Source: Deltaproteobacteria bacterium (lineage in GTDB: Bacteria > Desulfobacterota > Desulfarculia > Adiutricales > Adiutricaceae). Taken from it: 33,526 nucleotides of DNA. The notes under the pieces were generated by a model. That model made no database searches. It was not told the DNA's origin and was given only the letters and a program-made list of their open reading frames with translations. Shown piece after piece: positions 1 to 33,526 of the stretch (within the stretch, counting starts at the first letter, position 1; each line of letters opens with the position of its first letter). The translations under genes and the position numbers were made by a program. The DNA lies in assembly GCA_031264145.1 (NCBI GenBank), contig JAISEK010000037.1, positions 1 through 33,526 of the forward strand, in the 5' to 3' direction.

Positions 1-2277
1 CTGGCCTTATCGTTCTGGGGCCGGCTTGGTCTCAGATTGATCGGGGTAAAGGGCCGATACCAATATGGCGATCTTTTGCCGGTGGTGGCCGGCTGGGGTA
101 TCCTGATTTACCTGGCCCACGCCGTCACGCCTTTGGTCGATACCTATAGGTTGTTCCTGACAGTTTTTTTTCTTATCGGCATTCTTGGTTTTATTTTAGA
201 AATATACATATTTAACATAAAACCGATACTAAAAAAAACAGATACAAGAATAATTATACTAAACTCTCTTAAAAATCAACACGCCTTGGCGGCCTCGCTG
301 GCCCTGGGTGCCGCCCTGTCCTTTTTTTACAGTGCCATCTGGCCTTCAGGGCGCATGGAACCATGGATGAACAACGGGGCCGATTTCTATTCCTGGCTTT
401 TTGTCTCCGACTACCTCATGTCTGGCCTGAGCCGGGAGGCCTTCGAGGTGTTGCCCAAATTCGAGATGACGTCCCGCGATGCCTTCGGGACCTACATGAT
501 CCTTGATTTAATCTCCGTCTCCAGGGGCGGCCAGGAGCTTTTGGCGGCCGCCCCGGCCTGCGCCGTGACTTTTCTGGTCTGGATTTCGATGGCCGCCCAA
601 ACGCTTCTCAGGAGGGGCTTTGGCCTTGGAGCCAAGACGGCCACGCTTTTGGCCCTGAGCCTGAGCCTGGTCCCTTTGATGAACTACGTGGCCATGGTTG
701 GCATGTTTGGCCAATTGGTGGCCATGGTTCTTCTATTGGTGTCCTTGGCCGAATTGGCTCCTGGTCCTAATCTGGATAATACGAAATATGGCTTGGCCAA
801 GCGACTCTTTTTTCCCCTTTTTGGCCTTTTTCTCTCCTACCAGGCCGGCTTTCCCCTCTTCGCCGTCATGGTCGCCTCGATAGGCTTCCTCTCGGCCTTC
901 CTGTCCTCAAGGGAGGCGGCCTTCACGGCCAGGGTGCTGTTCTCGGCCAAGAGGAGCCTTTGGCCTGCCTTGGCCGCTACCATGGTCTCTTTCGTCCTCA
1001 TGCCCGGGGTGGCCTATCATCTGGTGCATCGCCTCAAGGAAGTCTACCTGCAAAAGGTCGGCTGGTCCCTGGGGTTCTTCAGCCCATGGCAGTTCAGCGG
1101 GCTGCCCCGCTACGCTCCCCACGCCTTCACAGCCGTCCCGGAGTCGGATGGCTTGGTCGGGTCCGCCCTCGCCTATCTTCCTCTTTTGGCTCTCGTCATT
1201 TTTCTATTGATTGCGCTGATTAAAATATCAAAACTAAACCGAAACAATACATGTCTTCAATTATATGCAGAGAAAAAAGATTTGAATTGTTTTATCGTAT
1301 CTACCAGCATAGCCTTTTTGGTCGGTTTGGCTCTCTACTTGATCGCCTTCCTATTGTTTGGCCATATCTACAAAACCTGGAAATGGGGCACCTATACGGC
1401 CTTGCCCCTGTCTTTCGTGCCCCTGGCCTTGTCGGTCCTGGTCCTACGGGAACTCCAGGGCCTCTACAAAAAGCTAAAGAAACTCCCTTATGTTATTTTA
1501 TTGGCTATAATATGTATTTTGGGATTCAATTTCATGGCCATGCCGTCATTGCCGGCCTTTCCTCCATCCTACTTTGAGGTCTATTCGGCCCGGCCATTTC
1601 TGGATCAGCTGAGGCGAGTCAAAGACCTGGCGCCCTCGGGGACGACCATCGTCGTTGACATGAATGAAGAGAGTCGCATGTTCTTGCCGGCTTTTGTTTT
1701 TAAAGAAACCAATAAATTTAAAATAAAATATATTTATGGTCTTTATTATTTCGTATCATACCAAGATTTCTTCCCTTTAGTAAGTAAAAACTCATTATTT
1801 ATATCTGATATAGAATATAAAAATATTTTTAGAGGCGAAAAATTAAAAAATTCTCCTACATCATTGTTTTTGTATTCGCATGACAGGCTGAACGAGATCG
1901 GTTACGCCACGGCTAAATCCCGCGCCTCTTATTTTGACTGGCAATCCGAGGCAAACTACCTGTTTGCCAAAATCAAAATCCCTGACTCGATGGTTGGGAA
2001 TGAACTCAGGTTCACCGTCAGGCTGACACCCAAGGAGCCACTGAGGACAGATTGCCAGAACGCCCGGCTGGGCTGGCTGACGGAAGGAGGGGAAACCATC
2101 TGGAGCGTCCATGACCAAAGCCGAATCTCAACCCTCCTGCCGCCTGAGGAAACCCAGGGCGGACTGCTGCAGACCGTGGTCATCACCGGCGACGGCCCTG
2201 GCAATCCGGCCGCCGAGACCTGCAATTATACCGTCAAAGGCCTGTATTTGGCGGAAACCAAAGACTCTTCGAGGTAA
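1..2277 (+). CDS. Polytopic membrane protein, possibly GT-C-like glycosyltransferase (5' partial)
   Basis: I do not recognise the family. The frame is open to the first base (it reads LALSFWGRLGLR before the first possible start, a TTG at 37), so the true N-terminus lies to the left. About a dozen hydrophobic segments fill the first ~500 residues, with basic loops between them. A soluble C-terminal part of ~220 residues follows and lacks a motif I can name. The plan of many membrane helices plus a soluble tail, with an early polar loop containing NGADFYSW and a later KWGTYTALP helix, recalls GT-C enzymes that use lipid-linked sugars, but nothing diagnostic is present. Codon use is uneven: AT-rich patches (about 190-275, 1215-1310, 1480-1530, 1690-1870) rich in AAA, ATA and TTA interrupt GC-rich coding DNA without breaking the frame. 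That this is a gene is near certain; the function is a guess. Confidence 0.8.
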   Translation: MALSFWGRLGLRLIGVKGRYQYGDLLPVVAGWGILIYLAHAVTPLVDTYRLFLTVFFLIGILGFILEIYIFNIKPILKKTDTRIIILNSLKNQHALAASLALGAALSFFYSAIWPSGRMEPWMNNGADFYSWLFVSDYLMSGLSREAFEVLPKFEMTSRDAFGTYMILDLISVSRGGQELLAAAPACAVTFLVWISMAAQTLLRRGFGLGAKTATLLALSLSLVPLMNYVAMVGMFGQLVAMVLLLVSLAELAPGPNLDNTKYGLAKRLFFPLFGLFLSYQAGFPLFAVMVASIGFLSAFLSSREAAFTARVLFSAKRSLWPALAATMVSFVLMPGVAYHLVHRLKEVYLQKVGWSLGFFSPWQFSGLPRYAPHAFTAVPESDGLVGSALAYLPLLALVIFLLIALIKISKLNRNNTCLQLYAEKKDLNCFIVSTSIAFLVGLALYLIAFLLFGHIYKTWKWGTYTALPLSFVPLALSVLVLRELQGLYKKLKKLPYVILLAIICILGFNFMAMPSLPAFPPSYFEVYSARPFLDQLRRVKDLAPSGTTIVVDMNEESRMFLPAFVFKETNKFKIKYIYGLYYFVSYQDFFPLVSKNSLFISDIEYKNIFRGEKLKNSPTSLFLYSHDRLNEIGYATAKSRASYFDWQSEANYLFAKIKIPDSMVGNELRFTVRLTPKEPLRTDCQNARLGWLTEGGETIWSVHDQSRISTLLPPEETQGGLLQTVVITGDGPGNPAAETCNYTVKGLYLAETKDSSR

Positions 2278-2303
2278 GGACCATCGGATAACATCTGTGG
2301 GCA

Positions 2304-2336
2304 GACAATCGGGCCTGGCCCTCGGGCCCGATTGTC
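2304..2336. terminator. Bidirectional hairpin between convergent genes
   Basis: A perfect 12-bp inverted repeat (GACAATCGGGCC at 2304-2315, its complement at 2325-2336) with a 9-nt loop lies 27 bp after the membrane-protein stop and 21 bp after the TRAP permease stop on the opposite strand. It can serve both convergent transcripts. Neither side has a clear T-tract, so the termination strength is uncertain. Confidence 0.6.
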
Positions 2337-2357
2337 CAGACGAGACCCCTGGCCGGG

Positions 2358-4979
2358 CTAGGCGGCGGCCTGGCCCAGCTTGGCCGGGGCCGGGCCCTTT
2401 CGGCCATCGGAGGGCGACTCGAGCCTGCGACGCCGGATCTGGCTCACGACCACAACGGCCAGGAAAAAGAGGCCCGGGATGCTGAAGAGCCACTTGGGCG
2501 GCCGGTCGAGGTTGGCCACCTCGACCCCCAGGACCTCGGTGGGGTCGTTCATGTTCACGCCCAGCTTCTCGAGACGGCTGTTGTAGGCCACGTTGACGAT
2601 CATGAGCCTCCCTTCCTCCCAGCCGACGAAGACCCCGGCCTGGGCCAGCCGTTCCTCGGCCGAGGAGCCCTGGTTCGGCAGCACCACGACCTGGTCGACC
2701 ACACGGCCGTCCCGGAAGCTGGTCACCAGGCGGAGGCGGATGGAGTCGTCAGGGGAAAGGTCCCCGACCGTCTCCAGAACCCGTCCCGGCGGCAGCTCGT
2801 GGAAGGCCGGGAAGACTCGGTTCTGGGGAATGTCGGGCCTGAAGAGGAAGATCATGGCCACCAGGAGGAAGATGACCTCCCACCAGCGGGTCTTGACGAG
2901 CATGAAGCGCTGGGTCGCGCTGGCGAAGGCCAGGCAGGCCAGGATGGAGGTGACGAGGACCCAGACGAAGTGGAAGGCGTTCTGGATGTTCAGGAGCAGG
3001 ATCTCCTGGTTGTAGAGGAAGACGAACGGGAGGACCGCCGTCCTGAGCTCGTATATGAAGCCCTGGACCCCGGTCTTGAAGGGATCGCCCCCCGAGATCC
3101 CGGAGGCGGCGAAGGCGGCCAGGGCCACCGGCGGGGTGGCGTCGGCCATGACCCCGAAGTAGAGGCAGAAAAGGTGGACGGCCAGATAGGGGATGCCCAG
3201 GCCGTGGGCGGCCGAGAGGTTGTAGATGACCGGGGCCAGGAGGGTCGAGACGATGATGTAGTTGGCCGTCGTCGGGAGCCCCATGCCCAGGACGATGGAG
3301 AGCATGGCCGTCATGACCAGGACCACCGGGAGGTAGCCGCCGGAGATGATCTCGACCATGGAAGCCAGGACCTGGCCCACGCCGGTCAGGCTCACGCTCC
3401 CGACCACGATGCCGGCGCTGGCCGTGGCCAGGCCGATGCCGACCATGTTCTTGGCCCCGCCGACCATGCTGGAGAGGAACCTGGAGACGCCGAACTTTAT
3501 GGCCGGCCCGATGGGCTGGCGGCGGCGCCAGGCCACGAAGGGCCTCTGGGTCAGGAGGATGAAGATCATCAGGAGGCAGGCGTAATAGGCCGCGAGCCCA
3601 GGGGACATCTCCATGACCATCAGGCCCCAGACCAGGGTGGCCGTGGGCATCAGGAAGTAGAGGCCCGAGAAGATGATCGGGATGGCCGACTCGACCTGGG
3701 TCAGGGAGTCGTAGTCGCTCTCCGGGAGCTCGGGGAACCGCAGGGAGGCCCACAGGAGGGCGATGTAGCCGGCGATCAGGAAAAGGGCGAAGACGGCCCA
3801 GGAATAGCCATGGAAAACCGAGGGGACCCAGGCCAGGAAGTAGTAGACCAGACAGACCAGGACCGCGGATGAGGAAAGGCCCAGGCCGTAGCCCAGGACG
3901 CGGCTGAGGATGGGCCTGGGCGGCCTGGGCGCAGCCTCCATGCCCAGCTTGCAGGCCTCTATGTGGACGATGTAGAGGAGCGACAGGTAGGCCAGGATGG
4001 CCGGGATGAAGGCATGCTTGATGAGCTGCGAGTACGGCATGTTGATGTACTCGGCCATCAGGAAGGCCGCCGCCCCCATGACCGGGGGCATGATCTGGCC
4101 GTTGGACCCGGCGGCGACCTCCACCGCCCCGGCCTTCTCGGCCGAGAAGCCCACCTTCTTCATCAGCATGATGGTGACCGGGCCGCAGGTCAGAACGTTG
4201 GCTATGGAGGAGCCGGATATGAGCCCGTGGAGCCCGGAGGCCACCACGGCCGCCTTGGCCGGCCCGCCCCTGAGCTGGCCCAGGAGGGCGAAGGAGAGCG
4301 CCGTCAGGTAGTTGCCCGCCCCGGCCCCCTCCAGCATGGCCCCGAAAAGGACGTAGAGGAAGACGAAGCTGGCCGAGACCCCCAGGGGCACCCCGAAGAC
4401 GCCCTCCTGGGTCAGCCAGAACTGCGAGGCGGCCCGCGAGAGGGAGGCCCCGCGGTGGGCGATGAGATCCGGGGCGTGTGGGCCGCCGAAGACGTAGATC
4501 AGGAAGATTATGGCCACCAGGGTCATCGGCAGGCCCATGACCCTCCGGGTGGCCTCCAGGAGAAGGACCACCCCGACGCAGGCAACGGCGATGTCCAGCG
4601 TCGTGGGGATGCCCGGCCGCCTGGCCAGCTGGTCCTGGAAGATGTACAGGTAGCAGGAGCAGAAGGAGGCCACCAGGGCGAAGAGCCAGTCCTGGAAGGG
4701 AACCCGGTCGTGGGGGCTGGACTTGAACATGGGAAAGCCGGTGAAGGCCAGGAAGATGGCGAACCCCAGGTGGAGGGACCTCGCGGCCGTGTCGTTCAGG
4801 ATCCCGACGCCCAGCCGGTAGGGGATGGGGGAGGTAATCCACAGCTGGAAAAGCGACCAGATTATGGGAATGATTATCAGGATGGCGTGGGGGAAGCCGG
4901 AGGGCCTTCGCCGCCCGGTCTCCTTCTCCAGCATCTCCTTGATGACGTCCGATTTGTCGACCCTGCTCATTAAAGTCAT
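2358..4979 (-). CDS. TRAP transporter fused permease (4TM/12TM, TAXI type)
   Basis: Inner-membrane permease in which the small DctQ-like and large DctM-like subunits are fused. It imports a solute delivered by a TAXI-type periplasmic receptor, driven by an ion gradient. The DctM part is recognised by the GLISGSSIANVLTCGPVTI and GSNGQIMPPVMGAAAFL segments in the first half and by GMGLPTTANYI and GVMADATPPVALAAFAASG in the second, the paired helix-hairpin regions that line the substrate path. After the last DctM helix, residues ~700-840 form a soluble extension matching what is usually called DUF3394, and one more membrane helix precedes a basic tail. I chose ATG 4979, about six bases after a GGGG stretch; a TTG at 4991 and an ATG at 4970 are alternatives. 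The gene for its receptor lies immediately upstream on the same strand. The substrate cannot be told from sequence. Confidence 0.93.
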   Translation of the reverse strand: MTLMSRVDKSDVIKEMLEKETGRRRPSGFPHAILIIIPIIWSLFQLWITSPIPYRLGVGILNDTAARSLHLGFAIFLAFTGFPMFKSSPHDRVPFQDWLFALVASFCSCYLYIFQDQLARRPGIPTTLDIAVACVGVVLLLEATRRVMGLPMTLVAIIFLIYVFGGPHAPDLIAHRGASLSRAASQFWLTQEGVFGVPLGVSASFVFLYVLFGAMLEGAGAGNYLTALSFALLGQLRGGPAKAAVVASGLHGLISGSSIANVLTCGPVTIMLMKKVGFSAEKAGAVEVAAGSNGQIMPPVMGAAAFLMAEYINMPYSQLIKHAFIPAILAYLSLLYIVHIEACKLGMEAAPRPPRPILSRVLGYGLGLSSSAVLVCLVYYFLAWVPSVFHGYSWAVFALFLIAGYIALLWASLRFPELPESDYDSLTQVESAIPIIFSGLYFLMPTATLVWGLMVMEMSPGLAAYYACLLMIFILLTQRPFVAWRRRQPIGPAIKFGVSRFLSSMVGGAKNMVGIGLATASAGIVVGSVSLTGVGQVLASMVEIISGGYLPVVLVMTAMLSIVLGMGLPTTANYIIVSTLLAPVIYNLSAAHGLGIPYLAVHLFCLYFGVMADATPPVALAAFAASGISGGDPFKTGVQGFIYELRTAVLPFVFLYNQEILLLNIQNAFHFVWVLVTSILACLAFASATQRFMLVKTRWWEVIFLLVAMIFLFRPDIPQNRVFPAFHELPPGRVLETVGDLSPDDSIRLRLVTSFRDGRVVDQVVVLPNQGSSAEERLAQAGVFVGWEEGRLMIVNVAYNSRLEKLGVNMNDPTEVLGVEVANLDRPPKWLFSIPGLFFLAVVVVSQIRRRRLESPSDGRKGPAPAKLGQAAA

Positions 4980-5304
4980 GACAAGCCCCAAAAGAAAAAG
5001 CTGAAACTATCAGGAAAGCAAAACCCTATCGCCCAGGATAGCTTTGGTCTATGTATCTCAGGCAACACTACTACAACTAATAAAAGGATGTTTGCCGGGG
5101 GAACAAGGCATCAAATATCATGCCTGGCAAGAACCAGATGATATCCAGGTTTGTCCAAGGCAAACGGCATATTACCGTTCCCGATGCGGATGACCTGGCC
5201 AGACGCTGCCGGACGCCAAAACGGAGGAAAGGCCGCCGCCCGGGGCCGCCTTTCCTCCGCGATCTTGGAGGCCGGAGCCTGCGTCAGGTCTTCCCGCCGG
5301 AAAC
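4980..5304. other. TAXI-TRAP intergenic region
   Basis: 325 bp between the receptor and permease genes. It holds the hairpin at 5222-5259 and a small imperfect dyad (AGGCAT at 5106-5111 against ATGCCT at 5120-5125). I see no convincing promoter for the permease on the minus strand and no credible gene. The permease is probably transcribed by read-through past the hairpin. Confidence 0.5.
5218..5259 (-). terminator. Hairpin after TAXI receptor gene, probably attenuating
   Basis: A 12-bp stem (5222-5233 with 5248-5259) with a GC-rich 14-nt loop, followed on the minus strand by TTTT. It stands between the receptor and the permease genes. Partial termination here would give more receptor than permease, the usual ratio in binding-protein-dependent transporters; that consequence is inference. 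Confidence 0.6.
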
Positions 5305-6309
5305 CTACTCCACGGCCAGGCCGGCTTCCGCGAAATACCTGAGGGCCCCCGGATGGAAGGGGACGGAGTTGCCCTCCAGCATGTTCTCCGGCGTCAGGGC
5401 CGACAGGGCCGGGTGGAGGTTCTTGAACTCGTCGAGGTTGGAGAAGACGGCCTTGGTGATCTCGTAGGCCAGATCCTCGGGGAGCTCGGCGTGGGCCATC
5501 AGGGTGGCCCGTGGCCCGAAGGTCTGGACGTCCTGGTCGGTCCCCTTGTAGGTCTCCTTGGGGATCACGGCCAAGGGGTAGAAGGGGTACTTGGCCATGA
5601 AGGCCTCCACCTTGGGGCCGGTCACCGGGACCACGTGGGACTCGCAGGTATTGAGGGCCTCGGTGATGGAGCCGTTGGGATGGCCTATCACGTAGACGTA
5701 GGCGTCAATCTTGTTGTCGCACAGGGCCCCGGCCATCTCGGCGGGCTTTAGGTCGGTGGCCAGCTTGAAGGTCTGCGGGGTCCACTCGTACTCCTTCATC
5801 AGGAGCTCGAGGGTGTTGCGGTTGCCGGAGCCCGGATCGCCCAGGTTCATGCGTTTGCCGGGCAGATCGTCGAAGGAGTTGATGTCGGCGTCCTTGCGGG
5901 CCACCAGGGTGAAGGCCTCGGACTGGAGGCTGAAAAGGACCCTCAGGTTGGGATCCGGGCCCGCCTCGGCGAACTGCTCCGTGCCGTTGTAGGCCTGGTA
6001 CTGGACGTCGGACTGGACTATGCCCAGGAACAGGTGGTCCGGGTCGGAACGGATGGTGTTGACGTTGAAGACCGAGGCCCCGGTGGACTCGACCGTGCAG
6101 CGGACGTTGTGGGTCCCGGCCTGCCGGCCCTTGTCCACCAGGCGGCAGACGGCCCCGCCGGCCGGATAGTAGACCCCGGTTATGCCGCCGGTGCCTATGG
6201 TCACGAACTGCCTGTCCCCCTGGGCCGGGGCCGCGGCCGGCAGCGCCAGGGCCGCCAGTGCCAGGCCAAAGGCGCAGGCCAGGACTTTGAAGACCAATTT
6301 GTCGAACAT
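5305..6309 (-). CDS. TAXI family TRAP transporter periplasmic solute receptor
   Basis: Periplasmic receptor (334 aa) that captures a small, probably carboxylate-type, ligand and docks on the TRAP permease encoded next. ATG 6309 is preceded by AGGAG seven bases upstream (6317-6321) and begins a clear signal peptide: a charged MFDK start, a ~20-residue hydrophobic core, and an A-rich cleavage region ending near residue 29. The frame continues about 100 codons further upstream but that part reads as non-coding. The mature protein opens with FVTIGTGGITGVYYPAGGA, the fingerprint of the TAXI/NMT1-like branch of type II periplasmic binding proteins. SEAFTLVARKDADI and PGKRMNLGDPGSGNRNT follow, the segments that line the ligand cleft. 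Length is normal for the family. The ligand is unknown; TAXI receptors have few characterised substrates. Confidence 0.93.
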   Translation of the reverse strand: MFDKLVFKVLACAFGLALAALALPAAAPAQGDRQFVTIGTGGITGVYYPAGGAVCRLVDKGRQAGTHNVRCTVESTGASVFNVNTIRSDPDHLFLGIVQSDVQYQAYNGTEQFAEAGPDPNLRVLFSLQSEAFTLVARKDADINSFDDLPGKRMNLGDPGSGNRNTLELLMKEYEWTPQTFKLATDLKPAEMAGALCDNKIDAYVYVIGHPNGSITEALNTCESHVVPVTGPKVEAFMAKYPFYPLAVIPKETYKGTDQDVQTFGPRATLMAHAELPEDLAYEITKAVFSNLDEFKNLHPALSALTPENMLEGNSVPFHPGALRYFAEAGLAVE

Positions 6310-6537
6310 GCCAAAACTCCTATGTCGCATTGGCACCGGGGAAACTGGTTCGTCCCCGGTGCCTGGGGATGGCCGCGCCGCCTTGGCGGAAATCGGACCT
6401 TGACGCTCATCTGTCCAGCCGGAAGGCTTCCTAGGGCCGGCCACATGGCCACCCGCCCCGCCCATGGCCCCCGGGTGGACTGGCCGGAAGGCTCTGGGGA
6501 ATGTCGGATATGCCGGAACCCTTGGGAACGGTTCCCG

Positions 6538-6566
6538 ATGATACCAAAGATCCGTCCAGAATCCAA
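6538..6566 (-). promoter_or_regulatory. Candidate promoter for the TAXI-TRAP genes
   Basis: On the minus strand TTGGAT (6561-6566) and TATCAT (6538-6543) are 17 bp apart. The -10 matches five of six consensus bases, the -35 only TTG. It would leave a leader of about 220 nt before the receptor start, which is long, so a nearer promoter cannot be excluded. The rest of 6310-6700 shows no credible gene. Confidence 0.35.
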
Positions 6567-6701
6567 CCCAAATCATTTTTTCCCTCGCGCCAACGCGATG
6601 GCCAATTTCCAACGGATCAGGCCATCAAGCCATGAAAGATTGACAATCTACATATCCTGCCCCCGCTAGTCCTTGCCTTTGGCCAAAGCCGTGGCCCAAA
6701 A

Positions 6702-6752
6702 GACAAAAAGCCAGGGCCGCCGAATCCGAGGGCGGATCCGGCGGCCCTGGCT
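6702..6752 (-). terminator. Intrinsic terminator of pstS
   Basis: A 14-bp perfect stem (6709-6722 with 6739-6752) lies 31 bp after the pstS stop. On the minus strand it is followed directly by CTTTTTGTCTTTT. This is one of the two textbook terminators in the window, and it separates the phosphate regulon from the TAXI-TRAP genes. Confidence 0.9.
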
Positions 6753-6783
6753 GGAAGGCCAGGCCCTGGGGGGCCGTCGGGGC

Positions 6784-7785
6784 CTATCTGGCCGTCTTCC
6801 AGTATTCCCGGATGTCGTCCTTGAGGGACGACGGCAGCGGCACGTACTGGAGGCCGGTGGCCTGGGCGTCCCCGTTCTGGAAGCACCAGTCGAAGAAGGA
6901 GGTCACCAGGCCGATGGCCTCCGGGTTGTCCCTGCGCACGAGGATGAAGGTGGCCGCCGCTATGGGCCAGGACCCTTCCCCGGCCTCATCGACCAGCCAC
7001 AGGAAGTAGTCCCGGCCCCTGTCCCAGGCGGCGTTGGCCGCCGCCGCCCCGAAGCTGGCCACCGAGGGGGACACGGTCCGGCCGGCCTTGTTGATGAGGG
7101 AGGCCCAGACAATCTTGTTCTCGTGGGCATAGGCGTACTCGACGTAGCCTATGCTGTTCTTGACCCGCTTGACGCCGCCGGCCACGCCGTCGTTGCCCTT
7201 CTGGCCCACGCCCACCGGCCAGTTGACGGACTTTCCGGCCCCCACGGCCGACTTCCACTCGGGCGACATCAGCGACAGGTAGTTGGTGAAGATGGCCGAG
7301 GTCCCGGAGCTGTCGGAGCGGTAGACCACGTTGATGGCCTCCTGGGGGAACCTTTTCCCTGGGTTCAGGGCGGCCAGGGCCGGATCGTCCCATCTGGAGA
7401 TGATGCCCTGGAAGATGTCGGCCAGGACCTTCCCCGACAGGACCAGGTCGTCGTTCCCGAACCCCTCCAGGTTGACTATGGCCACCACGCCGCCCAGGAC
7501 GGCCGGGAACTGGACCAGGCCGGCCTTGGCCAGGTCCTCGCTGGTCTGGGGATCGTCGGAGGCCCCGAAGTCGACCGTCCCCTCGGTCACCTGCTTGATG
7601 CCCCCGCCAGAGCCGATGGACTGGTAGTTGACCTTGGTGCCGGTGGCCTTCTCGTAGTCGAAGGCCCAGGCCGAGTAGATGGGGTAGGGAAAGGAGGCCC
7701 CGGCCCCAGTCAGGTCCCTGGCCGCGGCCAGCGAGGGCCACAGGGCCAGGAGGGAGGCCAGAACGGCCATAAGGAATTTTCTCAT
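6784..7785 (-). CDS. pstS: Phosphate ABC transporter periplasmic phosphate-binding protein
   Basis: Binds phosphate in the periplasm and hands it to PstCAB. ATG 7785 (AAGAGGT at 7791-7797, five bases upstream) starts a 333-aa precursor with a signal peptide (MRKF, hydrophobic core, LAAA-RD cleavage near residue 21). The phosphate-binding segments of the family are all present in order: GAGASFPYPIYSAW at the mature N-terminus, GSGGGIKQV, VDFGASDDPQ and YRSDSSGTSAIF. It is the last gene of the regulon, 303 bp downstream of phoR, and has its own promoter and Pho-box array instead of leading the operon. An independent strong promoter suits a binding protein needed in excess over the permease. An in-frame ATG 11 codons upstream (7818) exists but would put a non-signal extension before the leader. 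Confidence 0.97.
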   Translation of the reverse strand: MRKFLMAVLASLLALWPSLAAARDLTGAGASFPYPIYSAWAFDYEKATGTKVNYQSIGSGGGIKQVTEGTVDFGASDDPQTSEDLAKAGLVQFPAVLGGVVAIVNLEGFGNDDLVLSGKVLADIFQGIISRWDDPALAALNPGKRFPQEAINVVYRSDSSGTSAIFTNYLSLMSPEWKSAVGAGKSVNWPVGVGQKGNDGVAGGVKRVKNSIGYVEYAYAHENKIVWASLINKAGRTVSPSVASFGAAAANAAWDRGRDYFLWLVDEAGEGSWPIAAATFILVRRDNPEAIGLVTSFFDWCFQNGDAQATGLQYVPLPSSLKDDIREYWKTAR

Positions 7786-7873
7786 CGCGTACCTCTTGGG
7801 GAAATGTTGGTGGGCCAAGGACCCTCGTCGGGCCGGCCCGGGAGGGGCCGGATCGTCTTGCCCGTCACGGGGA

Positions 7874-7928
7874 ATCTTAGTCCCCCCAGGTGAAGGGCCT
7901 GATAAGGGGAGGTAAAATAGTTGTAAAA
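7874..7928 (-). promoter_or_regulatory. Pho-box array and -10 element of pstS
   Basis: Read on the minus strand, four 7-bp units start every 11 bp: TTTTACA (7922-7928), TTTTACC (7911-7917), CTTATCA (7900-7906) and CTTCACC (7889-7895). Nine bp after the last unit comes TAAGAT (7874-7879), a 4/6 match to a -10 hexamer, and there is no -35 element. Direct repeats of 7 bp with a 4-bp spacer, replacing the -35, are the known plan of PhoB-activated promoters. The same arrangement with the same 9-bp gap precedes pstC. The base sequence is closer to TTTACA than to the enteric CTGTCAT. Binding by the PhoB encoded here is inferred. Confidence 0.75.
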
Positions 7929-7932
7929 TCTG

Positions 7933-7999
7933 GGGCCCTGGCTCCGGGAGGGACGGCCAGGGCCCAGGGCCGGGCCTTGGCCGGACCCTGGGCCCTGGC
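7933..7999 (-). terminator. Three-armed hairpin region ending phoR
   Basis: Three related arms lie downstream of phoR: A (7933-7942), B (7956-7969) and C (7986-7999). B pairs perfectly with C over 14 bp. The first ten bases of B also pair perfectly with A. The two pairings exclude each other. On the minus strand the A:B hairpin is followed by CAGATTTTAC, a weak T-run that already belongs to the pstS Pho-box array. It probably acts as a terminator of the pst-pho transcript. Confidence 0.6.
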
Positions 8000-8088
8000 G
8001 GGACAAAAGGGTGAGATTTCAGGCGGATTTGGTGGGGGGGAAGCGATGGGCGGAGGGAATCGGGAGGAAGAAGGCAGGCCAGCGGGCC

Positions 8089-9735
8089 TCAGGCCCTCTC
8101 GGTGAGACTGACCACGAAGGTGTTGCCCCCGCGATCGTTGTCCACGATCCGGGCCTGGCCCCCGTAGAGCCTGGCGATGTGCTTGACGATCGAGAGGCCC
8201 AGGCCCGAGCCGGAGTTCTCGCGGCTGCGGGAGGCCGAAAGGGAGTAGAACCGCTCGAAGATCCTCTCCCGCTCGCCCAGGGGGATGGCCGGGCCCCCGT
8301 CGGCCACGGAGATCGTCAGCCCGTCGTCCCCGCGGGAGACCGAGACGTCGATCTCCGGGCCGGAGGAGTATTTGAGGGCATTGGTGACGAGGTTCGTCAG
8401 GATGCTGGCGATGTGGCCGGGATGGACGCCGACGGTCCCGGAATCGCACCGCCAGTTGAGCCTCTTCCCGTCGGGCTCCACCAGATCCGCGACCTCGGAG
8501 ACCACCTCGCCCAGATCGCTCCTGGCCGCCGAGGGCCCGCCGGTCTCCAGGCGATGGAGGAAGATGAGATCGTCTAGGATGCCGTTCAGGCGCCTGGCGT
8601 TGCCGAGGACGGCCTGGAGGAACCTCTCCAGCCTCTCGCGGGGCATGCCCGGATCCCCGGCGATGACCTCGCTGGAGGCCATTATCAGTGACAGGGGCGT
8701 CTTGAGCTCGTGCGAGATGTTGGCCACCAGCTCGGACTTGTAGCCGCTGTACCTCAGCCTGTCGGAGATGTCGTGCAGGATGACCAGCGTGGCGGGGCCG
8801 TCCGAGCGCCGGCTGACCGTGACGGTCCGCCCGCCGATGGAGATCTCCGGGACCGGCTCCCCGCCGGCCAGGCTCCCGACCAGGCTGATGAGGTCGGCCT
8901 GGCAGATCTCCGAGAGCCTCCCCGGGAGCCTGTGGCCCAGGATGGCCGAGGCCCTCTCGTTCGAGTAGACGATGTCGTCCTCCTGCAGGAGGATGACACC
9001 TTCCTGGACGTTGGCCAGTATATACTGGAGGCGGGCGGAGAGCTCGGCGTTCCGCCGGCCATGCTCCTTGAGCTCCCTGGTGACCGCGGAGAGCGAGTAG
9101 AGGGCCGAGTCCAGGGACTCGTTCCGGAAGGAAGGCAGGTCATCGCTGCCGTTCTTGGCCCCGTCCACGGCCCGGGCCAGTTCCCTGAGCGTCCGGCTGG
9201 TGCTGCGGGAGACGATGAGGGCGAAGACGGCCACGGCGGCGAAGAGGGCCATGAGCCCGGAGAAGGTCTGGGCCAGGAGGGCCCCGGCCAGGCCCTGGTA
9301 GTACTCGGCCGGGTAGGCCACCCGGAGGACCAGATCGGGGCCCAGGCGGTCGGCGTAGTAGATGGTGTACAGGCCGGTGGTGGCGCTCCGCCTGGTGGCC
9401 ATGGCCGGGACGCCCAGAAAGGCGCTCCTTATCTCCTCGCGCTGGCTGTGGTCCTCCAGGATCTCCTCCCTGCTCCCGGAGTCGAAGACGACCCTGCCGG
9501 CGCGATCGACGAGCGTCACCCGGAGGCCCAGGCTCCGCCCGGCCTCCTTGAAGGCCTCGGTGTCCAGGGAGGAGGCCTGGATGATGGAGACCAGCCTCCA
9601 CTGGTTCCTCAGCTGGTCCCCGAACTGGGCGGCGCTCAGATCCTTGTTCTTCTGCTGGACCAGGGCCAGGCCGAAGACCAGGGCCAGGGAGGCCGGCAGG
9701 AATATCAGGGCGAATATCCTGTAGTTGCCGATCAT
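8089..9735 (-). CDS. phoR: Phosphate regulon sensor histidine kinase
   Basis: Inner-membrane histidine kinase (548 aa) that phosphorylates PhoB when phosphate is scarce. Domains in order: TM1 (about 6-26), an extracytoplasmic region of ~125 residues, TM2 (about 155-176), a HAMP-like linker, a PAS domain (about 235-320), the HisKA phosphoacceptor in NISHELKTP with His342, and a HATPase_c domain with NLVTNALKYS (N box), VADGGPAI (G1) and GSGLGLSIVKHI (G2). The sizeable periplasmic loop is unlike E. coli PhoR, which has almost none, but is like the Bacillus or clostridial type. The start ATG overlaps the phoB stop as ATGA, so translation is coupled. Position directly behind phoB inside the pst operon supports the PhoR assignment over a generic kinase. 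Confidence 0.94.
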   Translation of the reverse strand: MIGNYRIFALIFLPASLALVFGLALVQQKNKDLSAAQFGDQLRNQWRLVSIIQASSLDTEAFKEAGRSLGLRVTLVDRAGRVVFDSGSREEILEDHSQREEIRSAFLGVPAMATRRSATTGLYTIYYADRLGPDLVLRVAYPAEYYQGLAGALLAQTFSGLMALFAAVAVFALIVSRSTSRTLRELARAVDGAKNGSDDLPSFRNESLDSALYSLSAVTRELKEHGRRNAELSARLQYILANVQEGVILLQEDDIVYSNERASAILGHRLPGRLSEICQADLISLVGSLAGGEPVPEISIGGRTVTVSRRSDGPATLVILHDISDRLRYSGYKSELVANISHELKTPLSLIMASSEVIAGDPGMPRERLERFLQAVLGNARRLNGILDDLIFLHRLETGGPSAARSDLGEVVSEVADLVEPDGKRLNWRCDSGTVGVHPGHIASILTNLVTNALKYSSGPEIDVSVSRGDDGLTISVADGGPAIPLGERERIFERFYSLSASRSRENSGSGLGLSIVKHIARLYGGQARIVDNDRGGNTFVVSLTERA

Positions 9736-10421
9736 TTGGCGCCCGCCGGCCCGGCCTCCCAGAGATAGCCTATCTTGGGGAGGGTCTTGATGTATCGGCC
9801 CCTGTCGGCCAGCTTCTTGCGCAGCATGGCCATGTGGACGTCCACGGTCCGGCTGTTGACGTCGGTCTCGTAGCCCCAGATGACGTTCAGGAGCTGGTTC
9901 CTGGTGAAGACCTTGCCTGGCTTGCGGACGAAGAGGGCCAGGAGGTCGAACTCCTTCTGGGTCAGCTGGAGCTCCGAGTCGCCGCAGACGGCCCTGTGGG
10001 AGTCCAGGTCCAGGCTCACCCCCCCGCTGGAGAAGCGGCTGGAGCCGGGGGCCTGCTCGCCCGACAGGCGCCTCAGGGCCACCTTGACCTTGGTCTCCAG
10101 GAGCTTGAGGCTGAAGGGCTTGGGCAGGTAGTCGTCCGCCCCCCGCTCCAGGGCCCTTATGACGTCCTCCTCGGAGGTCCGGGCGGAGATGATGATGACC
10201 GGGGTCCTCTGGTCCCGCTGCCTCAGGATGTCCAGGAACTGGAGTCCCTGGAGGCCGGGCAGCATCAGGTCCAGGAGGATGAGGTCCGGCGGGCAGTCCT
10301 CGACGGCGATGAGGGCGTCGTTGGCGTTCTCGAAGGCCGCCACCTGGAAGCCCTCGCGGCTGAGGTTGTACTCGACCACCTCCCGCAGGGCGGCCTCGTC
10401 CTCAATCATCATTATCAGCAT
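9732..10421 (-). CDS. phoB: Phosphate regulon response regulator (OmpR/PhoB family)
   Basis: Cytoplasmic transcription factor (229 aa) activated by PhoR. The receiver domain (1-120) has the acidic pair E7/D8, phosphoacceptor Asp51 in LILLDLMLPG, Ser79 and Lys101 in LPKPFS. The C-terminal winged helix (about 135-225) has the family signature RTVDVHMAMLRKKL and ends KTLPKIGYLWE. It is the expected reader of the repeat arrays upstream of pstC and pstS. Its start lies inside the phoU gene (20-bp overlap); further ATG codons at the fourth and fifth positions could also serve. It is followed by phoR with a 4-bp overlap. Confidence 0.95.
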   Translation of the reverse strand: MLIMMIEDEAALREVVEYNLSREGFQVAAFENANDALIAVEDCPPDLILLDLMLPGLQGLQFLDILRQRDQRTPVIIISARTSEEDVIRALERGADDYLPKPFSLKLLETKVKVALRRLSGEQAPGSSRFSSGGVSLDLDSHRAVCGDSELQLTQKEFDLLALFVRKPGKVFTRNQLLNVIWGYETDVNSRTVDVHMAMLRKKLADRGRYIKTLPKIGYLWEAGPAGAK

Positions 10422-11082
10422 CTGGGCCGGCCTCCGGGTTGTGGCGCAGAAGAATCCCCTTGGTCACGTATGGTACCATAACCGAGATGTTCTTGGCGTG
10501 GTCGGCCACCCTCTCCATCCTTCTGGTGAGGTTTATCAGGGAGACTATGTCCAGGGCCCTGTCCGGGTCCCTGGCCACCTGGGCGGCCAGGCCCTCGTTG
10601 AGCCCCCTATGGAGCTCGCCGACCCTCCTGTCCCTGGCGACGATGTCGGCGTGGATCCGGTCGTCGCCGGCCAGGAAGCTGTCGATGGCCTGCCCGACCA
10701 TGCCGTGGGCGATGGAGGCCATCTCCCCGAAGCCGCGGTCCCTGGCCCAGATGGGCGCCAGATGCCTGGCCAGGCCCTCCCTGGCCATGACCGTGGCGTG
10801 GTCGGCCACGCGCTCTATGTCGGTGGTCAGCCTGGTGACGGCCACGGCGTACCGGAGCTCCAGGGCCTTGGGGGCCTTGAGGGCCAGGAACCTGAGGCAC
10901 AGGCCCTCGATCTCGTTCTCCAGGGCGTCGACCTGGGCGTCGTGGCCGATTACCGTCCTGGCCAGCCGCCCGTCGGCCCTCTCCAGGGCCTCTACGGCCC
11001 CGGAGAACATGCCCGCGGAAAGCTGGCCCATCACCGCCAGCCTGGATCTGATGGCCAAAAGGTCTTTGTCTTGGATCGCCAT
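10402..11082 (-). CDS. phoU: Phosphate signalling complex protein PhoU
   Basis: Cytoplasmic all-helical protein (226 aa) that links the PstSCAB transporter to PhoR and restrains the Pho response when phosphate is plentiful. It shows two related three-helix repeats. Each carries the metal-cluster motif of the family: TTDIERVADHA in the first half and TRRMERVADHAKNI in the second, with conserved E/D and H residues. Length is typical. It lies between pstB (34 bp upstream) and phoB (20-bp overlap), the common gene order. Confidence 0.96.
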   Translation of the reverse strand: MAIQDKDLLAIRSRLAVMGQLSAGMFSGAVEALERADGRLARTVIGHDAQVDALENEIEGLCLRFLALKAPKALELRYAVAVTRLTTDIERVADHATVMAREGLARHLAPIWARDRGFGEMASIAHGMVGQAIDSFLAGDDRIHADIVARDRRVGELHRGLNEGLAAQVARDPDRALDIVSLINLTRRMERVADHAKNISVMVPYVTKGILLRHNPEAGPDADNDD

Positions 11083-11116
11083 AGGTGGGTCTTCCTTCGG
11101 GTTCGCCGGGGATCCG

Positions 11117-11872
11117 TCAGCCGAAGCGCCCGGTCACGTACTCCTCGGTCAGCTTGTTCCTGGGCTTGGTGAAGATGGTGGCCGTCTCGTCATACTCCAC
11201 CAGGCTGCCCAGGTACATCAGGGCCGTGAAGTCGGATATCCTGGCGGCCTGCTGCATGTTGTGGGTGACGGCGATGATGGTCACCTCCTTCTTGAGCTCG
11301 GTCATCAGCTCCTCGATCTTCTTGCTGGAGATTGGGTCCAGGGCGCTGGTCGACTCGTCGAACAGGATGACCTGCGGATCCACGGCCAGGGTCCTGGCTA
11401 TGACCAGCCTCTGCTGCTGGCCGCCTGAGAGGCCCTGGGCGTTCTGGCCCAGGCGGTCCTTGACCTCGTCCCAGACGGCCGCCTGCCGCAGGGCCTTCTC
11501 GACCCTTTCCCGGAGGACGCCAGCGTTGCGGACCCTCTTGAGCCTCAGGCCGTAGGCCACGTTGTCGAAGACGCTCATCGGGAAGGGGGTGGGCTTCTGG
11601 AAGACCATGCCCATGGAGTTCCTGAGCCCTATGACGTCGACCGCCGGCCCCAGGATATCGCGGCCGTCCATGAGTATCTCCCCCCGGTAGCGGTTGTTGG
11701 GGTAGAGGTCGTGCATGCGGTTGAAGCACCTCAGGAGGGTCGTCTTCCCGCAGCCGGACGGCCCGATCAGGGAGGTGATGCGGTTCCTCCTGATGGGGAG
11801 GGTCACCGCCCTCAGGGCGTGGGTCTGGCCGTAGAAGAAATCCAGGCCATTTACGAGCAGATGGTCTCCCAT
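11117..11872 (-). CDS. pstB: Phosphate ABC transporter ATPase
   Basis: Cytoplasmic ATPase (251 aa) that powers phosphate import through PstC-PstA. Walker A is GPSGCGKT at 37-44, the Q-loop lies in [17 protein letters not shown] (a PstB hallmark), the ABC signature LSGGQQQ is at 148-154, Walker B VILFDE at 168-173, and the switch histidine is in VTHNMQQA. Length and motifs are typical. It starts 10 bp after the pstA stop, within the operon. Confidence 0.98.
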
Positions 11873-11882
11873 TGGCGCGCCT

Positions 11883-12728
11883 CTAGCCCCTCTTCCGTAG
11901 CCTGATGACCACCCGGCCCAGGATGTTGAGCATGAGCACCAGGACGGTCACCACGAAGGCCGCCGCCCAGGCCAGGCCGACCCAGCCCTCGTAGGGGGAG
12001 GCGGCGTACTGGTAGATGCTGACCGTGAGCGAGGGCACCGCCTGGGACATGTCGAGCCGGAAAAAGTTGCTGTTGAAGGAGGTGAAGAGCAGCGGGGCCG
12101 TCTCCCCGGCCACCCTGGCCATGGCCAGGAGGATGCCCGTGAAGATGCCGCTCATGGCCGAGCGCCAGACTATGCTGGTTATAACCTTGCAGTATGGAGC
12201 CCCCAGGGCGAAGGCCGCCTCCCGCAGGGCCCAGGGGACCATGGTCATCATCTCCTCCGTCGTCCTGACGATGATCGGCAGTATGATGATGGCCAGGGCC
12301 ACCGCGCCGGCCCAGCCGTTGAAGCCGCCCATCGGCTTGACCAGGATGGCGTAGGCGAAGGTGCCGATGACTATCGAGGGGATGGAGACGGCCATGTCGG
12401 AGAGGGTGCTTATCAGGCGGCAGATCCTGCTGTCGCGGCCATACTCGGCCAGGTAGGTGCCGCCCAGGACCCCTATGGGGACGCCCATGGCCGAGGCGGC
12501 CAGGGTCAGGAGGCCCTGGCCCAGGAAGGCGCTCCTGAGCCCCCCGGCCCCGGCCATGTTCGGCGGGGCCGGATCCTGGGTGAACAGCCGGAGCCGCAGG
12601 GATCCCAGGCCCTCGGCCAGGACGTCGCGGAGAATGGTGGCCAGGAGAAGCAGCCCCGCCAGGGCGCAGAGGCTGGCCAGGGCCATGGCCGCCAGGTTCC
12701 AGGCCTTGCGGGCCGCCAGGCCGCTCAT
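11883..12728 (-). CDS. pstA: Phosphate ABC transporter permease PstA
   Basis: Inner-membrane permease subunit (281 aa) that pairs with PstC. ATG 12728 overlaps the pstC stop as ATGA and gives a protein starting [10 protein letters not shown]; the same frame stays open far upstream across pstC, but that part is antisense-type noise. About six membrane helices are visible. The EAA loop that docks on PstB is [17 protein letters not shown], followed by the family segment [18 protein letters not shown]. Confidence 0.96.
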
Positions 12729-13642
12729 CTCCTGCCCCCCAGGAGGCGCTTGGCCAGGCTCAGGGCCATGAAGTTGGCCAGAAAGAGGATGAGGGCCAGC
12801 GAGAAGAGGGCCGAGAGCTGCAGGCCACCGGCCTCGTTGAACTCGTTGGCCATGACCGAGGTGATGGTCACGTAGGGGGAGAAGATGGAGTCCAGGGCCG
12901 CATGGCGGTTCCCGATGACGTAGGCCACGGCCATGGTCTCGCCCAGGGCCCGGCCCATGGCCAGGATGACGCCGCCGGCCAGGGCCATCTTGGAGAAGGG
13001 GATGACCACCCACCGGATGGTCTCCCAGCGGGTGGCCCCCAGCCCGTAGGATGACTCCCGGAGCATGGCCGGTACCTGGGACATGGCCTCCCTGGCGATG
13101 CTGGAGATGAAGGGCACTATCATCACGGCCAGGATCATGGAGGCCGTGAAGAGGTTGACCCCGCCGGCCAGCCGGGCCCGGAAGAACGGGCCGGCGACCG
13201 GGAGCTGGCCCAGGGTCCCCGACACCAGGGGCTGGAAGTGGGCCTCGAGGAAGGGGGCCAGGACGAAGAGGCCCCACATGCCGTAGATGATGCTGGGGAT
13301 GGCCGCCAGGAGCTCCAGGGCGGCGGCGATGGCCGCCCGCAGCCGGTGGGGGCACAGCTCGGTCAGGAACACGGCCATGCCCAGGGCCACCGGGACGGCC
13401 ACGGACAGGGCCAGGGCCGTGGAGAGGAAGGTGCCGGCGAGGGGCCGGAGGGCCCCGAAGGTCCCCGTGGAGTAGTTCCAGTCGGAGGAGGACAGGAAGC
13501 GCAGGACCCCGAAGTGCCTCAGGGCCGGGAAGGACTCCCAGGCCAGGGTCGCCAGCATGGCCGCCACGACCACCAGGACGCTGGCCGAGGAGAGGCCGGT
13601 CAGGCACCTGAAGGCCAGGTTTTTGGAGATTCCGCCTTTCAT
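12725..13642 (-). CDS. pstC: Phosphate ABC transporter permease PstC
   Basis: Inner-membrane permease subunit (305 aa), first gene of the pst-pho operon. About six helices; the EAA loop is MLRESSYGLGATRWETIRWVV and the downstream segment GGVILAMGRALGETMAVAYVIG is diagnostic for PstC. The ATG is only seven bases from the candidate -10 (13650-13655), and AGAGG ends two bases before it, so the transcript may have almost no leader. No better start is seen downstream. The gene ends in a 4-bp overlap with pstA. Confidence 0.96.
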   Translation of the reverse strand: MKGGISKNLAFRCLTGLSSASVLVVVAAMLATLAWESFPALRHFGVLRFLSSSDWNYSTGTFGALRPLAGTFLSTALALSVAVPVALGMAVFLTELCPHRLRAAIAAALELLAAIPSIIYGMWGLFVLAPFLEAHFQPLVSGTLGQLPVAGPFFRARLAGGVNLFTASMILAVMIVPFISSIAREAMSQVPAMLRESSYGLGATRWETIRWVVIPFSKMALAGGVILAMGRALGETMAVAYVIGNRHAALDSIFSPYVTITSVMANEFNEAGGLQLSALFSLALILFLANFMALSLAKRLLGGRR

Positions 13643-13649
13643 GGCCTCT

Positions 13650-13704
13650 GTTATAGACCGTGAAGGGCAAGAACCTGTTTGGGGGATGTAAAAATATTGT
13701 AAAA
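13650..13704 (-). promoter_or_regulatory. Pho-box array and -10 element of pstC
   Basis: Minus-strand units every 11 bp: TTTTACA (13698-13704), TTTTACA (13687-13693), CCAAACA (13676-13682) and CTTGCCC (13665-13671). After 9 bp comes TATAAC (13650-13655), five of six matches to a -10 hexamer. The TCCC spacer between units 2 and 3 and the GG that opens the spacer between units 3 and 4 are also shared with the pstS array. This places PhoB-type binding in the -35 position of the operon promoter. Confidence 0.75.
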
Positions 13705-13723
13705 CCAGGCCCCTGGCGGCGGC

Positions 13724-14761
13724 CTAGGCCAGGGGGCCCAGGGCCCGGAGGCCGGCCAGGAGGCGCAGGGCCAGGCGCAGGGCCCTGAACGCCGCCCCCG
13801 GGGGCCGACGGGACGGGCGGGGGAAGGAGCGGAGGAGGGAGGAGAGGACGAAGAGCCCGGAAACCAGGATGAGGCCCTGGCCGGCCAGCAGGCCGGCGGC
13901 CAGGCCGGCCAGGAGGAAGCCCAGGAAGACGAACCCGCCCCGGGAGAGGTCCAGGGCCCCGGAGGCCAGGACGCCGCCGCGCCTCGCCGGGTCCCGCCTG
14001 TCGGCCTCCAGATTCAAGAGATCGTCCATGGCATGGCCGGCCGAGGACAGGCAGCAGAGGCCCAGCAGGGCCAGAAGGGCCCTGGGGGCCTGGCCCGGCG
14101 CCCCAGCCCCCAGGGCGTGGGCCAGGGCCAGGGGCAGGAGGACAGGGAGGTTGGCGGGCCACCGGGCCAGGCGGCCGATCAAAAGGACCATGCCCAGGGA
14201 AGGCCTCTTGGAGCCGACGGGGCGGACCGTCCGGACCTCCCCGCCCAGGGGCCTGGCCAGCCGGGCCAGGGAGGGCGGGCCCACCACCACGGCCCCATGG
14301 GCCTCGCGCCAGACCGCCAGGTCGGCCCTGGAGTCGCCGGCGTAGACGAAGCCGCCCCGGCCGTAGCGGCCCGAGAGCTCGCGGGCCTTGGCGGCCCCCT
14401 TCAGGTTGACCTCGAGGTCGCTGGCCAGGTGGCCCGAGAGGAAGCCGAAGCGCGCCGAGACCCTCTCGGCCATGGCCAGGTTAGCGGCCGTGGCCAGGAT
14501 GACCTCGCCCCCGCCGGCCCGGTGGGCGAGGGCCAGGTCGATGACCTCCCGGTTCCAGGGCAGGAGGTCCAGATCGAGCTCCACGGTCCGGGCCAGGTTC
14601 CTCTTGAACCTGAGCCGGCCGCAGAGGAGCCAGCCCAGCGGGGCCAGGCGTCCCTGGGAGAGGCCCTTGAAGAAGAGTTCCCACAGCGAGTCGGTCCCCA
14701 GGAGCGTGCCGTCCAGGTCGAGAGCCAGCGCCCTCGGCCTGTCGCCAACTGGCGGCCCCAT
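13724..14761 (-). CDS. HAD phosphatase-UbiA prenyltransferase fusion, short UbiA half
   Basis: A 345-aa protein. The N-terminal ~180 residues are a HAD hydrolase: motif I LDLDGT with Asp15 and Asp17, motif II Thr91, motif III Lys122, motif IV GDSRAD with Asp143 and Asp147. The rest resembles the first half of a UbiA-type membrane prenyltransferase: helices from about residue 190 and the first Asp-rich motif in MDDLLNLEADRRDP (about 245-258). HAD-UbiA fusions are known and from memory are usually well over 400 residues. Here the protein stops soon after LRLLAG (about 333-337), with no second Asp-rich motif and only 81 bp left before pstC. Either the prenyltransferase activity is lost or the gene is decaying. 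It starts 5 bp after the methyltransferase stop, so the two are one transcript. Substrate unknown. Confidence 0.75.
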   Translation of the reverse strand: MGPPVGDRPRALALDLDGTLLGTDSLWELFFKGLSQGRLAPLGWLLCGRLRFKRNLARTVELDLDLLPWNREVIDLALAHRAGGGEVILATAANLAMAERVSARFGFLSGHLASDLEVNLKGAAKARELSGRYGRGGFVYAGDSRADLAVWREAHGAVVVGPPSLARLARPLGGEVRTVRPVGSKRPSLGMVLLIGRLARWPANLPVLLPLALAHALGAGAPGQAPRALLALLGLCCLSSAGHAMDDLLNLEADRRDPARRGGVLASGALDLSRGGFVFLGFLLAGLAAGLLAGQGLILVSGLFVLSSLLRSFPRPSRRPPGAAFRALRLALRLLAGLRALGPLA

Positions 14762-14766
14762 CCCGG

Positions 14767-15777
14767 TCAGGCCCTGGTCCCGGCCAGGATGGCGCAGCCG
14801 CGGGGCAGGCTGGCCGGGACGCGCCGCACGCCGGCCAGGCCGGCCCCCTCCATGAACCCGGTGACCTGGGCGAAGGAATAGGACTGCCCGTCCCTGGTGT
14901 TGACCAGCATGTTCAGGGAAAAGAGGGCCGAGGAGGCCGGGCCGGACAGATCGTCCTCCAGGAAGAACTCCTGGACCGCCAGGAGGCCCCCCGGCTCCAG
15001 GGCCCCGGCCGCCTTGGCCACCAGGGCCGCCGCCCCGTCCGGCCCCTCCTGGTGGAGGACCTGGGAGATGAGGACCGCCCCGAAGGGCCCGGGCAGGGGA
15101 TCGGAGAGGAAGTCGCCGCCGACGAAGGAGACCCTGTCCCCCAGCCCCAGGCCGGAGATGACCTTCCCGGCCACGGGGGCCGTGCCGGGCAGATCGAAGA
15201 CGACCGCCGAGAGATCGGGATGGCGGGCGCAGAGGCTGGCGGCGTAGGTGCCCGGGCCGCCACCCAGATCCAGGAGCGTCCGCCGGCCGGAGAGATCCAG
15301 GGCCTCGGCCACGGCCTCGGCCTGGCGCCGGGCGTTCTCGTGCATGGCCATCAGGAAGGCCTCCCTCCGCCCGGGGTCCCCCGACTCGGCCGCCGTGGCC
15401 GGGGCCACCCTCCGGCCGGTCCTCACGGCCGTGGCCAGCTGGGCCCAGGCGGGCATTATGTGGGACTGGTGGATCAGCATGTGCCCGTAGTAGTCCCCGG
15501 ATCTGGCCGACAGGAAGCGCCGGGAGTCGCCCGTGAGGGAAAGGACCTCGCCCTCCCGCTCCAGGAGACCCAGGCCGGCCAGGGCGGTGGCCAGCATGCC
15601 CATGGCCCGGGCGTCGGCGCCCGTCCTTTCGGCCAGCCGCCCGAGCGGGAGCCTCCCGCCGGCCTCGTCCAGGGCGGTGAACAGATCCAGGGCGACCCCG
15701 GCCTGGATGGCGCAGAGGGTCCAGAAATTCCTGGTCAGCTCCAGAAGACTCGCCGGGTTCCAGCCCTGCCCCGTCAT
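14767..15777 (-). CDS. SAM-dependent O-methyltransferase (COMT-like)
   Basis: A 336-aa methyltransferase of the plant-COMT / bacterial hydroxyneurosporene-methyltransferase type. The N-terminal ~90 residues form a winged-helix dimerisation domain (LDLFTALDEAGGRLPLGRLAE...). The Rossmann domain has SAM motif I LLDLGGGPG (about 168-176), the acidic end of strand 2 in VVFDLPG, and motif IV near GAVLISQVLHQEG. ATG 15777 is chosen because GGGAG lies seven bases upstream; the open frame extends further but reads as non-coding. It is the first gene of a two-gene unit with the HAD-UbiA protein, which suggests methylation of a lipid, quinone or isoprenoid-related acceptor, but this is inference from context only. 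Confidence 0.85.
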   Translation of the reverse strand: MTGQGWNPASLLELTRNFWTLCAIQAGVALDLFTALDEAGGRLPLGRLAERTGADARAMGMLATALAGLGLLEREGEVLSLTGDSRRFLSARSGDYYGHMLIHQSHIMPAWAQLATAVRTGRRVAPATAAESGDPGRREAFLMAMHENARRQAEAVAEALDLSGRRTLLDLGGGPGTYAASLCARHPDLSAVVFDLPGTAPVAGKVISGLGLGDRVSFVGGDFLSDPLPGPFGAVLISQVLHQEGPDGAAALVAKAAGALEPGGLLAVQEFFLEDDLSGPASSALFSLNMLVNTRDGQSYSFAQVTGFMEGAGLAGVRRVPASLPRGCAILAGTRA

Positions 15778-15907
15778 GGTCCCTCTCCCTAGTCCCGGCC
15801 CCAGCGCCCGGCCGGGGGAAAACGCCGCCGGCCAGGGGGCGCGGACCTCCCCGGGAAGGCCCCCGGGAAAGCCTGGCCCAGTGCCGCCATGGCAGCCGCT
15901 CGGGGAC

Positions 15908-15937
15908 ATCCTACCACAGAAAAGACCCCGCCCCCAA
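15908..15937 (-). promoter_or_regulatory. Candidate promoter for methyltransferase/HAD-UbiA genes
   Basis: Minus-strand TTGGGG (15932-15937), an 18-bp spacer and TAGGAT (15908-15913). The match to consensus is moderate (3/6 and 4/6). It lies about 130 bp upstream of the start and about 25 bp from the divergent ppx promoter. Confidence 0.3.
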
Positions 15938-15962
15938 TGCCTGGCCGGCACCCTTTTTCCCC

Positions 15963-15991
15963 TTGAAAGAGCACACTACATCTGGTAGATT
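15963..15991 (+). promoter_or_regulatory. Candidate promoter for the ppx-guaB unit
   Basis: TTGAAA (15963-15968, 5/6) and TAGATT (15986-15991, 4/6) with the ideal 17-bp spacing. It would start transcription about 90 bp before the phosphatase ATG. It faces away from the candidate methyltransferase promoter, so 15778-16086 is a divergent control region with no gene in it. Confidence 0.5.
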
Positions 15992-16086
15992 AATCCCACG
16001 CACGGGGGTCGATGGGCCATATCTGGCCCCGTCGACGCCCGTTTGCGCCATCATGGCCCCCTCCTCCCAGGAAAAGTTCCCCGAAT

Positions 16087-18515
<2,429 letters not shown>

Positions 18516-18523
18516 CCCGCCCA

Positions 18524-18542
18524 GCGCCCGCCGGCGGGGCGC
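18524..18542 (+). terminator. Weak GC hairpin after guaB
   Basis: A 6-bp stem (18524-18529 with 18537-18542) with a 7-nt loop just after the guaB stop and no T-tract. At most a partial terminator before dnaE; it may be chance in such GC-rich DNA. Confidence 0.25.
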
Positions 18543-18624
18543 GCTCAACCGGGCCAGCTTCCCGCCTGGGGAAGATGGCCATCCCTCCCCGGGCCGAGGC
18601 CCTGGGTTTCCTGGCTGGGAGACA

Positions 18625-21600
18625 ATGAGCTTCGTCCACCTCCACGTCCACTCCTGCTACAGCCTCCTCGACGGGGCCATCAGGATCGGCGATCTGGTCA
18701 ACACCGCCAAGGAAATGGGCATGCCCGCCGTGGCCCTGACCGACCATGGGCAGATGTTCGGCCTGTGGTCCTTCTACCTGGCCGCCGTCGAGGCCGGGAT
18801 AAAGCCCATCCTTGGGGTCGAGACCTACGTGTCCAGCCTGGGGCGGCGCTCCCGCGACAAGGCCGAGAGCCGCTTCCACCTGACCCTCCTGGCCCAGAAC
18901 CTCGAGGGCTACCACAACCTCTGCCGGATGATCTCGCTGGCCAACATAGAGGGCTTCTACTACAAGCCCAGGGTGGACCACGAGCTCCTGGCCAGACACT
19001 CCGGGGGCGTCATCGCCCTCTCGGGCTGCCTCCAGGGCGAGGTCCCCAAGGCCCTGGTGGTCGGCGACCAGGCCGCGGGGAGGGCCGCCGCCGAGAGGCT
19101 CTCGGGCATATTCCCGGGCCGCTTCTACCTCGAGCTCCAGGAGAACGGCATACCCAACCAGGCCATCGCCAACAAGGCCCTGGCCGAGCTGGCCTGGGCG
19201 ATGGGCCTCCCGCTGGTGGCCACCAACGACTGCCACTATCTGAAGAAGGAGCACCACGAGGCCCACGACGTCCTCCTGTGCATCCAGACCGGCAAGAAGC
19301 TGGACGAGCCGGCCAGGATGCGCATGGACAACAACGAGTACTTCTTCAAGAGCCCTGAGGAGATGGCCCGGGACTTCGCCTGGTGCCCCGAGGCCCTGGC
19401 CAACACCCTGGCCATCGCCGACAGATGCTCGGTCGAGTTCTCCAACGCCGACCCCAAGCGGAGGGTCTACTATTTCCCCCGCCTCCCCGATCTGCCCGAG
19501 GGCGGGTCCCCGGACGCCATCATGGCCGGGAAGGCCCAAGCCGGCCTCGAGGGCCGCCTGCGCCAGATGGAGGCGGCCGGGCGGTCCTTATCCGGGGACG
19601 AAAGGAATCGCTATCTGGACCGCCTTTCCGAGGAAATCGGCGTCATCAACAGGATGAACTTCCCCGGCTACTTCCTGATCGTGGCCGACTTCATCAACTG
19701 GGCCAAGGACCGGGGCATCCCGGTCGGGCCAGGCCGCGGCTCGGCCGCTGGCAGCCTGGTGGCCTTCAGCCTGGGCATCACCGACGTCGATCCCCTGCGC
19801 TTCGACCTCCTGTTCGAGCGCTTCCTGAACCCGGAGCGCAAGAGCATGCCCGACATCGACGTCGATTTCTGCGCCGAGTGCCGCGAGGAGGTCATCCGCT
19901 ACGTGACCGAGACCTACGGCGGAGGCGAGTACGTGGCCCAGATCCTGACCCTGGGCCAGATGAAGGCCAGGGCGGTCATACGTGACGTGGGCCGGGTATT
20001 GGGCATGTCCTTCCCGGAGGTCTCGGCCATAGCCAAGATTGTCCCCGAGAAGCCAGGCGTGGCCCTGGCCGACGTCGCCAGCCTCCCGGAGCTCAAGGCG
20101 GCCATGGAGGCCGACGACCAGGTCAGGAAGCTCATCAGCATGGCCCTCCTCCTGGAGAACCTGCCGCACCACTCCTCCACCCACGCCTCCGGGGTGGTCA
20201 TAGGCGACCGCCCGCTGATGGAGCACATGCCGGTCTTTTGCGACCCCAAGTCGCCCGAGGCGGATGGCCGACGCACCCAGGTCATCACCCAGTACAACCT
20301 CGACGGCGTGGAGCAGAACGGCCTGGTGAAGTTCGACCTGCTGGGCCTCAAGACCCTGACCCTCATCAAGCACTGCCTGGCCCTTCTGAGGGAGAAGGGC
20401 ACCGAGCTCGACCTGGCCGGTATAGACTACGCCGACCAGAAGACGTTCGCCCTCCTGTGCAGCGGCGACGTCAGCGGGTTGTTCCAGATAGAGAACCAGG
20501 GCATAAGGGACGTCCTGGTCAGGCTCAAGCCCAACCGCCTCGAGGACATAGTGGCCCTGGTGGCCCTCTACCGGCCCGGGCCCCTCAAGAGCGGCATGGT
20601 CGACACCTACATCAGGGTCAAGAACGGCCAGGCCGAGGCCAAGTACGATCTGGACGTCCTCAGGCCCATCCTCGAGGAGACCTTCGGCGTCATCGTCTAC
20701 CAGGAGCAGGTCATGCGCATCGCCCAGGTCCTGGCCGGCTACACCCTGGGCAAGGCCGACGAGCTGAGGAAGGCCATGGGCAAGAAAAGGCCCGAGGAGA
20801 TGGCCAGGCACCGGGCCATCTTCATGGAGGGGACGGCCGCGAACGGCATCCCCGAGCACAAGGCCAGCCAGATATTCGACCTGATGGAGAAGTTCGCCGA
20901 GTACGGGTTCAACAAGTCCCACAGCGTGGCCTACGCCTACATCACCTTCCAGACGGCCTTCCTCAAGGCCTACCACCCGGTCGAGTTCATGGCCTCGCTC
21001 ATTTCCTCCGAGGCCGACAACCAGGAGAAAATCAGCCGCCTCATCTCCGAGTGCCGCCAGGCCGGCATCGAGGTCAGGCCCCCGGACGTCGGGGCCTCGC
21101 ACTTCCGGACATCTGTGGAGGACGGCGCGATAGTCTTCGGCCTGGGGGCCATCAAGGGCCTCGGCCAGGGGGCCATCGAGGCCATCATCGAGGCCAGGGC
21201 CGAGGGGCCCTTCAAGGATCTTTTCGACTTCTGCGCCCGGATAAACGGCAAGAAGGTGACCCGACGGGTGGTCGAGGCCCTCATCAAGTGCGGGGCCTTC
21301 GACAAGTGCGGGGGGGCCCCCAGGGAGGTCCTCCTGACGGCCCTCCCGGAGGCCATGGACGTGACCAAGTCCCGGCAGAAAAGGGGGCCGGCCGGCGGGG
21401 CCTCCCTGTTCGCCTCGCTCGCCCCCCCGCCGGAAAAGAAGCGCGTCTGGCCCAAGGCCCCGCCCATGTCCGAGAGCGAGCGGCTGGAGCAGGAAAAGGA
21501 GCTTCTGGGCTTTTACGTCTCGGGCCACCCGCTGGCCAGGTTCCTGCCGGCCATCGAGGCCATCAGGACCGACAGCATCCCGGCGGCCAAGACCTCCCGC

Positions 21601-22155
21601 GACCGGGGCAAGGTCAGGCTCTGCGGCCAGCTCTCCGGCTTCGCCCTCAAGATATCCAAGAAGGGAAACAGCTACGCCTCGCCGCTCCTGAGCGACCACG
21701 AGGACTCCATAGAGGTCATGGTCTTCGACAAGCTCATAAAGAGACGGAAGGACATCCTGGCCGACGGGAGGCTGGTCATCGTCACGGGCAAGATAGAGGG
21801 GACGGGCCCGGAGGACTCCGGCCGGCCGAAAATCATGGCCGACGACATAGCGGACCTGGAGGAGAGCCTGGCCCGGATGTTTCCCTCGCTCATAGTCCAC
21901 ACCTCGGTGAACGATCTCGAGCCGGTCGTCTCCTTCCTGGGCGGCAAGACCAGGCAGCCCGTCCCCAAGGGCGGGCCAGCCACGTCCGTCTTCCTTTCCA
22001 TCAGGGACGCCCAGGGACGGGCCATCTACCGCCTTGACCGAAAGCTGGACATCTCGGTGGACTTCTTCGCCGAGGCCAGCCGGAGCCTGGGCCGCTACAA
22101 CACCCTGGCCTGCTCCGAGCTGGCCACCCCCTTCTCCCAGTACGACGACGCCTGA
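18625..22155 (+). CDS. dnaE: DNA polymerase III alpha subunit
   Basis: Replicative polymerase catalytic subunit (1176 aa, typical DnaE length). The N-terminal PHP domain (1 to ~210) keeps its metal ligands: HLHVHS (His5, His7), TDHGQMFG (Asp40, His41), Glu66, His85 in FHLTLL, the Cys in SGCLQGEV, and NDCHY with a later HEAHD. E. coli DnaE has lost several of these, whereas Thermus-type enzymes keep them and have PHP exonuclease activity. The polymerase core has the catalytic pair in PDIDVDF (Asp410, Asp412) and the third aspartate Asp571 in LVKFDLLGLKT. Tandem HhH and an OB-fold (about 1000-1080) follow. GGGAG lies just upstream of the ATG. It follows guaB by 109 bp and precedes rfaE1 by 46 bp. 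Confidence 0.98.
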   Translation: MSFVHLHVHSCYSLLDGAIRIGDLVNTAKEMGMPAVALTDHGQMFGLWSFYLAAVEAGIKPILGVETYVSSLGRRSRDKAESRFHLTLLAQNLEGYHNLCRMISLANIEGFYYKPRVDHELLARHSGGVIALSGCLQGEVPKALVVGDQAAGRAAAERLSGIFPGRFYLELQENGIPNQAIANKALAELAWAMGLPLVATNDCHYLKKEHHEAHDVLLCIQTGKKLDEPARMRMDNNEYFFKSPEEMARDFAWCPEALANTLAIADRCSVEFSNADPKRRVYYFPRLPDLPEGGSPDAIMAGKAQAGLEGRLRQMEAAGRSLSGDERNRYLDRLSEEIGVINRMNFPGYFLIVADFINWAKDRGIPVGPGRGSAAGSLVAFSLGITDVDPLRFDLLFERFLNPERKSMPDIDVDFCAECREEVIRYVTETYGGGEYVAQILTLGQMKARAVIRDVGRVLGMSFPEVSAIAKIVPEKPGVALADVASLPELKAAMEADDQVRKLISMALLLENLPHHSSTHASGVVIGDRPLMEHMPVFCDPKSPEADGRRTQVITQYNLDGVEQNGLVKFDLLGLKTLTLIKHCLALLREKGTELDLAGIDYADQKTFALLCSGDVSGLFQIENQGIRDVLVRLKPNRLEDIVALVALYRPGPLKSGMVDTYIRVKNGQAEAKYDLDVLRPILEETFGVIVYQEQVMRIAQVLAGYTLGKADELRKAMGKKRPEEMARHRAIFMEGTAANGIPEHKASQIFDLMEKFAEYGFNKSHSVAYAYITFQTAFLKAYHPVEFMASLISSEADNQEKISRLISECRQAGIEVRPPDVGASHFRTSVEDGAIVFGLGAIKGLGQGAIEAIIEARAEGPFKDLFDFCARINGKKVTRRVVEALIKCGAFDKCGGAPREVLLTALPEAMDVTKSRQKRGPAGGASLFASLAPPPEKKRVWPKAPPMSESERLEQEKELLGFYVSGHPLARFLPAIEAIRTDSIPAAKTSRDRGKVRLCGQLSGFALKISKKGNSYASPLLSDHEDSIEVMVFDKLIKRRKDILADGRLVIVTGKIEGTGPEDSGRPKIMADDIADLEESLARMFPSLIVHTSVNDLEPVVSFLGGKTRQPVPKGGPATSVFLSIRDAQGRAIYRLDRKLDISVDFFAEASRSLGRYNTLACSELATPFSQYDDA

Positions 22156-22201
22156 GGCCCTGGCCCCGAGAAGGGCGGCCCGGGACGCGGAGGGAACGCC
22201 C

Positions 22202-23179
22202 ATGGCCCCCAATGTCCTCGAGACCCTCGCCAAAATCGCCTCGGCCAGGGTCCTGTGCCTGGGCGATCTGATGCTGGACCGCTACATCTACGGCCAGGCC
22301 TCGCGCCTCTCGCCCGAGGCCCCGGTCCCGGTCGTGGCCGTCAGGCGCAAGACCCTCATGCCGGGCGGGCTGGGGAACGTGGCCATGAACCTCCACTCCC
22401 TCGGGGCCAGGGCCCTGGCCGTTGGCCTGGTGGGCAGCGACCAGTGGGCCCCGGTCCTGTCCGGCCTCATGTCCGTGGCCCTGGATCCCGGATCGCCGCC
22501 CCTGATCGAGGAACCCTCCCGCCCCACGACCGTCAAGACCCGCGTCATCGCCGGAATCCAGCAGGTCGTCCGCTTCGACGAGGAGTCCGACAGCCCCCTC
22601 CCGGAGGAGACGGCCCTGCGCTACCGGGAGGCCGTCGAGGCCCTCCTCCCCCTCTGCGGGGCCGTGGCCGCCTCCGACTACGGCAAGGGGGTGCTCTCGC
22701 CCCCCTTCCTCTCCTGGCTCATGGAAAGGGCCGGGCGCCTGGGTCTCCCGGTCGTGGTCGACCCCAAGGGGGCCGACTACGGCCGCTACCGGGGGGCCAC
22801 CCTGGTCACCCCCAACCGCCAGGAGCTGGCCCTGGCCACCGGAGAGGATCTGGGGCGGGCCGACGGCGAGGGGCTTGCCTCGGCCGGCCGCAGGCTCATG
22901 GAGGCCAGAGGCCTCAAGAACCTCCTCATAACCCGCAGCGAGGACGGCATGACCCTTCTCGCCACAGGGGGCGCCACCATGCATTTCCCGGCCAGGGCCA
23001 GGGAGGTCTTCGACGTCAGCGGGGCCGGGGACACGGTCGTGGCCGCCCTGGCCGCCGCCCTGGCCGCCGGCCTGGGCCTCGCGGCCGGGGCCGAGCTGGC
23101 CACCCTGGCCGCCGCCGTGGTCGTGGGCAAGGTGGGCACGGCCACGGCCACCCCGGCCGAGATAAGGGCCTCCCTTTAA
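22202..23179 (+). CDS. rfaE1: D-glycero-beta-D-manno-heptose-7-phosphate kinase
   Basis: PfkB-family sugar kinase (325 aa) that makes heptose 1,7-bisphosphate for the lipopolysaccharide core. Supported by the HldE-N-like start VLCLGDLMLDRYIYG, the family segment RLSPEAPVPVV, GGLGNVAMNL, SDYGKGVLS, VDPKG and the PfkB active-site GAGDT with Asp277. The adenylyltransferase half of bifunctional HldE is absent, so a separate RfaE2 is expected elsewhere. ATG 22202 has GGAGG eight bases upstream. Its presence implies a Gram-negative cell with a heptose-containing core. Confidence 0.94.
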   Translation: MAPNVLETLAKIASARVLCLGDLMLDRYIYGQASRLSPEAPVPVVAVRRKTLMPGGLGNVAMNLHSLGARALAVGLVGSDQWAPVLSGLMSVALDPGSPPLIEEPSRPTTVKTRVIAGIQQVVRFDEESDSPLPEETALRYREAVEALLPLCGAVAASDYGKGVLSPPFLSWLMERAGRLGLPVVVDPKGADYGRYRGATLVTPNRQELALATGEDLGRADGEGLASAGRRLMEARGLKNLLITRSEDGMTLLATGGATMHFPARAREVFDVSGAGDTVVAALAAALAAGLGLAAGAELATLAAAVVVGKVGTATATPAEIRASL

Positions 23180-23189
23180 CCCGCTGGAC

Positions 23190-23400
23190 CAGATCCCCCC
23201 GCCTTGGGGCCTTTGGCAGAAACAGGTCCTCGCAAGTTGGATAAGCAAAAACCCAGTTTGTATCAAGGCTCCCCCGGCATAAACCAGCAGGATATTTCGC
23301 GCTCTTGCGGAAGGTTTTGATTTCGCAAAAAGGTCAATCAGTGCCTTGTAGGGCATCGACTCCCCCCGTAGGCGAGGTGCCCTCGGAAAAATTCCGTACT
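23190..23400 (-). repeat. Candidate dispersed element overlapping the Sel1 3' end
   Basis: The last ~18 codons of the Sel1 gene (EGTSPTGGVDALQGTD) do not look like Sel1. Beyond the stop, another minus-strand frame stays open and reads MPYKALIDLFAKSKPSARAR followed by hydrophobic residues, unlike the GC-driven shadow frames around it. This suggests a ~200-bp element that joined the gene end and supplied its stop. No terminal repeats were identified, and only one copy lies in this window. Weakly supported. Confidence 0.25.
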
Positions 23401-24722
23401 TCAACCCCAACCCCAGCAGAACACATCAGGGTAAGTTCCCACTTGGCTTGAATGTTTCCTTGTCCAGCGGCCAGACGGTACCATTTCGCTGCCTCAGTAT
23501 AGTCTTGGGGCACTCCTTCGCCATGGTAATACGAATTGCCAAGAGATAGCTGTGCGCCAGAGTGGCCTTGTTCGGCGGCCAGACGACGCCATTTAGCGGC
23601 CTCGGCAGAGTCTTGTGGAACCCCATAGCCGTTACGATACATCATCCAAAGACTAGACTGAGCCCCGCTGTTTCCTTGTTCAGCGGCCAAACGGTACCAT
23701 TTTGCGGCCTCAGCATAATCTCGAGGTATTGGGACTTCCAGATCGCCATGGTGATACAAAAAGCCAAGTCTAAGCTGGGCTTCTAGTTGGCCTTGTTCAG
23801 CGGCCAGACGATCCCTTTCAACCCTTTCAATGATTTCAGTCTTGAACTGGGTCACGTCAATGCCGTCAAGTCTGTTCTGGGCCAGAGCATCGCCTAGGGC
23901 TGCGGCCAGACGGTACCATTTTGCGGCCTCGACCAGGTCTTGTGGGACTCCTTCGCCGTTATAATGCATATCGCCAAGTGCGGTCTGAGCTGGTGGATAC
24001 CATTTAGCCGCCAAACTATGCCATTTGGCAGCTTTTGCATAATCTTGCAGCACTCCTTCGCCATTATGATACATTAAACCAAGAGTATATTGCGCTTCAC
24101 CATAATTATGATATTCAGCAGCCTCGTGAAGCCACTTGAATGCTTCAGCATAATCTTGAGATACTCCTTTGCCTTCATAGTACATCAGGCCAAGATCTAG
24201 CTTGCCCTGAGGGTCTCCTCGTTCAGCAGCCAAACGATACCATTTAGCAGCCTCAGCATAATCATGTGGTATTTCTTCTCCATTATAATATATCATTCCA
24301 ATATCGTGTGTAACAGAAATATGTCCTCTTTCATAGGCTAAACATAACCACTTAATAGCTTCATTGAAGTTTTTTATTACACCTTGTCCTTCTTTGTACA
24401 TCAAACCAATCCGTCTCATGGCAGAAGTATTGTCTTGCTCCGCTGCTCGTTGATACCATTTGGCCGCCTCGACCAAGTTTTGAATTTGTCTATCATCATT
24501 TTCATAGAAATATCCAAGAAAATACTGGGCATCAGCGTCTCCTTTTTCGGCAATAGGACGGAGCAATTTAATAGCTTTGTCTTTATCTTGTGGTATACAT
24601 TCACCATCATAATACTTTGACGCAAGCAAAATCTGAGCTTTAGGATTTTTTTGATCAGTAGCTAGGCTATAAAATATAGCAGTTTCATCATCACATACTT
24701 TATTATCATTTTGATATCTCAA
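23334..24722 (-). CDS. Sel1-repeat (TPR-like) protein, separated from its signal peptide
   Basis: A 462-aa solenoid of about eleven ~36-residue Sel1-like repeats (residues ~26-422), each close to AQ-LG-MYYNGEGVPQDYAEAAKWYRLAAEQG. One unit near residue 290 is degenerate (IERVERDRLAAEQG without the preceding turn). Sel1 proteins act as scaffolds in signalling or host and envelope contacts; no partner is evident. The only start in this frame is TTG 24722. Upstream, one in-frame TAA (24771-24773) divides it from an ATG-started signal-peptide-like segment, so the present gene is either a nonsense mutant or re-initiates without its export signal. GC rises from very low at the 5' end to high at the 3' end. 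The last 40 residues leave the repeat pattern. Confidence 0.75.
   Translation of the reverse strand: MRYQNDNKVCDDETAIFYSLATDQKNPKAQILLASKYYDGECIPQDKDKAIKLLRPIAEKGDADAQYFLGYFYENDDRQIQNLVEAAKWYQRAAEQDNTSAMRRIGLMYKEGQGVIKNFNEAIKWLCLAYERGHISVTHDIGMIYYNGEEIPHDYAEAAKWYRLAAERGDPQGKLDLGLMYYEGKGVSQDYAEAFKWLHEAAEYHNYGEAQYTLGLMYHNGEGVLQDYAKAAKWHSLAAKWYPPAQTALGDMHYNGEGVPQDLVEAAKWYRLAAALGDALAQNRLDGIDVTQFKTEIIERVERDRLAAEQGQLEAQLRLGFLYHHGDLEVPIPRDYAEAAKWYRLAAEQGNSGAQSSLWMMYRNGYGVPQDSAEAAKWRRLAAEQGHSGAQLSLGNSYYHGEGVPQDYTEAAKWYRLAAGQGNIQAKWELTLMCSAGVGVEVRNFSEGTSPTGGVDALQGTD
23457..24647 (-). repeat. Degenerate ~108-bp tandem repeats encoding Sel1 units
   Basis: About eleven in-frame copies of a ~108-bp unit. 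Copies towards the 3' end of the gene (23457-24000) are more alike and GC-rich. Those near the 5' end are AT-rich and diverged. They are coding repeats, not a CRISPR array. Confidence 0.8.
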
Positions 24723-24770
24723 ATCTAGATTATATCGAGTCTCAACTTCTTGTTTTTTTAATGTTTCAGG

Positions 24771-24863
24771 TTAACATATGTTTATACTATATCTTTTTGC
24801 TAAATCAAATACCAATAGCATAGTAAAAAGAAATATAACTGATAATAATAATTTATTTTTCAT
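24771..24863 (-). pseudogene. Detached N-terminal signal segment of the Sel1 gene
   Basis: ATG 24863, with AAAGG (24874-24878) ten bases upstream, encodes 30 residues: MKNK, a hydrophobic run LLLSVIFLFTMLLVF, then a short charged end, then TAA. This is a normal signal peptide or anchor. The frame is identical to the Sel1 frame that continues after the stop, and the 16 codons between the stop and TTG 24722 remain protein-like (PETLKKQEVETRYNLD). One base change would restore a 509-residue exported Sel1 protein. Confidence 0.65.
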
Positions 24864-25175
24864 GAATATATAGCCTTTACTATTTTTTTATCTTTATGGT
24901 GTCAGCAAACAATAGAAATGACCGCATAGATTGCCGTTATATTTGGCCTATCCAATTTGATATACTCATATGCTCACAGGAAAAGGGCTTTTCATGCAAG
25001 ACGCAATTCGGTGGCCAATCGGCTTTAAACCCACTTATGCCATTCCTTCAGACCTACCGCTGACAAATTTGGCAGATCATTATGTTCGCCAGCACAGCCA
25101 TTGTCTCAATATCATCAAAAATACAGTCGAGGTCTCCCATATTTTTGACCGAATCCTGGCAGATTCGCCCAATAC
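24864..25175. other. AT-rich intergenic region
   Basis: 312 bp, among the most AT-rich DNA in the window, between the Sel1 gene and the AAA-ATPase-like gene. On the plus strand it has an extended -10-like TGATATACT (24958-24966) and a short open frame from ATG 24994, described under findings. I see no convincing minus-strand promoter for the Sel1 gene. Confidence 0.4.
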
Positions 25176-26822
25176 TTACCCCTCGCTTTCCATCAAGGCC
25201 AGACACTGGCCACGCCAGGAGACGCCAAGGCCTATCTTGACCAGCTCCTTGGCTTCGGCCTGGAATGGCCTCCAGTAGTCCTTCCCATCTATGGCTGACA
25301 AAGCCGTCTTGGCCAGCCTGGCCACGAGCCTAGTCTGCAGCGGGATTGACTTGCCGACATCGAATTTGAGTTCCATCACCGCATACAGGCCATCCGGGAA
25401 AATGACCAGCAGATCCGAGTTGCCGACGGCGCCCTTGCGCTCCGGCGTCACGATGCGGCCAAACTTGTGGCAGTATCCGTACAGAACCTTGTGGTAGCAC
25501 GACTCGTTGTCGGCGTGGTGCTCGGCCGAAAGCCCGGCGAAGACGGAATCGATGATCCGCGTGAGCTTCCCGGCGTCCCTGTCCCGAATCGCCCCGTGAA
25601 AGATGTCCATTTCGATGGCCGGATCCTTGCCCAGGAAGCCGTAGACGTTGTCCTGGAACCATTTGATATTTGGTCCTTTGACCTCCAGATTTGGGATTTT
25701 CAAGGTGAAGGCCCTGCCAACGTCCTTGATGTTCACGACTTTATCTATCGTCAGATACCCCGTCTGGAACAAGGCCGGAACAGGCCCAAGACCGCCGACC
25801 TCGGCCAGGCCGAGGGTTCCCTGGGAAATCTCGCCAGACTCGTCTCCCAGGAGAGCAAGAGGGTTCTCCCTGGCCACTTTTGACAAAAAAGCAACGGACG
25901 GGTTCGACTGTATCCAGTAGTCAGAAAAAGCCGATAGTTCAAGAAATTTCAATATGGACAGGGGGTTCAGGACCATGGTCTTTCCATCCCAGCTATATCC
26001 GTCGTACCAGTCATTGACGATGTCCATCAGATCGGCGACGGTGGCATCCGCTGGCACTGGATCCTGACCCCTCATATCTCCAAGGACAACCGGCAGATGC
26101 TCCCGGAAACAGCCATCAAACTCCTCCTGGGTAAAGCCGCAGATGCCGGCGTATTTTGGGGTCAAAGTGATGTCGTTAAGATGGTTGAGACCGGCCGAGA
26201 GGCCCATGAAGGCATAGCGGGTCACCCCTGTCACGAAGACGAAACGCAGGTACTTGTCGGTGTCCTTGAAGCCGGAGTAAAAATCCCTCAGTATTTCGCT
26301 GTTTTTCAAGGCCAATTCCCTATTGTCGATGTTGTTGCTGACTGGGGCATCGTACTCGTCAATTAGGACGACCACTTTTTTATCGTATTTTTCATTCAGG
26401 CCTTGTATGACAAAGAACAAATCGGTTCCAGGAAGAGTAATGTCAAGTCCCAATTTTTCTGAATGATTAATTCTTTTCAGCTTCTTCAGGATGGATTCCT
26501 TGAGATCTTCCGGGGAATTGGTGGACGAGGACATTGATAAGTTTATGATAGGGTAGGTCTGTTTAAAATCATAATCCGACTCTCGGCCAATCCAGAGGTC
26601 GGCGAAGAGCCCCTTGGGTTTCCCGTCGGGATCTGGTGGCCCGCTAAACAGCGACTCAAAGGTGCTCAAAAGAAGTGATTTTCCAAACCTCCTGGGCCTT
26701 GAAAGGAAGTAGGCCTTGCCACTGCGGACCATGTCGTAGACGTACCTCGTCTTGTCGGCGTAAACATAGCCACCTTCAATGAGATCCTTGAATGTCTGCA
26801 TGCCGATCGGCAGTTCTTCCAT
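25176..26822 (-). CDS. AAA-ATPase-like / PD-(D/E)XK nuclease domain protein
   Basis: A 548-aa protein of the family with an AAA-ATPase-like domain (PF09820 type) and a C-terminal PD-(D/E)XK nuclease-like domain (PDDEXK_9 type). Residues 1-60 have the family opening: FKDLIEGGYVYADKT, then the modified Walker A SRPRRFGKSLLLS. Walker B is VVVLIDEYDAPV (about 150-161), and VFVTGVTRY follows. The nuclease core is SDLLVIFPDG...AVMELKF, giving the D...ExK arrangement. The family is multi-copy in many anaerobes and its role is unknown; mobile-element or defence roles have been suggested. ATG 26822 has GGGGA six bases upstream. GC is lower than in the flanking housekeeping genes, consistent with transfer. 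A second member begins at 33387. Confidence 0.92.
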   Translation of the reverse strand: MEELPIGMQTFKDLIEGGYVYADKTRYVYDMVRSGKAYFLSRPRRFGKSLLLSTFESLFSGPPDPDGKPKGLFADLWIGRESDYDFKQTYPIINLSMSSSTNSPEDLKESILKKLKRINHSEKLGLDITLPGTDLFFVIQGLNEKYDKKVVVLIDEYDAPVSNNIDNRELALKNSEILRDFYSGFKDTDKYLRFVFVTGVTRYAFMGLSAGLNHLNDITLTPKYAGICGFTQEEFDGCFREHLPVVLGDMRGQDPVPADATVADLMDIVNDWYDGYSWDGKTMVLNPLSILKFLELSAFSDYWIQSNPSVAFLSKVARENPLALLGDESGEISQGTLGLAEVGGLGPVPALFQTGYLTIDKVVNIKDVGRAFTLKIPNLEVKGPNIKWFQDNVYGFLGKDPAIEMDIFHGAIRDRDAGKLTRIIDSVFAGLSAEHHADNESCYHKVLYGYCHKFGRIVTPERKGAVGNSDLLVIFPDGLYAVMELKFDVGKSIPLQTRLVARLAKTALSAIDGKDYWRPFQAEAKELVKIGLGVSWRGQCLALMESEG

Positions 26823-27128
26823 GTCTGTTCCCCACGCCTAGCCCTGGCATTGATGTTCAAAGGGTTCCCTCAGGTCAAGCCAATTATCGCACGTTTTTTC
26901 CTCAACTGGAAATGACCCCACGTTCAACCAGCGTTGGCAACAACGAGAAAATCCTGGATAAAGATTTTCGTCTTACCCCTCTTGTACCCCTTCCATATAC
27001 CCAATCATAACTCAAGCAGCACTCCTTTTTGGGTAATTCTCCCGCTTGTTCCTTCCGTTTAGTTTTTGTCAGTCAGGTCAAGAGTTTGCCTGCGGCATCG
27101 TTCAAATCCAGTGCCAAGCTAGGCTGAT
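26823..27128. other. Intergenic region between pth and the AAA-ATPase-like gene
   Basis: 306 bp without a credible gene. A 10-bp direct repeat TCAGGTCAAG occurs at 26870-26879 and 27073-27082. The left copy, read on the minus strand, contains TTGACC (26873-26878, 5/6 to a -35) with CATCAA (26850-26855) 17 bp on, a weak candidate promoter for the AAA gene. Confidence 0.4.
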
Positions 27129-27821
27129 TTATTGACTTTTTAACTCTTGCCGTCCCTCCGGGCTTTCAGGGCCGTCCTCCAACGCCTTCTTCCCAGGCTC
27201 CCCTCCGGCCTCATTCCCCGTCTCCTCCTTTGGGGGCTTGGGTCTGACGTTGGCCTTCCTCTGGCAGGCGGCCATGCCCTTGAAGGTCCAGAGGACAGCG
27301 GCCTGGGCGGCCAGGAGCAGGGCCGGGTCGATGATCTCGCCCTCGGAGGCCGTGAAGGACGAAAGGACGTAGGGGGCGTAGTCCCCGCCGAATGCACCCT
27401 TGGGGGGGCGGCCGATGCCGACCCTGAGGCGGTCGAACTCGGGGCCGATCTCGCCCTGGATGGAAATGACGCCGTTGTGGCCGCCGCAGCCCCCGCCGGA
27501 GGAGGCCTTGAGCCTCCCCAGGGCCACGTCCATGTCGTCGTGGATGACCAAAAGGCTCGATGTCGGCAGCTTGTAGAAGCCCAGGAGTTCCCCCACCGCC
27601 TGGCCCGAGTTGTTCATGAAGGTCTGGGGCCAGGCCAGGAGGACCTTCCGGCCCTCGATGCGCCCATTGGTCACCAGGCTGCGTCCACGGCGGGAGGGAT
27701 CGTCGAGGTCCCTCAGCCTGGCCATGGCGGCCAGGGCCATGTAGCCGGCGTTGTGCCTGGTGTTCTGGTACTGCTTGCCGGGATTCCCCAGGCCGACTAT
27801 GATTCTCAGGCCCTCGCCCAA
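27129..27821 (-). CDS. pth: Peptidyl-tRNA hydrolase
   Basis: Releases tRNA from peptidyl-tRNAs that drop off the ribosome (230 aa). Family residues are all present: Asn13 in GLGNPG, catalytic His23 in RHNAGY, Asn71 in TFMNNSG, Asp96 in HDDMD and Asn116 in GGHNG. The start is TTG 27821, supported by a strong GGGGAGGT (27827-27834) five bases upstream and by the expected distance to GLGNPG. A charged, disordered tail of about 40 residues (KPPKEETGNEAGGEPGKK...) goes beyond the usual end. It stands alone, without the ribosomal protein L25 or YchF genes that often flank it. Confidence 0.95.
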   Translation of the reverse strand: MGEGLRIIVGLGNPGKQYQNTRHNAGYMALAAMARLRDLDDPSRRGRSLVTNGRIEGRKVLLAWPQTFMNNSGQAVGELLGFYKLPTSSLLVIHDDMDVALGRLKASSGGGCGGHNGVISIQGEIGPEFDRLRVGIGRPPKGAFGGDYAPYVLSSFTASEGEIIDPALLLAAQAAVLWTFKGMAACQRKANVRPKPPKEETGNEAGGEPGKKALEDGPESPEGRQELKSQ

Positions 27822-28287
27822 AACGCACCTCCCCTGGGCCGTCTTGCCCCGCTGGGCCCGGCCGGGACACCCTCAGACTGGGAAGAATTTTACTTTAATT
27901 CCCTCCCTCTTTCAAAGCCCGGCCCTCCCAGCGCCGGACCAGGTTTATGGTTTTGTCAGGATATTATACTGCCAATTCCGGGACGGCCGCCCGGCCCAAT
28001 AGCGGCCTGGCCTAGGGCCGTTGGCCACCAATTGGCCTTTTTTGGACGGTTGCTTTATGTCACTTTCTGGTTTAAAATTTCCCAAGGCCTTACCACTGGC
28101 TGGGGTTTATCCCACCAGTCAAGAATTGGGTTTTGGCTGGGCTGGCCCTCCCCCGGGCGGCCGTAGGTCGCCCCGTGTTCTTGACCGGCTGGGCCATCTC
28201 TAGCCATGGCCCGAGCCAACGGTCGGCCGCTCAGCCGAGAGGCCGGGCCCAAGAGGACCCTTTTCCAACCATTTTTGGAGTTGACCG
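27822..28287. other. Divergent pth-rubredoxin control region
   Basis: 466 bp without a credible gene. On the minus strand there is a perfect TATAAT (27963-27968) that could serve pth, but no matching -35. On the plus strand is the promoter candidate at 28050-28078. The ~200-nt leader that follows can fold into a bulged stem (28187-28196 with 28207-28217) before the rubredoxin ribosome site. No known riboswitch class was recognised. Confidence 0.45.
28050..28078 (+). promoter_or_regulatory. Candidate promoter for the rubredoxin-ferritin-like unit
   Basis: TTGCTT (28050-28055), a 17-bp spacer and TAAAAT (28073-28078, 5/6) in a locally AT-rich stretch. It implies a leader of about 200 nt before rubredoxin. 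Confidence 0.45.
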
Positions 28288-28449
28288 ATGAAAAAGCACG
28301 TCTGCATAGTCTGTGGCTACGTCTACGACCCGGCCGTCGGGGATCCCGACAACAACGTGGCCCCTGGCACCGATTTCAGCCAGGTGCCCCACGATTGGAC
28401 CTGCCCCGTCTGCGGGGCCGGAAAGGATCAGTTCGACGCCCAGGGTTGA
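28288..28449 (+). CDS. Rubredoxin
   Basis: A 53-residue one-iron electron carrier. It has both CxxCG knuckles, [10 protein letters not shown] at residues 6-15 and [11 protein letters not shown], with the aromatic core and PGTDF between them; length is exactly that of classical rubredoxins. ATG 28288 has GGAG seven bases upstream (28277-28280). It is the first gene of an oxygen-defence cluster, and in Desulfovibrio rubredoxin is the donor to the flavodiiron oxygen reductase, a homologue of which lies 760 bp downstream. Small enough to be missed by length-filtered gene calling. Confidence 0.97.
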
Positions 28450-28501
28450 GCCGTTCGGCCCGGGACAGGCCTCCGGCCGGCCACGGGCAACACCTATCAT
28501 G

Positions 28502-28532
28502 CGGTTCTGGCCACAGTGGGTGGCCAGAACCG
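28502..28532 (+). terminator. Strong hairpin between rubredoxin and ferritin-like gene
   Basis: A perfect 13-bp stem (28502-28514 with 28520-28532) with a 5-nt loop, no T-tract after it, ending 8 bases before the GGAGG of the next gene. It could reduce read-through, or protect the 3' end of the rubredoxin message so that the small protein is made in excess. Confidence 0.55.
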
Positions 28533-28549
28533 GCCCTGTGGGAGGACCG

Positions 28550-29038
28550 ATGATTTACCCATTCAACGCTTGGGATGCCTTCAAAATCGCCCTCACCATC
28601 GAGGAAAACGGCCTTAGGTTCTACAGGGAGGCGGCCAGGAAATTCTCCGGCCCCATAGCCGATCTCTTCACCTCCCTGGCCCAGGAGGAGGAAATCCACA
28701 AGGCCATATTCGCCAAGTACTTGGGCTCCCTGCCCAAGGAGCAGCCCACGATCTACGATCCGGACAACGAGACCGACGACTACCTCAAGATGATGGCCGG
28801 CCTGAACGTCTTCAAGAGCGGCGCCGCCCAGGCGGACTCCCTGCTCGCCGGGATCTCCACGGTCAGGGAGGCCCTAGCGCTGGCCATGGGCTTCGAGAAG
28901 GACTCGATAGTCTTCTTCGTCCAGCTAAAGAACGCCTCCGACACCCTGGGCGACGAGATGTCGGTGGACCGGCTGATCATGGAGGAGGCCAAGCACCTCA
29001 GAAAACTGGCCAGGATCTACAACCGGGCCGACGTCTGA
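28550..29038 (+). CDS. Ferritin-like diiron protein (rubrerythrin family, no rubredoxin domain)
   Basis: A 162-aa four-helix-bundle protein. The diiron ligand pattern is repeated in two helix pairs: Glu19 (TIEENGLRFY) and E47xxH50 (QEEEIHK) in the first, Glu116 (GFEKDS) and E146xxH149 (MEEAKHL) in the second. The rubredoxin-like tail of classical rubrerythrin is missing; a free rubredoxin is encoded directly upstream and could donate the electrons. Peroxide reduction is the likely role, with iron or other redox chemistry possible. ATG 28550 is chosen because GGAGG lies four bases upstream; the open frame that runs back across rubredoxin is not coding. A strong terminator follows. Confidence 0.9.
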   Translation: MIYPFNAWDAFKIALTIEENGLRFYREAARKFSGPIADLFTSLAQEEEIHKAIFAKYLGSLPKEQPTIYDPDNETDDYLKMMAGLNVFKSGAAQADSLLAGISTVREALALAMGFEKDSIVFFVQLKNASDTLGDEMSVDRLIMEEAKHLRKLARIYNRADV

Positions 29039-29045
29039 CCATCCC

Positions 29046-29074
29046 AGCATGGCCCTTCGGGGCCATGCTTTTTT
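29046..29074 (+). terminator. Intrinsic terminator with UUCG tetraloop
   Basis: A 10-bp stem AGCATGGCCC / GGGCCATGCT (29046-29055 with 29060-29069) closed by TTCG, followed by T6 (29069-29074). A classical rho-independent terminator 7 bp after the ferritin-like gene, which makes the flavodiiron gene a separate unit. Confidence 0.95.
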
Positions 29075-29137
29075 CCGAGGCTCTTTTTCGTCAAACCGAG
29101 ATGCAGGCTACCACGGCACCCCGACGCGGCGGCCAGT

Positions 29138-29167
29138 TTGTTTTTCCTAGTACTACCTTATTATTAT
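29138..29167 (+). promoter_or_regulatory. Candidate promoter for the flavodiiron gene
   Basis: TTGTTT (29138-29143) and TATTAT (29162-29167, 5/6) 18 bp apart, in an AT-rich pocket between the terminator and the gene. The start site would be about 30 bp before the ATG. Confidence 0.4.
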
Positions 29168-29206
29168 TCACACATCAAATCAGATCGCCTTTTATGGAGC
29201 GCTTCC

Positions 29207-30403
29207 ATGGAACCAATTAAAATATCTGATAATATATTCTGGGTTGGTGCCGTTGACTATGATATTCGTGATTTTCATGGATATTTGACGCCGAGAGGCA
29301 GCACCTACAATGCCTACCTAATTGTCAAGGACAATAAAATAACGCTCATCGATACAGTCAAACACGGCTTCGAGGACGAGCTCCTGAGCCGGGTCTCCAA
29401 GATCGTCGATCCCAAAAGAATCGACCAGGTCGTCTCCAACCACGCCGAGATGGACCATTCGGGCGGCCTTCCTGGCATCCTCAGGCACATCGGGATCGAG
29501 AAGCCGGTCCTGGCCAGCACCATGGGGGTCAAAAACCTGGCCGGCCAGTTCCCGTCGGCCGGCCTGAACCTCCAGGCCGTCGGGCCCAAGCTCGACGTCG
29601 GGGGCGAGGATCTGGTCTTCATGGAGACCAGGATGATCCACTGGCCCGACAGCATGTTCAGCTTCCTACCCTCCCAGGGCCTCCTGTTTTCCCAGGACGG
29701 CTTCGGCATGCACCTGGCCTGCCCGGAACGCTTCGACGACGAGATCCCCGAGGACGTCTGGGGCCCCCTGGCCCTAAACTACTTCGCCAACATCCTGACG
29801 CCCTACACCGTCCAGATCGGCAAGCTGCTGGAGAAGGTCGCCGCCGACGGCCTGGCCGCCCAGATCAGGACCATCTGCCCCGACCATGGCTTCGTCTGGC
29901 GCAGGAACCCGGGCCGGATAATCGAGATCTACGCCAAGTGGGTCCAGCAGAAGCCCAGGCGCAAGGCCGTGGTCGTCTTCGACACCATGTGGCACTCCAC
30001 CGAGTACATGGCCAGGGAACTGACGGACTTCCTGGCCGGCCAGGACATAGAGGCCAGCTACCACTGCCTCAAGAACAGGCACCGCTCGGAGGTGGCCACC
30101 GAGTGCTTCGAGGCGGCGGCCATCATCATCGGCACGCCGACCATCAACAACCAGCTGTTCCCGTCGGTCGCCGACTTCATCGCCTACGTCAAGAGCCTCA
30201 AGTTCAAGAACAAGATCGGCGGTGCCTTCGGCTCCCACGGCTGGAGCGGCGAGGGGGCCAAGCTGGTCCAGGCCGAGCTGAGGAACATGGGCTACAGCGT
30301 CCCGGCCGACGAGGTCCGGGTCCAGTGGGTGCCGCAGGAGAAGGACCTGGGCCCGCTCAAGGCCCTGGGCCAGTCCATAGCCGACGAAATCAAGAGGCTG
30401 TAG
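29207..30403 (+). CDS. fprA: Flavodiiron protein (oxygen or NO reductase)
   Basis: Cytoplasmic enzyme (398 aa) that reduces O2 to water, or NO to N2O, with electrons from rubredoxin. The beta-lactamase-like domain (1 to ~250) has a complete diiron site: His79, Glu81, Asp83 and His84 in NHAEMDHSG, His145 in MIHWPDS, Asp164 in SQDGFG and His227 in CPDHGF, matching the ligand order of Desulfovibrio ROO. The flavodoxin domain starts near 253 with the FMN loop VVFDTMWHSTEYMA. There is no fused rubredoxin or flavin reductase, so the free rubredoxin upstream is the natural donor. ATG 29207 has GGAG (29196-29199) seven bases before it. The first ~45 codons are AT-rich, unlike the rest. Confidence 0.97.
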   Translation: MEPIKISDNIFWVGAVDYDIRDFHGYLTPRGSTYNAYLIVKDNKITLIDTVKHGFEDELLSRVSKIVDPKRIDQVVSNHAEMDHSGGLPGILRHIGIEKPVLASTMGVKNLAGQFPSAGLNLQAVGPKLDVGGEDLVFMETRMIHWPDSMFSFLPSQGLLFSQDGFGMHLACPERFDDEIPEDVWGPLALNYFANILTPYTVQIGKLLEKVAADGLAAQIRTICPDHGFVWRRNPGRIIEIYAKWVQQKPRRKAVVVFDTMWHSTEYMARELTDFLAGQDIEASYHCLKNRHRSEVATECFEAAAIIIGTPTINNQLFPSVADFIAYVKSLKFKNKIGGAFGSHGWSGEGAKLVQAELRNMGYSVPADEVRVQWVPQEKDLGPLKALGQSIADEIKRL

Positions 30404-30405
30404 GC

Positions 30406-30942
30406 TTGGCCCACCCCAGGCCACCCGCCAAGACCAACGCCGCGAGAATCCTCGACGATCTGGGGGTGGCCTACGACATGGCCACCTGCCGGGTCGACGA
30501 GGACGACCTCTCGGCCGAGACCGCTGCGGCCCTCCTGGGCCTGCCCCCAGCGATGGTCTACAAGACCATCCTCCTCCATGGCGCGCCGCTGGGCCATCTT
30601 GAGGCCTGCCTGCCAGCCGACCTCGAGCTGGACCTGAAGTCCCTGGCCAAGGCCGCATCGCTGCGCTCTGTCTCCCTGGTCCCCCTCAGGGACCTCTTCC
30701 CCCTGACCGGCTACCGCCGGGGCGGCTGCTCGCCCCTGGGCGGCCGACGCCACTTTCCCCTGTTCCTCCACTCGGGCGCCCTGGGCCTGGAAAAGGTGGC
30801 CGTCAACGCCGGGGCCAGGGGGGTCATGCTCCTTTTGGCCCCCCTGGACCTCGTCCGGGCCACCGGGGCCACGCCGGCCGACATCGCCAGGCCCAAGCCC
30901 CATGCCGCCTGGCCCCCGGGCCCGGAAACCACGGGAATCTAA
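30406..30942 (+). CDS. ybaK: YbaK/EbsC family aminoacyl-tRNA deacylase
   Basis: A 178-aa protein of the YbaK/ProX editing family, which hydrolyses mischarged tRNAs such as Cys-tRNA(Pro). It has TNAARILDDLGVAYD at the start, VYKTILLHG in the region of the conserved lysine, and LTGYRRGGCSPLGGRRHFP, the family's G-Y-x-x-G-G-x-S/C-P-x-G motif. TTG 30406 is the start: it lies 2 bp after the fprA stop, with AGAGG eight bases upstream, which gives the right N-terminus. Translation is therefore coupled to fprA, an unusual partner; oxidative or cysteine stress could be the link, but that is speculation. The tail (ARPKPHAAWPPGPETTGI) is slightly long. Confidence 0.88.
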   Translation: MAHPRPPAKTNAARILDDLGVAYDMATCRVDEDDLSAETAAALLGLPPAMVYKTILLHGAPLGHLEACLPADLELDLKSLAKAASLRSVSLVPLRDLFPLTGYRRGGCSPLGGRRHFPLFLHSGALGLEKVAVNAGARGVMLLLAPLDLVRATGATPADIARPKPHAAWPPGPETTGI

Positions 30943-31023
30943 ACTACACCACAAAAACCAAAAAATCATCGTAATTTGCCATATTTAATACCCTGTTTCT
31001 TGCCAAACCAATCCTCTCCGCAT

Positions 31024-31052
31024 TTGACTATCCCGCGGCCATGGTGTATCTT
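31024..31052 (+). promoter_or_regulatory. Candidate promoter for the MFS transporter
   Basis: TTGACT (31024-31029, 5/6), a 17-bp spacer and TATCTT (31047-31052, 4/6). It lies 80 bp after the ybaK stop and would give a leader of about 270 nt. The DNA just before it (30943-31023) is AT-rich and otherwise empty. Confidence 0.45.
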
Positions 31053-31326
31053 AGCTCGTCCAGTCCCCGCCAGGCGGGGCCGGAGGGGGCCAGTCCCGTT
31101 TTGCGGCCCGCCCCCCGGCTAACGCTGGTTAGCCGCCGATTACAGGCGAAACGTCTCCCCATGGCGGCCGCGAGGCCAGGCCGGCCCGGCACCGGGGCTG
31201 TGGGAGGGGGCCGCCAGCCACCCGATGGCCTCCCCCTCCACCAGCCGCCAGGCCAAGTCCGTCCCGCCCCCAGTCCGTCCCAACCAGCCCCCGGCCCCGG
31301 CCCGAGGGATCCCAAAAGCGGCCAAG
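31053..31326 (+). other. GC-rich structured leader before the MFS gene
   Basis: Two compact hairpins lie close together: CCCCGC (31065-31070) with GCGGGG (31074-31079), and GGCTAAC (31117-31123) with GTTAGCC (31128-31134). Further on, an ATG at 31225 opens the MFS frame but gives a proline-rich stretch that looks non-coding. No known riboswitch consensus was matched. Confidence 0.4.
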
Positions 31327-32613
31327 ATGAAACAAGATCCTGCCCGGGATTACTATTTCTCGGAGGACAAGGACGGCCAAAAGCTCTGGACCAAGGGCTT
31401 TCGGGCCTTCATATTCCTGAACGTCTTCATTTTTCTGGGCTTTGACGTCCTGTTGCCGACGTTGACCGTGTATCTGGAGGGACACGGCCACTCCAGGGAC
31501 GCCATAGGCCGGATTTTCAGCCTGTTCACCGTGGCCGCCATCATCATGCGCATGCTGGCCCCGCGGCTGGTCCTGGCCATCAGGCCCTTCGTCCTGGTCC
31601 GGCTGGGCCTCCTTCTGGCCGGCCTGGCCGCCCTGAGCTACTTTTTCGCCCACTCGGCCCCAGCGGCCAGCCTGGCCCGCTTTCTGCATGGCCTGGGCTT
31701 CGGCCTCACCTCCACCGTCCTCACGGCCATGGCCGCCCAGACGGTACCGGGCAACAAGATGGCCCAGGGCATGGGCTTCCTGGGCCTGGGGACCATCCTG
31801 ACCCTGGCCGTGGGCCCCTCGCTAGGGATCTGGCTGAGGGACGGCTTCGGATACCTGGTCCTGTTCCTGACGGTGTCCGGCTTCTACGTCGGTGGCCTCC
31901 TGTGGACCCTCCGCATGCCTGACTTGGCCCTCCCCGGCCCGCCGCCTGACAAGCCCAGGCCCAAGCTTGTCTTCCTGAGCCGGCAGGCCTTCGCCCCGTC
32001 GGCGATGATGTTCATGACCGGGATATCCATCAGCGCCGTGGCCATCTACCTGGCCCTCTTCTTCAAGGAGACCGGCCTGGGCTACAGCGGCCACTTCTTC
32101 GGCTTCGCCACCATAGGCATCCTCGTCTCTCGGGTCTTCGCCGGCCAGATCCAGGACCGTTTCGGCCACCGCATGGTCATCAGCCCGGCCATAGCCTCCA
32201 TGACCGCGGCCATCATCCTGATTCCCAGCATAAGGGACACCGGGCTGCTCTTCCTGGCCGCCGTGTTGTGGGGGCTCTCGACCGGGACCATCTTCCCCAG
32301 CGTCCAGGCCCTGGCCTTCAACAGCGTCAAGCCCCACCAGAGAACATCGGTGGCCTCCTCGCTCTTCAACGCCTTCGACCTCGGCATCGGCTTCGGCTCG
32401 ATCCTTCTTGGCCTCCTGAGCGAGCATTTCGAGACCTACCGGGCCGCCTTCAGGGGGGCCATGGCCAACTGCCTCGTCTTTCTGGGCTTCTACCTCATCT
32501 ACTACTTCGTCCTCCACCCGCCCTCGGCCAGAACCAGGCCCAGGGCCGCCCTGCCCCAGGGCAAGATCCTCCCCAAGCCTGGCCCAGGTCCGGCCCGGGG
32601 CCAGACGCCCTAG
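31327..32613 (+). CDS. Major facilitator superfamily transporter
   Basis: Inner-membrane secondary transporter (428 aa, twelve predicted helices). The first helix FIFLNVFIFLGFDVLLPTLTVYL, a basic second-helix end with MRMLAPRLVLAIRP, HGLGFGLTSTVLTAM in helix 4 and VGPSLGIWL in helix 5 are typical of drug or metabolite MFS exporters of the YfcJ/YhhS kind. The C-terminal half repeats the plan (SRVFAGQIQDRFGHR as the second motif-A-like loop). The start is unsure: ATG 31327 gives a plausible cytoplasmic N-terminus, while ATG 31225 adds 34 proline-rich residues; neither has a strong ribosome site. The substrate is unknown. It ends in a proline-rich, basic cytoplasmic tail. Confidence 0.88.
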   Translation: MKQDPARDYYFSEDKDGQKLWTKGFRAFIFLNVFIFLGFDVLLPTLTVYLEGHGHSRDAIGRIFSLFTVAAIIMRMLAPRLVLAIRPFVLVRLGLLLAGLAALSYFFAHSAPAASLARFLHGLGFGLTSTVLTAMAAQTVPGNKMAQGMGFLGLGTILTLAVGPSLGIWLRDGFGYLVLFLTVSGFYVGGLLWTLRMPDLALPGPPPDKPRPKLVFLSRQAFAPSAMMFMTGISISAVAIYLALFFKETGLGYSGHFFGFATIGILVSRVFAGQIQDRFGHRMVISPAIASMTAAIILIPSIRDTGLLFLAAVLWGLSTGTIFPSVQALAFNSVKPHQRTSVASSLFNAFDLGIGFGSILLGLLSEHFETYRAAFRGAMANCLVFLGFYLIYYFVLHPPSARTRPRAALPQGKILPKPGPGPARGQTP

Positions 32614-33386
32614 GGCCTCGCATTTCTTTGATGTGACGGTCGAGGATACCCCTGGTTCCCATCGCCGGCCCGCCCTGGAACCGGACCTTCCCCTGGCCCA
32701 ACCGACAGCTCGAGAGAGCCTTTGGCCTTGGATGTCCCCCGAGCAAGCAAAAACATCTCGGCCGTATGTCGGGCCTTTGGCGGCCAGAGACGCCGGCCAG
32801 CCAGTTCTCTGGCCGCCACGACAGGACGGATCCGGCCCTCTCTCGATGTCCGCCCCGATCCACACCGCCCTTCTTGCGAGTCCAGCCCAAAACCGGCATA
32901 ACCCAATGGCCTGGCTTTCTCTTGGCCCGACGACGGGACGCTCCCGACCCTGGCCTCCGGCCCCAGGCGATTGGTGGCCGGGGAGGCCCTTGTCCCTGTC
33001 TCCACACCAAGCTTCCCGAAACTGGTCCCGCTGGCCGGTCGAGGCCAATCTCCCCTCTGCCTGGAGAGCTGGCCCCCAGTCAGGCAAAAATGGCGGCCAC
33101 AGCAAGATGGCCCGGTGGCGTCCTGGAGACGCTCCTGGGACGGCCAGCCCAGGCAGCCCTTCCTCATGGACAGGCTGGGCAGGGTACTTGGCTGAGGAAG
33201 TGGTTGGATGGCTGCGGCGTCCGGCTCTGTTGGCCTCATCCGTGCCATTGGCCAGAAGTCGCTGAAATACATCGGAAATGATTGCCACCTGTAGCGTGGG
33301 TGTGGGATAATGCCGCAGAAGGGCTAAAGGCTCCCAGGACTGTTTCCCACCTGGACCCTTGAAGACTCCGGGACAAGGACTTGACC
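32614..33386. other. 773-bp stretch without a credible gene
   Basis: Open frames cross it on both strands, but their translations are rich in P, R, G, S and W, lack known motifs and have no ribosome sites, as expected of frames kept open by high GC. TGGCC/GGCCA words are very dense. No tRNA-like T-loop or array was seen. It ends with the ribosome site of the AAA-ATPase-like gene at the edge. It may be decayed coding DNA. Confidence 0.45.
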
Positions 33387-33526
33387 ATGAAGAATTTACC
33401 AGTGTCTGACTCGTCCTTTGCGGAAATAATTTCCCAAGATCTGCTCTACGCCGACAAGACCGCCTATATCTTCGAGATGATCAAGCCATCGACAAAATGC
33501 TGTTTCCTCTCCAGGCCAAGGCGTTT
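33387..33526 (+). CDS. AAA-ATPase-like / PD-(D/E)XK protein, second copy (3' partial)
   Basis: Only the first 46 codons are inside the window. ATG 33387 has AAGGA (33375-33379) seven bases upstream. The translation MKNLPVSDSSFAEIISQDLL, then YADKTAYIFEMI and CFLSRPRRF, lines up with the start of the protein at 25176-26822 (FKDLIEGGYVYADKT ... YFLSRPRRFGKS), reaching the modified Walker A at the edge. The two are related but clearly diverged and face opposite directions, so this is family expansion and not a recent tandem copy. Confidence 0.9.
   Translation, partial: MKNLPVSDSSFAEIISQDLLYADKTAYIFEMIKPSTKCCFLSRPRR

Follow-up and report, generated by a model that had tools for sequence, protein, structure and literature searches.

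The four-unit direct-repeat array upstream of pstS in this termite-gut lineage is, judging from sequence comparison, very probably the local Pho box, through which PhoR and PhoB would activate pstS, pstCAB-phoU-phoBR, phosphonate uptake and ppk1, and its TTTTACA wording would stem from the loss of Arg201 in PhoB. In this little-known group of gut bacteria, the phosphate-starvation switch keeps the textbook layout but is spelled with other DNA letters, a shift that apparently parallels one in the protein recognizing them. Under low phosphate, PhoR would phosphorylate the PhoB encoded in the same operon, and PhoB molecules would occupy the units, which recur every 11 bp, in head-to-tail order, replacing the -35 element and recruiting RNA polymerase to a -10 hexamer situated 9 bp downstream. 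As a result, pstS would be switched on, a twin site would drive pstCAB-phoU-phoBR (autoregulation), and phosphonate uptake would be induced as well, plus ppk1 where it is present. The box would read TTTTACA and not the enteric TGTCATA on account of a lineage PhoB devoid of Arg201, the reported guanine contact at unit position 2.

The DNA analysed (hereafter the window, 33,526 nucleotides in length, from an assembly placed by GTDB in the family Adiutricaceae of the Desulfobacterota) carries on its minus strand, in this order, pstC, pstA, pstB, phoU, a phoB-like regulator, a phoR-like kinase, a gap of ~270 bp and pstS (Table 1). The array occupies the gap between the phoR-like gene and pstS and reads directly as TTTTACA acta TTTTACC tccc CTTATCA ggcc CTTCACC tggggggac TAAGAT, that is, four 7-bp units with 4-bp spacers and an 11-bp period (7928-7889, minus strand) followed by a -10 hexamer. 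An earlier sequence-only reading had described four minus-strand units of this period, then 9 bp and a -10, and every one of these elements was found in its place. The corresponding pattern, drawn up post hoc from the array as seen, occurs a single time in the window, and none of 100 shuffles contains it. The open frame of pstS begins at TTG, and an internal ATG near 7785 is the likely start; pstA is the C-terminal part of a longer open frame, and its coordinates are approximate at the start.

Table 1. Promoter elements and genes of the phosphate locus in the window.
Feature	Coordinates	Strand	Basis
Pho-box unit 1 of pstS promoter, TTTTACA	7922..7928	-	sequence; kept in relatives
Pho-box unit 2 of pstS promoter, TTTTACC	7911..7917	-	sequence; A5 and C6 invariant in 39/39 relatives' arrays
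Pho-box unit 3 of pstS promoter, CTTATCA, weakly conserved register position	7900..7906	-	sequence; A5 biased only, 29/39
Pho-box unit 4 of pstS promoter, CTTCACC	7889..7895	-	sequence; TT.AC kept in relatives
Spacer from unit 4 to -10, pstS promoter, 9 bp	7888-7880	-	sequence
-10 hexamer TAAGAT, pstS promoter	7874..7879	-	sequence; T 36/39, A 37/39 in relatives; model match 7873-7929, E 2.8e-5
Pho-box unit 1 of pstC promoter, TTTTACA	13698..13704	-	sequence; model match 13650-13705, E 4.3e-8
Pho-box unit 2 of pstC promoter, TTTTACA	13687..13693	-	sequence
Unit 3 register of pstC promoter, CCAAACA, weak	13676..13682	-	sequence
Unit 4 register of pstC promoter, CTTGCCC	13665..13671	-	sequence
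-10 hexamer TATAAC, pstC promoter	13650..13655	-	sequence; ATG begins 7 nt further on
pstS, phosphate-binding protein	6784..7818	-	TIGR00975 369.8 bits, PRK10918 376.5 bits, both over cut-off
phoR-like sensor kinase	8089..9735	-	PnpS/phoR families best, under cut-off; HisKA and HATPase_c
phoB-like response regulator with Met201 and Pro219 (E. coli numbering)	9732..10421	-	TIGR02154 best family, 209 bits; alignment
phoU	10402..11082	-	TIGR02135 142.2 bits, over cut-off
pstB	11117..11872	-	TIGR00972 372 bits
pstA	11883..12713	-	TIGR00974 over residues 492-754 of 759-aa frame
pstC	12725..13642	-	TIGR02138 287.3 bits, over cut-off

The window regulator stays below the TIGR02154 (PhoB) cut-off of 296.2 bits, and since that cut-off is passed by just one of 158 phylum genomes, it is a poor test here and the name phoB-like is used. 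The protein has the receiver Asp and Lys and the winged-helix effector domain, and its gene lies beside phoR, phoU and pst; the base-reading Arg201 and Arg219 of PhoB are replaced by Met201 and Pro219.

In E. coli MG1655, the region before pstS reads CTGTCAT aaaa CTGTCAT attc CTTACAT ataa CTGTCAC, followed by TATTTT; when the units are read one base later (TGTCATA ... TGTCACC), 9 bp separate the last from TATTTT, as in the window. The two promoters share four 7-bp units, the 11-bp period, a weak third unit, the want of a -35 and a distance of 9-10 bp to the -10, and the two genomes share the PhoB-PhoR-PhoU-Pst gene set; this common geometry fits head-to-tail binding of PhoB where a -35 would otherwise stand. 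They differ in the unit itself (TTTTACA versus TGTCATA), in the PhoB residues at 201 and 219 (Met and Pro versus Arg and Arg) and in gene organization, as pst, phoU and phoBR form one operon in the window, with pstS downstream on its own box. The departure from the enteric CTGTCAT that had been claimed for the array is thus real and resides chiefly at position 2, where G has become T.

A twin array (13704-13650, minus strand) precedes pstCAB-phoU-phoB-phoR and reads TTTTACA atat TTTTACA tccc CCAAACA ggtt CTTGCCC ttcacggtc TATAAC; here also the -35 is replaced and 9 bp lead to the -10. The sequence-only reading spoke of a matrix of eight units, and may therefore have noticed this twin as well. 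Of 25 family loci, 23 have the pstC ATG 6-7 nt after the -10, a distance at which the mRNA would begin on the AUG or right beside it; in the remaining two the distance is 17 and 20 nt. The leaders of pstS in the family loci extend from 19 to 102 nt and mostly measure at least 40. On these distances, the pstC mRNA looks leaderless, and a conserved leaderless start for the whole pst-phoBR operon is predicted; leaderless mRNAs beginning at AUG are known in bacteria (PMC3616915).

In an ungapped comparison of the relatives' upstream regions, the array was found before pstC in 25 of 26 loci and before pstS in 16 of 20, the window being included in both counts. The one pstC locus in which it was not found belongs to genome G026 (L083); on contig C139 of G026 (L174), a boxed ppk1 precedes pstC, and perhaps the two genes form one operon, which may explain a pstC devoid of its own array. 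Among the 20 pstS loci, no array was found in G032, where little upstream sequence was available, nor could one be recognized in the three g8-genus genomes covered (L016, L017 and L019), in which pstC has one. Weak pstS matches in class relatives, representing another kind of PstS, and two partial genes (L028/L029) had been dropped before these counts. The other genomes, 26 in number, supply 39 arrays; units 1 and 2 never vary in A5 and C6 and have T3 in 39/39, unit 4 keeps TT.AC, and unit 3 is just biased towards A (29/39). All 39 arrays were aligned in a single register that sets the -10 at 9 bp from unit 4, and the -10 starts with TA (T in 36/39, A in 37/39). The columns from unit 4 to the -10 hold less than 0.4 bits; the columns where a -35 would fall likewise carry little information, in agreement with the earlier remark that there is none. 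The four-unit description itself holds for units 1, 2 and 4, which are conserved in the family, and is weak for unit 3.

These 39 arrays were assembled into a profile (R1) that contains none from the window's own genome (G000); it omits seven of 46 upstream regions, namely the two of G000, L083, L016, L017, L019 and L021. In the 4,010,264-base genome, its first and second ranks are the pstC and pstS sites (E-values in Table 1), the third lies before phnC-phnD-phnE and a phosphonate-metabolism gene (E 1.3e-3), and the fourth lies before an operon for a phosphonate-type ABC transporter with a phosphodiesterase (E 0.049); the eleven matches below these have E 0.47 or worse. The array thus stands before several phosphorus-acquisition operons, and the layout is kept at both extra sites; for example, the region before phnC reads TTTTACC tgcg GATAGCA ttcc TTTTACA agtatccct TATAAT. 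Applied to 37 family genomes, R1 gives 59 matches at E <= 0.01, spread over 30 of them, a total that includes its own training rows. Its column-shuffled version (R2) gives 2 matches at E <= 0.01 (best 1.5e-3) and 7 at E <= 0.05 over the same 37 genomes, and none at E <= 0.05 in the window's genome. The 22 held-out R1 matches in the family comprise only 10 before recognizable phosphorus genes, 3 at a contig end or with no named gene, and 9, mostly weak, at other or unannotated genes. The 10 are made up of three in G000, six before ppk1 and one before a relative of the phosphonate-type binding protein. One of the ppk1 genes was identified by family search and the other five by the same N-terminal sequence. 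The ppk1 sites occur in sister genera of the window's genus; in all seven genomes of the latter (g1), ppk1 had no match, an absence that fits the missing ppk1 box there.

It could be argued that A/T-rich hexamers in a GC-rich genome are a chance or compositional pattern, and TTWAC pairs at spacings of 2 to 12 are indeed common, numbering 135 in this genome, which is below the 330 of the reversed control; such pairs proved useless as a detector alone, and the full-length profile was used instead. This explanation is hardly credible, as the register is conserved over 26 genomes, the sites are enriched at a regulon, the column-shuffled model is silent in this genome, and the held-out profile search refutes it. 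The check that the sequence-only reading had proposed, a scan of the genome and its relatives for enrichment upstream of phosphate genes, places the top four sites at pst and phosphonate operons, with ppk1 added in relatives; the lack of enrichment that would have refuted the reading was not observed. Its designation of the array as the local PhoB site is supported, as a predicted site, by the geometry, the regulon and a -10 at the E. coli distance; we infer binding and activation by PhoB on these grounds.

A second objection attributes the site to a different OmpR-family regulator, for instance a CpxR-like one. The CpxR box, given as GTAAA-N(4-8)-GTAAA and orientation-independent in PMC5063474, corresponds on reverse complementation to the TTTAC pair in the window (TTTAC-N-TTTAC), so that a GTAAA pair lies on the other strand of the array, in a genomic context of phosphate. 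Moreover, E. coli CpxR has Ser-Asn at 200-201 and is likewise devoid of the two arginines, and in the one of 26 class genomes outside the family that R1 hits at E <= 0.001 (G055, L190), the match adjoins a response-regulator gene. Assignment to such a regulator is nevertheless quite improbable, because the genome's top four sites all precede phosphorus operons, one of which encodes the PhoB-PhoR pair itself, because the best family of the window regulator is PhoB, at 209 bits, with CpxR at 122, and because the array repeats three or four times at an 11-bp period and keeps a fixed distance to the -10. CpxR sites differ in their targets and neighbourhood, are variable in spacing and form no four-unit array 9 bp before a -10. 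In the class relative G055 (L190/L197), the pair beside the response-regulator gene is a strong TTTTAC pair, GTAAA on the other strand, and is possibly a CpxR-like autoregulatory site.

The Bacillus box is TTAACA. The Streptomyces coelicolor PhoP box, GTTCACC-N4-GTTCACC in PMC4832192, shares the TTnAC core and the 11-bp period with the window, whose unit 4 (CTTCACC) is one base off, although the organism is of a different phylum. The same source describes Mycobacterium tuberculosis PhoP as binding in tandem with a strict 4-bp spacing, three or four motifs being bound better than two. Similarly, the cyanobacterial SphR box, CTTAACCT (8 bp plus 3; PMC1906773), has a TTAAC core, the 11-bp period and three or more copies. 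The nearness of the array to non-enteric boxes is borne out by this TTnAC core, common to Streptomyces PhoP and cyanobacterial SphR. The box of PhoB (DVU1083) from the sulfate reducer Desulfovibrio vulgaris is (c/t)GT(n)AC by binding assay (PMC3333781); it resembles the window array in its direct repeat, 4-bp spacer and AC core but has G at position 2, which the window's family does not have. Desulfovibrio, cyanobacterial and Streptomyces boxes all depart from CTGTCAT as well, and the unlike spelling in the window is accordingly taken as a difference between lineages. Boxes with a TTnAC core are already in print for Streptomyces and cyanobacteria, and the TTTTACA wording is new for this lineage only; apart from the Desulfovibrio study, the open-access literature searched yielded nothing relevant on Adiutrix phosphate work in termites or on a deltaproteobacterial Pho box with PhoB.

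Position 2 of the unit is where protein and DNA appear to have changed together. According to PMC3973317, which cites the crystal structure, Arg201 bonds guanine and Arg219 contacts bases between half-sites; the base at position 2 is G in E. coli (TGTCATA) and T in the window's family (TTTTACA). The family's PhoB keeps Thr194, and in 20/20 proteins (19 relatives and the window) residue 201 is Met, Ser or Thr and residue 219 is Pro. L137, whose short contig carries no PhoB, had been dropped before counting. Position 219 in 63 other loci is Arg in 58, Trp in 3 and Lys in 2, so that Pro219 is special to the window's family.

The association was examined with one pst-pho locus for most GTDB families of the phylum having PhoB (60 stretches) and three order or class loci, in which a score blind to position 2 was used to look for four units and a -10 over 170 upstream regions; 49 regions passed p <= 0.02, with ~3.4 expected by chance. 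In arrays accompanied by Arg201, G at position 2 occurs in 23/25 at unit 3 and 23/25 at unit 4 and more weakly at units 1 and 2 (13/25 and 11/25), whereas arrays with other residues have it in 3/24 at each of units 3 and 4. A set of 46 phylum loci was then formed from the best array per locus and one window-family genome per genus (8, represented by pstC arrays that did not come from the blind scan). Arg201 goes with G at position 2 in 20 of 21 of these loci, and other residues do so in 1 of 25 (Fisher p 7.6e-11, ancestry uncorrected), many other phylum members besides the window's family being without this G. Column 201 is the most informative of all PhoB columns on base 2 (0.74 bits, next 0.44) and remains at the top without the window's family (0.70 bits, next 0.44). 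Loci with His201 read TTAACA or TTAATA, and those with Gly or Ser read mostly CTAACA or TTAACA. By eye, an order relative with Gly201 (G038, L196) shows TTTAACC/CTTAACG/CCTAACC and CTTCACA/CCTAACA before its pstS; having gone unflagged in the blind scan, it stands outside the counts.

These observations tilt slightly towards residue 201 acting as a one-residue switch for base 2, in which Arg would read G, and Gly, Ser, Ala, His, Asn, Lys, Met or Thr would go with T or C. Such a switch would have been thrown several times in one phylum, rewriting the boxes of whole regulons with the four-unit geometry unchanged, and the window's family would be an extreme case, having lost both base-reading arginines (Pro-Lys at 219-220); it would also couple the box to a pst operon with an mRNA beginning at its own AUG. 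Alternatively, the array may be a PhoB site whose TTTTACA arose by drift, base and residue both following ancestry and being unrelated to each other. In a poorly resolved tree built without the helix columns, residue 201 changes about four times and base 2 six times, and the independent-pairs test, with one supported pair and too few to reach significance, is uninformative; with so few independent changes, the association is not phylogenetically proven. Cyanobacterial SphR, said to retain the E. coli DNA-contact residues unlike the window PhoB (PMC1906773) and yet reading CTTAACCT, is a possible counterexample to the residue-base link. Drift is accordingly a serious, if tentative, possibility, against which stand the leading place of column 201, with or without the window's family, and the reported crystal-structure pairing of this very residue with base 2. 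The mutual dependence of residue change and box change that a switch implies would thus be probable to a modest degree. The Desulfovibrio box, by its wording, fits the group with G at position 2. Nothing was found in the open-access literature on covariation of the PhoB recognition helix, and prior publication of the switch elsewhere is possible.

Taken at this strength, the array provides an uncultured termite-gut family with its own Pho box and an initial list of regulon members; scanning such genomes with an enteric matrix would miss these sites. For the specialist, the interest lies in the possible specificity switch, in that a regulator and dozens of sites changing together may be reducible to a question of one residue and one base in a well-understood protein.

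Some minor observations concern the origin and surroundings of the pstS gene. The window PstS belongs to the E. coli type, scoring over cut-off with PRK10918, and class relatives give weak matches only; taken with the long branch of PhoB, this hints that the family's pst system may have come from outside. A search for related loci in named genomes returned four, three in 'Deltaproteobacteria' MAGs, whose PstS is 74-80% identical to that of the window, and one betaproteobacterial; the isolate names of the three MAGs suggest a termite-gut origin. Downstream of pstS, on the minus strand (2358-6612), lies a TAXI-type TRAP transporter, consisting of a substrate-binding protein and a fused permease with DUF3394.

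Follow-up and report, generated by a model that had tools for sequence, protein, structure and literature searches.

Organization of the locus

The window, meaning the whole stretch of 33,526 nucleotides that was analysed, contains a Sel1-repeat gene whose reading frame is interrupted by one stop codon (Table 1). On the minus strand, a single frame from 24995 to 23334 translates as MKNKLLLSVIFLFTMLLVFDLAKRYSINIC, a stop, and then PETLKKQEVETRYNLDLRYQ. The original prediction held that one in-frame TAA splits a hydrophobic segment from a Sel1 frame, and translation confirms this layout. The start codon of the MKNKLLLSVIFLFTMLLVFDLAKRYSINIC segment, an ATG at 24863-24861, had been credited with a ribosome site, which is indeed present as AAAGG. 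Past the TAA, the frame continues without another stop until a terminal TGA that ends at 23334.

Table 1. Coordinates of the interrupted Sel1 gene and of the features around it (positions in the window).
Feature	Start	End	Strand	Basis
Hydrophobic N-terminal segment (signal or signal-anchor) MKNKLLLSVIFLFTMLLVFDLAKRYSINIC, ATG + 30 residues	24774	24863	-	Translation, chance test, colinear L074, L075, L058, L098
AAAGG, Shine-Dalgarno-like, 10 bases before ATG 24863	24874	24878	-	
In-frame TAA stop	24771	24773	-	
Sel1-repeat frame past TAA, 478 sense codons, 10 matched Sel1 stretches	23334	24770	-	PF08238
Diverged first Sel1 repeat and short linker, immediately past TAA	24645	24770	-	Profile score, alignment, model
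TTG, earlier-proposed re-initiation site; codon 17 past TAA, within repeat 1	24720	24722	-	
IS-end-like remnant, with terminal-repeat-like TGTCAGCAAACAATAGAAATGACC at 24900-24923 (+)	24900	25034		
AAA-ATPase_like / PDDEXK_9 protein, upstream neighbour of the Sel1 gene within the insert	25176	26822	-	
pfkB-family kinase bounding the insert on the left; start codon uncertain	22034	23179	+	
Peptidyl-tRNA hydrolase (pth), bounding the insert on the right	27129	27821	-	

The Sel1 gene and its AAA-ATPase neighbour occupy the approximately 3.9 kb that separates pfkB from pth. In five genus relatives, pfkB and pth are convergent and directly adjacent, with match coordinates that place them about 8 to 485 bases from each other; in a sixth, they lie on different contigs. 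Judged by this gene order, the AAA-ATPase/Sel1 insert is specific to this lineage among the genomes compared. Because the insert is absent from the five informative genus relatives, no orthologue of the Sel1 gene is expected there. The host lineage has a very large repertoire of both families, with 45 matches to the AAA family and 108 to the Sel1 query in this genome. Many of the 45 matches to the AAA-ATPase_like / PDDEXK_9 family lie near contig ends, and the pattern suggests a multi-copy, perhaps mobile, family. Around ten diverged copies of an intergenic block of about 45-60 bases (25038-25081) are found elsewhere in the genome.

Sequence resembling the end of an insertion element precedes the gene. 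A 126-base block upstream of the ATG is 79% identical to a block near an ISNCY transposase fragment (G000:C136), and the terminal-repeat-like motif within the remnant ends 36 bases before ATG 24863. This motif (TGTCAGCNNACAATAGAAATGACC) has six copies in the genome, and a reversed control has none. Copies are also present on G000:C31, C40, C96, and C136, some of them with no clear transposase nearby; beside three of the other copies, none was seen in the few kilobases read. We infer a link between the motif and an ISNCY element, and the motif is possibly a small non-autonomous element.

The Sel1 array and its first repeat

Sel1 proteins are recognized by tandem repeats of about 36 residues that score above the Pfam cut-off. 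The frame past the TAA belongs to this family, with a PF08238 score of 285.6 bits against a cut-off of 30.7. An AlphaFold model of the N-terminal part of the post-stop frame (mean pLDDT 80) has the alpha-helical repeat fold of the Sel1 type, and its best match in the PDB is 6ok3 (TM-score of 0.74-0.75 on the query).

Repeat-like sequence extends up to the stop codon. Scored end to end, the first 42 residues past the TAA are a diverged Sel1 repeat (z 4.9, with 0 of 500 shuffles as good). A local profile search of the same repeat gave 0.6 bits only, and the Pfam search did not clearly call it. The residues right past the TAA are nevertheless placed as repeat 1 in a multiple alignment (A3), and the structure model gives this repeat one helix at residues 6-23, of low confidence, and another at 28-39. 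Taken alone, the residues between the TAA and TTG 24722 provide a modest gain in repeat score (p about 0.04). A protein that began at TTG 24722 would leave the 16 codons ahead of it resembling untranslated DNA, but there a codon-position model gives this frame +2.6 bits, versus -9.0 and -10.2. The codons past the TAA had been described as protein-like, a view borne out by the codon-position model together with the repeat score.

The hydrophobic segment upstream of the stop

The MKNKLLLSVIFLFTMLLVFDLAKRYSINIC segment consists of a basic start followed by a hydrophobic core, with a Kyte-Doolittle mean of 2.97 over 15 residues. Region 24700-24899 is very AT-rich (21% G+C). This composition makes hydrophobic residues cheap, and the chance test therefore shuffled the same bases. 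When 24899-24774 was shuffled 20,000 times with its dinucleotides preserved, 1.6% of the shuffles contained an in-frame ATG followed by an open frame, and 0.005% (1 in 20,000) contained one whose segment was as hydrophobic as the real one and had a basic residue near its start. Given the rarity of such matches, a chance origin of the hydrophobic segment is very unlikely. The codon-position model scores the segment itself negative, as expected of a targeting segment, and this score is thus left out, for or against.

The description of MKNKLLLSVIFLFTMLLVFDLAKRYSINIC as a clean signal segment is accurate for its basic start and hydrophobic core but overstated as to cleavage: inspection by eye found neither a small-x-small cleavage motif nor a standard lipobox. 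With no clear cleavage site, the segment may be an uncleaved signal anchor, which is as likely as a cleavable signal peptide.

Relatives of the interrupted gene

Relatives in the same bacterial family encode a signal segment and Sel1 repeats in a single frame that is colinear with the present locus across the position of the TAA. They include G007:C171 (L074; E 7e-12), G022:C254 (L075), L058, and the more distant L098. Wider context comes from 66 surveyed Sel1 frames of four or more repeats, which were picked by similarity and are not an exhaustive set. An ATG or GTG precedes the first repeat in 61 of the 66. The window frame is among the five without one, and of these it has the most hydrophobic in-frame sequence upstream of the stop (2.97; next 2.21). 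A targeting segment is found in about a third of the surveyed frames, and about two thirds look cytosolic, which means that a cytosolic product of this gene would be unremarkable on its own.

The colinear relatives, the chance test, the Sel1 character of the sequence past the stop, and the lack of an ATG or GTG before repeat 1 support the reading of the upstream segment as the true N-terminus of the Sel1 protein, broken by the TAA. Distant paralogues suggest that the ancestral gene was uninterrupted. Searches of 40 relatives, 37 family genomes, and collections of genome contigs and viral contigs returned paralogues or nothing, but no intact orthologue carrying a sense codon in place of the TAA.

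Internal stops are also present in other Sel1 arrays of the bacterial family. In L082 (G017:C56, at 14304 and 2881) and L072 (G024:C109, at 13086), Sel1 frames start right past an in-frame TAG and have open sequence upstream of it; PylS is below the cut-off in both genomes. A literature search for Sel1 genes with a premature stop found nothing.

Interpretation of the stop codon

The TAA is best read as a nonsense mutation of an accessory gene; the mutation may be fixed or polymorphic, or may reflect an error in the base call. Most likely it is an ordinary loss of function of recent origin (or such an error), not a novel mode of gene control. In its specific form, a single nonsense change probably cut the targeting segment off a formerly whole, now inactivated, accessory Sel1 gene. 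The ancestral gene would have encoded one protein, a hydrophobic signal or anchor followed by a Sel1 array, that was exported to the cell envelope or tethered there. Lying where the targeting segment meets repeat 1, the nonsense change would end translation after 30 residues. The repeat array would then not be made, or would be made poorly from internal TTG codons and remain in the cytosol. Such a loss would be tolerated because the gene is part of an accessory AAA-ATPase/Sel1 insert and is one of many Sel1 genes in this genome. With all 478 codons past the TAA intact, the change would be recent, a polymorphism, or a base error; the lack of further decay in the Sel1 frame is likewise consistent with an erroneous base or an uncommon allele. 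We infer that the change is recent, that the gene is inactive, and that the base call is correct.

It is possible, if rather unlikely, that the stop is an error of base calling or of the consensus, or that the assembler chose a minor allele; most cells would then carry an intact gene. The TAA at 24773-24771 rests on a single base call in a draft assembly of 198 contigs, where one wrong base would suffice, and the open frame kept over all codons past the TAA is as expected of such an error. However, there is no homopolymer at the TAA itself, and nothing positive points to an error.

Somewhat less probable again is a cytosolic Sel1 protein that starts at TTG 24722, the upstream sequence being a separate 30-residue membrane peptide or a product of chance. 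TTG is an allowed start, and the surveyed frames that lack a signal segment, about two thirds, agree with a cytosolic product. However, no Shine-Dalgarno-like bases lie upstream of TTG 24722, and a start inside repeat 1 would delete most of helix A. The coding signal continues upstream of the TTG, most surveyed frames offer an ATG or GTG ahead of their first repeat, and the hydrophobic segment has a chance of about 5e-5. Re-initiation at this codon, raised as a check in the original prediction, is therefore disfavoured: it has no ribosome site and falls within the first repeat. Since coding signal is present all the way to the TAA, the annotated start should be shifted to TTG 24722 only if evidence supports it.

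Read-through or suppression of the TAA, which would yield some full-length secreted protein at a low level, is highly improbable. The frame is intact on both sides of the stop, and the genome has a tRNA-Pyl beside a PylS gene, so that one stop codon is probably decoded. However, the stop is TAA, whereas the CTA anticodon of the Pyl tRNA pairs with TAG. Of the three stop codons, TAA generally leaks least, and a search of the region for known RNA families found nothing. A more elaborate version, in which the TAA is a controlled barrier and rare suppression or internal initiation gives two products, one full-length and exported, the other cytosolic and lacking the targeting segment, is more doubtful still. 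If the TAA allele did make both forms, it would represent an unusual stop-codon control of export.

The pyrrolysine genes lie on G000:C57 (locus L213, 2923-6424), where PylS scores above the NCBIfam cut-off and the tRNA-Pyl has the anticodon CTA. PylB- and PylC-like frames, named by eye from their sequences, are found beside them, and PylS is also present in G001, G004, and G022. TAG is thus probably a sense codon, decoded as pyrrolysine, in this genome. Pyrrolysine recoding of the stop in the Sel1 gene is rejected, although pylS and tRNA-Pyl are present, as the codon is TAA and not TAG.

Phase-type switching at the TAA, by which the gene would be turned on and off, is the least credible alternative and next to negligible: on and off states would differ by one local change only and an IS-end-like remnant is close by, but 24400-25180 has no tandem repeats, slippage in the A7 tract past the TAA would shift the frame rather than remove the stop, and inversion between 24700-24719 and 24829-24848, the sole inverted pair close by (AT-rich, 80% complementary, and spanning the TAA), would not evidently restore the frame. 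No convincing invertible segment was found at the TAA site, and the gene does not qualify as phase-variable. The core idea behind the five options originally offered for the stop, a true N-terminus cut by the TAA, is supported; phase control and read-through lack support, the former as there are no tandem repeats and the latter as the codon is TAA rather than TAG or TGA.

The preferred reading, a nonsense change in an accessory gene, is of little importance in its present form: it records either the decay of a single accessory Sel1 gene or an unreliable base in it.

Comparison with known systems

The modelled fold matches those of Sel1 proteins with solved structures (4bwr, 6ok3, and 6deh). 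SlrC and SlrV of Haemophilus influenzae are secreted Sel1-like repeat (SLR) proteins (PMC4792463). The present sequence has in common with such proteins an N-terminal targeting segment followed by Sel1 repeats. However, secreted SLR proteins are recognized by a targeting segment that shares one uninterrupted frame with the repeats, and here TAA 24771 intervenes and no clear cleavage site is seen in the segment. Closer to hand, G007:C171 (L074) and G022:C254 (L075) have a colinear signal segment and repeat 1, as here. Unlike the window frame, theirs are uninterrupted, and at 29-32% identity they are paralogues rather than orthologues. The locus also resembles nonsense-interrupted pseudogenes of expanded accessory families. 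It differs from them in having only one lesion so far, and it shares with them a frame that is intact apart from a single stop, a nearby IS-end-like sequence, and many paralogues.
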